Of a DNA stretch of 64,000 bases, positions 1 through 64,000 are shown piece after piece. The stretch's first letter is position 1. Each line of letters begins with the position of its first letter. The notes beneath the pieces are model-generated. The model was not told the DNA's origin, ran no database searches, and saw only the letters and a program-made list of their open reading frames with translations. The stretch comes from Kiloniellaceae bacterium (GTDB lineage Bacteria > Pseudomonadota > Alphaproteobacteria > Kiloniellales > Kiloniellaceae). The stretch covers positions 1 to 64,000 of the forward strand of contig WHTV01000011.1 of assembly GCA_009377535.1 (NCBI GenBank). The letters run 5' to 3'. The position numbers were made by a program, and so were the translations under genes.

Positions 1-208
1 CCTCCTGCTCCAGCCGCGCCAGCGCCTCGCGGATCGGCGTGCGGCTGATGCCGAGCTGCTCGGAAAGCTGCCGCTCGTCGAGCTTCAGCGAAGCATCGTC
101 GGCATAGATGTTCATCGAGGTGATGCCTTCGCGAAGGGTCTCGTAGATGTGCCCCTTCAAACTGAAGGTGTTCTCGATCGGTTTGAATTCGAGCTTGCTG
201 GGCAGCAT
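1..208 (-). CDS. GntR-family (FCD-type) transcriptional regulator, N-terminal part
   Basis: Only the first 69 codons lie in the window; the gene runs off its left edge. The translation contains a winged-helix DNA-binding segment (GHIYETLREGITS, then LDERQLSEQLGISRTPIREA), which is the classic GntR signature with the recognition helix around SRTPIREALARLE. I chose the ATG at 208; a TTG seven codons upstream is also possible. FCD-type GntR proteins usually repress catabolic genes in response to an organic acid. Its neighbour upstream in the same direction is a glutamine-synthetase-family gene, so control of amine or amino-acid catabolism is a fair guess. The effector domain is not visible. Confidence 0.85.
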   Translation of the reverse strand, partial: MLPSKLEFKPIENTFSLKGHIYETLREGITSMNIYADDASLKLDERQLSEQLGISRTPIREALARLEQE

Positions 209-278
209 GACGACATTCGCGACATTCAAAGGCAGGGCGAGGAACGCGAGACCGATGTCCGGCGGGGCGGCTGGTTCG

Positions 279-290
279 TGGTATACATTA
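279..290. promoter_or_regulatory. Candidate GntR operator (GTATAC core)
   Basis: The 209-493 gap between the glutamine-synthetase-family gene and the GntR gene holds TGGTATACATTA, with the palindromic core GTATAC, about 70 bases upstream of the GntR start. GTATAC-centred sites are common for FCD-type GntR repressors, so autoregulation is plausible. The flanks are only weakly symmetric. I see nothing else in this gap. Confidence 0.3.
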
Positions 291-493
291 GCCCAGAGAC
301 CAGGGGCCGACAACAAGAATCCCGCACCGGTAGACCTGCGAAGTTATCCCAGTCTTCGCTGCGAAGCTGAGGAAAAGAAAGCAAACCACTGACCGAACAG
401 AAAAAACAGGCGCTGGTCTGGCGGATGCTCAAAGGCAGCGCCCGGAAAAAGCGGCGCCTTTTCGTCAGTATGCGAAGAAGCCGGCCGTCGGCC

Positions 494-1864
494 TCAATAG
501 CGCTCGAATCCGCGCTTCAATTCCCAATCGGTCACCCGGCGGTCGTATTCGAACTGCTCCCAGCGGGCGGTGTGGAGGTAGTGTTCGACCACCTCGTCGC
601 CGAGGGCGCCGCGCAGCATCTTCGACTTCTCAAGTGCTGTGATGGCCTCGCGCAGGGTCTTGGGGATGTCGTGCAGTTTCTTGCCGCTGTAGGCATCGCC
701 CATGTAGGGCTCGGGAAGCTCCAGCTTCTCTTCTATGCCGGCGAGGCCGGCCGCCAGCAGCGCCGAGAAGGCGAGGTAGGGATTGAGGTCGCCGCCGCCG
801 ATGCGGCATTCGACGCGGATCGCCTTGGAGCCCCCGCCGCAGAGCCGGAAGCCGGCGGTGCGGTTGTCGAGGCTCCAGATCGCCTTGGTCGGCGCGAAGG
901 TGCCGGCCTGGAAGCGCTTGTAGGAATTGATGTAGGGCGCCAGGAAATAGGTGAGGTCGTCGGCGTACTTGAGCTGGCCGGCGACGAACTGGCACATGGT
1001 CTTCGACATGCCGTGCTTGGCCTTGGGATCGAAAAACAGCGGCTTCTTGCCGAGCTTGTCCCACAGCGAGGCATGGATGTGGCAGGAGTTGCCGGCCATG
1101 CCGTAGTTCCACTTGGCCATGAAGGTGAGCGCCTTGCCCTTGAGGTGGGCGATCTCCTTGCAGGCGTTCTTCAGGATCACATGGTTGTCGGCCATGGTGA
1201 GCGCCTCGTCGTAGCGCACGTTGATCTCCTCCTGGCCGGGCCCCCACTCGCCCTTGGAGTTCTCCACCGGGATGCCGCAGCCCTGCAGGCCCTTGCGGAT
1301 CGCCCGCATCACCTCCTCCTCCTTGGAGGTCTGGAAGATGTGATAGTCCTCGATGTAGTAGCCCTCGGTCTTGAGGTCCTGGTAGTGCTTCTGGTGGGCG
1401 CTCTCGTAGGTCTCGTCGAAGAGGTAGAACTCCAGCTCCGAGGCAAGGAAGGGCTTGAAGCCCTTGGCGGACAGGCGCTCGATCTGCCGGCGCAGCATGG
1501 CCCGCGGCGAATGCGGCACCGGGGCGTGGTGCTGGTGGTCCAGCACATCGCAGATCACCATGGCCGTACCCTCCAACCAGGGCGTCACCCGCAGCGTCGA
1601 GAGATCCGGCTTCAGCACGAAGTCGCCGTAGCCCTGGGCCCAGTTGGCCACCGGGTAGCCCGGCACCAGTTCCATGTCGATGTCGTTGGCCAGCAGGTAG
1701 TTACAGGCATGGGTCTCGTCCTCGGCGGTGTCGAGGAAAAACTCGGCCTGGAAGCGCTTGCCGACGAGGCGGCCCTGCATGTCGACCATGCAGACGAGAA
1801 CGGTATCGATGCTGCCATCGGCAACGGCTTGCTTCAGCTTCGGCAGGCTCAAAACACCAGACAT
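494..1864 (-). CDS. Glutamine synthetase family ligase (PuuA/GlnT-like), copy 1
   Basis: A 456-residue ATP-dependent glutamate-amine ligase of the glutamine synthetase fold. Visible family motifs are the metal-binding SELEFYLFD segment, GPGQEEINVRY, the NSCHIHASLWD segment and the ATP/glutamate-binding FAPTKAIWSLDNRTAGFR and ECRIGGGDLNPYL segments. The ATG at 1864 is preferred over upstream in-frame codons because GGAG stands 13 bases before it and family similarity begins there (MSGVLSLPKLKQ). It shares a neighbourhood with a second ligase at 4479, a polyamine-type importer and a PuuD-like hydrolase, so gamma-glutamylation of an imported amine is more likely than ammonia assimilation. The exact amine cannot be read from sequence. 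Confidence 0.88.
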   Translation of the reverse strand: MSGVLSLPKLKQAVADGSIDTVLVCMVDMQGRLVGKRFQAEFFLDTAEDETHACNYLLANDIDMELVPGYPVANWAQGYGDFVLKPDLSTLRVTPWLEGTAMVICDVLDHQHHAPVPHSPRAMLRRQIERLSAKGFKPFLASELEFYLFDETYESAHQKHYQDLKTEGYYIEDYHIFQTSKEEEVMRAIRKGLQGCGIPVENSKGEWGPGQEEINVRYDEALTMADNHVILKNACKEIAHLKGKALTFMAKWNYGMAGNSCHIHASLWDKLGKKPLFFDPKAKHGMSKTMCQFVAGQLKYADDLTYFLAPYINSYKRFQAGTFAPTKAIWSLDNRTAGFRLCGGGSKAIRVECRIGGGDLNPYLAFSALLAAGLAGIEEKLELPEPYMGDAYSGKKLHDIPKTLREAITALEKSKMLRGALGDEVVEHYLHTARWEQFEYDRRVTDWELKRGFERY

Positions 1865-2021
1865 CGGGAATCTACTCCGGTTCGGGATAATCGGGGACGG
1901 CCGCCCCCTATTGGAATAAGAAAAACACCGCACAATAGTCGCCCGCCACGCGCCGGTCGAGGCTCGTTACAGGACAGTAAACCCACCTCCCCGCAACCTG
2001 CCGCAGCAGCCTCTGCCCGGC

Positions 2022-3521
2022 CTAATCCCCGTCGTGCAGGCGGTGGTTGATCCCCGTAAGGACCCGGCGCGCCTCGTCATAGATCTCGAAGGTCCGGCCA
2101 TAGGCGGCGTGCCGCCCGGCATCGGGCCGGTTCTCCTCGACGATCCGGCAACACTGGCGCACCGCCGCCGCCGGGTCCGCGAAGACGCCGCCGCCGACCC
2201 CCGCCACCAGAGCCGCGCCGAAGGAGGCATCGCCGTTGGCCGGCACCTTCATGGTGAGGCCGGTGACGTCGGCGATGATCTGGCGCCAGGTGGCGCTGCG
2301 CGCGCCGCCGCCCAACAGGCACATGTCGCCGAAGGTGGCGCCCGAGAGTTGCCGGGCCGCCAGCAGCACGTCGTTGAGGGCAAAGGCGATGCCCTCGTAG
2401 CAGGCGCGCGCGAAGTGGGCGCGGCCATGGCCGAGGGTCAGGCCGATGAAGTCGCCGCGCAGCTTGGGGTCCCAGTGCGGCGCCCGCTCGCCCAGCAGGT
2501 AGGGATGGAAGATGAGGCCGTCGGCGCCCGGCGCGATGCCGGCGGCCAGGCGGTCCATCTCGGCGAAGGCGGTCTCCGGCGGAAGCTCGGCGAAGAAGGT
2601 GTCGCGCACCCAGCGGTGCGCCGTGGCGCAGGCGTTGATGCCGGAGGCCATGTACCAGAGCCCCGGCATGATGTGCGGGTAGCAGGAGACCGGCGGATGC
2701 ACTTCCGGCCGGTCGCAGGCCAGGAAGACGACGCCGGCGGTGGCCAGCTTGATGGCCCCCTGCCCCGGCTCGATGGCGCCGGCGCCGTAGAGCTCCACCG
2801 TGGTGTCGTTGGCGCCGACCACCACGGGCGTGCCTTCGGCGAGGCCGGTCGCCCGCGCCGCCGCCGCGCTCACCCGGCCGGCGATCTCCTCGGGCTGGCG
2901 CACCGGCGGCAAGCTCGCCATGTCCCAGCCGATGAGGTCGCAGAGGTCCGGCGACCAGCTGCGGGTCGCCACGTCCGACATCAACGCGCCGAGGGCGTCG
3001 GAATAGTCCGTGGTCCAGTCGCCGGTGAGCCGGCTGCGCAGCCAGTCCTTGGCGAGGTAGAGCCGCTTTGTACGGGCAACGGCGTCGGGCTCGTGCTTCT
3101 GCAACCAGGCGAGCTGGCAGAGGCTCCAGGTCGGGTTGGCGCGGTTCAGGCCCGTGGCGATGATCGTCTCGCCGGCGCGGTCGTGCAGCTCGCGCGCCTC
3201 CTGGATGCTGCGCTGGTCGTTCCACATGATGGCCGGGCGGATCACCTCGCCGTCGGCGTCCTCCAGCACGGCGATGTGGGCGCCGGCGGAGAGGCCCACG
3301 GCGGCGATCCCGCCGGCCGGCAGCCCGGCCTTCGCCAGCACCTGAGGCACCGCGGCCGTCAACGCCTGCCACCATTCCGCCGGGTTCTGCTCCGACCAGC
3401 CGGGCTTCGGCGTCTGGCTGGCGATCGGCGCCGCCGCCTCCGCCAGCGTCCTGCCGGTCTCGTCGATCAGTGTCGCCTTGAGGCTGCCGGCGCCGAGGTC
3501 GACGCCGAGAAGGGCGGGCAT
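2022..3521 (-). CDS. FGGY-family carbohydrate kinase (xylulokinase-like)
   Basis: A 499-residue sugar or polyol kinase of the actin-like ATPase fold. The N-terminus has the phosphate-binding LLGVDLGAGSLKATLID motif. A WNDQRS segment matches the substrate-loop region of xylulose/gluconate kinases. The C-terminal half carries LLGGGARSATWRQIIADVTG, the adenosine motif of the family. Its ATG overlaps the stop of the SDR gene as TGATG, so the two are translationally coupled. The pair is probably driven by the divergent promoter at 4313-4478, which contains a DeoR-type palindrome. Phosphorylation of a polyol or hydroxyacid made by the SDR is a reasonable inference; the substrate is unknown. Confidence 0.88.
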   Translation of the reverse strand: MPALLGVDLGAGSLKATLIDETGRTLAEAAAPIASQTPKPGWSEQNPAEWWQALTAAVPQVLAKAGLPAGGIAAVGLSAGAHIAVLEDADGEVIRPAIMWNDQRSIQEARELHDRAGETIIATGLNRANPTWSLCQLAWLQKHEPDAVARTKRLYLAKDWLRSRLTGDWTTDYSDALGALMSDVATRSWSPDLCDLIGWDMASLPPVRQPEEIAGRVSAAAARATGLAEGTPVVVGANDTTVELYGAGAIEPGQGAIKLATAGVVFLACDRPEVHPPVSCYPHIMPGLWYMASGINACATAHRWVRDTFFAELPPETAFAEMDRLAAGIAPGADGLIFHPYLLGERAPHWDPKLRGDFIGLTLGHGRAHFARACYEGIAFALNDVLLAARQLSGATFGDMCLLGGGARSATWRQIIADVTGLTMKVPANGDASFGAALVAGVGGGVFADPAAAVRQCCRIVEENRPDAGRHAAYGRTFEIYDEARRVLTGINHRLHDGD

Positions 3522-4312
3522 CAGACCGCATCCTCCGGGGTCACGTAGGCGGCGTGGATGCCGCCGTCGACCAGCCAGCCGGCGCCGGTCACGTAGCTGG
3601 CGGCGTCGGAGCAGAGGAACAGCGCCACCTCGGCCACCTCGACCGCCTTGCCGAAGCGCCCCAGCGGCATGTGGACCCGGCGGCGCTCCAGCTTCTCCGG
3701 CGTGTCGAAGAGCTGGGCGGTCAGCGGCGTGCCGATCGGCCCGGGCAGCAGGGCGTTGGCGCGGATGTTCTGGCGGCCGTACTGCACCGCGATCTCCCGG
3801 GTCATGGCGAGCACCCCGCCCTTCGAGGCCGTATAGGCGAGCTGCGGCACCGCCGCGCCCATCACCGCCACCAGCGAGGACATGTTGAGGATGGCGCCAC
3901 CGCCCGCCCGGTGCAACGCCGGCAGGCCGAAGCGGCAGCAGTGGAACACGCCGGTCAGGTTGACGGCGATGGTGCGGTCCCAGATCGCCTGCTCGGTGTC
4001 CTCCGGGCCGTTGTCGCCGCCCAGCATGACGCCGGCGTTGTTGAAGAGAACGTCGACCGCGCCGAGGCCCGACTCCGCCGCGACAATCATCGCTGCGACC
4101 GACTGCGCATCGGCAACGTCCACCGCGATGGCCAAGGCCTTGCCGCCGGCCGCCGCGATCTCCGTCGCCGTCGCCTCGGCCGCCTTGGAATCGAGGTCGG
4201 CCACCGCCACCGCGGCGCCTTCTCGCGCGAAGAGCAACGCCGATTCGCGGCCGATGCCGGCGCCGCCCCCGGTGATCACTGCGTGCTTTCCTGCGAGGCG
4301 TCCTGCGCTCAT
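3521..4312 (-). CDS. SDR-family NAD(P)-dependent oxidoreductase
   Basis: A 263-residue classical short-chain dehydrogenase. It shows the cofactor motif TGGGAGIG near residue 14, an acidic residue after beta-2 (ADLD) favouring NAD, the NNAG motif, the catalytic Ser in NMSSLVAV and the YTASK catalytic Tyr/Lys pair. The C-terminus ends in VDGGIHAAYV, usual for FabG-like SDRs. It is the first gene of a leftward unit with the FGGY kinase, sharing a TGATG junction. Together they could oxidise or reduce and then phosphorylate an alcohol from the imported substrate. It starts 98 bases from the palindromic site at 4410-4443. Confidence 0.92.
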   Translation of the reverse strand: MSAGRLAGKHAVITGGGAGIGRESALLFAREGAAVAVADLDSKAAEATATEIAAAGGKALAIAVDVADAQSVAAMIVAAESGLGAVDVLFNNAGVMLGGDNGPEDTEQAIWDRTIAVNLTGVFHCCRFGLPALHRAGGGAILNMSSLVAVMGAAVPQLAYTASKGGVLAMTREIAVQYGRQNIRANALLPGPIGTPLTAQLFDTPEKLERRRVHMPLGRFGKAVEVAEVALFLCSDAASYVTGAGWLVDGGIHAAYVTPEDAV

Positions 4313-4409
4313 TGACTTCCCCCTCCGCCGGCTTGCCGGCCCCTGCCGCTGCGCTGGACCGGCGCAGGCCAGCCGCTATGGTACTGCCGGCGAAGGTAGC
4401 TTGCACCAC

Positions 4410-4443
4410 TTGGCAACTGCAACATAATGTTGGCAGTTACCAA
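4410..4443. promoter_or_regulatory. Palindromic operator in divergent SDR / glutamine-synthetase promoter
   Basis: A long inverted repeat lies between the divergent genes starting at 4312 and 4479. The left arm is TTGGCAACTGCAACA (4410-4424). The right arm, read on the other strand, is TTGGTAACTGCCAACA (4428-4443), with a three-base spacer. A similar palindrome occurs at 13667-13703 in the other divergent promoter of this locus. The DeoR protein encoded at 12083-12913 is the likely ligand, but that link is inference. Confidence 0.65.
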
Positions 4444-4478
4444 CTCCAACGAAAACAGAACACTTGAGGAGGCTTAGC

Positions 4479-5807
4479 ATGGCGGGGGATGCGGTGAAGG
4501 AGATGATGGCGGCCTTGAAGAAGACGGGCGCGCGCTACGTCCGTTTCGAGCTGCCGGACCTGCACGGAACCAGCCGCACCAAGGTGATCCCCGTCGGCAA
4601 GGCGGAGAGCTATGCGCGCAAGGGCCTGAACCTATACGGCGGCGCCGTCGGCCTCGACACCGCCTCCAATGTGATCGGCGGCACCGGCCTCAACGAGGAG
4701 GTCAGCTACCGCGACCAGCTGCTGTTTCCCGATCCGTCGACTCTGCGCGTGGTGCCGTGGCTGGAGGACACCGCCAAGGTGATCTGCGACGCCTACTGGT
4801 CGCCGGGCGAGCCCATCAACGCGACCCCGCGCACGGTGCTGGCGAACCTGCTGAAGCGCGCCGAGAAGCTCGGCTACCAGGTGATGATGGGCCACGAGTT
4901 CGAGTTCTACCTGCTCGACCCGGAAACCCGCGAGCCGCTGTTCGGCGGCGTCCATATCTTCAATGCCGTGCGCAACCAGTACGTCCCCTTCCTCGATGTC
5001 CTGCTCGACCTGTTGCAGGAGGCCGGCATCGACGTCATCACCCACAACTGCGAATACGCGCCCTCGCAGTTCGAGATCAACTTCGGCCCCGGCATCGGCC
5101 TGGAGGGCGCCGACAAGGCCTTCACCTTCAAGAACGCCATCAAGGAGCTTGCCCACCGCAGCGGCTACCTCGCCACCTTCATGTCCAAGCCGGCGAGCGC
5201 CATGGCGGGCTGCGGCTGCCATCTGCACATCAGCCTCATCGACCGCAGGAACGGCAAGAACGCCTTCTACACCAAGGGCGCCAAGGGCGGCATGAACCCG
5301 CTGATCCGCCGCTTCGCGGGCGGCCTGCTGACCCACGCCAAGGCCATGCAGCCGCTGATCAACCCGACGCCCAACTGCTACCATCGTCTGAAGCCGCACA
5401 CCTTCGCCCCGTCCAACATCTCCTGGGGCGTCGAGGATCGCACGGCCATGGTGCGCATGAAGGACGTCGGCGAGGCGAACTGCCACATCGAGATGCGCGC
5501 CGCCTCCGGCCTCTCCAATCCCTACCTCTCGATCGCGGCGGTGATCGCCGCCGGCCTGCTCGGCCTGGAGGCCAAGGGCGATCTGCCGATCCCTTCGGAA
5601 GGTCCCTCAGAGGACGACCCGAAGCACGAGAAGCTGGCCGGCAGCCTTGAAGAGTCCCTGGACGCGTTGAAGAAGGACAAGGCCATGCAGGACATGCTCG
5701 GGCCCGACCTGGTGAGGGTCTTCACCGCCGTGAAGGAGGCCGAACTCGCCCGCTTCCGCAGCCACGTCACCGACTGGGAGCGCAACGAGTACTTGGAGCT
5801 GTACTGA
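4479..5807 (+). CDS. Glutamine synthetase family ligase (gamma-glutamyl-amide type), copy 2
   Basis: A 442-residue glutamine-synthetase-fold ligase. Motifs are GHEFEFYLLD (metal ligands), SQFEINFGPG, the GCGCHLHISLID segment and FAPSNISWGVEDRTAMVR followed by IEMRAASGLSNPYL. The ATG at 4479 is chosen because GAGGAGG sits at 4466-4472 with six-base spacing. It is clearly divergent from copy 1 (different N-terminus, no NSCHIHASLW variant) and resembles gamma-glutamylmethylamide or glutamate-putrescine ligases more than housekeeping GlnA. It is transcribed away from the SDR/kinase pair from the palindrome-containing promoter. Two different ligases in one locus suggest two amine substrates or steps. 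Confidence 0.88.
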   Translation: MAGDAVKEMMAALKKTGARYVRFELPDLHGTSRTKVIPVGKAESYARKGLNLYGGAVGLDTASNVIGGTGLNEEVSYRDQLLFPDPSTLRVVPWLEDTAKVICDAYWSPGEPINATPRTVLANLLKRAEKLGYQVMMGHEFEFYLLDPETREPLFGGVHIFNAVRNQYVPFLDVLLDLLQEAGIDVITHNCEYAPSQFEINFGPGIGLEGADKAFTFKNAIKELAHRSGYLATFMSKPASAMAGCGCHLHISLIDRRNGKNAFYTKGAKGGMNPLIRRFAGGLLTHAKAMQPLINPTPNCYHRLKPHTFAPSNISWGVEDRTAMVRMKDVGEANCHIEMRAASGLSNPYLSIAAVIAAGLLGLEAKGDLPIPSEGPSEDDPKHEKLAGSLEESLDALKKDKAMQDMLGPDLVRVFTAVKEAELARFRSHVTDWERNEYLELY

Positions 5808-5864
5808 GCCGAGTGGGTCTCAGATAGACAGCTCTTGCCTGCCCCGCTGGCACCCCCACCCCAA

Positions 5865-5883
5865 CCCTCCCCATCGAAGGGGG
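5865..5883 (+). terminator. Hairpin downstream of the second GS-family gene
   Basis: About 60 bases after the stop at 5807 a CCCTCCCC / GGGGG hairpin with the loop ATCGAA is present. There is no T-run, so it may be a Rho-assisted 3' end or simply a short repeat of a kind common between alphaproteobacterial genes. The rest of the 5808-6030 gap is unassigned; 5932-6000 could be a decayed coding remnant. Confidence 0.3.
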
Positions 5884-6030
5884 AAGCTATGGAATCGGTG
5901 TCTGCTGGTCTTCGACGAGAGGAGATCAGCGATGACGAAACGCAAGCGGGGTTGCCGAGCTGAGGAGCGAGGGTAAGCTTGTCGAAATCAGCGGCAATCC
6001 CTCTGGGGGCTTCACTCGGAAGACCCGATC

Positions 6031-6960
6031 CTAGTTGAGCCGCAACTGCGGACTGTCCTGCATGTTCGGCGTCGGGGCGGCGCGCGGCGCTTGCAGCGAC
6101 TTTTGCCTGTCGTCCGTCCTTTGCTGCGCCGGTACGGGCGAAACCGGCGAAAGTGCCATTGTCGGCACGCCGTCATTCAGCCGGGCACGCCCTACCGCCT
6201 CCCGTACTGCGCGGGCAAGATGGTCGGCCTCCGGCGTAGCAGCATCGATGATCATGGCGAAAGCCAGCGGTCCGTCGAGCCAGTACCGGACCGCGACGTC
6301 CTCCGCATCGGCCTTGCCCACGCCGCTGCCGGCTCCCTCCCAGCGTGGCCGCAGGAACAGATTGATCGTGGTGCTGTCGCCGCTCTGGTAGACGAGCCGG
6401 ACCATGGGGTCGTCCTCAGGCCCGAGCAGTTCCTTCGCCACCAGATTGAATCCGTCGGTCGTCAGGTCCGGCGCCGCCAACTCCAGCGCAATTCGCTGAT
6501 TCAGCCAGCCCAGCGGCTGCAGCATCCTGTCGCCACCGGCGGCCGGTGAGGCCGCCCCGATGGCCGCTGCGTGATGAAACGTCGCGGCGCGCTCGACGAA
6601 GTCGCTCAGGTGCCATTGCGCGTCCTGCCCCTTCTGCCCGAGCAACCATCCGCCGCTGGTCGCGGCCAGCAACAATGCGGCGAGCGCCGCCACCTGACTC
6701 AGCACCCTGCGAACTGGCTGCGCTGGCTCCGAGCGCAGGACGGCTGTCAAGTGCTCAGGGACGGGTTCGGACAGGAGCGATCCGTAGTGTGCCCGAATGT
6801 CGTCGTTCTGCGCCGAGATCTCGGTGACGAATTCCTCTGCATCGGCATGCTCCGAGAGATAGCGCTCGACTTCAGCCTTGCGCGCCACATCCGCCTCTAG
6901 CAGTCCGTCGGCATAGGCAAGCAGGTCGATTTCCTGAATCGGCTCTGGTCTCCTGGTCAT
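6031..6960 (-). CDS. Membrane anti-sigma factor (FecR/RsiW-like)
   Basis: A 309-residue protein with a cytoplasmic N-terminal part (EIDLLAYADGLLEADVARKAEVERYL), typical of anti-sigma factors. One predicted membrane span follows at about residues 85-107 (VAALAALLLAATSGGWLLG), then a periplasmic C-terminal domain. There is no zinc-binding HxxxCxxC motif at the N-terminus, so it is not a ZAS-type anti-sigma. The start overlaps the sigma gene stop as ATGA, the usual arrangement for a sigma/anti-sigma pair. It probably holds the sigma factor at the membrane until an envelope signal releases it. The periplasmic half gave no domain I recognise. Confidence 0.88.
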   Translation of the reverse strand: MTRRPEPIQEIDLLAYADGLLEADVARKAEVERYLSEHADAEEFVTEISAQNDDIRAHYGSLLSEPVPEHLTAVLRSEPAQPVRRVLSQVAALAALLLAATSGGWLLGQKGQDAQWHLSDFVERAATFHHAAAIGAASPAAGGDRMLQPLGWLNQRIALELAAPDLTTDGFNLVAKELLGPEDDPMVRLVYQSGDSTTINLFLRPRWEGAGSGVGKADAEDVAVRYWLDGPLAFAMIIDAATPEADHLARAVREAVGRARLNDGVPTMALSPVSPVPAQQRTDDRQKSLQAPRAAPTPNMQDSPQLRLN

Positions 6961-7508
6961 TTCACCCTCCGCAGGATGCGTGGCTGCATGGCCGACGCGC
7001 GAAGATCGCGCAGCGCCTGCCGTCCTCGCGACAGGCGCGACCGAACGGTGCCGATCGGTACTTTCAAGACCTCGGCCGCCTCGTCATAGGTGAAGCCTTC
7101 CAGCGCGACAAGCAGAACGGCGCTGCGTTGATCTTCCGGGAGGCGGTCTAGCGCCTCGCCGATGTTCCGGCATTCGACGTGATGTTCCTGGTTCGCCGGC
7201 TGCGTCTGCCTGGCATTGATGACTTCGGGTGCGGTGGGCAGGTCCCGCCGCCGGTGTGCTCTGTGGTGATCAATGTGCGTGCGATAGAGCATGCTGAACA
7301 ACCAGCTACGCAGGCTCCCCCTATGGTGCCAGAGATGACGCTTTTTCAGTGCCCGCTCAAGGCAGTCCTGCACCAGGTCGTCGGCTTGATCCGGATTTTT
7401 CGCCAGCGCAAGCGCAAAGCGTCGAAGATGTGGGATCTGTCGCGCGATCACCCATTTGACGTCGTCCACCGATTTCTCCTTATGCCCGCCGAAAGCGACG
7501 CCGCTCAT
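6957..7508 (-). CDS. ECF-type RNA polymerase sigma factor
   Basis: A 183-residue group IV sigma factor. Sigma region 2 is visible in LRRFALALAKNPDQADDLVQDCLERAL through SLRSWLFSMLYRTHIDHHR. Region 4 is visible in LDRLPEDQRSAVLLVALEGFTYDEAAEVLKVPIGTVRSRLSRGRQAL. The linker between the regions is long and ends near EHHVECRNIGEAL. It is co-translated with the anti-sigma gene by an ATGA overlap. A GGAAC-N17-CGTCC element lies upstream in the same orientation, and two more copies precede nearby genes, which points to autoregulation and a local regulon. Confidence 0.93.
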   Translation of the reverse strand: MSGVAFGGHKEKSVDDVKWVIARQIPHLRRFALALAKNPDQADDLVQDCLERALKKRHLWHHRGSLRSWLFSMLYRTHIDHHRAHRRRDLPTAPEVINARQTQPANQEHHVECRNIGEALDRLPEDQRSAVLLVALEGFTYDEAAEVLKVPIGTVRSRLSRGRQALRDLRASAMQPRILRRVK

Positions 7509-7546
7509 CGTTTCCCGGGGCGCTGCACAACCATCCGGTCGTTAAT

Positions 7547-7573
7547 GGACGACGCCCGGCGTCCAAAGGTTCC
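7547..7573 (-). promoter_or_regulatory. ECF-type promoter of the sigma factor operon
   Basis: Read on the minus strand this is GGAAC, 17 bases, then CGTCC, ending 39 bases before the sigma gene start at 7508. GGAAC is a typical ECF minus-35 element and CGTCC fits an ECF minus-10. The same elements with exactly the same spacing occur at 7604-7630 and 8900-8926 on the plus strand. Confidence 0.7.
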
Positions 7574-7603
7574 CTGGCGCTGGAAAAAATCGGCCGAAAT
7601 GCC

Positions 7604-7630
7604 GGAACCTTCCGTCGTCGCCACCCGTCC
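7604..7630 (+). promoter_or_regulatory. ECF-type promoter of the DUF4168 gene
   Basis: GGAAC at 7604-7608 and CGTCC at 7626-7630 are separated by 17 bases. The element is divergent from the sigma factor promoter and lies 70 bases upstream of the start at 7700. The conserved sequence and spacing support direct control by the neighbouring sigma factor. Confidence 0.7.
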
Positions 7631-7699
7631 ATCCTGGCGAATGCGGCTGCACGTCGCATCACGTCACGAGGATTCACGAACAACCAGGAGTAACTTTCC

Positions 7700-8104
7700 A
7701 TGCGAAGCGCCGTCAATGGAGTTATCGATAGAACAGCCGCCACCCGGCCTGCTGTCCTGCACGTCGCCCTTCTGGCCGCACTGCTGTTCTTCTTCTCTAT
7801 GCTGGCTCTCCCTGTGGCGGCCCAGCAGACTGAACCCGGCGCGTTCAGCGAGGATCAGCTCGAGGCCTTCGCGGCTGCATCTCTCAGGGTCCAGGAGTTG
7901 AGCAACAAGTGGCAGCCGCAGATCGCCGAGGCGCCGTCCCCGGAAGACGGCAATGCCATGCGCCAGCAGGCGATGGGGGAGATGACGGAAGCCGTTCGTG
8001 AGGAAGGTCTTTCCGTCGAAGAATACAATACCATTCATGATACTGCGCTGCGCGACCCGCAGGTCATGACGGTCATACAGGAGTATCAGGAGGAGTTGCG
8101 ATAG
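7700..8104 (+). CDS. DUF4168-domain exported protein
   Basis: A 134-residue protein with an N-terminal signal peptide (hydrophobic stretch around residues 20-38, cleavage near PVAA-QQ). A small helical domain follows with the DUF4168 pattern: FSEDQLEAFAAASLRVQEL, then EGLSVEEYNTIHDTALRDPQV. The family is periplasmic and without known biochemical function, but members are often found beside envelope-stress regulators. AGGAG precedes the ATG. It is divergent from the ECF sigma gene and has its own matching ECF promoter, so it is a probable member of that regulon. Confidence 0.82.
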   Translation: MRSAVNGVIDRTAATRPAVLHVALLAALLFFFSMLALPVAAQQTEPGAFSEDQLEAFAAASLRVQELSNKWQPQIAEAPSPEDGNAMRQQAMGEMTEAVREEGLSVEEYNTIHDTALRDPQVMTVIQEYQEELR

Positions 8105-8288
8105 CTGGCAACGTCGACGGGGCATTCCAGGGACCTGCCCTCGGACTTGCTCCGTCGATCTTTTCATCTGAGGGTCGAAAAGGCTTGCGATCGCTCACAG
8201 CACCCTTCAATAGCTGGGGTTCGGCAACTCGACAGGTCGAAGATACGCAAGGTAACGATCAACCTTGGCCGCGCCCCCCTGCAACCAG

Positions 8289-8867
8289 ATGGAAGGTAAC
8301 AATGCTGTGAGCAAGGAATTCGCGACGTTATCCGGGTTCAGTCCGGGCTTCATCGCTGCCGCATGGAACCGAAGGAAGCTCAGCGCAACAGGGATCGCTG
8401 GACTTGGCTTGGCGGGCGCATCTCTGGTTGTCTGGTCCCTGAGTACCGCAGCGGGCGCCGCTGCCCAGGAGTCGCGCGACACTGAGGTGATTGAGCGGCT
8501 TGTGCGCTGCATAGACATCGAGCGCGAAGCGCTGCGGTTGCAGTGTTACGACTCCCTCGTGCAGCCACTGGCAGAAGCCCGGGTTGATCCGGAGTTCGAA
8601 TCCGAGAGCACCTTCCAGTCCTTCTCGGGCCGCGACGATGAAGACACCGAAGTGTTCACCGCCAAACAATCCTGGCGCCTGCGCTGGACGCTCGACGGCA
8701 GCCTGCTGACAATCGAGCTGCGCGGACGGGACAACGCCTTGATAGACATCGTCGGCAATCAGATCGGCGCGGGCCACGGCCAATCCGAGAAGTCACTGCC
8801 GCCAGGTGACTACCGCTTGGCGGTCCGGGCCATCGGCGACTGGCAGGTAGCTGTTGAGCCGGAGTAG
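8289..8867 (+). CDS. Hypothetical exported protein with VasI-like N-terminal region
   Basis: A 192-residue protein starting with a basic stretch, then a hydrophobic segment (GIAGLGLAGASLVVWSLSTAAGAAAQ) that can act as signal peptide or anchor. After it comes VIERLVRCIDIEREALRLQCYDSL, a pattern seen at the N-terminus of VasI-like proteins of type VI secretion loci, with two cysteines. No other secretion gene is nearby, so no secretion role is implied. The C-terminal half looks like a small beta domain. The ATG at 8289 is tentative; a GTG at 8307 with GGAAGG upstream also works. It follows the DUF4168 gene and may share its transcript. Confidence 0.65.
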   Translation: MEGNNAVSKEFATLSGFSPGFIAAAWNRRKLSATGIAGLGLAGASLVVWSLSTAAGAAAQESRDTEVIERLVRCIDIEREALRLQCYDSLVQPLAEARVDPEFESESTFQSFSGRDDEDTEVFTAKQSWRLRWTLDGSLLTIELRGRDNALIDIVGNQIGAGHGQSEKSLPPGDYRLAVRAIGDWQVAVEPE

Positions 8868-8899
8868 TCTCCCTTTATCCTTCTCAGCTCTCCGCGTGC

Positions 8900-8926
8900 G
8901 GAACTTTTTCCCTCCGCGCTCCGTCC
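8900..8926 (+). promoter_or_regulatory. ECF-type promoter of small lipoprotein gene
   Basis: GGAAC at 8900-8904 and CGTCC at 8922-8926 have a 17-base spacer, identical in both elements and spacing to the two divergent promoters near 7550-7630. The lipoprotein start is 87 bases downstream. This is the third copy within 1.4 kb and argues for a local sigma regulon. Confidence 0.68.
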
Positions 8927-9012
8927 ATCAGTCGCATGGCCGCTTGGCTTGTGGGATTTCGCGAAGCGAGACCCGGCCGTGCACCCTGACGAGAAGCAAG
9001 TGGAGGTCCCAG

Positions 9013-9141
9013 ATGAGACGTACCCTTTCCCTTCTATTGGGAACGCTGTTCCTGACTGCCGGGCTCGCTGCCTGCGATCAGCCGTCCGATGGCGGCGGCG
9101 GCCAACAGCCGCCACCGGCGCCCTCGCAACCGGCTCAGTAA
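9013..9141 (+). CDS. Small lipoprotein, 42 residues
   Basis: A very short gene. The product starts MRRTLSLLLGTLFLTAGLAAC, a lipoprotein signal peptide with lipobox LAAC, so the mature protein begins at Cys21. The rest is a low-complexity Gly/Pro/Gln tail. It resembles entericidin-like or other small stress-induced lipoproteins only in size and layout. GGAGG at 9002-9006 supports the ATG at 9013. The ECF-type promoter at 8900 suggests induction by the nearby sigma factor. Confidence 0.65.
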   Translation: MRRTLSLLLGTLFLTAGLAACDQPSDGGGGQQPPPAPSQPAQ

Positions 9142-9211
9142 GCTCTGGGGACTGCGTCAGGACCGGTGTCGGCCACGACGCCGGTCCTCGGCTGCCGGCT
9201 CCAGCGCCTTG

Positions 9212-9333
9212 CGCTTGTTTTCGGTGCTGTTGTTGCGGCCGGTGGAGGCGTTGAGGACCTCGACGACGACGCGGGGATCGAGGACTTCGCCGGGCTGATC
9301 GAGGCCTACGCGCAGCACGGCGCCCGCCCGGGC
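9212..9333 (-). pseudogene. Fragment of a 3-hydroxyisobutyrate-dehydrogenase-like gene
   Basis: Positions 9212-9282 match 10642-10711 inside the intact dehydrogenase gene at roughly 67 of 71 bases, in the same orientation. The minus-strand reading preserves LDPRVVVEVLNASTGRNNSTENK, the conserved helix of the family. Upstream the frame continues weakly (VGLDQPGE), and downstream the similarity stops. It has no start and no Rossmann domain, so it is a remnant left by duplication or recombination. This is the main content of the 9142-9549 gap; apart from it I see no gene there. Confidence 0.6.
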
Positions 9334-9549
9334 TAGCCGGATCGGGGATCACTCTGCCGGCGCGCGCCAACCGCCGGGCGTCCGCGGCTGCGCTTGCTCC
9401 GAAAAGGTCCCTTGACGGGGTCGCGGTGCGGTCCCCACCGTTTCGGGCAGGCCCTGGGCCTTGTCTGCGGGGGCGGGTCCCGCGTGACACCATCCACGGA
9501 GGTGAGAGGCCAGGGTCTCCGAGAGGTTGCATTCCGAGGAGGCGATGTC

Positions 9550-9816
9550 ATGCGCATAGCACCTCTTTTCGCGACGGCGATCTTCGCGCTCTGCTTTTCC
9601 ACCGTCGCGGCTCCTGCCTTGGCCCAGGTGACGCCGGCTGTCCTTGAGGAGCTGCGGCAGAAGGCCGATGCCGCCTTCAAGGCTTCTGTCCCGGCACCGC
9701 CGAAGAAGACGCCCGAGCAGGTCGAGGCCGAGAAGAAATCCATCAAGAGCCACTGCGACGCCTTGTTCGCCCGCGCGGCGGAGCGCGACAGCAAGCTGCC
9801 GGGCAGCTGCAGTTAG
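9550..9816 (+). CDS. Small exported protein, 88 residues, unknown function
   Basis: The start at 9550 is supported by GAGGAGG at 9536-9542. A cleavable signal peptide is obvious (MRIAPLFATAIFALCFSTVA, cleavage near ALA-QV). The mature part is about 62 residues, charged, with a Pro/Lys-rich segment (APPKKTPEQVEAEKKS) and two cysteines (SHCDALF and GSCS) that could form a disulfide. I do not recognise the family. It belongs to the run of small exported proteins next to the ECF sigma gene but has no GGAAC-N17-CGTCC element. Its end overlaps the converging histidine phosphatase gene by four bases. Confidence 0.65.
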   Translation: MRIAPLFATAIFALCFSTVAAPALAQVTPAVLEELRQKADAAFKASVPAPPKKTPEQVEAEKKSIKSHCDALFARAAERDSKLPGSCS

Positions 9817-10400
9817 GCACCCGGCGGCGCGTCCTCCATGCGGCGCCAGGGGTGCAGCACGCGCCTGTCTTCCCAGGCCAGGACGAAGTAGTGGCCGCCG
9901 CCGGCCGGCTGGTCGTGGACGCGGGCGATCGCCAAGCCGGCATAGTGGCAGTAGAGCAGCGTGCCGACCGCACCGTGGCCGACGAAGAGCAGATCGCCCG
10001 CCATCTCGCGCGCCAGCACCGCCTCGGCCTCGCGCACGATGCGGGCCTGGGCGTCGACGGCACGCTCCCAGCCGCTGACGCTCACCGTCGGCTGAGCGAA
10101 GAAGGCATCGGCCACGGCCTCGAACGCCGGTGGCGGCAGGAAGCCGGTCGCCGCGCGGTCGTTCTCGTGCATCGCCTCGCGTATCTCGACGTCCAGGTTC
10201 AGCGCGGCAGCGAGGATCGTCGCCGTCTCCAGCGCCTTGCGCTCGCCGCTGGAAACGATCCGGGTGGTGCCCGCAAGCCAGCCGGCCGTTGCCAGCGCTT
10301 CGACACGCGCACGTCCCTCGGCGCTGAGCCCCCAGCGCGGCACGGGCACCAGCGGGTCGACCTGCACCTGCGGATGGGTGAGATAGCGCACGCGGGTCAT
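9813..10400 (-). CDS. Histidine phosphatase family protein
   Basis: A 195-residue phosphoglycerate-mutase-like protein. The usual N-terminal RHG motif reads RYLTHPQV here, so the catalytic His is present as THP rather than RHG. The SSGERKALETATILAA segment matches the second conserved block and FVGHGAVGTLL holds the second catalytic His. The family removes phosphate from small metabolites or phosphoproteins. Its ATG overlaps the stop of the upstream dehydrogenase as ATGA, so it belongs to the catabolic operon. Its substrate may be a phosphorylated intermediate made by the FGGY kinase, but that is speculation. Confidence 0.82.
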   Translation of the reverse strand: MTRVRYLTHPQVQVDPLVPVPRWGLSAEGRARVEALATAGWLAGTTRIVSSGERKALETATILAAALNLDVEIREAMHENDRAATGFLPPPAFEAVADAFFAQPTVSVSGWERAVDAQARIVREAEAVLAREMAGDLLFVGHGAVGTLLYCHYAGLAIARVHDQPAGGGHYFVLAWEDRRVLHPWRRMEDAPPGA

Positions 10401-11338
10401 TCCTGCCCACCGCCACCCTCCGGCGTGGCCTTCAGCTGCGCCAGGTAGCGGAAGATCTCGGTGTGGTCGGCGCCGGGGCCGAGCATGCCATCCGCTTTGG
10501 CCCAGAGCGCCTCGCAGGCATCCGCCAGCGGCGCGGCGACGCCGAGGTGGCGGGCGATCTCGGCGGCGGTGTGCAGGTCCTTCGCCATGAGGCGCAGGGC
10601 AAAGCCCGCCGCGAAGTCGCCGGAGAGCACCTGCTGCTTCAGCTTGTTCTCGGTGCTGTTGTTGCGGCCCGTGGAGGCGTTGAGGACCTCGACGACGACC
10701 AGGGGATCGAGCCCGAAGTGCGTGCCGACGATGACCGCCTCGGCCGCCGCGACCAGGCCGGCCGCCGAGACGTAGTTGTTGAGCGCCTTCATGGCATGCC
10801 CCGAGCCGAGGGCGCCGGTCGGGAAGATCGCGCCGCCCAGGGCGGCGAGCAGCGGCCTGATCCGGCTGATCGTGTCCGCTTCTCCGCCGACCATGATGGC
10901 GAGGCTGCCGTCGAGCGCCCGCTTCACGCCGCCCGACACCGGCGCGTCCACTACGGCAAAGCCGCGCGGCCGCAGCGCCTCGTCCAGCGCCAGCGTGTCG
11001 ATCGGCGAGGAGGAACTCATGTCGACGACGCAGGTGCCAGGCGCCGCGGCGGCCAGGGCGCCGTCCGTCCCGCCGCCGCAAAGGACCTCGCGGACGCTGC
11101 GCCCATCCGGCAGCATGGTGATGACGGCCGCGACACCCGCGCAGGCTGCCTCGGCGCCGGCCACGGCCGGAAGCCCGGCGGCCGCCTCGAAGCCTTGCCT
11201 GGCCGGTTCCGCCCGGTCGTAGGCCTGCACGGCAAAGCCGGCCTGCACCAGGCGCGCCGCCATCGGCGTGCCCATCTGGCCGAGCCCGATGAAGCCGACG
11301 GCGGCCGGCGGCGCCAGCTGCTCACCCCGATCGCTCAT
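10397..11338 (-). CDS. NAD(P)-dependent oxidoreductase, 3-hydroxyisobutyrate dehydrogenase family
   Basis: A 313-residue beta-hydroxyacid dehydrogenase. The N-terminal Rossmann motif is VGFIGLGQMGTPMA. The substrate-binding segment reads DAPVSGGVKRALDGSLAIMVGG, and the catalytic Lys lies in GSGHAMKALNNYVSA. The C-terminal all-helical domain has EVLNASTGRNNSTENK. The ATG at 11338 with GGGAGG seven bases upstream is preferred to the TTG two codons earlier. Enzymes of this group oxidise 3-hydroxyacids to semialdehydes or, in 4-carbon-acid variants, tetronate-type compounds. It is coupled to the histidine phosphatase gene. A fragment of a paralogue is left at 9212. Confidence 0.9.
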   Translation of the reverse strand: MSDRGEQLAPPAAVGFIGLGQMGTPMAARLVQAGFAVQAYDRAEPARQGFEAAAGLPAVAGAEAACAGVAAVITMLPDGRSVREVLCGGGTDGALAAAAPGTCVVDMSSSSPIDTLALDEALRPRGFAVVDAPVSGGVKRALDGSLAIMVGGEADTISRIRPLLAALGGAIFPTGALGSGHAMKALNNYVSAAGLVAAAEAVIVGTHFGLDPLVVVEVLNASTGRNNSTENKLKQQVLSGDFAAGFALRLMAKDLHTAAEIARHLGVAAPLADACEALWAKADGMLGPGADHTEIFRYLAQLKATPEGGGGQE

Positions 11339-11426
11339 GGCCAACCTCCCTGGACGTCTGCGCTGCGGGGCAGCCTACACCAGTCCCGGCGTGCGCGCCG
11401 CCTGCGAGCGCGGCCCCAAGCCCTCC

Positions 11427-12032
11427 CTAGCGCTTACGCAGGCTCAGGTCGGTCAGCGTGGTGTCCTGCCCCGGCGGCGGATGATCGATGGCCGCTTCCA
11501 GCGAAGGCTCCTCGGCCCATTCCTCGGGCGGCCGGGAGGGGCCTTCCCAGGGCATCTGGTCGAGGCCCCAGTAGATCTCCAGGCGGTGATCGTCCGGATC
11601 GCGGAACTCCACCGCGACCTGGGCTCCGGCCCGGCGGCGGCCCTCGAAGTCGATCGCCACGTCATTCCGCTTCAGGTGGTCCCGGGCGCGCAGCACCTCG
11701 TCCAGCGTCGCCACTTCAAACGCGAGGTGATGCAGCTCGCGATGCTGCGACTTCGCGCTGCCCTGCCCGACCAGCGCGATGCCGTGGTGATCCGCGTTGA
11801 AGCGCAGGAACACCATGCGGCCGTTCATCATGCTGTCGGGATAGACGTCCGACACTTTGAAGCCGAGAACCTGCGTGTAGAAGCGCACGGACCGCTCGAT
11901 GTCCTGCACGATCAGCACGGCGTGGCCCAGCTTGGTGATGCTGAAGGGCAGAGCGGCCGGGGGCTCGATCGCTCTCAGGGCTTTCACTTCGGGGCTGTTC
12001 AGCCCGGCGAGATCGACGACGCCGCGTGCCAT
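11427..12032 (-). CDS. VOC-superfamily protein (glyoxalase/extradiol dioxygenase fold)
   Basis: A 201-residue protein with one clear vicinal-oxygen-chelate module. ITKLGHAVLIVQDIERSVRFYTQVLGFKV gives the first metal ligand, ELHHLAFEVATLDEV the second, and VAVEFRDPDDHRLEIYW the Glu ligand near the end. The metal-binding His/His/Glu set is therefore present. I chose the ATG at 12032 because of GGAAGGAAAG upstream. It resembles biphenyl-2,3-diol-dioxygenase-like annotations, but a single module could also be a lyase or isomerase. It lies between the dehydrogenase and the DeoR regulator, transcribed the same way. Confidence 0.85.
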   Translation of the reverse strand: MARGVVDLAGLNSPEVKALRAIEPPAALPFSITKLGHAVLIVQDIERSVRFYTQVLGFKVSDVYPDSMMNGRMVFLRFNADHHGIALVGQGSAKSQHRELHHLAFEVATLDEVLRARDHLKRNDVAIDFEGRRRAGAQVAVEFRDPDDHRLEIYWGLDQMPWEGPSRPPEEWAEEPSLEAAIDHPPPGQDTTLTDLSLRKR

Positions 12033-12082
12033 GGGGACTTTCCTTCCTGCAAGACGCAAAACCAACGGCGCGGAGTCTAAAT

Positions 12083-12913
12083 CTAAGCGACCACCGCCGT
12101 CACCTCTGCGTCTTCGGCCGCTTCGGCCAGCGCCTTGGGCAGCGGCTTGTCGGTCACCAGGTCGGTGAGGGCCGCGAGCGGCATGACGATCTCGAGCAGG
12201 CGGATGTTGAACTTGGTGTGGTCGGCCATGAAGATGCGCCGTTCCGCACGCCTGAACATGGTGCGCTTGATCCAGCAGGCCTGGGAGTCGACGTCGGTGA
12301 TGCCGCCCTCGGTCAGTCCGCCGGCCGAGGTGAAGGCGACGTTTGCGTGGAAGCGCTCCAGATACTCGCAGGTGTCCTGCCCGTAGACGCCCTTCTCGTG
12401 CGCCGAGTAGGCGCCAGGGCAGAGAATCACCTTCACGCGGTCGGAGACGCCGACCGCCTCGGCGATGTCGAGGCCGTTGGTGATGACGGTGGCCTCGATG
12501 CGCAGGGCGGCGATCTTCTCCGCCAGGTGGTGGGTGGTGGCGCCGGAATCGATCATCACCACATCGCCCGGCGCGATGGCCTGGATGGCCACGGCGGCGA
12601 TGCGCTGGCGCTCGCTTACCATGGCGGCGGTGCGCTCGCCGATGGAGGGTTCGCGGCCCATGGGCGCGGCGGCGCCGCCGTAGGTGCGCGCCACCAGGCC
12701 GCGCGACGACAGGTCGTCGATGTCGCGCCGGACCGTCTCGGTAGAGACCTTGAAGGCCTCTGCCAAGTGCGAGATGCGCACCGTCGGGTTGGATTTCAAC
12801 TCGGCGATGATGCGGCGGTGGCGCTCGTCGCGGTCGAGCCGGCCGTTGCCCTTCACGGGCTTCAGTTCCGGTTTCGCTTCGGGCTGCTGGCCGGACTTCT
12901 CGGCGGCCGTCAT
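12083..12913 (-). CDS. DeoR-family transcriptional regulator of the amine/sugar locus
   Basis: A 276-residue DeoR protein. The N-terminal helix-turn-helix reads RHRRIIAELKSNPTVRISHLAEAFKVSTETVRRDIDDLSSRGLV, preceded by a disordered Lys/Pro-rich tail. The C-terminal sugar-phosphate sensor domain is present, with IDSGATTHHLAEKI and FTSAGGLTEGGITD. Its ATG overlaps the TIM-barrel gene stop as ATGA. The two palindromes at 4410-4443 and 13667-13703 flank the locus and are the best candidates for its operators. Sensors of this family bind phosphorylated sugars, so the FGGY kinase product could be the inducer. Confidence 0.92.
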   Translation of the reverse strand: MTAAEKSGQQPEAKPELKPVKGNGRLDRDERHRRIIAELKSNPTVRISHLAEAFKVSTETVRRDIDDLSSRGLVARTYGGAAAPMGREPSIGERTAAMVSERQRIAAVAIQAIAPGDVVMIDSGATTHHLAEKIAALRIEATVITNGLDIAEAVGVSDRVKVILCPGAYSAHEKGVYGQDTCEYLERFHANVAFTSAGGLTEGGITDVDSQACWIKRTMFRRAERRIFMADHTKFNIRLLEIVMPLAALTDLVTDKPLPKALAEAAEDAEVTAVVA

Positions 12914-13590
12914 GCGGTCGCTTCCAGGATGTCTTCCAGCTGCGAGGCCAGCGCGCCCTTGCGCGGGCTGAAGGAGCCGTCGAAGGCGGCCGAGCCGATA
13001 GTGAAGGCGTTGGCGCCGGCCTCGGCCAGCGCGCGGATGCGCTCCGGCGTGTCGATGCTGCCGGCCACCACCAGGGTGCCGCGGGTAGCGCGCCGCGCCG
13101 CCCTCACCAGCTCCAGCGGATCGGCCTCGGTGGCGCGGTAGGCCAGCAGGTCGACGCCGGCGCAGCCCATCGCCTCGAAGCGGCGGCAGTCCGCCTCGAC
13201 GTCGCAGGCCCGGCCGCCCAGCGCCGTCGGGTGACCGACCGGCCGGCCCGGGAACGGCAGGTAGTCGATGCCGCTGCCATCCAGGATCTCCAGGATCTCC
13301 TGCGCCTCGGTGCCGCCCATCACGCGGTCGACGCCGATGCGCCGCGCCGCGCGCGCGGATTCCAGGCAGGCCTCCTTCGTCGAGGCCACGACCTCGAGAT
13401 AGCTGACCGCCCCGGCCTCCTTGATGCGTCGGTTGAGTGCCACGAGAGTGTCGAAGTCGACGCCGATATCCTTGAATCCCATATGTTTCACGCCGGCCCG
13501 GGCGACGGTCTCGAAGACCTCCAGGCAGTCCTCGACCGTCTGGTCCGCCCGGGTAAACATGAAGATGAAATCGATCGCCGGTCGCGTCAT
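12910..13590 (-). CDS. TIM-barrel protein of unassigned function
   Basis: A 226-residue protein. The repeated beta/alpha pattern and C-terminal phosphate-binding loops (TLVVAGSIDTPERIRALAEAGANAFTIGSAAF) indicate a ribulose-phosphate-binding TIM barrel like HisA, aldolases or KGPDC. Features near the N-terminus are DFIFMFTRADQTVEDCLE, VKHMGFKDIG and SYLEVVASTKEACLESARAA. Candidate active-site residues include Lys in GFKDIG and Glu in YLEVV. I cannot assign a reaction. It is the first gene of the leftward unit with DeoR, directly behind the palindrome at 13667-13703. An aldolase or epimerase acting on a phosphorylated intermediate would fit the kinase and sensor next door. Confidence 0.7.
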   Translation of the reverse strand: MTRPAIDFIFMFTRADQTVEDCLEVFETVARAGVKHMGFKDIGVDFDTLVALNRRIKEAGAVSYLEVVASTKEACLESARAARRIGVDRVMGGTEAQEILEILDGSGIDYLPFPGRPVGHPTALGGRACDVEADCRRFEAMGCAGVDLLAYRATEADPLELVRAARRATRGTLVVAGSIDTPERIRALAEAGANAFTIGSAAFDGSFSPRKGALASQLEDILEATA

Positions 13591-13666
13591 ACGGGGGCCG
13601 TTCCTCTGCACCACTTGCCGGCCGCTTCGGAGGCGGCAGGCGCTTCGCTCGGTTATGCCCCAAGTT

Positions 13667-13703
13667 AGTGGCGAGTACAACAAATCATGTTGGAATTACC
13701 ACT
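13667..13703. promoter_or_regulatory. Palindromic operator in divergent TIM-barrel / binding-protein promoter
   Basis: The left arm AGTGGCGAGTACAACA (13667-13682) faces AGTGGTAATTCCAACA read from the other strand (13688-13703), with five bases between. The core TGG-Y-A...CAACA resembles the palindrome at 4410-4443. It sits between the divergent starts at 13590 and 13774. Together the two sites suggest one regulator, most likely the DeoR protein at 12083-12913. Confidence 0.6.
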
Positions 13704-13773
13704 TTTTGCATGGTACTTTCATCATCAAACAGGGACCTAAAGGCACACGAGAGCAAATTCGGGAGACACCACC

Positions 13774-14904
13774 ATGCAGTTCGACCGTCGCAGTCTGTTG
13801 AAGTATTCCGCCGCCGCCGGCGTCCTGGGGCTCGCCGGTCCCTTCGCCGGCAGCGCCTGGGCGGCACGCGAGAGGGAAATGAACATCCTCTGCTGGGAGG
13901 GCTACAACTCGGCTGACGTGCTCGACCCCTTCCGCAACGCCGAGAACGCCACCATCAAGGCGGAGTCGCTGACAAACGACCCGACCATGATCAACCGCCT
14001 GCGCGCCGGCGAGACCAACGTCTGGGACCTGATCAACGTCAACAATCCCTGGGCGCGCAAGGTCATGCACCCGGAGGGGCTGATCACGCCGCTCGACCGG
14101 GCCAGGTTCGAGCCCTACTTCGAGACCATGCTGCCGGGCTTCGAGCCGCCTTACAAATGGGCCATGAGCGAAGACGAAAAGGACCTGCTTGGCATTGCGC
14201 AGCGCTTCGGGCCCTACAGCTTCGTCGTCAACACCGACAAAATCAGTCGCGCGACCGCCGAGGACCAGGGCTGGGATCTGTGGAACGATCCAGCCAACGC
14301 CGGCAAGTACGGCGTGCTTGAATCGGACGACTGGAACGTCTTCGACATCTTCCTGATCGCCGGCATCGACCCCTTCCGCGAGCACAGCGACGAGGAGTTC
14401 GCCAAGTTCGACGAGGCCGCGAAGACGGTTTTCAAGGGCGCCAAGGTGGTGGGCGACATCGCCACCATGAACCAGGCGCTGGTGTCCGGCGAGATCGACT
14501 TCCACCTGACGGGCGGCATCTATTCGGCCTCGCCTGCGCGCTTCGACGGCTACCCGAACATCCGCGGCGTGACGCCGATGAAGAGCGCCATCCCCGGCAA
14601 GGGCGGCGTGGCCTGGATCGAGATCACCTCGACGGTCAATAACCCGCAGCTCTCGCCGCTCGCAGCGGAGTTCCTGGAATACGTGCAGGATCCCGAGGTT
14701 GCGCACACCGTCGCCTTCGCCGAGGGAACCTTCAACCCGGTGACCCAGATGGGCAATCCCAAGTGCTTCGAGCTCTTCACCAAGGAGGAGCTTGATGCGA
14801 TCCAGTGGGACAGCCTGGAGGAAGAGATGGCGCGTTCGGCGGAATACGATATCGTACCGGACTATGACCGCGCGCTCGACCTGATGACCGCCGCCAAGCG
14901 CTAG
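13774..14904 (+). CDS. Extracellular substrate-binding protein, spermidine/putrescine type
   Basis: A 376-residue periplasmic binding protein. The N-terminus MQFDRRSLLKYSAAAGVLGL is a twin-arginine-like signal (DRRSLLK), with cleavage near AWA-AR. The mature protein has the PotD/PotF pattern: NILCWEGYNSADVLDPF, then FGPYSFVVNTDKI and KSAIPGKGGVAWIEI. It delivers a polyamine or related amine to the permease pair encoded downstream. The gene starts right after the palindrome and is followed by a strong hairpin that would limit readthrough into the transporter genes, giving more binding protein than pump. Confidence 0.9.
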   Translation: MQFDRRSLLKYSAAAGVLGLAGPFAGSAWAAREREMNILCWEGYNSADVLDPFRNAENATIKAESLTNDPTMINRLRAGETNVWDLINVNNPWARKVMHPEGLITPLDRARFEPYFETMLPGFEPPYKWAMSEDEKDLLGIAQRFGPYSFVVNTDKISRATAEDQGWDLWNDPANAGKYGVLESDDWNVFDIFLIAGIDPFREHSDEEFAKFDEAAKTVFKGAKVVGDIATMNQALVSGEIDFHLTGGIYSASPARFDGYPNIRGVTPMKSAIPGKGGVAWIEITSTVNNPQLSPLAAEFLEYVQDPEVAHTVAFAEGTFNPVTQMGNPKCFELFTKEELDAIQWDSLEEEMARSAEYDIVPDYDRALDLMTAAKR

Positions 14905-14932
14905 GCGTAGGTTTAGCGTAAGACCAGCGATC

Positions 14933-14975
14933 GGCCGCGGCCCGACGCCCCGGGCTGCGGCCCCCGCTCGTTTTT
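14933..14975 (+). terminator. Intra-operon terminator/attenuator after the binding-protein gene
   Basis: GGCCGCGGCCCG (14933-14944) pairs with CGGGCTGCGGCC (14951-14962) with one mismatch, and TTTTT follows at 14971-14975. It lies between the binding-protein gene and the ATPase gene, a place where partial termination is common in ABC-importer operons. Confidence 0.6.
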
Positions 14976-15008
14976 GAACTGGGCCCGTCCCTGAAAGAGT
15001 AGCGTTCC

Positions 15009-16064
15009 GTGGCCGAACCCATCCTCCGACTCTCCGGGCTGACCAAGCACTTCGGCGGCTTTACGGCGGTCAAGCAGATCGACCTCGACATCGAAGAAGG
15101 CGAGTTCTTCACCATCGTCGGCCCGTCCGGATCCGGCAAGTCGACCCTGGTGCGCATGCTGGCCGGCCTCGAGGAGCCGAGCGGCGGCGAGATCCTGCTG
15201 CGCGGCGAACGCATCAACGAAACGCCCGCCAACCGGCGGCCGACCTGCATGGTGTTCCAGTCCCTCGCCCTGTTCCCGCACCGCACCGTCGGCCAGAACA
15301 TCGAGTTCCCGCTCAAGATGCGCGGCGTGGCGCGCAAGGCGCGGCGGGCGCGGGCCATGGGGCTGCTGCGCTTGCTGCAGCTGCCGGAGTCCTATTACGG
15401 CAAGAGCGTCACCCAATGCTCAGGCGGCGAGCGCCAGCGCATCGCGCTGGCCCGCGCGCTGGCCTTCGACCCGGAGATCCTGTTCTTCGACGAGCCGCTG
15501 TCCGCCATCGACTACAAGCTGCGCAAGACGCTCGAGAAGGAGCTGAAGGACATCCATAAGGAGACCGGCAAGACCTTCATGTACATCACCCACAGCCTGG
15601 AAGAGGCCATGGTGATGTCGGACCGCATCGGCGTCATGCGCGACGGCAAACTGGTCCAGATCGGCACGCCGGAAGAGATCTATACCCGGCCGCGCGACAA
15701 GTTCGTCTCGGAGTTCATGGGCGAGGTGAACCTGCTGAAGGTGAAGCGCAACGGCGCCGGCCTGCACTGCCCCTCGCTCGACGCCACCTTCACCGGTCCG
15801 GCATCCAAAGGTTTCGATAGCGGATACCTGGTGATCCGGCCGGAATACCTGCGCTTCCTCAAGCCTGGAGAGAGCGCCGAGAACCAGGTCGAGGGCGTCC
15901 TCTACAACGAGTACGCCCTGGGCAGCCGCATCCAGTACCAGGTCCGCGTCGGCGAACAGGTCTTCCTGGTCGAGAAGCTGCGCGAGCAGCGCTACCACGG
16001 CCGGCTCGACGACCGGGTGACCATCGGCTGGGAGGCACGCGACAGCATGCTGGCGCCGGAATGA
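15009..16064 (+). CDS. ABC importer ATP-binding protein, polyamine (PotA) type
   Basis: A 351-residue ATPase. It has Walker A GPSGSGKST near residue 38, Q-loop VFQSLALFPH, signature CSGGERQRIALARAL (C replacing the usual L), Walker B ILFFDEPLSAID and the H-loop in YITHSLEEA. A C-terminal TOBE-like domain (residues about 240-351) matches PotA and other MOI-type ATPases. The start codon is GTG at 15009 with a weak ribosome-binding site. It powers the importer formed by the two permeases at 16255 and 17169. Confidence 0.92.
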   Translation: MAEPILRLSGLTKHFGGFTAVKQIDLDIEEGEFFTIVGPSGSGKSTLVRMLAGLEEPSGGEILLRGERINETPANRRPTCMVFQSLALFPHRTVGQNIEFPLKMRGVARKARRARAMGLLRLLQLPESYYGKSVTQCSGGERQRIALARALAFDPEILFFDEPLSAIDYKLRKTLEKELKDIHKETGKTFMYITHSLEEAMVMSDRIGVMRDGKLVQIGTPEEIYTRPRDKFVSEFMGEVNLLKVKRNGAGLHCPSLDATFTGPASKGFDSGYLVIRPEYLRFLKPGESAENQVEGVLYNEYALGSRIQYQVRVGEQVFLVEKLREQRYHGRLDDRVTIGWEARDSMLAPE

Positions 16065-16121
16065 GAAGCTCAAGAACTTTTCCCTCGCCCCCTGCGGGCA
16101 ACCTATCCCGCCTTCCTCAAT

Positions 16122-16224
16122 TGTCACCCTCGCACTTGATGCGAGGGTCCATGGTTGGGCTTGGCGTCTGGCCCCGCAATGGATCCCGGATCGCGCTCGC
16201 TCGCGCTCGCTTGTCCGGGATGAC
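16122..16224. repeat. Two-hairpin intergenic repeat, copy 1
   Basis: Two inverted hairpins stand back to back. One is built on CCCTCGCACTTGATGCGAGGG and ends in TCCATGG. The other pairs ATCCCGGA with TCCGGGAT around an alternating gcgctcgctcgc tract. The layout GTCA-stem-TCCATG ... ATGGATC-stem-TGAC is shared with copies at 27328, 28850 and 33708. The element sits between the ATPase and first permease genes, within the operon, so it is transcribed and could act on mRNA stability. Confidence 0.6.
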
Positions 16225-16254
16225 GGCGTTGGGAACGGGCGAGAGGGCTGAAAG

Positions 16255-17169
16255 GTGAGCACCCTCAGCGAAGCCGTGGCGGAGACCTCGGTGCGGCCGG
16301 CCCGCCGGATGCCGCGGCGGCGGCTTTTCAGTCCGGGCCTGCTGGCCGCCTTGCCGGTACTGGCGCTGCTCGCCATCGGCTTCCTGGCGCCGCTGATTGC
16401 CGTGACCGCCTTCAGCTTCGCCGAGCCGCGCAGCTTCACCGTCTTCGGCGCGCCGACCCTGGAGAACTATCGGACCATCTTCAGTCCCGCGAATACGGTC
16501 TATCTCTCTTTCGTCTGGTCGCTGGTTTTCGCCGCGCTGGCGGTCGTCCTGCTGGCTCTGCTGTGCTATCCGGTCGCCTATGGGCTGGCCCACATCTTCG
16601 GCCGCTGGGCCAATCTCATCACCCTGCTGCTGGTCTTCCCGCTGTTCATCTCCGAGAACATCCGCCTGTTCGGCTGGGTGTTGTTCTTCATCAAGAACGG
16701 CGTGCTCGACGGCACCTTGAAGAGCCTCTTCGGCCTGGAGCTGCAGTCCATACTGTTCACGCCGCCGGTCATCGTCTTCGGCATGGTCTACGTCTACCTG
16801 CCCTTCATGCTGTTCCCTATGGTGCTCGGCCTGTCCATGGTGCCACGCGAGGTGGTGGAGGCGGCCGGCGACCTGGGCGCCTCGCGCCTGCAGACCTTCC
16901 GCGAGGTCGAGCTGCCGCTCGCCATGCCGGGCTTCATCATCGGCGGGCTCCTGACCTTTGTGCTGGCGGTCGGCGCCGTCGCGGAATCCAAGGTGCTGGG
17001 CGGCCAGTCGGTGATCGTCATCACCCACGACATCGAAATCGCCTTCACCTACGCCCAGAACTGGCCGCTCGGGGCTGCGCTCTCGGTGCTGCTGACGGCG
17101 GTGGTCGGCACGCTGGTGCTGCTGGTGCTGCGCTACCTCGACCTCGACCGCATCCTGGGGCGGCGCTGA
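16255..17169 (+). CDS. ABC importer permease 1, polyamine (PotB) type
   Basis: A 304-residue inner-membrane permease with a GTG start. About six membrane spans are predicted, beginning with LLAALPVLALLAIGFLAPLIAVTAF. The EAA loop that contacts the ATPase is VVEAAGDLGASRLQTFREVELPLAMPG. It pairs with the next permease, whose ATG overlaps its stop as TGATG. The family is the binding-protein-dependent permease of spermidine/putrescine type. Confidence 0.9.
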   Translation: MSTLSEAVAETSVRPARRMPRRRLFSPGLLAALPVLALLAIGFLAPLIAVTAFSFAEPRSFTVFGAPTLENYRTIFSPANTVYLSFVWSLVFAALAVVLLALLCYPVAYGLAHIFGRWANLITLLLVFPLFISENIRLFGWVLFFIKNGVLDGTLKSLFGLELQSILFTPPVIVFGMVYVYLPFMLFPMVLGLSMVPREVVEAAGDLGASRLQTFREVELPLAMPGFIIGGLLTFVLAVGAVAESKVLGGQSVIVITHDIEIAFTYAQNWPLGAALSVLLTAVVGTLVLLVLRYLDLDRILGRR

Positions 17170-17984
17170 TGGGCGGGCCCGGAAAATCGCGCGGCCCCGG
17201 CAGGATGGGGGGCTGGATCGGGGCCTGGACCCTGCTGGTTATCGTCTTCCTCTACCTGCCGGTCGCCTGCGGCGTGCTCGCCTCGCTGTCGCAGTCGCGC
17301 TACTTCGGCTTTCCCATTACCCAGTGGTCGACGCGCTGGTGGCAGCGCACGGTGGATTCGATCGAGATAGGGATTCTGATCCAGACCTCGGTCCTGATCG
17401 CCCTCATGGTAACGGCGGTCTCGGTGGTGCTGGCCTTCATGGGCGCGCTAGCCTTCGCCCGCTATGACTGGCGCGGCCGCAAGATCTTCCAGCGCATCGT
17501 GCTGCTGCCGATCTTCTTTCCCCAGGCAGTGCTCGGCCTGGCCTTGCTGTTGTGGTTCAACACCCTGGGGCTGCCGCTCTCGTGGAAGACCGCGGTCTTC
17601 GCCCACCTGGTCTGGATCGTGCCGATCGCCACCCTGATCATCTCGATCCAGGTCTACAGCTTCGATGCGGCGCTCGAGGAGGCGGCGCTCGACCTGGGCG
17701 CGACGCGCTGGCAGGTGCTGCGCGAGGTGACCCTGCCCGTGCTCGGGCCCGGCATCTTTTCGGGCGCGCTCTTTGCCTTCCTGCTGTCGTGGGGCAACTT
17801 CCCGCTGTCGCTTTACACCACCGGCGCCGATTCGACGGTGCCCGAGTATCTCTACGCCAAGATGGTGGCGGGCTACACGCCGGGAGTTCCGACGCTGGGG
17901 GCTTTGACGACCGGCGGCGCCGCCGTCATTCTGGTGGTCGGTTACGTGTCCTGGATCTTCATGCGGCGCGCGCAAGGGAGGTAG
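17169..17984 (+). CDS. ABC importer permease 2, polyamine (PotC) type
   Basis: A 271-residue inner-membrane permease starting inside the TGATG junction with permease 1. It has a short cytoplasmic Gly-rich lead, a first span TLLVIVFLYLPVACGVLASL, several further spans and the EAA loop ALEEAALDLGATRWQVLREVTLPVLGPG. The oxygenase gene begins only four bases after its stop, so transport and substrate conversion are on one transcript. Confidence 0.9.
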   Translation: MGGPGKSRGPGRMGGWIGAWTLLVIVFLYLPVACGVLASLSQSRYFGFPITQWSTRWWQRTVDSIEIGILIQTSVLIALMVTAVSVVLAFMGALAFARYDWRGRKIFQRIVLLPIFFPQAVLGLALLLWFNTLGLPLSWKTAVFAHLVWIVPIATLIISIQVYSFDAALEEAALDLGATRWQVLREVTLPVLGPGIFSGALFAFLLSWGNFPLSLYTTGADSTVPEYLYAKMVAGYTPGVPTLGALTTGGAAVILVVGYVSWIFMRRAQGR

Positions 17985-17987
17985 CCA

Positions 17988-19019
17988 ATGTCCGGTGCCG
18001 TCGAGTTGGAGGAGAGCCTGCGCGGCGCGCGGCTGGCGCTGGAGGAGATCCCGGTGATCGACTTCGCGCCCTTCCTGACCGGCGACCTCGCCGCGAGGCG
18101 GGAGGTCGCCGGGAAGATCGGCGCGGCCTGCCGCCACATCGGCTTCTTCTACCTCGCAAACCACGGCATCTCCGACGCGCTGGTCGCCCGCAGCTTCGCC
18201 GAAGCCAAGCGCTTCTTCGACCTGCCGATGGAAAAGAAGCTGGAGATCGACATCGAGAAGTCGCCTTGCCACCGCGGCTACTTCAGGGTCGGCGGCGAGA
18301 ACCTCGACCCGGCCAGGCAGAAGGCCGGCGGCGACCTCAAGGAAGGCATCAAGATCGGCCGCGACCTCGCCGCCCACCACCCGCTCGTCACAGCGGGCAC
18401 GCCGCTGCACGGCCCCAACCTCTGGCCGCGGGACCTGCCGGGCTGGCAGGGCGCCATGCAGTCCTACTTCGATGCCCTGGTCGGGCTCGGCAAGCAGATC
18501 ATGCATGCCTTCGCCCTGTCGCTCGACCTCGACGAGTGCCATTTCGACCGCCAGCTCACCGACCCCATGGCGACACTCGGCCCGCTGCACTACCCGCCGC
18601 AGCGCGGCAGCGTCACCGAGAAGCAGATCGGCGCCGGCGCCCATACAGACTTCGGTTGTCTGACCATCCTGGCGCAGGACATGAACGGCGGCCTGCAGGT
18701 GAAGAACGCCGCCGGCAGCTGGATCGATGCGACGCCGATCTCCGGCAGCTTCGTCATCAACATCGGCGACATGATGGCGCGCTGGACCAACAACCTCTTC
18801 GCCTCGACACAGCACCGGGTGATCAATGTCTCCGGCGCCGAGCGCTATTCCCTCCCCTTCTTCTTCGATCCGAACTTCCACGCCGAGGTCACGGCGCTGA
18901 AGACCTGCGTCGATGCCGACCACCCGCCGGTTTTCCCGCCGACCACCAGCGGCCAGCACCTGCTGGACATGATCGACGCGACCTTCGACTATCACAGGGA
19001 AAAGAAGGGCAAGCCTTGA
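17988..19019 (+). CDS. 2-oxoglutarate/Fe(II)-dependent oxygenase (isopenicillin N synthase-like)
   Basis: A 343-residue soluble dioxygenase of the IPNS-like family. The N-terminal DIOX_N domain starts with IPVIDFAPFLTGD and holds GFFYLANHGI. The jelly-roll core carries the iron ligands His219 and Asp221 in GAHTDFGCLTIL and His276 in STQHRVINV. The 2OG-binding Arg286/Ser288 pair is in RYSLPFFF. It is embedded in the amine-importer operon, so hydroxylation or oxidative dealkylation of the imported amine is a reasonable inference. Its stop overlaps the next start (TTGA). Confidence 0.9.
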   Translation: MSGAVELEESLRGARLALEEIPVIDFAPFLTGDLAARREVAGKIGAACRHIGFFYLANHGISDALVARSFAEAKRFFDLPMEKKLEIDIEKSPCHRGYFRVGGENLDPARQKAGGDLKEGIKIGRDLAAHHPLVTAGTPLHGPNLWPRDLPGWQGAMQSYFDALVGLGKQIMHAFALSLDLDECHFDRQLTDPMATLGPLHYPPQRGSVTEKQIGAGAHTDFGCLTILAQDMNGGLQVKNAAGSWIDATPISGSFVINIGDMMARWTNNLFASTQHRVINVSGAERYSLPFFFDPNFHAEVTALKTCVDADHPPVFPPTTSGQHLLDMIDATFDYHREKKGKP

Positions 19020-19654
19020 CCGGGAACTACGATTTCAGCCTCACCGCCGGGCACGCCGCCCTGCTGGTCGTCGACCTGCAGCGGGGCTTCTGCGATCCTC
19101 AGGTGAGCGAGGCTCTGGGCTTCGACAGCAGCCCTCATTTCCGGCAGCGGGTCGATGATCTGGTGCTGCCCAACGCCTGCCGCCTGATCGCCGCGGCGCG
19201 CAGCGCCGGGGTCGAGGTGATCTACACGGTGATCGAAGCGCTGACGGCCGACGGCCGCGACCGCAGCCTCGACCACAAACGCTCGCACTTCCTCATTCCC
19301 AAGGGCTCGGCCGGCGGCGAAGTGATGCCCGAGATCGCGCCGGCGGGCGACGAGATGGTGCTGGCGAAGACCGCCTCGGGCATCTTCAACGCCACCAACA
19401 TCGACTACCTCCTGCGCAACCTGGGCATCGAGCGGCTGGCGATCCTGGGTGTCTACAGCCACCAGTGCGTGGAGTCCGCCGTGCGCGACGCCGCCGACCG
19501 CGGCTATCTCGTGACCCTGGTGTCTGACGCCTGCGCGGCGAAGACGGCGGCGCAGGAAGCCGCCACCGCCGAGGGCATGAGGGCCTACGCCCGCGTCACC
19601 GCGACCGAGGATCTGCTGAAGGAACTGCATGCCCGGGGAGTCTCGGCCGCATGA
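19016..19654 (+). CDS. Cysteine hydrolase, isochorismatase family
   Basis: A 212-residue alpha/beta hydrolase with the Asp-Lys-Cys triad: Asp in LLVVDLQRGF, Lys in LAKTASGIFNATNI and Cys in GVYSHQCVESAVRDA. Relatives cleave amides such as nicotinamide, N-carbamoylsarcosine or ureidoacrylate. I start it at the TTG at 19016, which overlaps the oxygenase stop as TTGA; no ATG or GTG fits before the first conserved strand. An amidase role in release of an amine or ammonia would suit this operon. Confidence 0.85.
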   Translation: MTGNYDFSLTAGHAALLVVDLQRGFCDPQVSEALGFDSSPHFRQRVDDLVLPNACRLIAAARSAGVEVIYTVIEALTADGRDRSLDHKRSHFLIPKGSAGGEVMPEIAPAGDEMVLAKTASGIFNATNIDYLLRNLGIERLAILGVYSHQCVESAVRDAADRGYLVTLVSDACAAKTAAQEAATAEGMRAYARVTATEDLLKELHARGVSAA

Positions 19655-20391
19655 GGCGCCCGCTCGTCGGCGTCACCGCCGACCTCCGCACCTACAACAA
19701 CTCCCTCATGCACACGGTCGGCGACAAATACGCCCGAGCAGTCTGGGAGGCGGCCGGTTGCACGCCGATGATCATCCCGGCGATGGCAGAAAGTCAGGAG
19801 GTGATGGACCTGCTGGACTCCCTCGACGGCCTGCTGTTCACCGGCAGCCCCTCCAACGTGCACCCGACGCGCTACGGCCGCGACCCGCACGAGAGCGCCG
19901 AGCCCTACGACGAGGCGCGCGACGCGGTGACCTTCCCGCTGATCGACGCGGCGCTGGAAAAGGGCCTGCCGAGCCTCTTCATCTGCCGCGGCTTCCAGGA
20001 GCTGAACGCCGCCCTCGGCGGCACCCTGCACGCTCGGCTGCACGAGGTGGAAGGCCGCCTCGATCACCGCATGCCGCGGGACGACGACATGGACCTGCGC
20101 TACGGCCTGCGCCATTCCATGCGCTTCATCCCCGGCGGCATCTTCGCAGAGATCGCCGGCGCCACGGAGATCCAGGTGAACTCCCTGCACGGCCAGGGGA
20201 TCGACGAAGCGGCGCCGGGCATCGAGATCGAAGGCCGCGCCCCCGACGGCACGCCGGAGGCCGTCTCCGTGAAAGGCGCCAAGCGCCTTGCTGTCGGCGT
20301 CCAGTGGCACCCGGAGTACAAGCCGCTGCAGAACGACTTCTCCACCCGCCTCTTCCGCGCCTTCTCCGAGGCCGTGCACGGGAAGAATTGA
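19651..20391 (+). CDS. Gamma-glutamyl-gamma-aminobutyrate hydrolase-like (PuuD) class I glutamine amidotransferase
   Basis: A 246-residue hydrolase. The nucleophile Cys112 lies in FICRGFQELNAALGG and the His/Glu pair in VQWHPEYKPL (His220, Glu222). NSLHGQGID is a further PuuD-type block. PuuD removes gamma-glutamyl groups at the end of the gamma-glutamylated putrescine pathway, so with the two glutamine-synthetase-family ligases it closes a ligation/hydrolysis cycle. The ATG overlaps the previous stop as ATGA. It is the last gene of the importer operon. Confidence 0.9.
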   Translation: MRRPLVGVTADLRTYNNSLMHTVGDKYARAVWEAAGCTPMIIPAMAESQEVMDLLDSLDGLLFTGSPSNVHPTRYGRDPHESAEPYDEARDAVTFPLIDAALEKGLPSLFICRGFQELNAALGGTLHARLHEVEGRLDHRMPRDDDMDLRYGLRHSMRFIPGGIFAEIAGATEIQVNSLHGQGIDEAAPGIEIEGRAPDGTPEAVSVKGAKRLAVGVQWHPEYKPLQNDFSTRLFRAFSEAVHGKN

Positions 20392-20413
20392 GGCCTTCCC
20401 CCGCGAAAGCGCT

Positions 20414-20438
20414 TGAAACCGAGACGCGAATTTGCGAC
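20414..20438 (+). promoter_or_regulatory. Conserved upstream element of the first S41 gene
   Basis: The 25-base element begins TGAAACC and ends GAATTTGCGAC. The same element with four mismatches lies at 22154-22178 before the second S41 gene. Both are 33-40 bases ahead of the ribosome-binding region. CTTGAAA resembles a sigma-32 or ECF minus-35. The class of promoter is a guess; the duplication itself is direct. Confidence 0.45.
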
Positions 20439-20477
20439 TCCTCTACAATCTCAAAGCTTGGGGGAGGCGGCAGACGG

Positions 20478-22061
20478 ATGCGGAGATTCTGGGCTTGGGC
20501 GCTCTGCGCGCCTCTCCTCGTGGGGCTTGGGGGCTGTGCAGGCCCGCGCCCCAACCTGCACGAGCCGACCGAGACGGAAGTAGCGGCCAACCTGCGCACC
20601 GCCTTCGACTATCTCTACGACAACTACTACGAAGAGATCCGGCTGGAGAACGTCGTCATCCCCGGCCTGGAGAATCTCCGCGTCCTGGAGCCCGACCTCA
20701 GTGTGGCTCTCGCGAGAATTTCGAAAATCGAGGCCTATGTGGAGGTGCGGCTGCGGGACGAACTGATCTACCGCGTCCGGGATGCTGCGTGGTATGCGGG
20801 AGACGGCTGGTCCGCCATCGTGCGGAGCACGATCAAGGCGCTGCGGACGGCGTCGCCCAGAATGGCCGACGCCACCTGGGTCGAGACCACGGACCTCGTT
20901 CTCGCAGGTGTTGCCAAAGCTCTGGACAGCAACGCCGTCTACCTTTCCCGCTCGGAAATGAAGGCCGTTGGATTGGTCGTCGATGACGAATCCGCAAAAG
21001 ACGACGGCATCAAGAAACCCCGTGAGCAAAAGGCCGCAGCCGGCATCCGGCTGCGCTACCTGGATCGCACGACCAGGATAGCGCAGGTCCGGCGCAATTC
21101 GGCCGCGGCACAGGCCGGGCTTCGCCCCGGAGACACCGTCGAGACCCTTGAAGGCCAACCGGCGGACACCTACTCCCGCCTGCAGATGAACATGCAGTTC
21201 GTCGGAACGCCGGACAGCGAAATGACCCTGACCGTCCGCAGAGCCGACGGCACCGAACACCGGACCGTCGTTTTGCGGCGCGAGACCGTCGATGATGACT
21301 CACCGGTTGCAATGTGGCGCAACGGCATTCTCTATTTGCAGGTCACCGATCTCTGGGGCGAGACGGTTGATTACGTCAAGAAGCTGCTGCAGGCGGAACG
21401 GGAAAAGGCCGCTGAGGGCGTGTCCGGGATCGTCATCCACCTGCGCGGCACCGCCGTGGCCAGCCCCTTCGCCGCTGCACGCTTCCTGGACGTCTTCTAT
21501 GAGGGCGACGAACGCTATTTCAGTACCATTGGTCAGTCGTATCTCGGGAACTACACCTTCCGGCCCCGCGAGAGGCCGGAGGACACAGCAATCCGCCTGG
21601 TTGTCCTGGCGAACGGCGAGACGGCGGCGGCCGCTGAAGGCATGGTGCTGGCGCTTCAGGATCTGGGACGTGCCGTCGTCGTCGGCAGCGCCACCAGCGG
21701 CCAGGGCTATCTGCAGACCGGTTCATTTCTGTTGAACGGAGGCCTTATCGCCTTTCCCTACGCCCGCCTCGTTACGCCTGCGAATTTTGCGATCGAAAAG
21801 CGTGGCGTACTGCCCACGGTTTGCAGTGGCGCCCTGAATGAGGGCCAAGCCGCCGTCGTGCAGTTGAAGAGTGGCCAAGGGATCATCAATCAGGCGACCA
21901 GGAACCGCAAAATCGCCACAGGCAACAATGCCGCCATCCGGGCACACCGCGATTTCTGCCCGCCACGCATCGACCAGGACGACCGCGACCTTGAGCTGGC
22001 CGAAGCGATCCTCGCGGACCCGACTCTCTACGATCAGATCCTTGCTGCGGGAACGAACTGA
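20478..22061 (+). CDS. S41-like PDZ lipoprotein, probable pseudo-peptidase, copy 1
   Basis: A 527-residue exported lipoprotein-like protein; the signal peptide ends in the lipobox LGGC. An N-terminal helical region is followed by a PDZ domain (VRRNSAAAQAGLRPGDTVETLEG, about residues 200-250) and a C-terminal-processing-protease fold. In the active-site loop ANGETAAAAEGMVLALQD the position of the catalytic Ser is Ala384. The Lys 25 residues later is Gln409 in SATSGQG. Both catalytic residues appear lost, so it is probably a scaffold or regulator rather than a protease. GGGGAGG precedes the ATG. A paralogue follows directly. Confidence 0.8.
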   Translation: MRRFWAWALCAPLLVGLGGCAGPRPNLHEPTETEVAANLRTAFDYLYDNYYEEIRLENVVIPGLENLRVLEPDLSVALARISKIEAYVEVRLRDELIYRVRDAAWYAGDGWSAIVRSTIKALRTASPRMADATWVETTDLVLAGVAKALDSNAVYLSRSEMKAVGLVVDDESAKDDGIKKPREQKAAAGIRLRYLDRTTRIAQVRRNSAAAQAGLRPGDTVETLEGQPADTYSRLQMNMQFVGTPDSEMTLTVRRADGTEHRTVVLRRETVDDDSPVAMWRNGILYLQVTDLWGETVDYVKKLLQAEREKAAEGVSGIVIHLRGTAVASPFAAARFLDVFYEGDERYFSTIGQSYLGNYTFRPRERPEDTAIRLVVLANGETAAAAEGMVLALQDLGRAVVVGSATSGQGYLQTGSFLLNGGLIAFPYARLVTPANFAIEKRGVLPTVCSGALNEGQAAVVQLKSGQGIINQATRNRKIATGNNAAIRAHRDFCPPRIDQDDRDLELAEAILADPTLYDQILAAGTN

Positions 22062-22153
22062 GCCTGCAGGTCAGGCAACAGCAATCGCCAGGGCCGTGCG
22101 CGGCACGGACCAGGCTGCATCGCAAAACCCTCCCCGAAGGGTTGCATTCGCCC

Positions 22154-22178
22154 TGAAACCTTTACGGGAATTTGCGAC
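22154..22178 (+). promoter_or_regulatory. Conserved upstream element of the second S41 gene
   Basis: TGAAACC then GAATTTGCGAC at the same relative positions as in the element at 20414-20438. It lies 33 bases upstream of the GTG start at 22212. Conservation before both paralogues suggests that each has its own promoter under the same control. Confidence 0.45.
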
Positions 22179-22211
22179 CTCTTAGAAAGCGGCGGAAGCA
22201 GGGAGACAAAT

Positions 22212-23741
22212 GTGCAGGCGCTCGTAACGCAGGGGCTTTCGTCTCTGGTGGTCATCGCAATGCTCACAGGCTGCGCAGGCAGCGACGGTCTGGACGGCTC
22301 CCTGTCAATGGGCCAAGCCCAGCGAACCATCGAAACCGCACTTGAGGATATCGAAGACATCTACTACCGGGAGACCAAGGCCTCGGAGCTCGTCGATGCC
22401 GGCGTGGGAGGGATTCACAAGCGCTATCCCGCGGTCGCGTTCAGCCGGCAGGGCGAGGCGATCGTTGTTACCGTCGAGGGAAACCCTGTCTACGATCTCG
22501 CAATCCAAAACGACAAGGGAGCGTCGGACAAGTGGGCCGAACAGTTGGCGCTGATGCTGGTGCAGATCGCGGCGACGCTGAATGGCGACGATAAGCCCGA
22601 CCTCGCGGATTTGACCGACAGCTTCCTGGATGGCACCGCCGACAGCCTCGACACGTTTACCGGTTACAAGTCGCCGCGCGAAGCCAGGGCCGAACGCCAG
22701 AGGTCCGACGGCAAACCGGGCACCCTCGGCATCCGCGTGAAGCCCGAAGCCAGCGGTCTACGGATCGTGCAGATCTACGATGCGGACGCGCTTGGATCGG
22801 GTCTGTTGCGCCGGGGGGACTTAGTCGTCGAGATCGACGGGGTTCCTACGACCGGCATAACCGAGGGTACCTTTCATGACCTCATCCGTGGCGCAGTTGG
22901 CAGCCCCGTCGTCCTCAAAATCCTGCGTTCCGATGACGAGGCGCCGGTTACCGTGACCTTGCAGCGTGAAAAGGATGATGCCAATGCCGTCGCAGTCTTC
23001 CGGGAAGGCAATATCCAGCGGATTGTGGCGGTGCGATTTCATGAGCGTATGGCGAACGATTTGCGGGACCTGCTGTACGACCTGAAGAACGAGCCACAAC
23101 CGGCCAAGGGAGTCATCTTCGATCTGCGGAACAATCCCGGGGGCCTTCTCCATTCCGTCGTCTCTACCGCCGACTTCTTTCTGAGCAAGGAGCGCATCTT
23201 CACGACCCGCGGCCGCCATAAGGACAGCCACCAGAATTTCATAGCCTCGTCGACGCCGCAGGCAATCGACCAGCCTCTGGTAGTGCTCGTCGACCAGGAC
23301 TCCGCCGCCGGCAGTGAGATCGTGGCGGCAGCCTTGCAAGACAACGGGCGAGCCGTCGTGGTCGGCACGGCCACTTTCGGCAGAGGCACGATTCAGACGG
23401 CTCTGCCCATGCCGAACCACGGCGTATTCGGCCTCACCTGGGCGCAGATGCACAGCCCGGCCGGCTACCGTCTCGATAAGCGCGGCGTAATGCCTACTGT
23501 CTGCACTGGCGGCAGCGTGACGGCGGGGGAGGTTGTCGGCGCCCTGCGCAGCGGTGGCGGCGTCATCGCCCGCGGCATCCGCACCCGGGACGTCGACCTG
23601 GAAGACGCCGCCGCGGTCGAGGCCTTCCGCGCGCTCTGCCCACCACGCGAGGACGGGGCCGATGATGTCGCGCTGGAGGTCACCAAGGCAATCCTGGCGG
23701 ACCCGGCGCTTTACAACCGAGTCTTGGCGGCCGCACCGTAG
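22212..23741 (+). CDS. S41-like PDZ lipoprotein, probable pseudo-peptidase, copy 2
   Basis: A 509-residue exported protein with GTG start; the lipobox is MLTGC. The PDZ domain spans about residues 175-255 (GLLRRGDLVVEIDGVPTTG). The protease fold follows with VIFDLRNNPGG, the substrate-loop block typical of S41. In LVDQDSAAGSEIVAAALQD the catalytic Ser position is Ala366, although a Ser stands two residues earlier. The Lys 25 residues on is Arg391 in ATFGRGTIQ. It is closer to active CtpA than copy 1 but still lacks the Ser/Lys pair. The C-termini of both copies share CPPR and ILADP-LY motifs, confirming common origin. Confidence 0.82.
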   Translation: MQALVTQGLSSLVVIAMLTGCAGSDGLDGSLSMGQAQRTIETALEDIEDIYYRETKASELVDAGVGGIHKRYPAVAFSRQGEAIVVTVEGNPVYDLAIQNDKGASDKWAEQLALMLVQIAATLNGDDKPDLADLTDSFLDGTADSLDTFTGYKSPREARAERQRSDGKPGTLGIRVKPEASGLRIVQIYDADALGSGLLRRGDLVVEIDGVPTTGITEGTFHDLIRGAVGSPVVLKILRSDDEAPVTVTLQREKDDANAVAVFREGNIQRIVAVRFHERMANDLRDLLYDLKNEPQPAKGVIFDLRNNPGGLLHSVVSTADFFLSKERIFTTRGRHKDSHQNFIASSTPQAIDQPLVVLVDQDSAAGSEIVAAALQDNGRAVVVGTATFGRGTIQTALPMPNHGVFGLTWAQMHSPAGYRLDKRGVMPTVCTGGSVTAGEVVGALRSGGGVIARGIRTRDVDLEDAAAVEAFRALCPPREDGADDVALEVTKAILADPALYNRVLAAAP

Positions 23742-23745
23742 CGCC

Positions 23746-24330
23746 TCAGCCCCCCGTCCCGCCCTTGATGACGCCGCAGGCGATGCGGTCGCCGGCATCG
23801 CCGGCCGGGTCGCTGCGGTAGTCGTCGGCGCCGGCGTGGACCACGATGGCGGCGCCGTCATCGTCGAGCAGTTCGTCGGACAGCGTCAGCTGCGCGTTGA
23901 AGACCTCGAGCGTCACCTCGCCGGAGCTGGGCACGTGGAAATTGGGCATGTCGCCTGCGTGCATGCCTTCCGGCACCTCCAGGCCATGCTTGGCACCGGT
24001 CGGATTGAAATGGCCGCCGGCGGAGGTGAACGGCGGCTCGCAGCTGCCGGTCTCATGCACGTGGAAGGCATGGACTCCTTCCGGCAGATTCTCCAGGCTA
24101 ACGATGAGCAGCGTCCCGTGTGGCGTTTCCGTCAGCTCCACCGTGCCCACGGGCTCGCCCTCGGCATCCACCATGGCCGCACTCGCGCTGTCCTCCGGGG
24201 CGGCCGAGGCCGCGGAGGCCAGGGCCAGGCCGGTCACAGCCAGGATCGCGCTCAGCAGGCCGGCCAGCGCCGCCTGCGATCGGAGATCGCGCGCTTCAGC
24301 GCGGGTGGAAACGGTTCGAAAAATTGACAT
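23746..24330 (-). CDS. sodC: Periplasmic Cu/Zn superoxide dismutase
   Basis: A 194-residue exported enzyme that dismutates superoxide. The metal ligands are in FHVHETGSC, GGHFNPTGAKHG and VVHAGADDYRSDP. The disulfide cysteines (GSCEPP and IACGV) are present. The long N-terminus (about 55 residues) holds a hydrophobic export segment AALAGLLSAILAVTGLALASAASA. GGAGG before the ATG at 24330 sets the start. It converges on the second S41 gene with only four bases between the stops. Confidence 0.93.
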   Translation of the reverse strand: MSIFRTVSTRAEARDLRSQAALAGLLSAILAVTGLALASAASAAPEDSASAAMVDAEGEPVGTVELTETPHGTLLIVSLENLPEGVHAFHVHETGSCEPPFTSAGGHFNPTGAKHGLEVPEGMHAGDMPNFHVPSSGEVTLEVFNAQLTLSDELLDDDGAAIVVHAGADDYRSDPAGDAGDRIACGVIKGGTGG

Positions 24331-24412
24331 ATTGCCTCCTGGCAGGGGGGTTATCAGGATGAACGCGGGCAGCACACGCGGGTTCCGTCGGCCCCGCCCC
24401 GGTGCAAGGCGC

Positions 24413-25429
24413 TCAGTCGGGCGGCGGTTCGATCTGCTGGTCGATGGCGCCGAAAATGCTGCGACCCTCGACATCATGCATCTCGATGCGGACGCGGTCG
24501 CCGAAGCGCAGGAAGGGTGTCTGCGCCGCGCCATGGCGCAGCGTCTCCACCGTGCGCTGCTCGGCAATGCAGGAGTAGCCGCGCCCGCCCTCGGCGACCG
24601 GCTTGCCCGGACCACCCTCGGCATCGCGGTTGGAGACCGTGCCGGAGCCGATGATGGAGCCGGCGGCAAGCCGCCGGGTGCGCGCCGCGTGGGCGATCAG
24701 CGCCGGGAAGTCGAAGGTCATGTCCTCGCCGGCCTCGGCGCGGCCGAAGGGCTCGCCGTTCAGTTCGACCAGCAGCGGCAGGTGGACCTTGCCGCCGTCC
24801 CAGGCCGCGCCCAGTTCGTCCGGCGTCACCGCCACCGGCGAGGCGGCCGAGGCGGGCTTCGACTGGAAGAAGCCGAAACCCTTGGCAAGCTCGCCGGGGA
24901 TGAGGTTGCGGAGGCTCACGTCGTTCACCAGCATGACGAGGCGGATCGCCGTCGCGGCCTGCGCGCGGGTGGCACCCATCGGCACGTCGTCGACGATCAC
25001 CGCGACCTCCGCCTCGAAGTCGATGCCCCAGGCTTCGTCGGCGAGCGCGATGGATCGGCGGGGGCCGAGGAAGGCGTCGGAGCCGCCCTGGTACATCAGC
25101 GGCTCGGTCCAGAAGCTCTCCGGCACTGCGGCGCCGCGCGCCTGGCGCACCAGGGCCACGTGGTTCACGTAGGCCGAGCCGTCGGCCCACTGGTAGGCAC
25201 GCGGCAAGGGCGCGTGGCAATGATTGGCATCGAAGCCGAAGCTGTCCTCGCGGGCGTGGCGGGCCAGAGCGTCGGCTTCGTGGGCAAGCTGCGGGGCGAC
25301 CGTCGCCCAGTCGTCCAGCGCCGCCTGCAGGGTCGGCGCGGACTCCGCCATCACCGCCCGCTCCAGGTCCGCGCGCACGACCAGCAAGCGGCCGTCGCGC
25401 GACCCGTCCTTGAGGCTGGCAAGCTTCAT
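24413..25429 (-). CDS. Fumarylacetoacetate hydrolase family protein
   Basis: A 338-residue FAH-fold enzyme. Metal-binding acidic residues lie in WGIDFEAEVAVIVDD, and the LVNDVSLRN, FGFFQSKPASA and GSGTVSNRD blocks match the short bacterial fumarylacetoacetases. It directly follows hmgA in the same direction (12-base gap), so it most likely performs the last step of homogentisate breakdown, giving fumarate and acetoacetate. No maleylacetoacetate isomerase is seen in the window. Confidence 0.9.
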   Translation of the reverse strand: MKLASLKDGSRDGRLLVVRADLERAVMAESAPTLQAALDDWATVAPQLAHEADALARHAREDSFGFDANHCHAPLPRAYQWADGSAYVNHVALVRQARGAAVPESFWTEPLMYQGGSDAFLGPRRSIALADEAWGIDFEAEVAVIVDDVPMGATRAQAATAIRLVMLVNDVSLRNLIPGELAKGFGFFQSKPASAASPVAVTPDELGAAWDGGKVHLPLLVELNGEPFGRAEAGEDMTFDFPALIAHAARTRRLAAGSIIGSGTVSNRDAEGGPGKPVAEGGRGYSCIAEQRTVETLRHGAAQTPFLRFGDRVRIEMHDVEGRSIFGAIDQQIEPPPD

Positions 25430-25441
25430 GCCGTCACCTTC

Positions 25442-26743
25442 TCAGGGATTACCGTCGAAATGCTTCTCGATGCCACTCCAGCAATCCTGATATTCGACAT
25501 CAAGAGTCTCAAGTTTTCCTGCAAATTCCGTAATTTGCTGCGGTAATCTCGTCTCAAACATGAAGGCTAGCGTGCCGCTCTGCCTGACCGGTCTCAGGTC
25601 TTCTCTCGAGGCCTTGGCGAAGGCATCGGCGTCGGGCCCGTGCGGCAGCATGCCGTTGTGCAGGCTCATGCCGCCCGGCACGAAACCGCCGGGCTTGGCG
25701 TCGTAGACACCCTCGATGAGGCCCATGAATTCCGACATCACGTTTACATGGTACCACGGCGGGCGGAAAGTATTCTCCGCCACCATCCAGCGTTCCGGGA
25801 AGATCACAAAGTCGACATTGGCGATGCCGGGCACCGCCGTCGGCGCCGTCAGCACCGTGAAGATCGAGGGGTCCGGATGGTCGAAGAGCAGCGCGCCCAC
25901 CGGGCAGAAGCGCTTCAGATCATAGACATAGGGCACGAAGTTTCCATGCCAGGCGACCACGTCCAGGGGCGATTGGGCAATCTCGCAAGCGTGGAAGGCG
26001 CCGCCCCATTTCACGGTCAGACGCGACGCCTCTTCACGGTCCTCAAAGGCGGCGACGGGGCTGAGGAAATCGCGCGGGTTGGCCAGGCCGTTGGCGCCGA
26101 TCGGCCCGCGCTCCGGCAGGGTCAGCGGCGCGCCGTAGTTCTCGCAGACGTAGCCGCGCGACGGCCCGTCCAGCGGCTCGACGCGGAACTTCACGCCGCG
26201 CGGCAGCACGCAGACCTCGCCCGGCCGCACCTCCAGCAGGCCGAACTCGGTGGCGAAGCGCAGCCCGCCCTGCTGCGGCACCACCAGCAGCTCGCCGTCG
26301 GCATTGTAGAAGTACTCGCGCTGCATCGCCGCGGTGACCAGGTAGACGTGCGCGGCCATGCCGAGCTGGGTCGCCACATCGCCCGCCGTGGTCATGGTGC
26401 GCATGCCGGTGAGGAAGGTGAGATCGCCGTTTTGGGGGATCGGCACCGGCCCCCAGCGCAGCTGGCCGAGCGGCAATCGGTCCCCTGCCAGGTCGGGCGC
26501 CGAGCGCCACAGGGGCAGGTCGCGGCGGCCGAACCGGCCCTGGTGCTTCACCGAGGGACGGATGCGGTAGAGCCAGGAGCGCTGGTTCTGGGCGCGTGGC
26601 GCCGTAAATGGGGAACCGCTGAGCTGTTCGGCGTAGAGCCCGTAGGGGCAGCGCTGCGGCGAGTTCCGCCCTTGCGGCAGGGCGCCGGGCAGCGCCTCGC
26701 TGGCAAACTCGTTGCCAAAACCCGAGAGATAGCTGAGCGACAT
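25442..26743 (-). CDS. hmgA: Homogentisate 1,2-dioxygenase
   Basis: A 433-residue iron enzyme opening the ring of homogentisate in tyrosine/phenylalanine breakdown. It begins with [19 protein letters not shown], an hmgA hallmark, and contains [31 protein letters not shown], which carries His/Glu iron ligands, and [12 protein letters not shown]. The ATG at 26743 matches the family N-terminus; an upstream in-frame extension lacks similarity. It is divergent from a MarR regulator across a perfect palindrome. Confidence 0.96.
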
Positions 26744-26793
26744 GGCGTAACCCGTTGCTGACAGACGGCTGTTGCGGTTGACGTCCCTCCTTG

Positions 26794-26817
26794 TGATAGT
26801 TACAAATGTAACTATCA
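26794..26817. promoter_or_regulatory. Perfect palindromic MarR operator between hmgA and its regulator
   Basis: TGATAGTTACA (26794-26804) and TGTAACTATCA (26807-26817) form a perfect 11-bp inverted repeat around AA. The size and symmetry are typical of MarR sites. It lies 51 bases before hmgA and 28 before the MarR gene, so it probably controls both. Confidence 0.82.
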
Positions 26818-26844
26818 AGCCCTCCAATCGACTTCTGAGGCCCC

Positions 26845-27309
26845 ATGGACCTGCGACTCGAAAGCTTCCTGCCCTACCGGCTGAACAGGGCCGCGGCAGC
26901 GGCAAGCAAGCAGTTTTCTCGGATCTACAGCGCCGAATTCGGCCTGACGGTGCCGGAATGGCGCGTGCTGGCGACCCTCGGCCATCGCGGCAGCTCTACC
27001 GCCAAGGAGATCGGCCGGGATTCGGCCATGCACAAGACCAAGGTCAGCCGCGCCGTCGCTTCCCTGCAGCAGCGCCGCTGGGTGGCGCGCGCGCAAGACG
27101 AGGTCGACCGCCGCATCGAGCACCTCACGCTCACGGCAGCCGGCAGGGCCGCCTTCGGCCGCCTCGCCCCCAAGATGCTGGCCTTCGAGGAGGACCTGCT
27201 GGCCCGCCTCGATGCCGTCCAGCGCGCCAACCTTCTGAAAGGTCTCGCCGTGCTGGAACAGGCGCTGGGGATTCCGTTGGTGGAGGACATCGAGGAAGAG
27301 ATCGGCTGA
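26845..27309 (+). CDS. MarR-family regulator of homogentisate genes
   Basis: A 154-residue winged-helix protein. The core reads [64 protein letters not shown], covering the recognition helix ([13 protein letters not shown]) and the DRR wing. It is divergent from hmgA and beside the palindrome at 26794-26817, matching the HmgR arrangement known from other proteobacteria. Homogentisate or an upstream aromatic is the likely inducer. Confidence 0.92.
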
Positions 27310-27327
27310 TCACCCGCTGCTCCTCCC

Positions 27328-27443
27328 GTCGCCCTCGTGCTCGACACGAGGATCCATGGCAAAACGAGACCGACCGTGCCATACCATGCCACTATAGAGA
27401 GCCCGGCACATCCATGGATGCTCGCGTCAAGCGCGAGCATGAC
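27328..27443. repeat. Two-hairpin intergenic repeat, copy 2
   Basis: The left hairpin pairs CCTCGTG with CACGAGG and is followed by ATCCATGG. The right hairpin pairs ATGCTCGCG with CGCGAGCAT and ends TGACG. About 60 unrelated bases separate them. It occupies most of the gap between the MarR and transglutaminase-like genes and is not protein coding. Confidence 0.6.
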
Positions 27444-27537
27444 GATCCTGTGCAAGGCTCCGCCGATGCAATCGTCGGCGGGAGGGACCATTTAGAAGGC
27501 CTGCTGAGCAACCACAACCGGGGAGAGCGGCACAGCG

Positions 27538-28350
27538 ATGAGAATACGGGCCGGTTTCACCCTGGGCTACGACTGCCCGCAGCCGACGCCGATGCTGCTG
27601 GTCCTCAAGATCCACCCGTCGCGGCGCAAGGACCTGCTGACCGACGAAACGCTGGTCTTCGATCCGCCGGTCGCGGCGGCCGACTATACCGACAGCTTCG
27701 GCAACACCTGCACGCGCATCGTGGCGCCCGCCGGCATCACCACCATCTCGACGCACTTCGAGATCCACGACAGCGGCAAGCCCGACGAGGTGGTGCCGGA
27801 CGCCCCGCAGCACGAGATCATGGACCTGCCGGACGACGTGCTGCTCTACCTGCTCGGCAGCCGCTACTGCGATACCGACCGCCTTGCCAACCTCGCCGGC
27901 TCCCTCTTCAACGACACCCCGCCGGGCTGGCCCCGCGTCCAGGCGATCTGCGACTACGTGCACAACCACATCGCCTTCGACTACATGAAGGCCGATGCCT
28001 GGCGCACAGCCTACGGCGGCTATAGCGAAAGGACCGGCGTCTGCCGTGACTTCGCCCACCTCGCCATCGCGCTGTGCCGCTGCATGAACATCCCCGCACG
28101 CTACTGCACCGGTTATCTCGGCGACATCGGCCTGCCGCCGGACGCGGGTCCGATGGACTTCAGCGCCTGGTTCGAGGCCTACCTCGGCGGGCGGTGGTAC
28201 GCCTTCGACGCCCGCCACAACACGCCGCGCGTCGGGCGCACCCTGATGGCGCGCGGCCGCGACGCCACCGACGTGGCCCTCGCCACCATCTTCGGCCCCG
28301 CCCTGATCGCCGGCTTCGAAGTGATCACCGACGAAGTTCCCGAGACGTAA
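27538..28350 (+). CDS. Transglutaminase-like (COG1305) family protein
   Basis: A 270-residue cytoplasmic protein of the transglutaminase/protease-like superfamily. The nucleophile Cys is in RTGVCRDFAHLAIALCR and the Asp in WYAFDARHN. The canonical His in the HAW-x-E block is replaced: the sequence reads FSAWFEAYLGGRW, with Ser at the His position. A downstream His (DARHN) might substitute. GGGGAGAG precedes the ATG. Members of this group occur in alphaproteobacteria without a firm function; amide or peptide cleavage is possible. Confidence 0.83.
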   Translation: MRIRAGFTLGYDCPQPTPMLLVLKIHPSRRKDLLTDETLVFDPPVAAADYTDSFGNTCTRIVAPAGITTISTHFEIHDSGKPDEVVPDAPQHEIMDLPDDVLLYLLGSRYCDTDRLANLAGSLFNDTPPGWPRVQAICDYVHNHIAFDYMKADAWRTAYGGYSERTGVCRDFAHLAIALCRCMNIPARYCTGYLGDIGLPPDAGPMDFSAWFEAYLGGRWYAFDARHNTPRVGRTLMARGRDATDVALATIFGPALIAGFEVITDEVPET

Positions 28351-28473
28351 AGCGCTATCCGCCAGGAAACGGCCCGGCCTGGCCACGGCTCCCGGGACAG
28401 CTTCCTTATTCTTGCCATCTTGATGGAGCACAAGGAGCGGCATCAATTCAGCCGTCCTCGTGGAGAATGACCT

Positions 28474-28824
28474 TTGCCCGAATCACGCAGCCTGCTTCGG
28501 CAACACCCAGATAAGACCCTGTGGTCGGCGGCTCTCTTCCTCTGGCTGACGGGTACCCCGGCCCAGGCGGAAGATGATGCCTGGGTCTTCGACGTCGCCC
28601 ATGCCCATATCGCCGAGAATTATGCTTGGCCGCAATCTGACTATCACCTGCGCATCAGGAGCCAGGATGCAGATCGTGTCCTCGTCTACGTATGGCACAA
28701 AGACGACGAAGGCATGGGCCAGTTGAACAGTCAGGGATTCATCCGAGCCGGGGGCGGCAAGTCGTTCGAAATTTACCTCACCACGAAGACCCGCAGCGTC
28801 ATCAGCGAGCGGTATTTCCAATAG
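28474..28824 (+). CDS. Small exported protein, unknown function
   Basis: A 116-residue protein with TTG start at 28474, supported by GGAG upstream. A signal peptide is likely (TLWSAALFLWLTGTPAQA, cleavage before EDD). The mature part is a compact beta-rich sequence with WVFDVAHAHIAENYAWPQSDYHLRI and VLVYVWHKDDE. I do not recognise the family. It stands alone between the transglutaminase-like gene and an intergenic repeat. Confidence 0.6.
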   Translation: MPESRSLLRQHPDKTLWSAALFLWLTGTPAQAEDDAWVFDVAHAHIAENYAWPQSDYHLRIRSQDADRVLVYVWHKDDEGMGQLNSQGFIRAGGGKSFEIYLTTKTRSVISERYFQ

Positions 28825-28849
28825 GCCTTCGTGCCTCGCCACTCCCCCA

Positions 28850-28944
28850 ATGTCACCCGCGGGCTTGACTCGCGGGTCCATTTTGCCGCTCGCACGAGCC
28901 GGTCCGGCATCGGCATGGATTGCCGGGTCAAGCCGGCAATGACA
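28850..28944. repeat. Two-hairpin intergenic repeat, copy 3
   Basis: The left hairpin pairs ACCCGCGGG and CGCGGGT around cttgact, ending TCCATTTTG. The right hairpin is GATTGCCGG...CCGGCAATGAC. The right part is nearly the reverse complement of the left part of copy 4 at 33708, and CGCTCGCACG in the middle is shared with that copy. It separates the converging small exported protein and livF. Confidence 0.65.
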
Positions 28945-28977
28945 GCCGTGGAGTGGCGCGCGCGTGCGACCGGCCGC

Positions 28978-29657
<680 letters not shown>

Positions 29658-29664
<7 letters not shown>

Positions 29665-30434
29665 GACGGCGCCTCGTGGAGATCGCCGAGATAGGCCTCG
29701 CGCACCTCGGCCGAAGCACGGATCTCCGCCACGCTGCCGCTGGCGATGATCCTGCCGTAGACCATCACGGAGATGCGATCGGCCAGGGCGAAAACGGCAT
29801 CCATGTCGTGCTCGACCAGCAGCATGCCCGTTTCTGTCTTCAGGCCGGCGAGAAAGGCGGTGAGCTCCCGGGTGCCTGCGGGGCCGAGGCCGGCCATGGG
29901 CTCGTCGAGCAGCAGCAGCTTGGGCCGCAGCGCCAGGGCCATGGCGACCTCCAGCAGGCGGCGCTCGCCGTGGGACAGCGCGCTGACCGGATCGCCGGCG
30001 CGCCGCGTCAGGCCGACCCGGTCGAGCACGCCCAGAGCCTCGGTCCTCAGGCGCGCGTCGCGGCGCACCGGCGCCCAGAAGCCGAAGGCGCCGCTGCTGC
30101 GCGCCTGCACCGCCAGCATGACGTTGCGCAGCACGGAGAACTCCATCACCAGGGAGGAGACCTGAAACGTGCGCCCAAGGCCGAGGCGCGCGCGGGCGGC
30201 GACCGACCAGCCGGTGACGTCCTGCCCGAACAGGCGCACCTGCCCGGCGTCCGGCGTCAGGCCGCCGGCGATCTCGGCGATGAGGGTCGACTTGCCGGCG
30301 CCGTTGGGACCGATGAGGGCGTGGATCTCTCCAGGCAGGACCGTGAGATCGATGTCGTCGCTCGCCTTCAGCGCACCGAAGGCCTTGCGTAGCCCTTGCA
30401 GCTCCAGCAGCGGCCCCAGCAGAGAGTCAGTCAT
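29658..30434 (-). CDS. livG: Branched-chain-amino-acid-type ABC importer ATPase (LivG)
   Basis: A 258-residue ATPase with Walker A GPNGAGKST, signature LSHGERRLLEVAMAL and Walker B LLLLDEPMAGLGP. The C-terminal BCA_ABC_TP_C segment (GRIIASGSVAEIRASAEVREAYLG) is characteristic of LivG. It overlaps livM by eight bases upstream and livF downstream, so the four genes are co-translated. Confidence 0.93.
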
Positions 30435-31416
30435 GGCGCGCCCTCCCGGCGAGCAGGCCGATGACGCCGCCGCGCGCGAAGAGCACCACGCTCAGCAGCA
30501 CGAGGCCGAGCACCAGCTGCCAGCGGTCGGTCCAGCCGCCGATGAAGCTCTCCAGCAGGATGAAGAGCGCGGCGCCGGCGACCGGCCCGAAGAGCCGCCC
30601 CACGCCGCCCAGGATGACGAAGACGATGATCTCGCCGGAGCGCTGCCACGACAGCATGGCGGGGCTGACGAAGCCGTTCAGCTCCGCAAAGAGCGCACCG
30701 GCGAGGCCGGTGATCATGGCCGAGAGGGTGAAGGCCGTCAGCTTTACCGGAAAGGGCGCGATGCCGAGGGTGGCGAGCCGCTCCGGGTTCATGCGGGCGC
30801 ACTGCAGCGCGGCGCCGAAGCGCGAGTTCACCAGGCGATGCGTGAGGAACAAAGCCGACAGCAGCAGCGCGTAGCAGACCAGGAAGAAGCTCAGCGGATC
30901 ACCGGTGTCGACGAAGGGCAGGCTGCTGCGCAGGTAGATCGACAGCCCGTCCTCGCCGCCGTAGGTCGGCAGCGAGATGGCGAAGTAGTAGATCATCTGC
31001 GCGAAGGCCAGCGTGATCATGATGAAATAGACGCCGGCGGTGCGCAGCGAGACCGCGCCGATCGCGAGCGCCACCACCGCGCTCACCGCCAATGTGACGA
31101 CCCAGACGACGATCATCGACTCGCTGCCGCCGATCTCCAGGGGCCAGGCCAGGAAGGCCGAGCCCTCGAAGGCATGCAGCGCGGCGATGCCCGCCACGTA
31201 GCCGCCGAGGCCGAAGAAGGCGGCATGGCCGAAGCTCACCATGCCGCCGCTGCCGAGCGCCAGATTAAGGCCGACCCCGGCCAGCGCCAGGATCGCCACG
31301 CGGCTGGCCAGGCCGACGTAGAAAGGCTCGTCGAGGGCCACGGCCGTCAGTGGCGCTATCAATAGCGCCAGCACCAGGACGGCATTGACCAGGGGCTCTC
31401 TCATGCGCTCAGCCAT
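30427..31416 (-). CDS. livM: Branched-chain-amino-acid-type ABC importer permease (LivM)
   Basis: A 329-residue multi-span permease. The segment LALAGVGLNLALGSGGMVSFGHAAFFGLGGY is the LivM family block and MITGLAGALFAELNGFVSP a second. I use the ATG at 31416 that overlaps the livH stop (ATGGCTGA); an ATG four codons later is equally possible. It forms the channel with LivH. Confidence 0.92.
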   Translation of the reverse strand: MAERMREPLVNAVLVLALLIAPLTAVALDEPFYVGLASRVAILALAGVGLNLALGSGGMVSFGHAAFFGLGGYVAGIAALHAFEGSAFLAWPLEIGGSESMIVVWVVTLAVSAVVALAIGAVSLRTAGVYFIMITLAFAQMIYYFAISLPTYGGEDGLSIYLRSSLPFVDTGDPLSFFLVCYALLLSALFLTHRLVNSRFGAALQCARMNPERLATLGIAPFPVKLTAFTLSAMITGLAGALFAELNGFVSPAMLSWQRSGEIIVFVILGGVGRLFGPVAGAALFILLESFIGGWTDRWQLVLGLVLLSVVLFARGGVIGLLAGRARHD

Positions 31417-32329
31417 CGACCGGAAACAGTCCCTTGGGCCGCCAGGTGAGCACTGCCGCCATCAGCAGGTAGATCGCCATGGCCGCCAGGGAGGAGCCGA
31501 CCGAGGTGGCCTCCGAAGGCGGCAGGAGGAGCCCGAAGAGCTGCGGCAGGAAGACGCGCCCGAGAGTGTCGGTGACCCCGACCAGGACGGCACCGACCAG
31601 CGCGCCCTTCACGGAGCCGATGCCGCCGATGATGATGACCACGAAGGCGAGGATGAGCACCGGCTCACCCATCCCGACCTGCACCGACTGCAGCGCCCCG
31701 ACCATGCCGCCGGCCAGGCCCGCGAGCGCAGCGCCGAGGGCAAAGACCGCGGTGTAGAGCCGGCGGATGTCGACGCCGAGGGCGCCGATCATCTCGCGGT
31801 CCGACTCGCCGGCGCGGATCTGCATGCCGAGGCGCGTCTTGGCGATCAGCAGGTAGAGCCCGACTGCCGTCGTCAGGCCGACCGCGATGATCGCCAGGCG
31901 GTAGGCGGGATAACCGCCGCCGCCCGGCAGCGGCACGGCACCGGACAGCACCGCGGGGACGTCGAGGTAAAGCGGGCGGTCGCCGAAGACCCAGCGCGCC
32001 AGCTCCGAGAAGATGAGGATGAGGGCGAAGGTCGCCAGCACCTGATCGAGGTGGTCGCGGTCGTAGAGCCGGCGGATGACGACGATCTCGACCAGCGCGC
32101 CGGTCGCCGCCGCCGCCAGGAATCCACCGCCCAGCCCGAGCCAGAAGGAACCCGTCTGCCCCGCAATCCAGGCGCAGAAGAAGGCGCCGACCATGTAGAG
32201 CGAGCCGTGCGCCAGGTTGATCAGGCCCATGACGCCGAACACCAGCGTCAGCCCGGCGGCCATGAGGAACAGCATGACGCCGAGCTGCACGCCGTTCAGA
32301 AGCTGTTCGATCAGGAAGGCCAGAGACAC
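31409..32329 (-). CDS. livH: Branched-chain-amino-acid-type ABC importer permease (LivH)
   Basis: A 306-residue permease beginning LAFLIEQLLNGVQLGVMLFLMAAGLTLVFGVMGLINLAHG, the LivH signature. AIILVGGIGSVKGA-type sequence (VVIIIGGIGSVKGALVGAVLVG) is near the C-terminus. It is the first membrane gene after the binding protein, with a terminator-like hairpin in between at 32351-32382. Confidence 0.93.
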   Translation of the reverse strand: MSLAFLIEQLLNGVQLGVMLFLMAAGLTLVFGVMGLINLAHGSLYMVGAFFCAWIAGQTGSFWLGLGGGFLAAAATGALVEIVVIRRLYDRDHLDQVLATFALILIFSELARWVFGDRPLYLDVPAVLSGAVPLPGGGGYPAYRLAIIAVGLTTAVGLYLLIAKTRLGMQIRAGESDREMIGALGVDIRRLYTAVFALGAALAGLAGGMVGALQSVQVGMGEPVLILAFVVIIIGGIGSVKGALVGAVLVGVTDTLGRVFLPQLFGLLLPPSEATSVGSSLAAMAIYLLMAAVLTWRPKGLFPVDG

Positions 32330-32350
32330 GGCAGCAAATCGCCCGCTTGG

Positions 32351-32382
32351 AAAAACGAGAGGGGCCGCGCGGAGGCGGCCCC
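32351..32382 (-). terminator. Hairpin with T-run between binding protein and livH
   Basis: On the minus strand GGGGCCGC pairs with GCGGCCCC, followed within a few bases by TTTTT. It lies just after the binding-protein stop, so it would attenuate transcription into livHMGF, like the hairpin at 14933-14975 in the polyamine operon. Confidence 0.6.
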
Positions 32383-32408
32383 TATCAGAGCTTGACGCCG
32401 GTAGCGGA

Positions 32409-33560
32409 CTACATCTTGCAGTCGGCGATATAGGCGTGGGAATGCTGTTTCAGGCCGACGCCGACGATCTTGTTGGTCAGCACGTCGCCCTCCTTCACCA
32501 CCTCGCGGACGTAGATGTCCTGGATCGGATGATGGCTGGCGTCGAACTTGAAGCTGCCCCGCACCGAGGCGAAGTCGGCCGCCTCCAGCGCCCCCTGGAA
32601 GGCATCCTTGTCGGCCGTGCCGCCGGTCTGCCTCCAGGCCGCCAGGATGAGGTTGGCGGTGTCGTAGCCCTGGCTGGCGTAGAGCGACGGCAGGCGGGCA
32701 TACTCCTGCTGGAAGGCCTCGACGAAGGCCTTGTTGGCGGCGTTGTCGAGGTCCTTCGACCACTGCGAGGTGTTCTTCACGCCGAGCGCTGCATCGCCGA
32801 CGGCGCCCAAGATGCCCTGGTCGAAGGAGAAGGCCGGGCCGAAGAGCGGCACCTCGAGGCCCGACTGGGCATACTGCTTCACGAAGGCAATGCCCATGCC
32901 ACCGGGCAGGAAGAAGAAGATGGAGTCCGGATCGGCCTCGCGGACCTGGGCAATCTCCGCGGCATAGTCGGTCTGGCCGAGCTGCGTGTAGATCTCGCCC
33001 GCCACGTCGCCGGTGTAGAAGCGCTTGAAGCCGGTCAGCGCATCCTTACCCGCGGGATAGTTCGGCGCCAGGATGAAGGGTTTCTTGTAGCCGTTGTCCT
33101 GCACGTAGCCGCCCATGGCTTCATGGAGGTTGTCATTCTGCCAGGCGACGTTGAAGTAGTGCGGATGGCAGCCCTTGCCGGCCAGGGCCGAGGGGCCGGC
33201 GTTGGGGCTGATGTAGAACACCCCGTCGCGCAGTGCCGCCGGCACCACGGCCATCGCCAGGTTGGACCAGATGATGCCGGTCAGGATGTCGACCTTGTCG
33301 CGCTGGATGAACTTGTCGGCGATCTGCTTGGCGATGTCGGGCTTCTGGGCATCGTCCTCCACCAGCACCTCGATGCCGCTCTCGCCCGAGAGCTTCAGCG
33401 CCAGCATGAAGCCGTCGCGCACGTCGATGCCGAGGCCCGAGCCGCCGCCAGACAGCGTGGTGATCATGCCGATCTTCAGGCCCTCCGCGGCGGCCGGGCC
33501 GCAGCCCAGCGCAACACTCGCGGCCAGGCCGAGCGCCAGGCCCTTGGAAAACTTCCTCAT
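32409..33560 (-). CDS. ABC importer substrate-binding protein (LivJ-like)
   Basis: A 383-residue periplasmic protein with a signal peptide (MRKFSKGLALGLAASVALGC, cleavage near AAA-EG). The mature sequence GLKIGMITTLSGGGSGLGIDVRDGFMLAL and ILAPNYPAGKDALTGFKRFY are typical of type I ANF-like receptors. The ATG at 33560 has GGAGG upstream; a longer frame has no signal peptide. The ligand could be a branched-chain amino acid, amide or aromatic acid. It is the first gene of the liv operon. Confidence 0.9.
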   Translation of the reverse strand: MRKFSKGLALGLAASVALGCGPAAAEGLKIGMITTLSGGGSGLGIDVRDGFMLALKLSGESGIEVLVEDDAQKPDIAKQIADKFIQRDKVDILTGIIWSNLAMAVVPAALRDGVFYISPNAGPSALAGKGCHPHYFNVAWQNDNLHEAMGGYVQDNGYKKPFILAPNYPAGKDALTGFKRFYTGDVAGEIYTQLGQTDYAAEIAQVREADPDSIFFFLPGGMGIAFVKQYAQSGLEVPLFGPAFSFDQGILGAVGDAALGVKNTSQWSKDLDNAANKAFVEAFQQEYARLPSLYASQGYDTANLILAAWRQTGGTADKDAFQGALEAADFASVRGSFKFDASHHPIQDIYVREVVKEGDVLTNKIVGVGLKQHSHAYIADCKM

Positions 33561-33707
33561 ACTGTGCCTCCTGTATTCCCCTGGCGCCTGAGAAGCGCCT
33601 TCTTGCTTTTGCCCCAAGGGTATAGCGCGTTCGTCCGGTTTCCGCCATAGCGGTACGATTTCCCTCTTCCCCTCTGCCCCATCGCACGATCCCGCCACAT
33701 CCCCGCC

Positions 33708-33800
33708 GTCATTGCCGGACTTGATCCGGCAATCCATGCCGACGCTCGCACGGCCCAGCGCACGGAGAAATGGACCCGCGGGTCAAGCCCGCGGGTGACA
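33708..33800. repeat. Two-hairpin intergenic repeat, copy 4
   Basis: The left hairpin GTCATTGCCGGACTTGATCC is followed by ATCCATG. The right hairpin GACCCGCGGGTCAAGCCCGC ends in TGACA. The two halves are those of copy 3 (28850-28944) in swapped, inverted order, which shows a mobile or recombining family. It fills much of the 33561-33856 gap between the liv binding protein and hmuV; the remainder should contain the liv promoter but no clear boxes are visible. Confidence 0.65.
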
Positions 33801-33856
33801 GGAGGAGAGTTGCCCCGAACGACTAAGCTCCTCTCCGGCAATGGAGGGAAGTTTCA

Positions 33857-34648
33857 CTATACCGGCGTCACCTGGGGGCAGCCGCGGGTCGGGTGGCGGG
33901 TGACGTGGACCGGCAGGTCGAAGGCCGCCAGCACGAGGTCCTCGGTGAGCACGGCCTCGGCCGAGCCCTCGGCCGCCAGCTGCCCGCCGCTCAGCACCAC
34001 CAGGCGGTCGGCATACATGGCGGCCAGATTGAGATCGTGCAGGATGGCGAGCACGCCGATGCCGCGCGCGGCCGCGCGACGGGCCGTGCGCAGCGTCGCG
34101 TGCTGGTGCGCCAGGTCGAGGCTGGCGGTCGGCTCGTCGAGCAGCAGGTAGCGGCCCTGCCGCCCCGTTCCGGCCGCCGGGAAGTCGATCTGGGCCAGCA
34201 CCCGGGCGAGCTGCACGCGCTGGCGCTCGCCGCCGGAGAGCGTGGGGTAGCTGCGCCCGGCGAGCGGGGCGACCTCCGCCTCGGCGAGGCAGGCCTCGGC
34301 CACGGCGAGGTCCTGGTCCCGCGTGGCGGTGCCGGCGTGCGGCGAGCGTCCCAGCAGCACGACCTCCAGCACCGAGAACCCGAAGGCCAGCTCGGAGTGC
34401 TGCGGCAGCACGGCGCGGCGCAGTGCCAGGGCCCGCGGCGCCCAGGCCGCAAGCGCCTTGCCCTCCAAGGCCACCTCCCCCCGGTGGGGCCTCAGAGTGC
34501 CGGCGAGCACCGCCAGCAGGGTCGACTTGCCGGCGCCATTGGGCCCCAGCACTGCCACCACCTCGCCGGGTGCCACGGCGAGCGAAGGCCCGCGCAGCAC
34601 CTCGGCGGGTCCGTAGGAAACCCCGATGTCGTCGGCGCGCAGCATCAC
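33857..34648 (-). CDS. hmuV: Heme ABC importer ATP-binding protein
   Basis: A 263-residue ATPase with Walker A GPNGAGKST, signature LSGGERQRVQLARVL and Walker B LLLDEPTASLD. The LDLAHQHATLRTARRAAARGIGVLAILHDLNLA stretch is typical of HmuV. It is the last gene of the hmuRSTUV operon and overlaps hmuU as ATGA. It powers heme transfer from periplasm to cytoplasm. Confidence 0.94.
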   Translation of the reverse strand: MMLRADDIGVSYGPAEVLRGPSLAVAPGEVVAVLGPNGAGKSTLLAVLAGTLRPHRGEVALEGKALAAWAPRALALRRAVLPQHSELAFGFSVLEVVLLGRSPHAGTATRDQDLAVAEACLAEAEVAPLAGRSYPTLSGGERQRVQLARVLAQIDFPAAGTGRQGRYLLLDEPTASLDLAHQHATLRTARRAAARGIGVLAILHDLNLAAMYADRLVVLSGGQLAAEGSAEAVLTEDLVLAAFDLPVHVTRHPTRGCPQVTPV

Positions 34649-35736
34649 CAGCCGCCCCGCTTCTTGCGGCGCAGCAGCAGCCAGATGAAGAACGGCCCGC
34701 CGACGCAGGCGGTGAGGATGCCGATCGGCAGCTCGGCCGGCAGCACCAGGGTGCGCGCGAAGAGGTCGGCGACCAGCAGCAGGCTCGCCCCCAGCAGGAT
34801 GGAGAGCGGCATGAGCAGGCGGTGGTCCGGCCCGACGCAGAGCCGCACCACGTGCGGCACCACCAGGCCGACGAAGCTGATGACGCCGGTCAGCGCCACC
34901 GCAGTGCCGGCGGCCAACGCCGCCAGCACGACGATCAGCCGTTTGCTGCGCTCGACGTAGAAGCCCAGGTGTCCGGCCTCGCTCTCCCCCAGCAGCAGCG
35001 CGTTCAGCTGGCGCGCGAAGAGCGGCAGCGCCGCCGCGCCGAGCAGCATCGGCAGGCCGGCGAAGATCAGGCGGTCCCAGGTGACGCCGCCCAGGCTGCC
35101 GAGCAGCCAGTAGTTCAGGTCACGCAGCTGCTGCTCGTCGCTGAGGAAAACCATGAAGCCGATGCCGGCGGCGGCCAGGGCGTTCACCGCGACGCCGGCC
35201 AGCAGCATGGTGGCGACGTCGGTGCGCCCCTCGCGGCTGGCGATGCGGTAGACCACGAAGGTGGCGGCGAGCCCGCCGCCGAAGGCGGCCAGCGGCAAGA
35301 GCGCCTGGCCCACGACGGGCGGCAAAATCGCGGCGAGCGCGCCGCCCAGCACGATCACCATGACGGCGGCCAGCGCCGCGCCGTTGGAAACGCCGATCAG
35401 CGCCGGGTCGGCCAGCGGGTTGCGGAACAGCCCCTGCAGCGCCGCGCCGGCGACCCCCAGCGCGCCCCCCACCAGGATGCCGGCGACGGCGCGCGGCAGG
35501 CGGATCGCCAGCAGCACAGCCTGTTCCTGGCGCGTGAAGTCCCATGGCAATTCGATCCCGGCCTGCGCCGCGAGAATGGCCAGGACGCGGCCGGGCGGAA
35601 TCGCCACGGCGCCGTAGCCGACCGCCAGCAGGAAGGCGGCCCCCAGTCCCAGCGCGAAGACCCACAGGGCGAGCAGCCCGCGGCGCTGGCGCTGCTGCGC
35701 GAAGCGCGTCACCTCGGCCATGGCGATGCTGCTCAT
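34645..35736 (-). CDS. hmuU: Heme ABC importer permease (FecCD family)
   Basis: A 363-residue permease with about nine to ten spans. LAIRLPRAVAGILVGGALGVAGAALQGLFRNPLADP is the FecCD/BtuC hallmark and the C-terminal half has ALTGVISFVGLVVPHVVRL. I chose the ATG at 35736, eight bases after hmuT; a second ATG five codons later is also possible. It forms the membrane channel for heme. Confidence 0.94.
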   Translation of the reverse strand: MSSIAMAEVTRFAQQRQRRGLLALWVFALGLGAAFLLAVGYGAVAIPPGRVLAILAAQAGIELPWDFTRQEQAVLLAIRLPRAVAGILVGGALGVAGAALQGLFRNPLADPALIGVSNGAALAAVMVIVLGGALAAILPPVVGQALLPLAAFGGGLAATFVVYRIASREGRTDVATMLLAGVAVNALAAAGIGFMVFLSDEQQLRDLNYWLLGSLGGVTWDRLIFAGLPMLLGAAALPLFARQLNALLLGESEAGHLGFYVERSKRLIVVLAALAAGTAVALTGVISFVGLVVPHVVRLCVGPDHRLLMPLSILLGASLLLVADLFARTLVLPAELPIGILTACVGGPFFIWLLLRRKKRGGW

Positions 35737-35743
35737 GACCCGG

Positions 35744-36625
35744 CTATTGCGGCGCCGGAGATGTCTCGGCCGGCAGCGCGATCTCCGGGTGCAGTTCGCG
35801 GCCCAGCAGGTCGGCCGCCTCCGCCGTGCGCGGCCCGAAGCCGAGCAGCAGCAGGCCGTCCATGGTGACCACGCGGCCATTCTGGGCGGCGGGCGTCAGC
35901 GCGACCTCCGGGATCGACAGCAAGCCCTCCAGGCCGCCCAGCAGGTCCAGCGAGCGCCAGGTGACCAGCAGCACCTCCGGTGCCGCGGCGACGGCCGCTT
36001 CCGGCGACAGTGGCTTGTAGCTCTCGAAACCATCGATGGCGTTGACGCCGCCGGCGAGATGGATAATCCCCTCGGCCGAGGTCCTGCGCCCGGCGGCCAC
36101 GGTCGTGCGGCCCTGACTGATGGTGAGCAGGAAGAGCACGCGCGGGCGTGTGGACACGTCGCCGAAGGCGGCCTTCACCGCGTCCAGCTCGGCGGCCACC
36201 TCGGCGCGCAGGGCGCGACCTTTCTCCTCGACGCCCAGCGCCGCCGCGATCACCTCGATCTTGTCCAGCACGCCCTCGGGCGTGTAGTCGTCCGGCACGG
36301 TCACCACCGGCACCCCGGCATCCTCGATCTGCTCGAGTGCGGCCGGTGGCCCGGAATCCGCGATGGCCAGCACCATGTCCGGGCCCAGCGCCAGGATCGG
36401 CTCGGCCGAGAGCTGGCGCATGTAGCCGACGTTGGGCAGGTCGCCGGTCGCTGCCGGATAAAGGCTGGTCGAGTCCACCGCCAGCAGGCGGTCCGCCTCG
36501 CCCAGGGCATAGACGATCTCGGTCACCGAGCCGCCGACCGCGACGATGCGGCCGTCTGCAGCCTGCGCCGCGGAAGCGGCGAAGAGGACCAGCGCGGCAA
36601 AAAAGAACCTCGTCACCCCCCTCAT
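35744..36625 (-). CDS. hmuT: Periplasmic heme-binding protein
   Basis: A 293-residue cluster-III binding protein. The signal peptide is RFFFAALVLFAASAAQA. The mature N-terminus ADGRIVAVGGSVTEIVYALGEADRLLAVDSTSLYP and EVLLVTWRSL fit HmuT; the axial Tyr of HmuT proteins is probably the one in SLYP. Its ATG overlaps the hmuS stop as ATGA. Confidence 0.93.
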   Translation of the reverse strand: MRGVTRFFFAALVLFAASAAQAADGRIVAVGGSVTEIVYALGEADRLLAVDSTSLYPAATGDLPNVGYMRQLSAEPILALGPDMVLAIADSGPPAALEQIEDAGVPVVTVPDDYTPEGVLDKIEVIAAALGVEEKGRALRAEVAAELDAVKAAFGDVSTRPRVLFLLTISQGRTTVAAGRRTSAEGIIHLAGGVNAIDGFESYKPLSPEAAVAAAPEVLLVTWRSLDLLGGLEGLLSIPEVALTPAAQNGRVVTMDGLLLLGFGPRTAEAADLLGRELHPEIALPAETSPAPQ

Positions 36626-37704
36626 TGGACCGCCACTCCCTCGGGCACGCCCGCCGGCGGCAGGGCCTCGATCAGCGCGCGCCAGTCGGCGCGCTCGGCT
36701 TCGCCGTCGACCCGCTCGCCGAACATCCAGGCGATCTGGCCGCCCGCGGCGTCATAGATCTCCAGCGAGGTGACGAGGCCGTCGCGGGTCGGCTTGCGCA
36801 CCACCCAGGCCTCGGCGATGTCGCCGTCGCGCAGGTGCAGGTTGAAGCCGGGATCGAGCACGTTGAACCACGGGCCGACTTCCTTCAGAGTCGCAACCGG
36901 CCCGGTGTGGATCTGCACCACGCCGGGGCTGCCGACGAAGATCATGATCGGCAGGGCGGAGGCCGCGGCCTGCTCCAACGCCTGACGGAAGCTGCCGCTG
37001 GCGAGACGGTAGGCGAAGTCCTCGCCGACCAGGCGGAAGGCCTGCAGCCGACCGGCGCCGAGCTCGATCAGCATGTCGCGGAAGTCGTGCACGTCCTGCA
37101 AGGCCTGCCAGCGCTCGCGCAGTGCCGCGCGGTCGATGGCGGCGTCGGGCCGGTCGGCGGGTTTGGGTGCCGTGGGCGCCGTCTCGATGGCGGGCGACTG
37201 GTCGGCGTGCTGGTACTTCGCGACCACCGCCTCGTAGGCCTGCCGGTCGGACTCAGCGCGCAGGTAGATCTTGTGCACCGCCAGACCGTCCAGGTCGAAG
37301 AACTGCAGGCTGTGGCGCAGCCCGCTGCGCACCTCCTCGATGACCGCGAAGCCGAAGTGCCAGTGATTGAAGAACAGGCGCAGGTCGATCTCGCGGTTCA
37401 GCACCAGGCCCATGCTATGAAAGGCCGAAACCTTGTCGAAGCGGCCGGCCTTCTCGTGCACGGCGCTTTCGTTGCGGGTCAGCACCATGACCTCGCCCAG
37501 CGCCGGCATCTCCTTCAGCAGTTCCGGCCAGGGCCCGTCGAGCCGCCGCACGCCCTCGCCGCAGCGCGCCGCGAGCAGCTCGCCCTCGGAAACGCCGAGC
37601 TTGTCGGCGGCATCACGGGCGCGCAGCCCCGGCTCTTCCTCTTTCAGCGCCAGCCAGCGTCGGCGCAGGCCGGCACCCACTACTTCTCCTTCGACCTTTT
37701 CCAT
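36622..37704 (-). CDS. hmuS: Hemin-degrading factor
   Basis: A 360-residue cytoplasmic protein with two tandem ChuS-type domains. SAFHSMGLVLNREIDLRLFFNHWHFGFAVIEEV in the first half is repeated as VGSPGVVQIHTGPVATLKEVGPWFNVLDPGFNLHLRDGDIAEAWVVRKPT in the second. HmuS proteins bind and open heme to release iron. It lies between the receptor and hmuT, 41 bases after hmuR. Confidence 0.94.
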   Translation of the reverse strand: MEKVEGEVVGAGLRRRWLALKEEEPGLRARDAADKLGVSEGELLAARCGEGVRRLDGPWPELLKEMPALGEVMVLTRNESAVHEKAGRFDKVSAFHSMGLVLNREIDLRLFFNHWHFGFAVIEEVRSGLRHSLQFFDLDGLAVHKIYLRAESDRQAYEAVVAKYQHADQSPAIETAPTAPKPADRPDAAIDRAALRERWQALQDVHDFRDMLIELGAGRLQAFRLVGEDFAYRLASGSFRQALEQAAASALPIMIFVGSPGVVQIHTGPVATLKEVGPWFNVLDPGFNLHLRDGDIAEAWVVRKPTRDGLVTSLEIYDAAGGQIAWMFGERVDGEAERADWRALIEALPPAGVPEGVAVQ

Positions 37705-37745
37705 TCTTTGCTCTCCCGATCCTGTGGTCTGCGCCGTGTCGGCTT

Positions 37746-39935
37746 TCAGAACTTAAGGCTGTAGCTGACCAGCGCTTTGAAGTTGCGGCCCGGCTCCTTC
37801 ACGCTGGCGAAGACGCGCTCGTAGTCCTCGTCGAAGAGGTTGTCGACGCCGAGGTCGACCCGGAATCCCTGGAGAAGACCTTCGCTCGGCGCCCAGGCGA
37901 CGAAGATGTCGTGCACGTCGTAGGGGCCGCGGTTCTCGTCGCGGTCGTCGACCTTGTCGAACTCCAGGCCGAAGGTGCTGCGCCAGCCGAACAGCGAGTC
38001 GATCTCCGGCACCTTCACGCCGCCCATGAGGATGAACTGGTCCTCGGTCAGCACGCCCAGCTTCTCGCCGGTGTCGCGGTTCTCGCCGTCGATGGTGGAA
38101 TAGCCGAAGGTGCCGAGGAAGCGCGGCCCGTCGTAGGAGGCCTCCACTTCGGTACCCCACAGCTTCGCCTTGGGCACGTTCACCGAGGTGGTGGTGCCGT
38201 CGCAGGCGCCGGGAATGAAAGGGTTACAGCCGGTGAAGAAGTCCTCGCGCTGCACCACGTCCAAATCGATGAAGTCCTTGCCGTAGGTGATGTAGTGCGA
38301 CGCCTTGATCTGGAAGCGGTCGTTGTTCTGAAACACGTCGTCGAAGTCCAGGCCCGCGCCGAACTCGAAGGTCTCGGTGCGTTGCGGGTCGAGGTCCGGG
38401 TTGGCGACGAAGCGGTTGAACACCGTCGCGCCGGGCCCCAGGGGAATGATGAAGTGGTTCCCCTCCAGGTACATCTCGTTGATGCTCGGCGCGCGGAAGG
38501 CGTGGCCGTAGCTGCCGAAGACCATCAGCCAGTCGGTCGGCAGGTAACTGATGCCGATGCGCGGCGAGATCGCCTCGTCCTTGTTGGTATCGGCGATGTC
38601 GCTGGAGGACTCGTAGGAGTCGAAGCGCACGCCCGGGATGATCAGCAGGTCTCCCGGCAGCACGCCGAAAGGCTCGGCGACGGAGATCTCCGCCTGCGCG
38701 AAGATGCCGTAGAAGGTGGCGTCGGCGTCGGGTACGCCGTCGGCCTCGCCGTTCGCCGCGGCGCCTTCCTGGACGTCGCGGTAGAATTCGCCGCCGTAGG
38801 TGAAGACCGTGCCGATGTCGTCGCTCAGCATGACCCGCGAGCGGTTGTCGACGCGCAAGCCGATGGTGTCGACCTCACGCGTCAGCGTCTCGCCTTCGGG
38901 CCCGAGGTTGCCCAGGTCGTCGAGGCGCAGCACGTCGGTCTTGAAGTCGGTGTAGTAGGTGACGACGTCCAGGTCGATCAGGTTGTTGGACGGGTCGTGG
39001 TAGTTGTAGGCGAGCCGCCAGGTGTCGGAGGCGATGTCCTTCTCGGTCAGGTCGTCGCCGCCCGCGCCCTGCCCGTTGAAGGGCTCTTCCGCCGTGTTGC
39101 GGAAGGTCAGGAAGGAACCCTCGATGCGGTGGTGCTCGGCGAAGCTGTAACTGACCTTGCCGAGGCCGGAGATGATGTCGTCGTCGCTGTTGGTCAGCTC
39201 GGTGCCGTCGCCCAGTTCGATGGAGCCGGAATCGCGCTTGGCGATATTGGCAACAACGTCGAGCCCTTCGACCGGTTGCGCGAACCCGGTGAAGCTGCCG
39301 AAGGTCTCACGATTTACCGTCTGGTAGCCGGTCCCCACCTTGGCGCCGACCGTCTCGCCCTCGCCCAGGAAGTCCGCGGCATCGATGGTGCGGAATTCGA
39401 TGACGCCGCCCATGCCGCCGCTGCCGTACAGCGAGGAGGCCGGCCCGCGCACCACCTCGACGGACTTCAGCACCGAGGGATCGATGAAGAAGCGGCCGTT
39501 GTGGCCGGTGTCGACGTTCTGCCGCGCGCCGTCGAAGAGGATGATGACGTCCGGCCCCGAGAAGCCGCGGATGCTCGGCACCTCGCCGGTGCGCCGCGGC
39601 CCGCCGGAGAACTCGACGCCCGGCACGAAGCGCAGGATGTCGTCGGGCGTCGAGGGCTGTAGCGTCTGCATCTCCTGCGGGCCGATCACCGTCACCATGC
39701 CCGGATATTCGAAAGCTCTCATCGGGTTGCGCGTCGCGGTCACCGAGACGCCCTCCAGCTCGACGGCTTCGTCGCCAGCCCCTTCGCCGGATGCCTCCTG
39801 CGCCAGTTGTTCGCCGGCGACGGCGGGCTCGCCCGCGCTGCCCTCCGCTTCGACGGTCTGTGCCATGGCCATGCCGCCCGACAGCAACGCCAAGATGGAA
39901 ACGCTCGCGCCCCAAAAACGATTTCGACCAACCAT
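37746..39935 (-). CDS. hmuR: TonB-dependent heme/hemoglobin outer-membrane receptor
   Basis: A 729-residue outer-membrane receptor. Signal peptide RFWGASVSILALLSGGMAMA is followed by an acidic linker, then the TonB box/plug region (VSVTATRNPMRAFEYPGMVTVIG) and SLYGSGGMGGVIEFRT. The barrel holds the heme-receptor motifs FRAP (HAFRAPSINEMYLEG) and NPDL (VANPDLDPQRTETFEFG). It ends in SYSLKF with the terminal Phe expected for outer-membrane insertion. It starts the hmu operon after hmuP. Confidence 0.94.
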   Translation of the reverse strand: MVGRNRFWGASVSILALLSGGMAMAQTVEAEGSAGEPAVAGEQLAQEASGEGAGDEAVELEGVSVTATRNPMRAFEYPGMVTVIGPQEMQTLQPSTPDDILRFVPGVEFSGGPRRTGEVPSIRGFSGPDVIILFDGARQNVDTGHNGRFFIDPSVLKSVEVVRGPASSLYGSGGMGGVIEFRTIDAADFLGEGETVGAKVGTGYQTVNRETFGSFTGFAQPVEGLDVVANIAKRDSGSIELGDGTELTNSDDDIISGLGKVSYSFAEHHRIEGSFLTFRNTAEEPFNGQGAGGDDLTEKDIASDTWRLAYNYHDPSNNLIDLDVVTYYTDFKTDVLRLDDLGNLGPEGETLTREVDTIGLRVDNRSRVMLSDDIGTVFTYGGEFYRDVQEGAAANGEADGVPDADATFYGIFAQAEISVAEPFGVLPGDLLIIPGVRFDSYESSSDIADTNKDEAISPRIGISYLPTDWLMVFGSYGHAFRAPSINEMYLEGNHFIIPLGPGATVFNRFVANPDLDPQRTETFEFGAGLDFDDVFQNNDRFQIKASHYITYGKDFIDLDVVQREDFFTGCNPFIPGACDGTTTSVNVPKAKLWGTEVEASYDGPRFLGTFGYSTIDGENRDTGEKLGVLTEDQFILMGGVKVPEIDSLFGWRSTFGLEFDKVDDRDENRGPYDVHDIFVAWAPSEGLLQGFRVDLGVDNLFDEDYERVFASVKEPGRNFKALVSYSLKF

Positions 39936-40066
39936 GCCAACTCCCCCTGCCCCTTCGCGGGGGCTTTGCGGTCGTCCGGGCTGGCTGCCGATAGCGGGGA
40001 ACCGCAGGTGGCTGGCTGGGACACTTCGGATGTTTCAAGAAAACGCCGTCGCGCTTTGGCGCACGG

Positions 40067-40243
40067 CTACTTCGTCAGGATCAGCTTTCCCTTGCTGGTG
40101 CATCTCAGGCGGTAGAGTTCGCCCTCGTGCTCGATGATGATCTCCTGCGCATCGGCGAGCAGCTCGCGGCTGCTGAAGGTGCGCAGCGCGGCCTTGGCCG
40201 GCCGTCCGCCCTGGACCGGAGCTCCTTGCGACTTCGCGCTCAT
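40067..40243 (-). CDS. hmuP: Hemin uptake protein HemP/HmuP
   Basis: A 58-residue cytoplasmic protein. The conserved core is RTFSSRELLADAQEIIIEHEGELYRLRCTSKGKLILTK, the full HemP domain. I use the ATG at 40243, since 22 upstream residues in frame are Gly/Arg-rich and unlike the family. HmuP is a small activator or accessory required for hmuR expression in bradyrhizobia. It lies between the Fur-box-like site and hmuR. Confidence 0.88.
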   Translation of the reverse strand: MSAKSQGAPVQGGRPAKAALRTFSSRELLADAQEIIIEHEGELYRLRCTSKGKLILTK

Positions 40244-40330
40244 GGACTCTCGACCGATCCCCTTGCCGTGGAGCCCAGGCCGGCCGCTGCGGCCGGCAGG
40301 CCCCGTCAACTGCGCCCTCTCCGGCTCCTG

Positions 40331-40358
40331 TGATAATGCGACTGACTCTCATTAGCAA
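40331..40358. promoter_or_regulatory. Fur-box-like site upstream of hmuP
   Basis: The sequence TGATAATGCGACTGACTCTC followed by ATTAGCAA resembles proteobacterial Fur boxes of the form AATGCGANTNATTCTCATT. It lies 88 bases before hmuP and would give iron-dependent repression of the hmu operon. In alphaproteobacteria Irr or RirA could act instead. Confidence 0.6.
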
Positions 40359-40518
40359 ACAAAATTGACACGACGCAGCCCCTTGCGGCGGTATTCCGGC
40401 TGTCTCCTGCCGGCTCATTTCGGCCTCGACCCCGGGACCAGGCTCCCTACAATCGCCATCGCCATTCAATCGGCAGGCGATGCCGACCCTACGACCTGAC
40501 AAAAATGGGAGGATATCC

Positions 40519-40899
40519 GTGGACAAGGAGCGCTTCGAACTCGGCCTCAAGCAGCGCAAGGCGACGCTGGGCGACGCCTACGTCAGCAAGGCCCTGGAGC
40601 AGGCCGACGACTTCAGCCGCCCCTTCCAGGAAGCGATGACCGAGTGGTGCTGGGGCTTCGGCTGGGGCGATCCGGCGATCGATCCAAAGACCCGCAGCCT
40701 GATGAATCTCGCCATGATCGGCGCGCTCGGCAAGATGCACGAGTGGGAGACCCACTGCCGCGGTGCCCTCACCAACGGCTGCAGCGCGGAGGAGATCCGC
40801 GCCGCCGTCCACGTCATCGGCATCTACTGCGGCGTGCCGCAGGCCATGGAGTGCTTCCGCGTCGCCCGCAAGGTGCTGGAGGAGGCAGGCAAGCTCTAG
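40519..40899 (+). CDS. Carboxymuconolactone decarboxylase family protein
   Basis: A 126-residue all-helical protein. IDPKTRSLMNLAMIGALGKMHEWETHCRGALTNGCSAEEIRAAVHVIGIYCGVPQAMECFRVA matches the CMD family. There is no CxxC redox pair of the AhpD type: the Cys in ETHCRGAL has no partner two residues away, so a decarboxylase-like role is more likely. The GTG at 40519 has GGGAGG seven bases upstream and is preferred to an ATG further up. It stands alone, divergent from hmuP. Confidence 0.85.
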   Translation: MDKERFELGLKQRKATLGDAYVSKALEQADDFSRPFQEAMTEWCWGFGWGDPAIDPKTRSLMNLAMIGALGKMHEWETHCRGALTNGCSAEEIRAAVHVIGIYCGVPQAMECFRVARKVLEEAGKL

Positions 40900-40961
40900 A
40901 CTGCCCCTAAAGATCGCCGCTGCGTCTGCTCGCCCGTGGCGAAGCCCTGCGACACTAGGAA

Positions 40962-41028
40962 GCCTGGTTGGAACTACTACCTTTGATCAGCCTTGATGGC
41001 GGCCGGTGGAACCGGCCGGGCTCTTTTT
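40962..41028 (+). ncRNA. Candidate small RNA (MmgR/SuhB-like) or 3' terminator
   Basis: A strong Rho-independent terminator is direct: GGCCGGT (41001-41007) pairs with ACCGGCC (41011-41017), with TTTTT at 41024-41028. The unpaired segment before it (ACCTTTGATCAGCC) resembles, from memory, the conserved part of the alphaproteobacterial MmgR/SuhB sRNA family. The start at 40962 is a guess. The alternative is the simple terminator of the CMD gene. No promoter boxes are convincing. Confidence 0.4.
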
Positions 41029-41160
41029 GCGACTGCCAGTTAAGCGATGGCGAGCCGTTACCGTAAGACCGTTATCGCTTGTGGACATCCGGTGTGGATT
41101 GGGGAATTCTTCCAAACAGTTCCTGGGCGGCTGACCCAGGTTTCAGTGCGGGGCTGAAGC

Positions 41161-43023
41161 ATGCTTTGGCACCTTGTTCATGCGGCCGAGCGTGCACCTG
41201 GCTGGTGGAAAGTGCGTCCTTTCCTGCTGCCTCGCGTGGCGGCGCTGCACCGCAGGCGGCTCGGAAAGGTCACCTTCGTCGCCATCACGGGAAGCGCCGG
41301 GAAGACCACGGCCAAGGTCCTGGCCACCGCCGTACTTGCGACCGCGGGCAAGATCCGGCCGTGGGCCGGAACGATGAACAATTCCGATCACATCATGAAC
41401 GTCATCGTCGCCACCCAGCCGGACGATGATTTCTGCGTGGTCGAGTTCTCGGCAAACGAACCGGGTTATCTGGACCGCTCCCTGGGCACCGTGAGGCCCC
41501 GGATCGGCGTGGTCACCTCGATCGGCACGGATCACCTCAAGGCGTTCCACTCGATCGAGGCGATTGCCGAAGAGAAGGCCAAGGTGATCGCCTGCCTGCC
41601 GGAGAACGGCACCGCCGTGCTGAATGCGGACGATCCTCGGGTGATGGCCATGGCGGATCGCTTCGCGGGCACCATCATCACCTTCGGCCTCGCGGAGCAT
41701 GCTGCGCTGCGCGCCGAGCATGTCCGCGCGGCCTGGCCGGAACGGCTTTCCTTCACCGCGGTCCACCAGGGCCGTGCCGTCGCGGTCCGGACCCAGCTCT
41801 GCGGCACGCACTGGATCTCCGCCGCGCTCGCCGCACTCGCCGTCGGGCTCGCCGCGGGAATTTCCCTGGACCAGGCGGCAAAGGCCATTGAAGCCGTAGA
41901 GCCGTACCCCAGCCGCATGTGCCCCATGACCAGCGACGACGGCGTGACCTTCATCGTCGACGACTGGAAGTCCTCGCTGTGGACGATGGACTCGGTCTTC
42001 GACTTCCTAAAGACTGCTGACGCGAACAGGAAGATCATCGCCATCGGCACCCTATCCGACTACGGCGGGACCACCGCGACGGTCTATTCCCGCGTGGCCA
42101 AATCCGCGTTGGAGGTCGCGGATCATGTCCTCTTCGTCGGACCGATGGCGACGCACGCCCTGCGCGCCAAGGACCCAGAGACTGCACAGCGGCTCCATGC
42201 CTTTGCGACGATCAAAGATGCAGCAAACGTCCTGCGCTCGCTTCTGCGCAGCGGTGACCTCGTCGTGGTGAAGGGCACCATGAACGCCGACCACCTCGGC
42301 CGGCTCGCGCATCACTGGCTTGAGCCGATCTCGTGCTGGCGCATGGATTGCGGCAAGAACATGCCGTGCAGTGTCTGCGGCGCGCTGCGTGCGGATGTGA
42401 CGAGCGCATCCCGGCAAGCTGGCCGGCCACCGGCAGCGGCGGTACCCCCTTCCCGGCAGATCAACTTGGCCGTGCTTCCACAATGCACGACCCCGATGGA
42501 GGTCCTTGTGGGGATCGGAAATCCTGGAGAACGCTATCAGAATACGCCGCATAACGTCGGCGTCGGCGTCCTGGATGCCATGGTCGAGAGGCTCGATCTC
42601 ACTTGGAGCGTCCATGACGACGTCGCCCTGGCGCACGGCAAGCTGAACGGCAAGACGATCCTGCTGGCAAAGCCGCAGACCTATGTCAACAACACCGGCA
42701 AGTGCCTCAAGGAACTATCCGAGGCGCTCGGTTTCCGAGCCGAGGACTGCGTCCTGATCCAGGACGACATCCACCTGCCCCTCGGCAAGCTGCGCAGCCG
42801 GGCGCGCGGCAGCGACGGCGGCCACAAAGGCGTGCGCTCCGTCCTGGTCACCTTCCAGACCGACGAGTTTCGCCGCCTGAAGATCGGCGTCGCGCCGACC
42901 GGCCCGCCGCCTTCCGCCGCGGAATACCTTACGACCCCCTTCACCGCCGAAGCCGCCGCCACGATCGATCCTGCCATCAATGCCGCGGTCGACCGACTGC
43001 TGTCGATGTTCGGGGAAGCGTAG
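41161..43023 (+). CDS. Fusion of a MurF-like ligase and a peptidyl-tRNA-hydrolase-like domain
   Basis: A 620-residue protein with two recognisable parts. Residues 1-390 form a Mur-ligase: P-loop TGSAGKTT (43-50), TSIGTDHLKAFHS, LNADDPRVMA and a C-terminal block with VDDWKSSLWTMDSVFDFLK and IGTLSDYGG, most like MurF. A linker follows with four cysteines (392, 397, 403, 406; C-x4-C-x5-C-x2-C), possibly a zinc knuckle. Residues 446-620 are Pth-like: GIGNPGERYQNTPHNVG holds Asn454 and the catalytic His464; KPQTYVNNTG and LIQDDIHLPLG give Asn510 and Asp535. The Asn of GGHNG is Lys556. No cell-wall or translation gene is nearby, so this is not the housekeeping MurF or Pth. Confidence 0.85.
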   Translation: MLWHLVHAAERAPGWWKVRPFLLPRVAALHRRRLGKVTFVAITGSAGKTTAKVLATAVLATAGKIRPWAGTMNNSDHIMNVIVATQPDDDFCVVEFSANEPGYLDRSLGTVRPRIGVVTSIGTDHLKAFHSIEAIAEEKAKVIACLPENGTAVLNADDPRVMAMADRFAGTIITFGLAEHAALRAEHVRAAWPERLSFTAVHQGRAVAVRTQLCGTHWISAALAALAVGLAAGISLDQAAKAIEAVEPYPSRMCPMTSDDGVTFIVDDWKSSLWTMDSVFDFLKTADANRKIIAIGTLSDYGGTTATVYSRVAKSALEVADHVLFVGPMATHALRAKDPETAQRLHAFATIKDAANVLRSLLRSGDLVVVKGTMNADHLGRLAHHWLEPISCWRMDCGKNMPCSVCGALRADVTSASRQAGRPPAAAVPPSRQINLAVLPQCTTPMEVLVGIGNPGERYQNTPHNVGVGVLDAMVERLDLTWSVHDDVALAHGKLNGKTILLAKPQTYVNNTGKCLKELSEALGFRAEDCVLIQDDIHLPLGKLRSRARGSDGGHKGVRSVLVTFQTDEFRRLKIGVAPTGPPPSAAEYLTTPFTAEAAATIDPAINAAVDRLLSMFGEA

Positions 43024-43091
43024 TGTGCGCCTGCGCGCGTCTGGGCCTACGGGGCGCCAATCATCCAAGCGCCTCGCACTTTACCCACCTG

Positions 43092-44201
43092 CTAGCGCAG
43101 GCGGGCCGGCGCCAGGGCGGTCACCGCGGCAAGCGGCAGCACGGCCTCGCCGTCGTCTCCCTGCAGCAACGCGGCCGCCAGGCGCGACAGCGCCGGCGCG
43201 GTCTGGATGCCGTAGCCGCCCTGCCCCGCCAGCCAGAAGAAGCCCTCCGCCGCCGGGTCGAAGCCGACTACCGGCGTGCGGTCCGGCGCAAAGGTGCGCA
43301 GGCCCGCCCAGCTCCGCTCGACCCGCGTGACCGGCACGGTCACCGCTTGCTCGTAGCGGTCGAGGCCCTCGGCCAGCACCATGTCGTCGGGCCAGGCGTC
43401 GTGCGGCTCGACGGGGTCCTCGTCGGCCGGCGAGACCATCAGCTTGCCGGCCTCCGGCTTGGCGTACCAAGTCTCCGACATCGAGCAGACGGCCGGCCAG
43501 CGCGCGACGTCATAGCCCTCCGGCGCCGGCAGGATGGCCGCCGAGCGACGCAGCGGCGTGAGGCCGAGCCGCGTGAGCCCCGCGAGCTCGGCCGTCGCAT
43601 CCGCCCAGGCGCCTGAAGCATTCACGACGATGGGCGCCTCGAAATCGCCGACCAGCGTTGCGACGCGCCAGACACCGTTGCTGCGCGTGACCTGCGTCGC
43701 TCGGCCATCGGTCACCAGCCGTCCGCCATGCCGGCGCAGCAGGCGCAGGTACCCTTGCAGCAGGCGGTCGACGTCGATGTCCTCGGCCGTGCTGTCGTAG
43801 CAGGCGCGCACGATGCGCTCGCGGCGCAGGATCGGAAAGCGCCTGACCGCCTCGTCGGGATGGATCTCTTCAGTCTCGGTCGCGCCGGCCATGTGCTGCT
43901 CGAAGCGCTCGATCTCGTCGGGCGTGGCGATCAGCATCTCGCCGCGCGGCGACAGCAGCGAGGACTCCGCGAGATCGTCGGGCGGCGACGCCAGCTCGCC
44001 CTGGCTCGCCGCGTTGGCCGCGCGCACGGCGGCGTTGCCGTAGTTGGCGATGAAGATCGCGGCGGAGCGCCCGGTCGAGTGGCGCCCCGGCTGGTCCTCC
44101 GCCTCCAGGACGATGACCTTGGCGGAGGGCGCGACGCGCGCGGCCGCGCCGATCCCGGCCATGCCGCCACCAATGAAGAGAATGTCTGCGGTTTCAGTCA
44201 T
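43092..44201 (-). CDS. FAD-dependent amino-acid/amine oxidoreductase (DAO family)
   Basis: A 369-residue DAO-fold enzyme. The N-terminal dinucleotide motif is DILFIGGGMAGIGAAARV, followed by HSTGRSAAIFIANYGNAAVR. The C-terminus has FFWLAGQGGYGIQTAPALSRLAAALL, as in D-amino-acid dehydrogenases and glycine/sarcosine oxidases. ERSWAGLRTFAPDRTPVVG is another family block. It overlaps the next leftward gene by eight bases at its start. It may oxidise a D-amino acid or secondary amine. Confidence 0.88.
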   Translation of the reverse strand: MTETADILFIGGGMAGIGAAARVAPSAKVIVLEAEDQPGRHSTGRSAAIFIANYGNAAVRAANAASQGELASPPDDLAESSLLSPRGEMLIATPDEIERFEQHMAGATETEEIHPDEAVRRFPILRRERIVRACYDSTAEDIDVDRLLQGYLRLLRRHGGRLVTDGRATQVTRSNGVWRVATLVGDFEAPIVVNASGAWADATAELAGLTRLGLTPLRRSAAILPAPEGYDVARWPAVCSMSETWYAKPEAGKLMVSPADEDPVEPHDAWPDDMVLAEGLDRYEQAVTVPVTRVERSWAGLRTFAPDRTPVVGFDPAAEGFFWLAGQGGYGIQTAPALSRLAAALLQGDDGEAVLPLAAVTALAPARLR

Positions 44202-44787
44202 GGCCGCAGAAGGCGGGATCTGGAACGACCTCTATCCCTTCGGGAAGCTCAAACAGTTCCGACGGCTGTAGGCCGCGCTTGAGATCGCTCAACTCGAATT
44301 CAAAGCCGCCCTTGGCATTGACGCTGCGCATGACAATACCGTCGTCGGTTACCCACATGAAGCTCGTATACCAACGTCGACCGTCCAGGCTTTCGACCCG
44401 ATGTTTAGTCACTTTCTCACCTAGCACGGTCTCCCGGCCTATGACCTCCGACTTGATGCGGCCTTCGCTCTTTGCACTGCTGTACAATCCTGCAAAGTCC
44501 ATGCAGGCTCTCTCGACTTTGACATCACCCGGAACGAAAAAAACGTAGAGACTTTTGTCTTCTGGGCTGTAGATGGAAACGTAAAGTGCACCCTGAATGA
44601 TTTCTTCGCTGCGCTCACGCCCTTGGTCGAAGTAAATGGTTTGGCTTTTTTCGATTCCCATGACGCGCTCTATGCGCGTTGCGGAGTATGCCACCTCGGG
44701 CTGCTTCCAGTCGGGCAGCGCCGCAGGTGCGGCTGACAAGGCGTCGCTGTACAACGCGCAACAGAAGATCGCGACGGCAAGGCGCAT
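44194..44787 (-). CDS. Exported protein of unknown function (DUF4412-like)
   Basis: A 197-residue protein with a signal peptide (MRLAVAIFCCALYSDALSAA). The mature part is a beta-rich sequence: SQTIYFDQGRERSEE, YVSIYSPEDKSLYVFFVPG, VIGRETVLGEKVTKHRVESLDGRRWYTSFMWVTDDGIVMRS. This resembles periplasmic lipoprotein-localisation folds of the LolA or DUF4412 kind. The gene overlaps the FAD oxidase by eight bases, so the two are co-expressed; the link in function is not clear. Confidence 0.65.
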   Translation of the reverse strand: MRLAVAIFCCALYSDALSAAPAALPDWKQPEVAYSATRIERVMGIEKSQTIYFDQGRERSEEIIQGALYVSIYSPEDKSLYVFFVPGDVKVERACMDFAGLYSSAKSEGRIKSEVIGRETVLGEKVTKHRVESLDGRRWYTSFMWVTDDGIVMRSVNAKGGFEFELSDLKRGLQPSELFELPEGIEVVPDPAFCGHD

Positions 44788-44883
44788 GGAAGGCTCCGTC
44801 AGTGAGTCTTTCCGTCCAACCTGCCAGAATGCAGCCAGCGGGGCGACTCTCTTGTGTACAGATGAGTTAGCTGCCGACGGGGC

Positions 44884-47334
44884 CTAGCTCTTCACCCGCG
44901 CCATTTCCGGATCATAGAGCGCCTGGGTGTGAAGCTGGCAGGGCACCCGCTCGGCGGCGACCTCCAGCTCGTAGCGGCCGGCGGTAAGGAATGCCTCGTC
45001 GACGCCCGCGGCGTTGCGCAGGTAGCCGAAGCCGATCGGCTTGCCGACGGTGTGGCCGTAGCCGGCCGAGGTTAGCCAGCCGACCCGCTCGCCGTCGCGG
45101 TAGATGGTCTCGCGCCCGAGCAGCACCACCGCCGGGTCGTCCACCGTGAAGCAGGCGAGCCTCTTCTTCACCCCGCCCGCAATCTGAGCCTCGATGGCAG
45201 CGCGGCCCTTGAAGTCTATGTTCTTCTTCAGCTTTACCGCCCAGGCGAGGCCCGCCTCCACCGGCGTGTGGTCGGGGCCGATGTCGGCTCCCCAGGCGCG
45301 GTAGCCCTTCTCCAGGCGCAGGGTTTCGATGGCGCGGTAGCCGGCGTTGACCAGGCCGTGCGCCCGGCCGGCGACCATCAGCGCCTGGTAGACGTTGACG
45401 GCGTACTCCGTCGGCAGGTGCAGCTCCCAGCCCAGTTCGCCGACATAGGTGACGCGCAGGGCCAGCACCGGGCAGCCGGCGATGCCGATGCGCCGTGCCG
45501 TGCCGAACCTGAAGGCCTCATTGCTCACCTCGTCGCGGGTGACGGCTGCCAGGATGTCGCGCGCCTTCGGCCCCATGAGCGACAGCACGGCGTTGGCCGA
45601 GGTGACGTCGAAGAGCTGCGCGTTCATACCCGCCGGAATGTTGCGCTTGATCCAGTCGAAGTCGTGGGTGGCGAAGCCCGTGCCGGTGACGATGTAGAAC
45701 TCGTCGTGGGCCGTGCGCGCGACCGTCAGGTCGCACTCGATGCCGCCCCTGTCGTTCAGCATCTGCGTGTAGGTGAGCGAGCCGACCGGCTTGGCCACAT
45801 TGTTGGCGCAGATCCAGCTCAGCGCGTCCTCGGCGTCCGGTCCCTTCAGCACGAACTTGGCAAAGCTCGACTGGTCGAAGAGCACGGCGGCCTCGCGGGC
45901 CGCGCGGTGCTCGCGCCCGACCGCGGCAAACCAGTTGGGCCGGCCGAAGCTGTAGCGGTCCTTCGCCTCCTCGCCCTTGCCGAGGTCGGCGTACCAGTTG
46001 GGCCGCTCCCAGCCGAGCTTCTCGCCGAAGCAGGCACCCTGCTCCTTGAGAACCGCATAGAGCGGCGAGCGGCGGCAGGGCCGGCCGCTGTCGTGCTCCT
46101 CCGACGGCCAGGCGATGGTGTAGTGCTTGCCGTAGGCTTCCAGCGTGCGGGTACGGACCCAGTCGGTGTCGAAGTGCGGTCGCCCGAAGCGGCGGATGTC
46201 CACGGGCCAGAGATCGTAAGGCGGCTCGCCGGCCGCCACCCACTCGGCCAGGGCCTGGCCGGCGCCGCCGCCCGCGGCGATGCCGAAGGCGTTGAAGCCG
46301 GCGCCGACGAAGAAGTTCTTCAGCTCCGGCGCCTCGCCGAGGATGAAGTTGCCGTCGGGCGTAAAGCTTTCCGGCCCGTTGATGAGCTCCTTCACCCCGG
46401 CGGTCTCCAGCGCCGGCACGCGGCCGAGCGCCAGTACCATGAGCTGCTCGAAATGGTCGAAGTTGGAATCCAGGAGCGAGTAGTGGAAGCCCTGGGGAAT
46501 GCCGTCGACTGCCCAGGCAATCGGGTTGGGCTCGTAGCCGCCCATGACCAGGCCGCCGACCTCCTCCTTGTAATAGGTCAGGCGGTCGGGATCGCGCAGG
46601 GTCGGCAGCTTGCCGGTCACGCCCGCGATGGCCTCCGTCACCATGTACTGGTGCTCCACGGAGACCAGCGGCACGTTCACGCCGACGGTGGCGGCCAGCG
46701 CCCGTGACCACTGCCCGGCGCAGCACACCACTACGGCACAGTCGATGCGCCCCTTGTCGGTGACCACCGCCTTCACGCGGCCGTTCTCGACTTCGATGGC
46801 GAGCACGGCGGTATCCTCGAAGATCTTCACGCCCTGCTGCCGTGCGCCCTTGGCCAGGGCTTGGGTGATGTCGGCGGGATTGGCCTGGCCGTCGGTCGGC
46901 AGGAAGGCGGCGCCCACTACGTCGTCGACCTGCATCAGCGGCCAGAGCTCCTGCGCCTCCCTGGCCGTCAGCAGATGCATCTCCAGCCCGAAGGAATGCG
47001 CGGTGGTCGCCTGGCGCTTCACCTCGATCCAGCGCTCCGCATTGCAGGCCAGCCGCAGGCCGCCGTTCATCTTCCAGCCGGTGGCGAGGCCGGTTTCGGC
47101 TTCCAGGGTGTCGTAGAGCTTCACCGAGTTGCCGAGCAGCTGGGTGATGTTGGCGTTGGAGCGCAGCTGGCCGACCAGGCCGGCGGCATGGAAGGTGGTG
47201 CCGGAGGTCAGCTTGTGGCGCTCGACGAGGACCGTGTCGGTCCAGCCGAGCTTGCCGAGATGGTAGGCCGTCGAGCAGCCGACGATGCCACCGCCGATGA
47301 CCACCGCTTTGGCCGTTGAGGGGAGCTCATTCAT
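44884..47334 (-). CDS. DMGDH/sarcosine-dehydrogenase-like FAD oxidoreductase with GcvT domain, copy 1
   Basis: An 816-residue enzyme. The N-terminal DAO domain has VVIGGGIVGCSTAYHL and SGTTFHAAGLVGQLRS, where the His matches the covalent FAD attachment site of dimethylglycine dehydrogenase. The C-terminal half is a GcvT/aminomethyltransferase domain (FDQSSFAKFVLKGPDAEDAL, YVGELGWELHLPTEYA), which passes the one-carbon unit to tetrahydrofolate. It is the last gene of the importer/kinase operon and has a paralogue at 55903. Demethylation of an N-methylated amine is the expected reaction. Confidence 0.9.
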   Translation of the reverse strand: MNELPSTAKAVVIGGGIVGCSTAYHLGKLGWTDTVLVERHKLTSGTTFHAAGLVGQLRSNANITQLLGNSVKLYDTLEAETGLATGWKMNGGLRLACNAERWIEVKRQATTAHSFGLEMHLLTAREAQELWPLMQVDDVVGAAFLPTDGQANPADITQALAKGARQQGVKIFEDTAVLAIEVENGRVKAVVTDKGRIDCAVVVCCAGQWSRALAATVGVNVPLVSVEHQYMVTEAIAGVTGKLPTLRDPDRLTYYKEEVGGLVMGGYEPNPIAWAVDGIPQGFHYSLLDSNFDHFEQLMVLALGRVPALETAGVKELINGPESFTPDGNFILGEAPELKNFFVGAGFNAFGIAAGGGAGQALAEWVAAGEPPYDLWPVDIRRFGRPHFDTDWVRTRTLEAYGKHYTIAWPSEEHDSGRPCRRSPLYAVLKEQGACFGEKLGWERPNWYADLGKGEEAKDRYSFGRPNWFAAVGREHRAAREAAVLFDQSSFAKFVLKGPDAEDALSWICANNVAKPVGSLTYTQMLNDRGGIECDLTVARTAHDEFYIVTGTGFATHDFDWIKRNIPAGMNAQLFDVTSANAVLSLMGPKARDILAAVTRDEVSNEAFRFGTARRIGIAGCPVLALRVTYVGELGWELHLPTEYAVNVYQALMVAGRAHGLVNAGYRAIETLRLEKGYRAWGADIGPDHTPVEAGLAWAVKLKKNIDFKGRAAIEAQIAGGVKKRLACFTVDDPAVVLLGRETIYRDGERVGWLTSAGYGHTVGKPIGFGYLRNAAGVDEAFLTAGRYELEVAAERVPCQLHTQALYDPEMARVKS

Positions 47335-47342
47335 GAATATCC

Positions 47343-48218
47343 TCAGCTCTGCTGAAACTCTGTGATAGCGGCTTGGAAGCGCGCCAGGTTCTCGGCGGTA
47401 TAGGCCGCGTAGTCGAAATCGATGTCGGAGTGGATTTCGGAAACCATCGACCACAGGGTTTCGCGCAGCAGCGAGGCGCACTTCATCGCCTGGTAGCGGC
47501 GCCGCAAGGCGTCGTCGAGCGGCCGCTCGAAGTAGGTCTCCAGCATCCAGTCTTCCTGCGCCGGCGCCAGCTCGTTGTTGGACGCGAGCCCGCCGAGGTC
47601 GAAGAGCGGCGAGTTGAAGCCGGCATAGTCCCAATCGATGAGCCAGAGCCGCGTGCCGTCGTCGAGGAAGTTGGCCGGCAGCAGGTCGTTGTGGCCGAAG
47701 ACGATCTCGACCGGCCCGACCGCCGCCTCGAGCCTGCCGGCCAGTTCCTGCAAGGCCGGCAGCAGCACGGCATGCGGGCTGTTGCCCTCCTTCAGGGTCC
47801 AGCCGTAGTCGCGGATGACGTGGAACACCCAGAACGCCAGCGCCGGGCCGCGCAGAAACTTCGGCAGCTCCCGGTGGCAGCGCACGACCAGGGGCAGCGC
47901 CTGCGCGAGGATCTCCGGCCGGCGCAGGTCCTCCGCCGCCAGGGTCCGGCCGTCGATGTAGTCGAGCACCAGCACGCCCGGCTCGTGATGCACCACGGCC
48001 GGAGAGATCCCCACCGCTGCCGCGGCACGGCTGGCCGCCAGCTCGTTGAAGCGCTTCACCTGGTGAACGGGGATATCCTCGCCGACGCGCACCACGTAGC
48101 GGCGCCCGGCATCCTCGACCAGGAAATTCACGTTGGTGATGCCGCCGCTCAGCGGCTGCGGATCGACGGCGCCCTGCCACAGCGCCATGGTCATCACTCT
48201 GCTGCGAGGGTCGGTCAT
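47343..48218 (-). CDS. Choline/ethanolamine-kinase-like phosphotransferase, copy 1
   Basis: A 291-residue kinase of the APH/choline-kinase superfamily. Brenner motif FGHNDLLPANFL with the catalytic Asp, then the DFG-equivalent LIDWDYAGFNSPLFDLGGLAS. The N-terminus LSGGITNVNFLVEDAGRRYVVRVG is a glycine loop with the ATP-binding Arg instead of Lys. It sits one base after the permease gene and before the DMGDH-like gene, with its paralogue at 54941. Phosphorylation of choline or a related alcohol-amine is the likely role. Confidence 0.9.
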   Translation of the reverse strand: MTDPRSRVMTMALWQGAVDPQPLSGGITNVNFLVEDAGRRYVVRVGEDIPVHQVKRFNELAASRAAAAVGISPAVVHHEPGVLVLDYIDGRTLAAEDLRRPEILAQALPLVVRCHRELPKFLRGPALAFWVFHVIRDYGWTLKEGNSPHAVLLPALQELAGRLEAAVGPVEIVFGHNDLLPANFLDDGTRLWLIDWDYAGFNSPLFDLGGLASNNELAPAQEDWMLETYFERPLDDALRRRYQAMKCASLLRETLWSMVSEIHSDIDFDYAAYTAENLARFQAAITEFQQS

Positions 48219-48219
48219 G

Positions 48220-50235
48220 TCAGTGAGCTCCCTGCGCGACGAGGCCGAGGCGGGCCCGGGCGCGTGCAGCCCCCGCGGCGATCAGGCGGTCGGCGATGAT
48301 GGCGATGAAGGCGACCGAGACGCCGGCGACGATGCCGCGTCCCGTATCGGCCTTGGTCAGTGCCACATAGACCTCCTGCCCCAGGTCTCGGGTACCGACC
48401 AGCGCGGTGATCACCAGCATGGAGAGCGCCAGCATGATGGTCTGGTTGACGCCCAGCATGATCTCCGGCAGGGCGAGCGGCAGCTTGATGCGCCACAACA
48501 GTTGCCAGCGGGTGCAGCCGGAGACCGTGCCGGCTTCGATGAGCTGCGGATCGATGGAGCGGATGCCGTGGGCGGTATAGCGCACGGCGGGCGCCAGGGC
48601 GTAGAGCACCACCGCGATCATCGCCGAGAAGTCGCCGACGCGAAACAGCATGACCACGGGGATCAGGTAGACGAAGCTCGGCAGGGTCTGCAGGGTGTCG
48701 ATGACGCCGCCGATGACGCGCCCTGCCCGTGCGTTCTGCGCGGCCAGGACCCCGACGGGAATGCCGATGGCGGCAGCGATCAGCACGGAGACGCCGCAGA
48801 GATAGAGCGTCACCATGGCGTCTTCCCAGAGGCCGTTCACCAGGATGAAGGCCGACAGCAGCAGGCAAAGCAGCGCCAGCTTCCAGCGCCCGAGCTGCCA
48901 GCCGGCGAGGGTCACCAGCAGGATGAACCAGGGCCAGGGCACGCCCAGCAGAAAGCGCTTCACCGGTATCAGCAGGTTCAGCAGCATGAAAGTCTTCACC
49001 GCTTCGAGCTGGTCGAAGAAATTCACGTTGATGCTGCGAACCAGATTTTCCCAGAACGGCCCCGTGGTGAACTGTGCCGCCGCCGGGTAGCTCTGCAGGA
49101 AAGGCCAGACGAGGCCGAGCAGGCCGGTCACCAGGATGACGCCCAGCGCCGTCAGCGCATAAGGATGGCGCATGACGAAGGACAGCGGGCCTTCACCGTG
49201 CTCGGGCGGTGGCCGCTTCACGAAGGCCTGGCTGAGGCGGTCGAGGGCGATGGCCAGCACGACGATGGCGACGCCGGCCTCCAGCCCGCCGCCGATGTCG
49301 AGGCGGCGCAGCGAGGTCAGCACGTCGTAGCCCAGGCCGCCGGCGCCGATCATGGAGGCGATGATGACCATGTTGAGCGACAGCATGATGACCTGGTTCA
49401 CGCCGACCATGAGGCCCGGCATGGCCGAGGGCACCATGATGCGCCACGTCATCTGACGACTGGTGCAACCGACCATGACGCCGAACTCGCGGACCTCGCT
49501 CGGCACCCCGCGCAGCGCCAGGGTAGTGATCCGCACCATCGGCGGCATGGCGTAGACCAGAGTGGCGACCAGAGCCGACACCGGCCCAAAGCCGAAGAGG
49601 AAGAGGATCGGCACCAGGTAGGCGAAGACCGGGACCGTCTGCATGAGATCGAGGACGGGCGTCAGCAGGCGGTCGAACCAGGGCCAGCGATAGCCGGCGA
49701 TGCCCAGCAGCAGCCCGCCGGCAACGCCCAGGGGCACCGCGATGAGGATCGAGGCCAGCGTCACCATGGCGCTCTGCCACTGGCCAAAGAGGGCGAGGTA
49801 GAGGAAGCAGAGCCCGACGAAGACCGCGAGGCGCAGGCTCTTGGCATAGTGTCCGAGGGCCGCCACCACGAAGATCACGGCGGCCCAACTGAGCGGCGGC
49901 AGCAGTTGCACCGCCTCGTCGCCGAGGCCCTGGACGAAGCCGCCGACCAGCAGCCCCTTGGCCAGCTCGTAGGGCTGCGCCAGCAGCCAGGCGATGCCGC
50001 GTGTCAGGTCGGTGAAGGTGAAGAGGCCGAAGTTCGCCTCCTCCACCAGCCACTTCATGAAGGCGGAGATCTCGTCCTTCAGCGGCAGGCGCAGCTCGCG
50101 CGGCAGCTTGGTGAGCCAGCGCGCGTCGAGCGCCTTGGCAAGCTCGCCGCTGGTCTGCGCCAAGACGGCGGTGGCAGCGGCAAGCCCCAGCCAGGTGACG
50201 GCCAGGGGCGACAGCGGCAGGGTGCGCGCCTTCAT
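48220..50235 (-). CDS. Double-module ABC permease, glycine betaine (ProW) type
   Basis: A 671-residue permease carrying two complete permease units in one chain. The first EAA loop is EVREFGVMVGCTSRQMTWRIMVPSAMPGL (about residues 260-290) and the second QLIEAGTVSGCTRWQLLWRIKLPLALPEIM (about 575-605). Usual ProW proteins have one unit and are about half as long, so this is an internal duplication. It overlaps the ATPase gene as ATGA. It transports a quaternary amine or related solute with the neighbouring ATPase and binding protein. Confidence 0.9.
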   Translation of the reverse strand: MKARTLPLSPLAVTWLGLAAATAVLAQTSGELAKALDARWLTKLPRELRLPLKDEISAFMKWLVEEANFGLFTFTDLTRGIAWLLAQPYELAKGLLVGGFVQGLGDEAVQLLPPLSWAAVIFVVAALGHYAKSLRLAVFVGLCFLYLALFGQWQSAMVTLASILIAVPLGVAGGLLLGIAGYRWPWFDRLLTPVLDLMQTVPVFAYLVPILFLFGFGPVSALVATLVYAMPPMVRITTLALRGVPSEVREFGVMVGCTSRQMTWRIMVPSAMPGLMVGVNQVIMLSLNMVIIASMIGAGGLGYDVLTSLRRLDIGGGLEAGVAIVVLAIALDRLSQAFVKRPPPEHGEGPLSFVMRHPYALTALGVILVTGLLGLVWPFLQSYPAAAQFTTGPFWENLVRSINVNFFDQLEAVKTFMLLNLLIPVKRFLLGVPWPWFILLVTLAGWQLGRWKLALLCLLLSAFILVNGLWEDAMVTLYLCGVSVLIAAAIGIPVGVLAAQNARAGRVIGGVIDTLQTLPSFVYLIPVVMLFRVGDFSAMIAVVLYALAPAVRYTAHGIRSIDPQLIEAGTVSGCTRWQLLWRIKLPLALPEIMLGVNQTIMLALSMLVITALVGTRDLGQEVYVALTKADTGRGIVAGVSVAFIAIIADRLIAAGAARARARLGLVAQGAH

Positions 50236-51281
50236 CGCCGCGGCTCCCGTCCGATCAAGGTGTCGATCACGGCGCAACGGTCGATACTGCCGATGACTTC
50301 GCCGCCGGCATCGGTGACGGCAAAGGGTCGGTCTGCCGCCTCGACGCGATCGGCCACCGCCTCGATGCGGTCGGCGGCCGAGACTTCTCCGGCCATCTCG
50401 CCGGCCGGCGGACCTGCCCGCATAATCGCACGCACGGTCAGCACCTTGGCGCGGGGGATGTGCTTGGTGAATTCCGCCACATAGGCGTCGGCCGGCGCGA
50501 GCACCAGCCGCTCCGGCGTATCGACCTGGATCACCGCGCCGTCCTTCATGATGGCGATGCGGTCGGCCAGGCGAATCGCTTCGTCGAAGTCGTGGGTGAT
50601 GAAGACGATGGTCTTGCGCAGCACCGACTGCAGGCGCAGGAACTCGTCCTGCATCTCGCGGCGGATCAGCGGGTCGAGCGCCGAGAAGGGCTCATCGAGG
50701 AACCAGATCTCCGGCTCGACCGCCAGCGAGCGGGCGATGCCGACACGCTGCTGCTGGCCGCCGGAAAGCTCGCGCGGATAGTAGGCCTCGCGGCCCTTGA
50801 GGCCGACCAGCTCGATCACCTCGCGCGCGCGCGCCTCGCGTGGGGCGCGCGCGATGCCCTGCACCTCCAACGGGAAGGCAACGTTCTGTAGGACGGTGAG
50901 GTGCGGCAGCAGGGCGAAGTGCTGGAACACCATGCCCATCTTGTGGCGGCGGATCCGGACCATCTCGCGCTCCGAGGCACGCAGCAGGTCGCGGCCCTCG
51001 AAAAGAATCTCACCGGCGGTCGGCTGGATGAGCCGGGAGAGGCAGCGCACCAGCGTCGACTTGCCCGAGCCACTGAGGCCCATGATGACAAAGATCTCGC
51101 CCTCGCCGACCTCGATGTTGGCGGCGCGCACCGCGCCGACCAGGCCGGCCGCCTGGATCTCCGCCAAGCCCGGCACCATTCCGCGCGCCGCGCGCCGGTC
51201 GGCCAGAAAGCGGTCGGCCCCTTCGCCGAACAGCTTCCAGACGTCGCGGCAGGCTAGTTTGACGGGTCGCTGCTGCATCAT
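50232..51281 (-). CDS. ABC importer ATPase, glycine betaine/proline (ProV) type
   Basis: A 349-residue ATPase. It starts with the ProV-typical lead (KLACRDVWKLFGEGADRFLADRR). Walker A is GLSGSGKST, signature LSGGQQQRVGIARSL, Walker B IWFLDEPFSALDP. The C-terminus is a degenerate CBS-like region (PFAVTDAGGEVIGSIDRCAVIDTLI), which in ProV/OpuA senses ionic strength. Its stop overlaps the permease start as ATGA. Confidence 0.92.
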   Translation of the reverse strand: MMQQRPVKLACRDVWKLFGEGADRFLADRRAARGMVPGLAEIQAAGLVGAVRAANIEVGEGEIFVIMGLSGSGKSTLVRCLSRLIQPTAGEILFEGRDLLRASEREMVRIRRHKMGMVFQHFALLPHLTVLQNVAFPLEVQGIARAPREARAREVIELVGLKGREAYYPRELSGGQQQRVGIARSLAVEPEIWFLDEPFSALDPLIRREMQDEFLRLQSVLRKTIVFITHDFDEAIRLADRIAIMKDGAVIQVDTPERLVLAPADAYVAEFTKHIPRAKVLTVRAIMRAGPPAGEMAGEVSAADRIEAVADRVEAADRPFAVTDAGGEVIGSIDRCAVIDTLIGREPRR

Positions 51282-51373
51282 ATCCTCGGGCTTCCCCAGT
51301 TCCGGAGAACGATGGGGTACCCGGCAAATGAACTCAACCGATTGTGGGAAGGCCCACTAATGAGAAGACGGGA

Positions 51374-51400
51374 CCGGGACGCCTGGAGCGGGCGTCCCGG
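51374..51400 (-). terminator. Hairpin between binding protein and ATPase genes
   Basis: CCGGGACGCC (51374-51383) pairs perfectly with GGCGTCCCGG (51391-51400) around a seven-base loop. The T-run is poor (TCTTCTC), so it may stabilise the binding-protein mRNA or work as an attenuator. It matches the position of hairpins in the two other importer operons. Confidence 0.5.
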
Positions 51401-51419
51401 CCGCCGGCCGCGGCGTGGC

Positions 51420-52391
51420 TTAGTTGGAGACCCACTGGCTCCAGGTCGCCTCGTTCTTGGCGATCCAGTCCGCAACCACCGCGTCGAGATCCTTGCCGTC
51501 CAGATCGACCGCCGCGACCATCGCGCCCATCTCCTCGTTGGAGACCTGGAAAGCCTTGATGGCGCTGTGGGCGCCCGGCCACTTGTCCTTAACACCGGCC
51601 CAGGACACCTTCCAGATCGGGCCGCGCGGCTTGGCGCAGTCATAGGCCATGTCGGGATTGCTGCCCCAGGAAGCATCGGCATAGCACTCGGGCGTATACT
51701 CCGGGAACTCGACCCACTCGCCCTCGTACTTGATCGGCGCCCAGTGCGGCGCATAGACCCAGAGCAGGACCGGGGCCTGGCGCTGGTAGGCCGACTCCAG
51801 TTCGGCGAAGAGCGCCGCGTCGGTGCCGGCGTGCACCACCTCGTAGTCCAGTTCAAGCGCTTCGACCCGCTCGTCGTCGAAGCCGCCCCAGGTGACCGGA
51901 CCGCCGAGATAGCGGCCCTTCGGCGCTGTCTCCGGTGTGGAGAAGGCTTCGGCGCAGTCGTTCAACGCCTCCCAGTTCGGCAGGCCCGGGCACTTCTCCT
52001 TCATGTAGGCTGGGTACCACCACTCCTCGACGGCCTGCATGCCGGTTTCGCCGAGGTTCTCGACGTTGCCGGTGGCCGTCGCCTCGTCCATCGCTTCGCG
52101 ACCCGTGGTTTCCCAGATCTCCATGGCGACGTGCAGGTCGCCGGTCTTCAGCCCGGCGAACTGGGCGATGTAGTCGGCCTGCACGTACTCGACGTTGTAG
52201 CCGGCCTTCGTCAGCACCGAGCCCATGAGCTTGGTGGTGATCAGCTGACCGGTCCAGTCGTGCAGCGTGAGCTTGATGGGGTCTTTCGATTCGACCTCGG
52301 CCAGCGCCGTGTCCGCGGCGCCGAGAGCCAGCGCCAGGGCCACGCCGGCCCCCAGGCCAGCGCCCAGCCGCGTCTTCAGATGTGCCCGCAT
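51420..52391 (-). CDS. Glycine betaine/quaternary amine-type binding protein (OpuAC/ProX-like)
   Basis: A 323-residue periplasmic protein with signal peptide (TRLGAGLGAGVALALALGAADTALA). The OpuAC domain has DPIKLTLHDWTGQLITTKLMGSVL, ADYIAQFAGLKTGDLHVAMEIWETTGRE and WVYAPHWAPIKYEGEWVEFPEY; several Trp/Tyr residues could form an aromatic cage for a cationic amine. It is the first gene of the leftward operon with ATPase, permease, kinase and DMGDH-like enzyme, and faces the 52520-52554 operator. Confidence 0.9.
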   Translation of the reverse strand: MRAHLKTRLGAGLGAGVALALALGAADTALAEVESKDPIKLTLHDWTGQLITTKLMGSVLTKAGYNVEYVQADYIAQFAGLKTGDLHVAMEIWETTGREAMDEATATGNVENLGETGMQAVEEWWYPAYMKEKCPGLPNWEALNDCAEAFSTPETAPKGRYLGGPVTWGGFDDERVEALELDYEVVHAGTDAALFAELESAYQRQAPVLLWVYAPHWAPIKYEGEWVEFPEYTPECYADASWGSNPDMAYDCAKPRGPIWKVSWAGVKDKWPGAHSAIKAFQVSNEEMGAMVAAVDLDGKDLDAVVADWIAKNEATWSQWVSN

Positions 52392-52519
52392 GCTTTGCGT
52401 CCTTCCCGTTCGGATTCTTTATCTGCCTCTTTGCTCCCCCGGGGCGCGGCCGAGCGACCGCGTGCCGCCTCTGCATCGTTCCGCCGGCCAGGGAGCGGGA
52501 TCATTGTTCGGCCGCTAAG

Positions 52520-52554
52520 CCACATCTGTCAACGCTATATATGTGGTTTTGTGG
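52520..52554. promoter_or_regulatory. 35-bp operator of the quaternary-amine locus, site A
   Basis: The site begins CCACAT, contains GTCAACG and ATATG, and ends TTTGTGG. It matches the site at 58373-58407 at 27 of 35 bases with identical spacing, and its ends are an inverted CCACA/TGTGG pair. It lies between the binding-protein gene (start 52391) and the DeoR gene (52636), so it can control both. The DeoR product is the likely ligand. Confidence 0.7.
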
Positions 52555-52635
52555 CTTTCGTGGGTTTTTCGGTTGCCGGGAAGGCTGCCGTTGCCGGATA
52601 ATGCGGGCGGTGCCACGCGGGAGCCGGCTCGCCCC

Positions 52636-53445
52636 ATGGCGTTTCGCCCATCCAGCCGACAGGTTCATGAAGCTATGCATTCGACCCATCGCGAAATGGA
52701 GATCCTGGATGAGCTGAAGGTCTCCGGCTCCTGTCGCATTCAGGACCTGGCGCGCCGGCTGGACGTCTCCGAGGAAACCATCCGCCGCAACGTGAAGAAG
52801 CTCGCCGGGCGCGGCCTGGTGCGCAAGGTGCACGGCGGCGTCTACCTGCCCGATGCGGTGCAGGAGGCGCCCTTCGCCCAACGCATGGACGAGAACCCGG
52901 ATGCCAAGCGGCTGATCGCCGCCCAGGTCGCGCGCATGATCAAGAACGGCGACTCGATGATCCTCGACATCGGCTCGACCACCGCCTACGTCGCCCGCGC
53001 TCTGCGCGGCCATCATGACCTCTTCGTGGTGACCAACTCGGTCGCCGTGGCGCAGACCCTGGCGACCCGCAACAACAACCGCGTCTTCATGGCCGGCGGC
53101 GAGCTGCGCGCCCACGACGCCGGTGCCTTCGGGCGCGAGGCCATCACCTTCGTGCGCCAGTTCTCGGTGCAGTATGCCATCCTCTCGGCGGCCGCCATCG
53201 ACGCCGATACCGGGTTCATGCTCTTCGATCTGCAGGAGGCCGAGTTCTCGCGCGAAATCATCTCGCATGCGGAGTGCGCCATCATGGCTGCCGATGCCAC
53301 CAAGTTCGGCCGCCAGGCGCCTGTGCGCGTCGAGGCGGCCGGCGTCATCGACACCCTGGTGACCGACGCCCCGCCCCCCAACGGCATCACCACTTTCCTG
53401 ACTGAATCCGGCGTGCGCGTGATCGTCGCCGAAAAGCCCGCCTGA
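52636..53445 (+). CDS. DeoR-family transcriptional regulator of the quaternary-amine locus
   Basis: A 269-residue DeoR protein. Helix-turn-helix HREMEILDELKVSGSCRIQDLARRLDVSEETIRRNVKKLAGRGLVRKVHGGVYL; here RRDI of the typical DeoR motif is RRNV. The sensor domain has ILDIGSTTAYVARAL and MAADATKFGRQAPVRV. The start is uncertain: ATG at 52636 or at 52675, both with weak ribosome-binding sites. It is divergent from the importer operon. DeoR sensors bind phosphorylated ligands, which fits the two kinase-like genes. Confidence 0.9.
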   Translation: MAFRPSSRQVHEAMHSTHREMEILDELKVSGSCRIQDLARRLDVSEETIRRNVKKLAGRGLVRKVHGGVYLPDAVQEAPFAQRMDENPDAKRLIAAQVARMIKNGDSMILDIGSTTAYVARALRGHHDLFVVTNSVAVAQTLATRNNNRVFMAGGELRAHDAGAFGREAITFVRQFSVQYAILSAAAIDADTGFMLFDLQEAEFSREIISHAECAIMAADATKFGRQAPVRVEAAGVIDTLVTDAPPPNGITTFLTESGVRVIVAEKPA

Positions 53446-53471
53446 ACCGCCGGTCGGAGACACCGCCTGAC

Positions 53472-54266
53472 ATGACAACTTCAAAGGCGGGCGACCTTTC
53501 CGCCGCCGCTCTTCTGCAAGCCGCCCGCGAGATAACCGCCGCTGCCGCATCGACGCCGCTGCGCTACTTCCGCGCCAGCTTCTCCGTCGAGCAGAAGGCC
53601 GACGAAAGCCCTGTCACCGTGGCCGACCGGGAGACCGAGGCAGCCCTGCGCAAGGCCATCGTCGAGCGTTACCCCGAGCACGGCATCCTCGGCGAGGAGT
53701 TCGGCGGTGAGCACCTGGAGCGGAACATCGTCTGGGTCGTCGATCCCATCGACGGCACCAAGTCTTTCATCTCCGGCTCGCCGCTGTTCGGCATGCTGGT
53801 AGCGGTGCTGAGAGACGGCCGGCCGGTCGCCGGCATCATCCGCATGCCGGCCCTGAACGAGTGTTACGCGGGCGCAGCGGAAACCGGCAGCGACCGCGAC
53901 GGCACCCCGATCGCCTGCCGCAAGGACGTGCCGCTCGACCGGGCCTTCCTCTGCGTCAACGAGGCGGACCGCCTGATGGCGGACCACCCGGCGGCGTTCG
54001 AGCGGCTGATGGCGACCGGGCGCTACCGGCGCTTCACCTACGACTGCTATCCCTATGCCCAACTCGCCTCGGGCCAGGTCGACGCGGTCATCGACCTCAA
54101 CCTGAAACCTTACGACTACCTGCCGCTCGCCCCGGTGGTAGAAGGCGCCGGCGGCGTCATTACCGACTGGCAGGGACGCCCGCTGACGTTGCAGTCCGAC
54201 GGCCGGGTGGTCGCGGCCGCCAGCGCCGAAATTCACAGCGCCTTGCTGGAAATTCTGGCCGGCTAG
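53472..54266 (+). CDS. Inositol-monophosphatase-family phosphatase
   Basis: A 264-residue Mg-dependent phosphatase. Motifs are ILGEEFGGEHLERNIVWVVDPIDGTKSFISG, with the DPIDGT metal site, and NLKPYDYLPLAPVVEGAGGVITDWQG near the end. It is like HisN/SuhB-type histidinol or inositol phosphatases. It is 27 bases downstream of the DeoR gene, in one transcript with it and the methyltransferase. Dephosphorylation of a product of the locus kinases is plausible. Confidence 0.9.
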   Translation: MTTSKAGDLSAAALLQAAREITAAAASTPLRYFRASFSVEQKADESPVTVADRETEAALRKAIVERYPEHGILGEEFGGEHLERNIVWVVDPIDGTKSFISGSPLFGMLVAVLRDGRPVAGIIRMPALNECYAGAAETGSDRDGTPIACRKDVPLDRAFLCVNEADRLMADHPAAFERLMATGRYRRFTYDCYPYAQLASGQVDAVIDLNLKPYDYLPLAPVVEGAGGVITDWQGRPLTLQSDGRVVAAASAEIHSALLEILAG

Positions 54267-54319
54267 CGCGGCACAGAAAAAACCCAGAAATCCCAGCGCT
54301 TATTTTGCATACTGAGATC

Positions 54320-54928
54320 ATGACCCAAGAACTGGACAAGCTGATCGACAGGGTCGCCAACCGGCAGCAGGCGGCTCACTGGCTCTACTTCCGCCGCTTC
54401 CTGAAGCATCCGGCGCGCCTCGCCTCGCTGACCCCGTCGTCCCCGGCGCTGGGCCGGCTGGTGGCCCAGGAGGTGCGGCGCGAGGGCGACGAGTACGTCG
54501 TCGAACTCGGCTGCGGCACCGGCGCGATCACTCGCGCGCTGCTCGACGGCGGCATACCGCCGGAACGGCTCATAGCCGTCGACCTCGACCCGGAGCTCCT
54601 CAGCGTCCTACGCGAGGATTTCCCCGACATCTGGGCGCTGGAGTGCGATGCCGCGCGGATCACCCAGCACCTGCCGCCCTCGGTGGTCGGCAGGGTCGGC
54701 ACCGTCATCTGCGGCATCCCGATCTCGCTGCTGCCGCGGGGCCAGCAGCGCCTCATCGTCGACGAGATGGTTGCGTTGATGCCGCCGGGCCGCCGCTTCC
54801 TCGCCTACACCCACCGCCCGGTCTCGCCGCTGCCGCGACGCGAGCTCGGCCTGCGCGGCGAGCGCCTCGCGCACACCCTGCGCAACCTGCCGCCGGCCTC
54901 GGTCTGGGGCTACACCCGGGCGGAATAG
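54320..54928 (+). CDS. Class I SAM-dependent methyltransferase (phospholipid N-methyltransferase-like)
   Basis: A 202-residue enzyme. LYFRRFLKHPARLASLTPSSPALGRLVAQEV is the PmtA/KsgA-like N-terminus. The SAM-binding motif I is VVELGCGTGAITRALL, followed by LIAVDLDPEL and ICGIPISLLP. Relatives methylate phosphatidylethanolamine to phosphatidylcholine. I start it at the ATG at 54320. It lies in the DeoR/IMPase transcript and meets the converging kinase gene. It could link choline metabolism to membrane lipids. Confidence 0.85.
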   Translation: MTQELDKLIDRVANRQQAAHWLYFRRFLKHPARLASLTPSSPALGRLVAQEVRREGDEYVVELGCGTGAITRALLDGGIPPERLIAVDLDPELLSVLREDFPDIWALECDAARITQHLPPSVVGRVGTVICGIPISLLPRGQQRLIVDEMVALMPPGRRFLAYTHRPVSPLPRRELGLRGERLAHTLRNLPPASVWGYTRAE

Positions 54929-54940
54929 CCGCTATAGCCG

Positions 54941-55879
54941 CTAGTCCGCCCGCACGGCCGCGACGTGGCCAGCGAAAGTCGGATCCTGCATGAGCTTCTG
55001 GCAGCGCTCGAAACGGCCGAGGGCATAGGCCCAGAAGTCGTCGGCCGGGTTGCCGTTAGCGTGCTGGATGAGGCCCCAGAGCGTCCACAGCAGGTCGCAC
55101 ATCGCCTTGTAGACGACCATGCGGCCCACCAGCGCGGCGGAGGGGATACCGCCGCAGTAGGCTTCCATCATCTCGCGGTCCTGATCCGCATCGAAGCTCG
55201 CCTCGACCGAGAGGTCGCCGAGATCCCAGAGCGGATCGTTCATGCCGGAGTACTCCCAGTCGACGATCCACATGCGCCGGCCGTTGTCGAGAAAGTTCTC
55301 GCACAGCGGGTCGCAGTGGCAGGGCGCGAGCGGCATGGGCTTGGCGTCGAGCGCCGCGCGCAGAGGCTGGGCGGCCTCGACCACCTGGTGGTAGCCCGTG
55401 GGCAGCGCGGCCTGCTGACGATCGAGGATGGCGAGATAGTCGTCGATCATGGCGAAGAGCTCGAAGCGGAAGCGGAATCTGCGGCCGCAGCGGTGCATGC
55501 GCTTCAGGGCCTGGGCCGCGCGGCCCGGCGCGCCGCTGCGCTCGCGGAAGCTGGCAGGCGACATGGTGACGATGCCGTCGATACAGCGGCTCAACATCAC
55601 GCCGCTCCCCTCATCGCCGTAGATGACCTCGGCAGAGACACCGGCCGCGGCGGCGACGCGGGCATTGTGCAGCTCCACCGCGCGGTCGATGTAGTCCTCC
55701 GTGCCCTTGCCGGGGATGCGCAGGATGAAACGCCGGTCGCCGAAGTCGATCTTGTAGACCAGGTTGGTGAGCCCGCCCTGGCGCTCCAGGGCGACGTCTT
55801 CCGCCCGCGTCGCCTCGAAGCCCGGAATCCGCCGAAGGGCTTCCAGGACTCCCTTCTTCTCGCCGCTCTCCCCTGTCAT
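54941..55879 (-). CDS. Choline/ethanolamine-kinase-like phosphotransferase, copy 2
   Basis: A 312-residue kinase. It carries LTNLVYKIDFGDRRFILRIPG at the N-terminus, the Brenner-type segment APCHCDPLCENFLD (His-Cys-Asp instead of His-Asn-Asp) and WIVDWEYSGMNDPLWDLGDLS. It is longer than copy 1 at 47343 and clearly divergent. It follows the second DMGDH-like gene in the same direction (23-base gap), giving the same kinase + DMGDH pairing twice. Confidence 0.9.
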   Translation of the reverse strand: MTGESGEKKGVLEALRRIPGFEATRAEDVALERQGGLTNLVYKIDFGDRRFILRIPGKGTEDYIDRAVELHNARVAAAAGVSAEVIYGDEGSGVMLSRCIDGIVTMSPASFRERSGAPGRAAQALKRMHRCGRRFRFRFELFAMIDDYLAILDRQQAALPTGYHQVVEAAQPLRAALDAKPMPLAPCHCDPLCENFLDNGRRMWIVDWEYSGMNDPLWDLGDLSVEASFDADQDREMMEAYCGGIPSAALVGRMVVYKAMCDLLWTLWGLIQHANGNPADDFWAYALGRFERCQKLMQDPTFAGHVAAVRAD

Positions 55880-55902
55880 GCTTCCCCCTCTGTGCTGCTT
55901 CT

Positions 55903-58326
55903 TCAGGCTTTCAGCCGGGCGTTCTCCGGGTCGTAGAGCGGCCCCTCGACACGCCGCGCGCGGTAGTGCTCCCCGAAGGCCTCGATGTCGAAGTCGGCTT
56001 CTTCCGCCAGGTCCTTCGGCAGGTAGCCGTACAGCACGGTCTTGCCGAGCGTGGTGCCGTAGCCGGCGCTGGACACCAGGCCCACGACCGCGCCGTCTTT
56101 CAGAATGGTCTCGCCGCCGAGGACCGGCATGGCCGCCTCCACCGTGAAGGTGCAGAGGCGGCGCGCCACGCCTGCCGCCTTCTGCCGCTCCAGCGCCGCG
56201 CGGCCGATGAAGTCCCCCTTGGCCTTCAGGTGCACGCGGAAGCCGAGGCCGGCCTCGTAGGGGCTGTAGTCCGGCGTCACGTCGGCACTCCAGTAAACAT
56301 AGCCTTTCTCCAGGCGCAGGCTCTCGATGGCGCGGTAGCCGACGTCTCGGATGCCGAAGGGCCTTCCTGCTTCCAGGAGTGTCTCGTAGACATGGGCGGC
56401 GTACTCAGTCGGGATGTGCAGCTCCCAGCCCAGCTCGCCGACATAGCCGATGCGGATGGCCAGCACCGGCGCCGCGCCGAGGGTGATCTGCCGCGCCGTG
56501 GCGAAGGGAAAGGCCTCGTTGGAGACGTCCTCCTCGGCCACCTGGGACAGCACCTCGCGTGCCCCGGGGCCACAGAGGTTGATCACCGCCTTTGCCGACG
56601 TCACCTCGATGAGGAAAGCGGAACTGCTGTCCTTCGGCAGCTGGCTCTCGATCCAGTGGGCATCGTGCACGCCGAAGCCGCTGCCGGTGACGATGTAGAA
56701 TTGATTCTCGCCCAGGCGCGTGACGGTGAGGTCGGCCTCGATGCCGCCGCGCTCGTTGCAGAGCTGGGTGTAGATCACCGCGCCGACCGGCCTGTCCATG
56801 TTGGAGACCGCCAGGCGCTGGATCGCCGCCAGCGCGCCGGGGCCGCGCAGCTCGAACTTGGAAAAGCTCGACTGGTCGATGAGGGCGACGCCCGCGCGCA
56901 CTGCCCGGTGTTCCTCGGCCACGTGGGGTTTCCAGTTCTGGTCTGTGAAGCCCGGCCGGTCGACGGCCTCGACCCCTTCGGGGGCGAACCAGTTGGGCCG
57001 CTCCCAGCCGTTCTTCGAGCCGTAGACCGCGCCGCGCGGCTTCAGGATCTCGTAGAGCGGGCTGCGCCGGAGGCCCCGCGCCACCTCGCTCTCCTGGCCG
57101 GGGTAGCGCAGCTTGTAGTGATGGGCGTAGTGCTCAACGGCGCGCGGGTACATGAAGGCGCGGGTGCCGTGCAGGAAGCCGAAGCGCCTGATGTCCAGCG
57201 GCCAGAGGTCGAGGCTGGGACGGCCCTCCAGGATCCATTCCGCCATGATGGCACCGGCGCCGCCGCCGGCGGCGATGCCGTAGAGGAAGCCGGTCGCCAC
57301 GAAGAGGTTGTCGAGCTCCGGCGCCTTGCCCATGACGAAGTCGCCGTCGGCCGAATAGGGGATCGGGCCGTTGATGAGCTGGCGCACGCCCACCGTGTTC
57401 ACCACCGGCGTCACCTGCCCGGCGTAGCTGGCCAGGGGCTCGAATCGGTCGAAGTTCTCCGGCAGCAGCTGGCGGGCGAAGTCGCCGGGAATGCCGCGGT
57501 CGCCGAAGGGCAGCGTGTCGTCCTCGTAGCCGCCGATCACCAGCCGCCCGCCGGCATCGGGCTTGTAATAGACGAGGCGGTCGGGGTCGCGCAGGGTCGG
57601 CAGGTTGGCCGGCATGCCGGGGATCGGTTCGGTCACCAGGTACTGGTGCTCGAGCGCGCAGGCCGGCACGTTGACGCCGAGCTTCCGGCCCAGCTCGCGG
57701 CTCCACATGCCGGCGGCCAGCACCACGGTCTCGGCCTGGTAGACGCCGTCGTCGGTAAGCACCTCGGTGATGCGGCCGTCGGCCAGCGTCGCATCGAGCA
57801 CCTTCCTGCCCTGCACGATCTTCACGCCCTGGCGGCGGGCGCCGGCGGCGAGGGCCTGGCAGAGGCTCGCCGGGTCGACCTGGCCGTCGCTCGGAATGAA
57901 GGCGGCGCCGAGCACGCCCTTGGGATCGATCAGCGGGAAGAGATCACAGGCCTCCTGCGGGCCGATGACCTGCATCTCCAGGCCGAAGCTGCGCGCCATG
58001 GTGGCGAGGCGCCTGACCTCCAGCATGCGGTCGGGCGAGCAGGCCAGGCGCAGGCTGCCGACCTTCTTCCAGTCGATCGCCTGGCCGGTCTCCGCTTCCA
58101 GCCGGTCGTAGAGCTCGACCGAGCGCTGCAGCATGCGGGTGGTGTTGCGTGAGGAGCGCAGCTGGCCGACGAGACCGGCGGCGTGCCAGGTCGCTCCCTC
58201 CGTCAGGGCCGACTTCTCCAGCAGGACGATGTCCTTTTCGCCTGCCTTGGCGAGGTGGTAGGCGATGGAGCAGCCGATGATGCCGCCCCCGATGATGAGA
58301 AACCTGCACTGCGACCTGCTCGACAC
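55903..58326 (-). CDS. DMGDH/sarcosine-dehydrogenase-like FAD oxidoreductase with GcvT domain, copy 2
   Basis: An 807-residue enzyme with GTG start at 58326 and AGGGA upstream. N-terminal FLIIGGGIIGCSIAYHL and GATWHAAGLVGQLRS, with the FAD-linking His present; GcvT domain with IDQSSFSKFELRGPGALAAI and YVGELGWELHIPTEYA. It is a full-length paralogue of copy 1 at 44884. The 35-bp operator at 58373-58407 lies 47 bases upstream, so both copies are probably under one regulator. Confidence 0.9.
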   Translation of the reverse strand: MSSRSQCRFLIIGGGIIGCSIAYHLAKAGEKDIVLLEKSALTEGATWHAAGLVGQLRSSRNTTRMLQRSVELYDRLEAETGQAIDWKKVGSLRLACSPDRMLEVRRLATMARSFGLEMQVIGPQEACDLFPLIDPKGVLGAAFIPSDGQVDPASLCQALAAGARRQGVKIVQGRKVLDATLADGRITEVLTDDGVYQAETVVLAAGMWSRELGRKLGVNVPACALEHQYLVTEPIPGMPANLPTLRDPDRLVYYKPDAGGRLVIGGYEDDTLPFGDRGIPGDFARQLLPENFDRFEPLASYAGQVTPVVNTVGVRQLINGPIPYSADGDFVMGKAPELDNLFVATGFLYGIAAGGGAGAIMAEWILEGRPSLDLWPLDIRRFGFLHGTRAFMYPRAVEHYAHHYKLRYPGQESEVARGLRRSPLYEILKPRGAVYGSKNGWERPNWFAPEGVEAVDRPGFTDQNWKPHVAEEHRAVRAGVALIDQSSFSKFELRGPGALAAIQRLAVSNMDRPVGAVIYTQLCNERGGIEADLTVTRLGENQFYIVTGSGFGVHDAHWIESQLPKDSSSAFLIEVTSAKAVINLCGPGAREVLSQVAEEDVSNEAFPFATARQITLGAAPVLAIRIGYVGELGWELHIPTEYAAHVYETLLEAGRPFGIRDVGYRAIESLRLEKGYVYWSADVTPDYSPYEAGLGFRVHLKAKGDFIGRAALERQKAAGVARRLCTFTVEAAMPVLGGETILKDGAVVGLVSSAGYGTTLGKTVLYGYLPKDLAEEADFDIEAFGEHYRARRVEGPLYDPENARLKA

Positions 58327-58372
58327 GACCGGGATCCCTGAAACAAGCGGTCCCGAAACACTGCCGAAGAAC

Positions 58373-58407
58373 CCACATTAGTCAACGGTCGATATGCACT
58401 TTTGTGG
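58373..58407. promoter_or_regulatory. 35-bp operator of the quaternary-amine locus, site B
   Basis: CCACAT, GTCAACG, ATATG and TTTGTGG occur at the same positions as in site A (52520-52554). The site lies between the DMGDH copy 2 start (58326) and the end of the DsrE-like gene. With site A it delimits the two leftward operons of the locus. Confidence 0.7.
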
Positions 58408-58416
58408 ATAAAGCCT

Positions 58417-58878
58417 CTAGGGCCGCACCAGGGTCCAGCCTTCTTCGCTGCGCTGGAGCAGGTGGGCGACGCCGGTCTGCACCATGCTGACGCCCTCGAT
58501 CAACGCCGGCCGCTGGCCCTCGTTGCGCTCCATGGTGTCGAGGGTGTTGCCGCAGGCCTGGAAGGTGACGTTCACCATGCTCTGCAGGAAGTTGTCCAGT
58601 CGCTGCTTCACCGGCGAGGTATCGTCGCGCAGCATATGGAGGCCGTCGCCGAAGGCGACGATCTCGATCTCGACCTCTTCGCCGATCCCGCTGTAGTGGC
58701 GCGACACATTGGCGGCAATGTCGAGCACGCCGTTCATCTCCGACATGTCGGCCTCGCTGATGTAGAGTACCAGCTGATGGAAACCGTCCGTCGCCTGCGC
58801 CCGCGCCCCAGGCGACGCGGTGAGGCCTGCGACGCCGACCGCGGCGGCAAAGGCCAACAACCTTACAAAACGCAACAT
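58417..58878 (-). CDS. DsrE-family exported protein at the end of the sox cluster
   Basis: A 153-residue protein with a signal peptide (MLRFVRLLAFAAAVGVAGLTASPGARA). The mature part has the DsrE-like layout: HQLVLYISEADMSEMNGVLDIAANV, VEIEIVAFGDGLHML and VTFQACGNTLDTM with a conserved Cys. DsrE-type proteins transfer sulfur on a cysteine, so sulfur trafficking in the periplasm would fit the sox genes upstream (65-base gap to soxD). The start has a clear membrane-export signal. Confidence 0.8.
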   Translation of the reverse strand: MLRFVRLLAFAAAVGVAGLTASPGARAQATDGFHQLVLYISEADMSEMNGVLDIAANVSRHYSGIGEEVEIEIVAFGDGLHMLRDDTSPVKQRLDNFLQSMVNVTFQACGNTLDTMERNEGQRPALIEGVSMVQTGVAHLLQRSEEGWTLVRP

Positions 58879-58943
58879 GCTCTACTCCCCTGGGGTCGGG
58901 AGGCCGTCCCGTCGTTCGTGGAACCTTGGACCAAAAGTCAGGA

Positions 58944-59648
58944 TCAATCGACCGCTCCCACTCCCTCTTCATCATCCCCGCCGTCGGGGGTAACGTCCAA
59001 TACTCTGGCACGTGCGGTGATCTCGACGGGGCCCTTCTTGCAGTCGGTCATGCAGGGCTCGCCCTCCCGGGCATTGTGCGCTTCCTCGTCACGGTCATCC
59101 ATGAAGAAGTTTTCCTCGTTGGGCAGGCGCACGGAGGTGAAGTTCTCCTTCGACAGCTCGAAGGTCTCGTCGGTCACGACGTCGTTGAGGTAGAGCAAGT
59201 AGGCCGTGATGGCGTAGACGTCGTCGTCGCTCAGCGAGCGGGCGTCGCCGAACGGCATGGCGCGACGCACGTAGTCGTAGACCGTCGAGAGATAGGGCCA
59301 GTAGGACCCGATTGTCTTCACCGGACGCTCGGCCTTCAGGCTGTCCTGGCCGCCGGCCAGCACCGGCCAGCGGTCGCGGCCCTCGCCGAAGTCGCCGTGG
59401 CAGAAGGCGCAGGCCTCGGCAAAAACCGCCTCGCCCTCGGCCGCCGTGCCGCGACCCTCCGGCAGGCCGGTGCCGTCGGGGCGCACGTCGATGTCCCAGG
59501 CGGCAACCTCTTCTTGCGTGGCACCGCGGCCGAGGTGGAAGACACCATGATTGGGCAGCGGCACATCCTCGGCGCCAGCGGACGCCGCCGCTGCGGGCAT
59601 CACCAGCGCCAGGCCGGCGACTGCTACCAGGCTAAGAAACTTCGACAT
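58944..59648 (-). CDS. soxD: SoxD cytochrome c subunit of sulfane dehydrogenase SoxCD
   Basis: A 234-residue periplasmic cytochrome c. Signal FLSLVAVAGLALVMPAAAASAG; a single heme motif CAFCH within EGEAVFAEACAFCHGDFGEG; IGSYWPYLSTVYDYVRRAMPFGDARSLSDDDVYAITAYLLYLNDV is the SoxD core. Paracoccus SoxD is longer and has two hemes; this is the short mono-heme type. The ATG at 59648 overlaps soxC by 17 bases. It takes electrons from SoxC. Confidence 0.92.
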   Translation of the reverse strand: MSKFLSLVAVAGLALVMPAAAASAGAEDVPLPNHGVFHLGRGATQEEVAAWDIDVRPDGTGLPEGRGTAAEGEAVFAEACAFCHGDFGEGRDRWPVLAGGQDSLKAERPVKTIGSYWPYLSTVYDYVRRAMPFGDARSLSDDDVYAITAYLLYLNDVVTDETFELSKENFTSVRLPNEENFFMDDRDEEAHNAREGEPCMTDCKKGPVEITARARVLDVTPDGGDDEEGVGAVD

Positions 59649-60939
59649 TCTCGACCACCCCATCCGCTTTCACGTACCAGGTCTGGATACCGTTGTTGTG
59701 ATAGATCGAATTCTCGCCGCGGGCGGCGCGCAACTCGTCCTTGGTCGGCTGTACGAAGCCGTCCGCGTCGATGGCGCGCGACTGCAGCAGCAACTCCGAG
59801 CCATCCCAGTCGATGTCGAGGTAGAAGCGGTGCAGCGCTTTCGGCAGGCTCGGCCCGTCGAGGCGCGCCGTCTTCCAGTTGCGTCCGCCGTCGGTGGTGA
59901 CGTCGACGCGGCTGATGGTGCCGTTGCCCGACCAGGCCAGGCCGGAGATCACCAGCGGCCCGCGGCCGTGGGTGACCGGCGCCTGCGGGCTCGGGCTGGT
60001 GATGACGGACTTCACGTCCATCACCCAGGTGAAGCGCCGCGCCTTGCCGTTGGCCAGCAGGTCGGTGTATTTGGAGGTTTCTTCGCGATGGTGCCAGGCC
60101 ATGTCGCCGACCTCCAGCCGGCGCAGCCACTTCACCCACATGTTGCCTTCCCAACCCGGCACCACCAGGCGCAGCGGATAGCCCTGCTCCGGGCGCAGCG
60201 CCTCGCCGTTCATCGCGAAGGCGACCATGCAGTCGTCGAGCGCCTTTTCCATGGGGATCGAGCGGGTCATCGCCGAGGAGTCGGCACCCTCGGCCAGCAG
60301 CCATTTGCCGTTCGCCTTCACGCCCGCCTCTTCCAGCAGGAGGCGCAGGCGCACGCCGGTATAGACCACGCAGTGCACCATGCCGTGGGTGAACTGACAG
60401 CCGTTGAGCTGGGCGCCGCGCCACTCCATGCCCGAGTTGGCCGCGCACTCCAGGAAGTACACCCGGTTCTCGCGCGGGAAGCGCTTGAGGTCCGCCATGG
60501 TGAAGACCAGCGGCTTATCGACCAGGCCGGAGATCATCAGTCGGTGCATCGCGGGATCGACCTCGGCGATGCCGGCGTGGTGACGCTCGAAGCAGAGGCC
60601 GTTCGGCGTGATGATGCCGTCGAGCTCGTGCAGCGGCGTGAAGTTCACCGAAGATACCGGATCGGCGGTCAGCCAGGCGACATTGCGGCGCACCACCTTG
60701 CTTTCAAACGGCGAGGGCGTGCCGTAGGGCCGCGCGTCGACGCCGTCACCCAGGTAGCGGTTCCAATCCTGGATCTCGGTGATCGCGGGATCGCCGGCCG
60801 CAACGGCGGGTCGCACCGCCAGGCCGGTAAGCGCCGCGCCGGCACCGGCCACCAGGCCGGCGGTCAGCAGTTGGCGGCGTGACGGGTCCGCCGGCGCCGC
60901 CGACACAAGGGGTCTCTTCCTGTCGCTTGCTCTCGACAT
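59632..60939 (-). CDS. soxC: SoxC molybdenum subunit of sulfane dehydrogenase
   Basis: A 435-residue sulfite-oxidase-family enzyme. The Tat signal is SRRQLLTAGLVAGAGAALTGLA. The Mo-coordinating Cys is in RVYFLECAANSGMEW and the cofactor is bound around VVPGWEGNMWVKWLRRLEVGD. The C-terminal dimerisation domain (Mo-co_dimer) spans about residues 300-420. It oxidises the SoxY-bound sulfane sulfur together with SoxD. Confidence 0.95.
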   Translation of the reverse strand: MSRASDRKRPLVSAAPADPSRRQLLTAGLVAGAGAALTGLAVRPAVAAGDPAITEIQDWNRYLGDGVDARPYGTPSPFESKVVRRNVAWLTADPVSSVNFTPLHELDGIITPNGLCFERHHAGIAEVDPAMHRLMISGLVDKPLVFTMADLKRFPRENRVYFLECAANSGMEWRGAQLNGCQFTHGMVHCVVYTGVRLRLLLEEAGVKANGKWLLAEGADSSAMTRSIPMEKALDDCMVAFAMNGEALRPEQGYPLRLVVPGWEGNMWVKWLRRLEVGDMAWHHREETSKYTDLLANGKARRFTWVMDVKSVITSPSPQAPVTHGRGPLVISGLAWSGNGTISRVDVTTDGGRNWKTARLDGPSLPKALHRFYLDIDWDGSELLLQSRAIDADGFVQPTKDELRAARGENSIYHNNGIQTWYVKADGVVENVEVS

Positions 60940-60988
60940 CCATCAGCTCCGAAGTTTCATGGCGCTTGCGCGCCGCCGTGGCGAAGCG

Positions 60989-62680
60989 CTAACCAGCCAG
61001 CTTGACCGACAGGTTCTCTTCGACGTGAACGTTGGGGTTCTTCTGCAGATGGGCCTCGACCACATCCCACACCGGCGGGCCCTCCGTGCCTTCGTTCACC
61101 GAGGCCCAGCCGGCCACGACATAGTCGCGGGCCGGGTCGACCGCTTCGCCGGTGGCGAGCAGCGTCATCTCCGAAATGCGCGAGCCGATGGACTGCAGCG
61201 GATCGATGCGATAGCCCATGCCGCCGACCCGCACCATGTCGCCACCCTGCTGGTAATAGGGATCGGGATTGAAGAGATTGTCGGCGACGTCCTCCAGGAT
61301 GTCCTTGACCAGCTGACCGCTCATGGTGGAGCGGTAGGCCTCCGGGTAGGTCATCGCGCAGGCGTTGTGGAGGTCCTCGACGGTGATGGCCTGGCCGGGC
61401 AGCAAGGAGGTGCCCCAGCGGAAGCCCGGCGAGAGGGCGATCTCAGCATCGCGCTCGGCCAGCAGCGCCTGGCAGATCAGGTCGTCGAAGGTGCCGTTGA
61501 AGTTGCCGCGGCGGTAGAGCAGCGAGTCGGTGCGCCCCAGCTCGCGCTTGAGCTCGTCCTCGTAGGGTGCGCGCAGGCGCTCGATCAGGGCGGCAACCTC
61601 CGGATCCGGCGTGATGACGTCGGAGAACACCGGGATCAGCCTGTAGCGATACCCCTTGATCGCGCCGCCGGCGACGTTGAGGTCGAGACGCGAGACGAAC
61701 TTGCCGTTGGAGCCGGAGGCGATCAGCATGGACTTGCCGACCATGACCGGTTCCGGCAGGGCGTCATGGGTATGGCCGGTGAGGATGACGTCGATCCCTT
61801 CGACGCGCCGGGCCAGCTTGCGATCGACGTCGAAGCCGTTGTGCGACAGCAGCACGATCAGCTCGGCGCCCTCCGCGCGGGCCGCCGCCACGTTCTTCAC
61901 CACCTCGTCCTCGCGGATGCCGAAGCTCCAGTTCGGGATCATCCAGCGCGGGTTGGCGATCGGCGTGTAGGGGAAGGCCTGGCCGATGACAGCGATCTTC
62001 ACCCCGCCGCGCTCGAAAATCTCGTAGGCCTTGAAGGCCGGCTCGTTCCACTCAGCATCGTAGATGTTGCTGGCCAGCAGCGGAAACTGCAGGGATTCGA
62101 CGATCTCGTTCACCCGGTCGGTGCCGTAGGTGAACTCCCAGTGGGCGGTCATGGCGTCGACGCCGAGAGCATGCATCACCTCGACCATGTCGCCGCCGGC
62201 CGTCGCATTGGCCGTGTAGCTGCCCTGCCAGGTATCGCCACCGTCGAGGAACAGGGTCTTGTCTCCGCGCTCGCTGCGCACCCGCTTGACGATGGTCGCC
62301 ACGCGATCGAGTCCGCCCATCCTGCCGTAGGCCTTGGCGAGCGAGGCGAAGTCGACGGAGGTCAGTGCATAGGCGTCCGGGCTGCCCGGCGTCAGGTTGA
62401 ACATCTTCAGGAAGTCGGCGCCGGTCACGTGCGGCGGCAGGCCCTGCGCCTCACCGACACCGAGGTTGACCGACGGCTCGCGGAAGTACAGCGGCTTCAC
62501 CTGAGCGTGAATGTCGGTGATGTGCAGCAGGGTCACGTTGCCGAAGTCCTCGGCGGCCAGCAGGTCTTCCTCGGTGAGGGTCTGCTGTGCGGCGACCTGG
62601 CTCCAGCGACCCTGCATCCCCGGCCCGAGGATCGTCGTCAGGGCCACAGATGCCGTCAGGAAGTCACGTCTCGAGAACAT
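60989..62680 (-). CDS. soxB: SoxB thiosulfohydrolase
   Basis: A 563-residue periplasmic Mn enzyme releasing sulfate from SoxY-bound thiosulfonate. The Tat signal is SRRDFLTAS. Metal-site motifs are LLHITDIHAQ, LDGGDTWQGS, VLLSHNGFDVD and ILTGHTHDALPEP; TAHWEFTYG is another conserved block. It is preceded by a hairpin-containing gap to soxA and followed by soxC. Confidence 0.96.
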   Translation of the reverse strand: MFSRRDFLTASVALTTILGPGMQGRWSQVAAQQTLTEEDLLAAEDFGNVTLLHITDIHAQVKPLYFREPSVNLGVGEAQGLPPHVTGADFLKMFNLTPGSPDAYALTSVDFASLAKAYGRMGGLDRVATIVKRVRSERGDKTLFLDGGDTWQGSYTANATAGGDMVEVMHALGVDAMTAHWEFTYGTDRVNEIVESLQFPLLASNIYDAEWNEPAFKAYEIFERGGVKIAVIGQAFPYTPIANPRWMIPNWSFGIREDEVVKNVAAARAEGAELIVLLSHNGFDVDRKLARRVEGIDVILTGHTHDALPEPVMVGKSMLIASGSNGKFVSRLDLNVAGGAIKGYRYRLIPVFSDVITPDPEVAALIERLRAPYEDELKRELGRTDSLLYRRGNFNGTFDDLICQALLAERDAEIALSPGFRWGTSLLPGQAITVEDLHNACAMTYPEAYRSTMSGQLVKDILEDVADNLFNPDPYYQQGGDMVRVGGMGYRIDPLQSIGSRISEMTLLATGEAVDPARDYVVAGWASVNEGTEGPPVWDVVEAHLQKNPNVHVEENLSVKLAG

Positions 62681-62755
62681 ACTGATCCTCTCCTCCCGCC
62701 CGCGCGGTCACGCCACGGACAGGGTCGCCGATTGCCGAAAAGTGAATTCGCGGGC

Positions 62756-62779
62756 CCGGCGGCGGCCTGCCGCCGCCGG
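62756..62779. terminator. Perfect hairpin in the soxA-soxB gap
   Basis: CCGGCGGCGG (62756-62765) pairs perfectly with CCGCCGCCGG (62770-62779) around CCTG. There is no T-run on the minus strand, so it is likely an mRNA processing or stability element rather than a terminator. It would separate levels of SoxA and SoxB. Confidence 0.45.
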
Positions 62780-62790
62780 AGCGATACCAA

Positions 62791-63654
62791 CTACTGCCTG
62801 ACGGCCGGAGTCTCGACCGAGAGACCGGTGCCGCGCCAGGTCGTGTAAACCTCAAGCGCCATCAGCTCGTCCGAAAAGGGTGCCGGGAACTCGGCGCGGG
62901 TATCGCGGATGCAGCCGCGGAAACGGCTGTGCAGCAATACCATGTTGCCCTGCTTCAAACGGTAGGTCGGGAAACCGTTCACATTGCCCTGGCTCAGATG
63001 GTCGGCGCGAATGTACTTACCGTTGTTCTCCTCATGGCAGCTGGCGCAGGACAGGTTCAGCTGGCCGGTGCGGGTGTAGTAGACTTCCTTGCCCTGGTCC
63101 CACCAGCTCTGCATGTCACCCTGCGAAAGGTCCACCTGCACCGGCTTGCCGAGCGACTGATGCTTCAGGAAGGTCGTCAGCGCCCGCTGCTCGGGCGCAT
63201 CGAACTTGTAGGGCTCGGCCTTCATGTTGTTTTCGCGGCACTTGTCGATTTGCAGCTCGACGTTGATCGGCCGCTCCGCGTCGGCGTCCCACTTGGGATA
63301 GGCCGCCGCGACGCCGGCCATGGTCTCCGCCGCGTCGCCGTGGCAGGAAGCGCAGGATTTGCCGGCTTCGCCCTCGACCGTGTTCCAGATCTCCTCGCCG
63401 CGCTCGACGTAGAGCATGCCGGGGTTCGTGAAGGTGTCTTCCTCCAGGCTACGTGTCTCCGGCGTGCGGAACAGCCAGCCCGAGAGCACCTCGTCGAAGG
63501 GGTGTCCCTCCGGCGCCTTGGTACGGATCACCATGGGGATCTCGCCGTCGATCACCAGCTCTTCGTCGACCGGATCTGCTGAAGCCACCAGAGCCCCTCC
63601 GACAGAGACCACCGCGGCGGTTGCTGCCGCCAGGATCAGTTTTCTGCTCAACAC
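62791..63654 (-). CDS. soxA: SoxA diheme cytochrome c subunit of SoxAX
   Basis: A 287-residue periplasmic cytochrome. Signal LILAAATAAVVSVGGALVASA. Two heme motifs CASCH are in GKSCASCHGD and LSCASCHEEN, so this is the diheme form. The Cys ligand of the active heme is in FRGCIRDTRAEF. SoxAX couples thiosulfate to the SoxY cysteine. SoxX and SoxY should lie upstream beyond the window. Confidence 0.95.
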   Translation of the reverse strand: MLSRKLILAAATAAVVSVGGALVASADPVDEELVIDGEIPMVIRTKAPEGHPFDEVLSGWLFRTPETRSLEEDTFTNPGMLYVERGEEIWNTVEGEAGKSCASCHGDAAETMAGVAAAYPKWDADAERPINVELQIDKCRENNMKAEPYKFDAPEQRALTTFLKHQSLGKPVQVDLSQGDMQSWWDQGKEVYYTRTGQLNLSCASCHEENNGKYIRADHLSQGNVNGFPTYRLKQGNMVLLHSRFRGCIRDTRAEFPAPFSDELMALEVYTTWRGTGLSVETPAVRQ

Positions 63655-63687
63655 GTTCCCTCCCGATTTGCGGACTTCCCTGCCGCT

Positions 63688-64000
63688 TTATTTGACCTCG
63701 ATGGCCTGTTCGTGGCTGTAGGTCTCGCCGTTGTCGTCCACCCAGGTGAACGTGAAGCTGCCGCTCTCCATCACCTTCGCGCTGAACTCGAAGTAGGGAT
63801 TGGCGGAGATCGCCGGCGCGATGTCGCAGCCGAACACCGGCTTGCCGTTGAACTCGCAGGAGAACTTGTTGATGATCTGCCGCGGAATGACGTTGCCGTC
63901 CTTATCCTTGCGCTGGCCGGATTCCATGTTGTGGCTGATCAGTGTCTTGATGGTGATCACCTCGCCGGCCGAGGCCGACTTCGGGACTTTCACACGGGGT
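63688..64000 (-). CDS. soxZ: SoxZ sulfur-carrier partner, 5' end outside the window
   Basis: At least 103 residues are visible. The reading PRVKVPKSASAGEVITIKTLISHNMESGQR is the SoxZ N-terminus, missing only a few residues at the edge. The C-terminus has ISANPYFEFSAKVMESGSFTFTWVDDNGETYSHEQAIEVK. SoxZ holds SoxY, which carries the sulfur substrate on its cysteine. A GTG inside the sequence could be mistaken for a start, but the frame continues beyond 64000. Confidence 0.94.
   Translation of the reverse strand, partial: PRVKVPKSASAGEVITIKTLISHNMESGQRKDKDGNVIPRQIINKFSCEFNGKPVFGCDIAPAISANPYFEFSAKVMESGSFTFTWVDDNGETYSHEQAIEVK

Follow-up and report, generated by a model that had tools for sequence, protein, structure and literature searches.

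Active C-terminal processing (CTP) peptidases of family S41A carry a Ser-Lys dyad, which in Pseudomonas aeruginosa CtpA consists of the nucleophile S302 and the lysine K327; replacement of either residue alone (S302A or K327A) abolishes CtpA activity in vivo, according to the accessible part of PMC11021448. The C-terminal region of CtpA builds a hexamer or higher oligomer (PMC8764530, accessible part), and CtpA(S302A) of P. aeruginosa, unlike active CtpA, was found together with substrates (PMC6050968, accessible part). Several protease families are already known to include pseudoproteases, and vertebrates have S41-like non-peptidases. Dead paralogues can also act on a living relative: MamO of Magnetospirillum promotes MamE-dependent proteolysis, and CspC of C. 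difficile activates CspB (accessible parts of PMC4794232 and PMC4619724, respectively). A literature search, with most subscription papers outside its reach, found no description of a bacterial S41 pseudoprotease lineage.

The window analyzed here, a stretch of 64,000 nucleotides, comes from a marine bacterium of the genus Pelagibius and holds two adjoining protease lookalikes (c1 and c2) that appear to be dead, with the same box upstream of each and an intact cousin elsewhere in the genome. Judged by their sequences, both are pseudo-peptidases.

The tandem genes and their products

The features of the locus are as follows.

13774..20391, + strand: conserved cluster ahead of c1 (solute-binding protein, ABC ATPase, two permeases, 2OG-Fe(II) oxygenase, isochorismatase, PuuD-type Peptidase_C26)
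20413..20437, + strand: box TTGAAACC-N7-GAATTTGCGA before c1, 40 bp ahead of the c1 start
20478..22061, + strand: copy 1 (c1), 527-aa lipoprotein, PDZ and S41, A384/Q409 at the dyad
21813..22049, + strand: c1 C-terminal module, approximate limits (Cys449 ... Cys494 ... AILADPTLY)
22153..22177, + strand: second box, in the c1-c2 gap, 34 bp ahead of the c2 start, one mismatch (first base)
22212..23741, + strand: copy 2 (c2), 509-aa lipoprotein, PDZ and S41, A366/R391 at the dyad
23499..23726, + strand: c2 C-terminal module, approximate limits (Cys431 ... Cys476 ... AILADPALY)

The two proteins are 32% identical over nearly their full length, and c2 starts with GTG. Both reading frames run where an earlier note on this DNA had placed them, and its reading of a signal, a PDZ domain and an S41 fold in each copy is borne out by a lipobox cysteine (C20 and C21 in the two copies), by Pfam Peptidase_S41 matches (PF03572; 64.4 bits for c1 and 136.4 for c2, cut-off 24) and by PDZ_2 matches ahead of the protease core (33.5 and 31.5 bits, cut-off 27). 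Both fall below the cut-off of 218.6 bits for NCBIfam TIGR00225 (prc), at 85.5 (c1) and 198 bits (c2). The lipobox cysteine together with a C-terminal module bearing two cysteines, both present in c1 and c2, places them in the long S41 lipoprotein family of the order. The products would be exported and lipid-anchored. The residue after the lipobox cysteine is Ala, so that under the general Lol rule both proteins are probably located in the outer membrane. A Cu/Zn superoxide dismutase gene (window 23749-24345, - strand) converges with c2 across a gap of a few bases.

Loss of the catalytic dyad

When aligned without gaps to P. aeruginosa CtpA, c1 has A384/Q409 and c2 has A366/R391 at S302/K327, and a MAFFT alignment with relatives yields the identical two columns. 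Both copies thus lack the Ser-Lys pair of active S41A peptidases with its spacing kept, as the earlier note had claimed. The c1 loop has also lost the N-P-G-G motif (LRGTAVAS), whereas c2 retains LRNNPGG. Among columns that are near-invariant in the intact long family, c2 keeps 43/53 in the S41 part and c1 only 24/53; for the PDZ part the counts are 11/21 (c1) and 10/21 (c2). A pattern of complementary decay, in which c1 would keep the PDZ domain and c2 the S41 domain, was considered and rejected, as its S41 half holds (24 vs 43 of 53) and its PDZ half fails (11 vs 10 of 21). By a simple draw, the chance that both dyad positions fall among the 10 losses of c2 is about 0.03 and among the 29 of c1 about 0.30, so the c1 loss taken alone is not selective.

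Predicted structures

Superposition of predicted structures on CtpA, a check that the earlier note had proposed, gave a CTP fold for both copies. The AlphaFold models (mean pLDDT 78.8 for c1 and 82.3 for c2, from shallow six-row alignments) have a helix starting exactly at A384 or A366, the site of the former nucleophile, and place the second dyad position in the loop preceding the next strand. The best structural matches of both are CTP proteases: for c1, Helicobacter pylori CtpA (Z 25.8, rmsd 4.7 over 345 residues), tied with P. aeruginosa CtpA 8sxe (Z 25.4, rmsd 5.0 over 352, the alignment reaching CtpA residue 434), and for c2, P. aeruginosa CtpA 8sxg (Z 20.3, rmsd 9.1 over 340, a high value that may reflect shifted domains in the model). 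Chains of the vertebrate protein IRBP (7jti, 4lur, 1j7x) also match both models, with Z 13.3-17.9.

S41 proteins of the genome, genus and order

The window's genome (G000) has four S41 genes, namely c1, c2, a CtpA gene on contig C273 and the gene for a long S41 lipoprotein on contig C266. The latter two retain Ser and Lys, so that the copies that look dead coexist with intact relatives. A survey of 61 genomes of the order, eight of them Pelagibius (G000 and G001-G007), found the S/K pair in 60/60 long S41 members outside the degenerate set, which argues that the dyad loss in c1 and c2 is not chance, and in all 10 CtpA-type proteins read; this count leaves out the contig-end fragment L053 and the S41 places G033:C77 and G039:C344. 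In this survey of residues in relatives, also proposed beforehand, nine long S41 proteins of the order are degenerate, eight of them within 6/8 Pelagibius genomes. Their dyad residues are A/Q (c1), A/R (c2), A/S and G/S (G007), S/S (G001), N/T (G003), Q/Q (G005), G/S (G004) and G/H (G023, of another family), that is, eight distinct pairs, with G/S occurring twice. The lipobox cysteine is present in 9/9 degenerate and 59/60 intact long proteins.

The intact long lipoprotein is single-copy in nearly all genomes of the order. In a sample of the class, the long type was detected at E <= 1e-75 in 93/385 genomes and in more than one copy only in the window's genome, with at most three candidates scored per genome, a scope in which strongly diverged copies would be missed. 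A genome scan for related loci returned four, all from Pelagibius or a near MAG. Some absences may be gaps, as several of the related genomes are drafts or were assembled from metagenomes.

Two degenerate lineages lie elsewhere. One, with Gly/Ser at the dyad, occurs in G004 (contig C2) and G007 (contig C15), at about 8537-10165 of L056 and at L058:8771-10432; in G004 an MFS transporter gene adjoins it and two tandem genes for OmpA-family lipoproteins stand within a few kb. The other, with Gly/His, belongs to another family of the order and lies between DUF1538 and DUF533 genes (L061:2648-4363).

A variable slot in Pelagibius

c1 and c2 occupy a slot between the ABC/PuuD cluster and genes for fumarylacetoacetase and homogentisate dioxygenase. 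The slot is filled in 5/8 Pelagibius genomes, always co-directionally with puuD: G000 has both copies, G003 and G005 the copy-1 type, and G007 and G001 the copy-2 type. In G002, G004 and G006 the cluster is present with other genes in the slot, and a search of these three slots for a decayed remnant found none up to E 5, bar one 39-residue match at E 2.9. The slot of G004 contains an ORF of 219 aa (L092:7055-7714, - strand) with a sub-threshold match to Pesticin (phage-lysozyme-like, E 0.0068). While G004 has its degenerate S41 gene at another locus, G002 and G006 have none. With a slot gene missing from 3/8 genomes, Pelagibius can evidently do without the function.

The proteins of the four other filled slots are 32-46% identical to those of G000. 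The corresponding values are 73-85% for puuD, oxygenase, ATPase, fumarylacetoacetase and homogentisate dioxygenase, and 60-77% for the permeases, solute-binding protein and isochorismatase.

Origin and constraint

A branch of the tree (97/98; 95/98 in a second tree) has the nine degenerate proteins all to one side, but they are long-branched; as long branches meet there, the tree does not establish a single origin. Support is good for both the copy-1 clade (c1, G003, G005) and the copy-2 clade (c2, G007, G001), but not for their sisterhood (46/24). The copy-2 orthologue of G001 keeps Ser and has Ser in place of Lys, so that by parsimony the two clades probably lost Ser separately; one older loss of Lys, common to both clades, is possible from the residues seen. 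The earlier proposal of two independent losses therefore probably stands for Ser, and is weakened for Lys by that possible single older event and by the grouping of all nine proteins.

Constraint was gauged from dN/dS (Nei-Gojobori), which is below 0.5 in 5/5 degenerate pairs. The off-slot pair of G004 and G007 gives 0.22 at an unsaturated dS of 0.25, where the intact paralogue in these two genomes gives 0.10, and the four slot pairs give 0.28-0.49 at dS 1.2-1.8, near saturation. With intact frames, dN/dS of 0.22-0.49 and S/K paralogues elsewhere in the genome, the idea that these are pseudo-peptidases kept side by side holds up.

The best-kept part is the C-terminal module, whose identity is 48% within the copy-1 clade, 63% within the copy-2 clade and 42% from one clade to the other, and 28% between the copy-1 clade and intact paralogues. 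Its two cysteines (Cys431 and Cys476 in c2) are found in 9/9 degenerate and 60/60 intact proteins. The N-terminal and PDZ parts reach 28-39%. The PDZ domain is among the poorly kept parts (36-39% within clades, 6-13 of the 21 invariant columns retained), and the suggestion that the proteins work through the PDZ domain is not supported in that form; they may still be regulators of an active protease.

A conserved box upstream of each slot gene

New in this analysis is the box TTGAAACC-N7-GAATTTGCGA, which precedes 6/6 slot genes by 33-43 bp in an otherwise poorly alignable gap, with single mismatches near its ends in c2 and G005. The 64-kb window has two sites against 0.02 expected. When the 15-base core was searched in the window's genome at <=2 mismatches, two sites were recovered, both exact and before c1 and c2 only, with nothing to indicate a wider regulon; the reversed control pattern gave one match. 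Among the matches listed, at least 54/58 genomes match the box at <=2 mismatches, in numbers often little above the control. With a looser pattern, the box was absent from the gene-less slots of G002, G004 and G006 (0/3), and none was found near the two off-slot degenerate Pelagibius genes or the G023 gene.

The box is probably a promoter-like or regulator site. Its layout (TGAAAC, 15 bases, CGA) resembles the consensus shape of an ECF-type promoter, and its CTTGAAA that of a heat-shock type -35; a sigma-70 scan found no site. The presence of one box per gene suggests control separate from the upstream cluster.

The segment GAATTTGCG of the box also occurs upstream of the intact paralogue in 3/8 Pelagibius genomes, with GAATTTGTG in three more and GAAATTGCG in two. 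The conserved stretch ahead of that paralogue (L062 and its Pelagibius orthologues) is GAATTTG(C/T)GCTTTGCG, which has GAATTTGCG in common with the box in those three genomes. This is a lead only, as it was spotted post hoc and lacks the box's left half at the same spacing.

Possible roles

On this evidence, c1 and c2 may well be S41 pseudoproteases dedicated to a non-catalytic role, pairing with active S41 proteases or holding their substrates. They would have arisen by duplication of the long S41 lipoprotein protease, which has been kept intact and mostly single-copy in the order, and would fold like CTP proteases without the ability to cut, while keeping a C-terminal module that matches the oligomerization region of CtpA. 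Each gene would be driven from its own box as a putative promoter. The products could then enter mixed oligomers with a candidate partner, the intact long lipoprotein of contig C266, or could bind the substrates of that protein uncleaved; c2, which keeps most of the S41 core, would in the latter case resemble the S302A form of CtpA. Several points count against this explanation: a slot gene is missing from 3/8 Pelagibius genomes, the fast divergence of the slot proteins could mean weak constraint, c1, having lost 29/53 invariant S41 columns, need not bind peptides at all, and no genetic link was found that would tie the slot to the intact paralogue, which lies on another contig. A more specific version, that Pelagibius has private, fast-changing S41 pseudoproteases with their own promoter boxes that join intact S41 oligomers through the C-terminal module and thereby alter substrate choice, is offered tentatively and is somewhat doubtful as a whole. 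If true, it would mean that a bacterial S41 protease is controlled through dead subunits.

Alternatively, the S41 fold could have been repurposed to bind some small ligand, such as a peptide or lipid, at the envelope, serving the importer/PuuD cluster in the manner of IRBP/RBP3. Such a role would suit the position of the genes directly behind the ABC-oxygenase-isochorismatase-PuuD cluster, in the same orientation in 5/5 genomes with a slot gene, and the absence of any terminator-like site found on the + strand from puuD to c2; RBP3, for its part, is without the protease residues and serves as a carrier of retinoids and fatty acids (PMC11750400, accessible part), and the IRBP matches of both models agree with it. 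However, the separate box of each gene suggests control apart from the cluster, 3/8 Pelagibius genomes have the cluster without a slot gene, and no such cluster adjoins the degenerate genes of G004 C2 and G007 C15. We consider this role unlikely.

That the copies are decaying duplicates, which have become inactive and, serving no function at present, are on their way to being lost, is similarly improbable. Fast divergence, patchy presence and variable residues at both catalytic positions are what such decay would produce, but every copy has a long open frame, the lipobox cysteine is universal among the nine, dN/dS stays low in all five pairs, and the C-terminal module and the box are conserved. 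Still-active enzymes with relocated catalytic residues (e.g., Ser364 or Ser368 of c2) are highly improbable and were rejected: c2 does retain LRNNPGG along with most of the invariant S41 columns, and its G001 orthologue has Ser, but there is no gap between the dyad positions, Ser364 opens the SxS motif and is two residues off, no Lys lies nearby, the sole Lys of c2 between K326 and K423 is K337 within a loop poorly modelled by pLDDT, the c1 loop (TAAAAE) has no Ser, and the orthologues share no common substitute at either position.

Comparison with known systems

The reading of c1 and c2 as non-catalytic partners of S41 proteases can be set beside four described or neighboring systems. P. aeruginosa CtpA, an S41A protease with the adaptor LbcA, is alike in fold, PDZ domain and C-terminal region; it differs in having Ser302/Lys327 and in reaching the outer membrane via LbcA (PMC8764530 and PMC11021448, accessible parts), whereas c1 and c2 lack the dyad and have a lipobox of their own. 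The C266 lipoprotein shares the lipobox, a similar length, the two-Cys C-terminal module and 35% identity with c2, but keeps SASASE and the Lys and evolves more slowly. Vertebrate IRBP/RBP3 has an S41-like fold from which the protease residues have been lost (PMC11750400, accessible part); it is a multi-module carrier of retinoids and fatty acids and not a bacterial PDZ lipoprotein. MamO and CspC are dead paralogues kept with an active relative, a coexistence that c1 and c2 appear to share, but they belong to the HtrA and subtilisin families rather than S41, and MamO is also metal-binding.

The system is small, a named isolate has it (P. marinus NBU2595), and its genes are removable. In the CTP proteases considered, as far as the accessible parts of the sources describe them, activation is by the non-homologous adaptors LbcA and NlpI; a dead homologous subunit would add a further route of control.

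Follow-up and report, generated by a model that had tools for sequence, protein, structure and literature searches.

Mur ligases and peptidyl-tRNA hydrolases (Pth) are essential housekeeping enzymes and studied drug targets, and both are seldom found with new partners. Multidomain chains that contain a Mur module are known, among them cyanophycin synthetase and further Mur-type amide ligases that have gained domains; in cyanophycin synthetase, the partner of the Mur ligase is an ATP-grasp domain, not a Pth. The Pth fold serves another purpose in CRS2, a Pth-derived splicing factor for chloroplast group II introns, which has no ligase domain.

We analyzed a 64,000-nucleotide stretch of contig WHTV01000011.1 from a Kiloniellaceae bacterium (here, the window), in which one gene joins both kinds of enzyme. 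Its first half resembles MurF (UDP-N-acetylmuramoyl-tripeptide--D-alanyl-D-alanine ligase; TIGR01143) in the middle and C-terminal folds and in the P-loop, Glu, His, Lys, Arg, and Asp residues of the core. Unlike MurF, it has no N-terminal UDP-MurNAc domain, carries other residues in place of the HNxxN and YNANP motifs, is extended by a four-cysteine (Cys4) tail and a Pth domain, and lies outside any dcw cluster. The second half resembles Pth1 (PF01195, TIGR00447) in fold, in passing both curated cutoffs, and in the residues equivalent to N10, H20, N68, and D93, but it sits behind a ligase, has Lys for N114 and Pro for R19, and has lost the GHPG segment and the C-terminal helix. It is not specifically close to CRS2 in sequence. 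An earlier note on this DNA knew of no described enzyme with this architecture, and none was found in the literature and libraries searched, which did not extend to UniProt or InterPro. Matches of the protein to solved structures cover one domain or the other, not both. Both parts belong to known families; as far as the searches show, their fusion is undescribed.

Domain organization of the fusion gene

The gene and its parts map as follows (positions in the window).

41161..43023, + strand: Mur-ligase/Pth fusion gene, 620 codons plus stop in a single frame
41284..41844, + strand: Mur ligase middle (ATPase) domain, residues 42-228 (Pfam PF08245, 3.8e-33)
41287..41310, + strand: P-loop TGSAGKTT, residues 43-50, within the Mur middle domain
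41914..42276, + strand: Mur ligase C-terminal domain, residues 252-372 (Pfam PF02875, 1.7e-9)
42334..42378, + strand: Cys4 motif C392-x4-C397-x5-C403-x2-C406, a putative zinc knuckle
42397..42495, + strand: interdomain linker, residues 413-445, 33 residues rich in Ala, Pro, and Arg
42496..43020, + strand: Pth domain, residues 446-620 (Pfam PF01195, 2.3e-42; TIGR00447, 135.4 bits)
41000..41018, + strand: terminator-like hairpin with a T run, between a carboxymuconolactone decarboxylase gene and the fusion gene

The Mur_ligase_M, Mur_ligase_C, and Pept_tRNA_hydro matches each exceeded the Pfam gathering score, the last extending over residues 449-616, and the order of the parts is Mur middle domain, Mur C-terminal domain, Cys4 motif with linker, and Pth. 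The earlier note had described one continuous 620-codon frame containing the P-loop TGSAGKTT and the catalytic His and Asp of Pth. All of this was borne out: the frame is uninterrupted and shows neither a stop nor a frameshift from residue 390 to residue 446, the P-loop is in place, and H464 and D535 are accompanied by N454 and N510.

Codon usage and GC3 of both the Mur and the Pth domains are those of coding DNA in this frame; the codon usage of both is like that of the neighbouring genes here and in no other frame. Codon periodicity was absent from the 33-codon linker. GC3 of the whole gene was 0.82, as opposed to at least 0.90 in the neighbours. A chance origin of the domain matches is excluded, judging from their E-values and from the same fusion in a second genome (see below), and the second genome together with the codon usage rules out an assembly chimera or a hidden stop.

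The Pth part begins with Met446, at the start position of a normal Pth. A separate Pth initiated there was rejected as the sole product: no strong ribosome site was seen by eye upstream, and the junction of the sister gene lacks a start codon. It may be made as an additional product besides the fusion.

The ligase half is not a MurF

Among curated families, murF (TIGR01143; 4.7e-61) matched the ligase half best, but the score of 207 bits was below the cutoff of 288.6 and the match began only at position 65 of the 418 in the profile. With only about 35 helical residues ahead of the ATPase domain, the protein lacks the UDP-MurNAc domain. In an alignment with MurFs, the Mur core retains G47-K48-T49, E95, H125, K139, N155, R252, and D267. 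K139 occupies the position of the carbamylated lysine of the MurF core. In contrast, the HNxxN and DDSYNANP motifs of MurF are missing; the fusion has GTHWISAAL and VDDWKSSLW (WKSSL for YNANP). The earlier note had called the central and C-terminal blocks of this half MurF-like; identity with MurF was rejected on the missing UDP-MurNAc domain and motifs, the TIGR01143 score, and membership in another Mur subfamily. Given the missing domain and motifs, the substrate is probably not UDP-MurNAc-tripeptide.

The ligase half instead belongs to a group for which we use the name Cys4 Mur-ligase subfamily, given in this analysis: it falls within the clade, has the four-cysteine spacing, and lacks HNxxN, which like YNANP is absent from the whole subfamily. 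Most members are stand-alone proteins of 413 to 451 codons in which four cysteines (CWxxxCxxxxxCxxC and variants) come directly behind the C-terminal domain and the chain ends about 20 to 40 residues past the motif. The cysteines are invariant in the aligned stand-alone members, and the motif is probably a zinc knuckle that would bind zinc. The P-loop, Glu, and His are present in all these stand-alone Cys4 ligases; the ligase lysine is kept in the compared rows, except in the second fusion.

AF2 models were built for the Mur and Pth halves separately and were confident (pLDDT of 85 and 84). The model of the Mur half was closest to the MurF structure 4qf5 (TM score of 0.77). The pLDDT of the Cys4 tail was under 50.

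The Pth half keeps the catalytic residues and departs from canonical Pths elsewhere

The Pth half scored 145.3 bits against PF01195 (cutoff of 27) and exceeded the TIGR00447 cutoff of 100, and its model superimposed on the Enterococcus faecium Pth 7y52 with a TM score of 0.88. N454, H464, N510, and D535 correspond to N10, H20, N68, and D93 of the E. coli enzyme; compared with that enzyme and 30 canonical Pths, both fused domains keep these four residues. Basic residues were likewise kept in both at the positions of K105 and R133 (R547 and K574 in the window), the two residues that clamp the tRNA 5' phosphate in E. coli Pth.

Other positions have changed in both fusions. R19, an Arg in 30/30 canonical Pths, is replaced by Pro (P463 in the window), and N114, an Asn in 30/30, is replaced by Lys or Arg (K556 in the window). 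Both also lack, in the alignment, the C-terminal helix and the GHPG stretch of the lid loop. The net charge is -3, versus a median near +3 in canonical Pths. The C-terminal helix of Pth touches tRNA and probably helps to bind it; its loss, along with the changed loops, makes ordinary peptidyl-tRNA recycling by the fused domain doubtful. The Pth of Thermus has an Arg at the N114 position that matters for catalysis, and the enzyme is active (PMC11994314), so Lys or Arg there is compatible with hydrolysis. Hydrolysis by the fused domain is thus possible.

A second, damaged fusion in another order

A class-wide search identified a second Mur-Pth fusion in genome G221, from another order of the same class. 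This homologue (L053:663-2425, minus strand) lies near a contig end. Its domains follow the order of the window gene, with Mur middle, Mur C-terminal, and Pth all on one strand, but over three reading frames separated by two frameshifts. In its C-terminal part, Mur runs into Pth in one frame, and the junction contains no ATG, GTG, or TTG; the fusion is therefore genuine in G221 as well.

The G221 gene has no Cys4 motif and has Ile in place of K139; the large neighbouring genes on its contig are intact. The frameshifts and the loss of the lysine indicate that the gene is dispensable there and that this is probably a decaying copy, sequencing error being possible. The window protein and its G221 counterpart are 43 to 45% identical over Mur and 39% identical over Pth; no other row of the Mur and Pth trees comes as close to the window protein. 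The two copies pair in the Pth tree (99/99), on very long branches, and in the Mur tree (89/89), within a 100/99 clade. The simplest reading of both trees is one old fusion event, kept since.

The distribution of the fusion is very patchy. No third case was found in 61 genomes of the window's order, in 16 genomes of the order of G221, in 385 genomes of the class, or in 398 genomes of the phylum; in the large samples, scoring was confined to the top few candidates of each genome, so that weak fusions may have escaped notice. None was present in the plasmids, phages, or viral contigs searched. Scanning 275 genomes of the class with a DNA pattern that encodes the derived motif D-G-G-H-x-G-V-R gave the two fusions and one chance match in an unrelated gene.

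Genomic context

The Kiloniellaceae genome is a draft in 317 contigs, with the fusion gene inside a 69-kb contig, and contains only one such gene. Separate MurF-, MurE-, and MurC-like genes are found together on one contig and a separate canonical Pth on a different one. The fusion is therefore an extra gene and not a displaced housekeeping copy, as the earlier note had proposed from the lack of cell-wall or translation genes around it. That lack was confirmed: the surroundings encode FecCD, HemS, a TonB receptor, a carboxymuconolactone decarboxylase, FAD oxidoreductases, a GCV_T-type dehydrogenase, and an ABC transporter. The haem uptake set (34645-39935, minus strand), with FecCD permease, substrate-binding protein, HemS/ChuX, and TonB receptor, is of an ordinary kind.

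The hairpin upstream of the fusion gene is weak (two overlapping matches in a consensus scan versus 1.1 expected in shuffles), and the next gene downstream is convergent. Given this arrangement, the fusion gene is probably transcribed alone. The neighbours include no pathway genes that would hint at a substrate, and a biosynthetic cluster was rejected since the neighbours are unrelated. Neither a defence system (PADLOC gave no match) nor a phage gene (PHROGs gave only weak Pth and Mur matches, and viral contigs and phage records contained no fusion) fits the locus.

Proposed function and alternatives

The catalytic cores of both halves are, by alignment, largely intact. We tentatively favor, at somewhat less than an even chance, a bifunctional enzyme in which an ATP-dependent amide ligase and an ester-cleaving Pth work on the same acyl group and not in general recycling. 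The Mur half would activate a carboxylate with ATP, in a substrate other than a UDP-MurNAc-peptide, as an acyl phosphate and then join it to an amine. The Pth half would cleave an acyl ester, either at the acceptor end of peptidyl- or aminoacyl-tRNA or in a smaller molecule. Less surely, it would act on the acyl group of the ligase, supplying the free carboxylate or removing unwanted ester products. General peptidyl-tRNA recycling would be left to the separate Pth of the genome, the fused domain probably having been repurposed. Functional coupling of the halves is an assumption here; coupling to tRNA is inferred, and involvement of the acceptor end is less sure. A single chain whose Pth part frees, or takes over, the aminoacyl or peptidyl group of a tRNA acceptor end, and whose Mur part ligates it with ATP into an amide, appears quite unlikely. 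Counting against the bifunctional enzyme are the absence of pathway genes nearby and of constant neighbours around the stand-alone Cys4 ligases, the frameshifted G221 copy without the ligase lysine, and, in the Pth half, the missing helix, changed lid loop, and negative net charge.

The missing helix would also suit a Pth domain that is no longer a hydrolase and instead binds RNA or a ligand, or acts as a scaffold, within a Cys4 Mur ligase, by analogy with CRS2. The altered base and lid loops, the changes at N114 and R19, and the long branches are consistent with such a role, and CRS2 (1ryb, TM score of 0.88) is among the close structural matches of the Pth half. However, the four core catalytic residues have been kept in both copies despite great divergence, and the Pth half still scores over the pth equivalog cutoff. 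We regard this as unlikely.

It is also rather improbable that the chain holds two uncoupled activities, a Cys4 ligase gene having lost its stop codon and run on into a duplicated pth, with each half still acting alone. The stand-alone ligases do end shortly past the motif, the linker lacks codon periodicity, as expected of a read-through spacer, and the Pth part starts with a methionine where a normal Pth begins. Yet the same join is found in another order with no start codon at the beginning of Pth, and the derived changes common to both fused domains occur in 0/30 canonical Pths.

We consider it very unlikely that the gene is on its way out in both lineages, neutral or decaying and with no present function. 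The damage in G221, the lowered GC3 of the window gene, and the patchy distribution would fit, whereas in the window the gene runs unbroken through 620 codons, has the codon usage of coding DNA, and retains both catalytic sets in full. A stop lost or two genes joined through an error of assembly or sequencing is scarcely credible even for a draft genome holding the only intact copy known, in view of the independent fusion in another genome, the position inside a large contig, and the coding usage of both domains in the same frame.

For the favored bifunctional enzyme, a conserved fusion with both catalytic cores implies that ATP-driven amide formation meets ester cleavage, possibly at the tRNA acceptor end. 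If true, the tRNA reading would constitute an undescribed link between charged tRNA and Mur-type ligation.

Stand-alone Cys4 Mur ligases

The fusion also points to an uncharacterised Cys4 Mur-ligase subfamily in Alphaproteobacteria-like genomes. The nearest relatives of the fused ligase half are stand-alone members of this subfamily: L006, two tandem genes in G011, a plasmid gene of Gemmobacter aquarius, and genes of four genomes of one genus (g305). They share with the fusion the ligase domain, the missing motifs, the Cys4 spacing, and the 100/99 clade but have no Pth domain; an example is the G. aquarius protein WP_108437331.1, annotated as "Mur ligase family protein." No neighbourhood was common to the Cys4 ligases of Gemmobacter, genus g305, G011, and G034.

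The tandem genes in G011, which is of the window's family, are adjacent and form a paralogous pair without Pth (L055:10958-12256 and L055:12391-13713). The g305 genes (L104:9354-10658, L105:9212-10516, L106:9358-10638, and L107:2883-4193) have the same gene order in the four genomes. They are mostly flanked by an SDR gene and an SH3-type gene and lie near sugar metabolism genes, to which they have no evident link; the C-terminal tail, as read in L098, is very basic. The G. aquarius plasmid gene (L054:9797-11122) lies in a polysaccharide cluster with a formyltransferase, a pyruvyl transferase, and glycosyltransferases, the only context that hints at the substrate of a Cys4 ligase.
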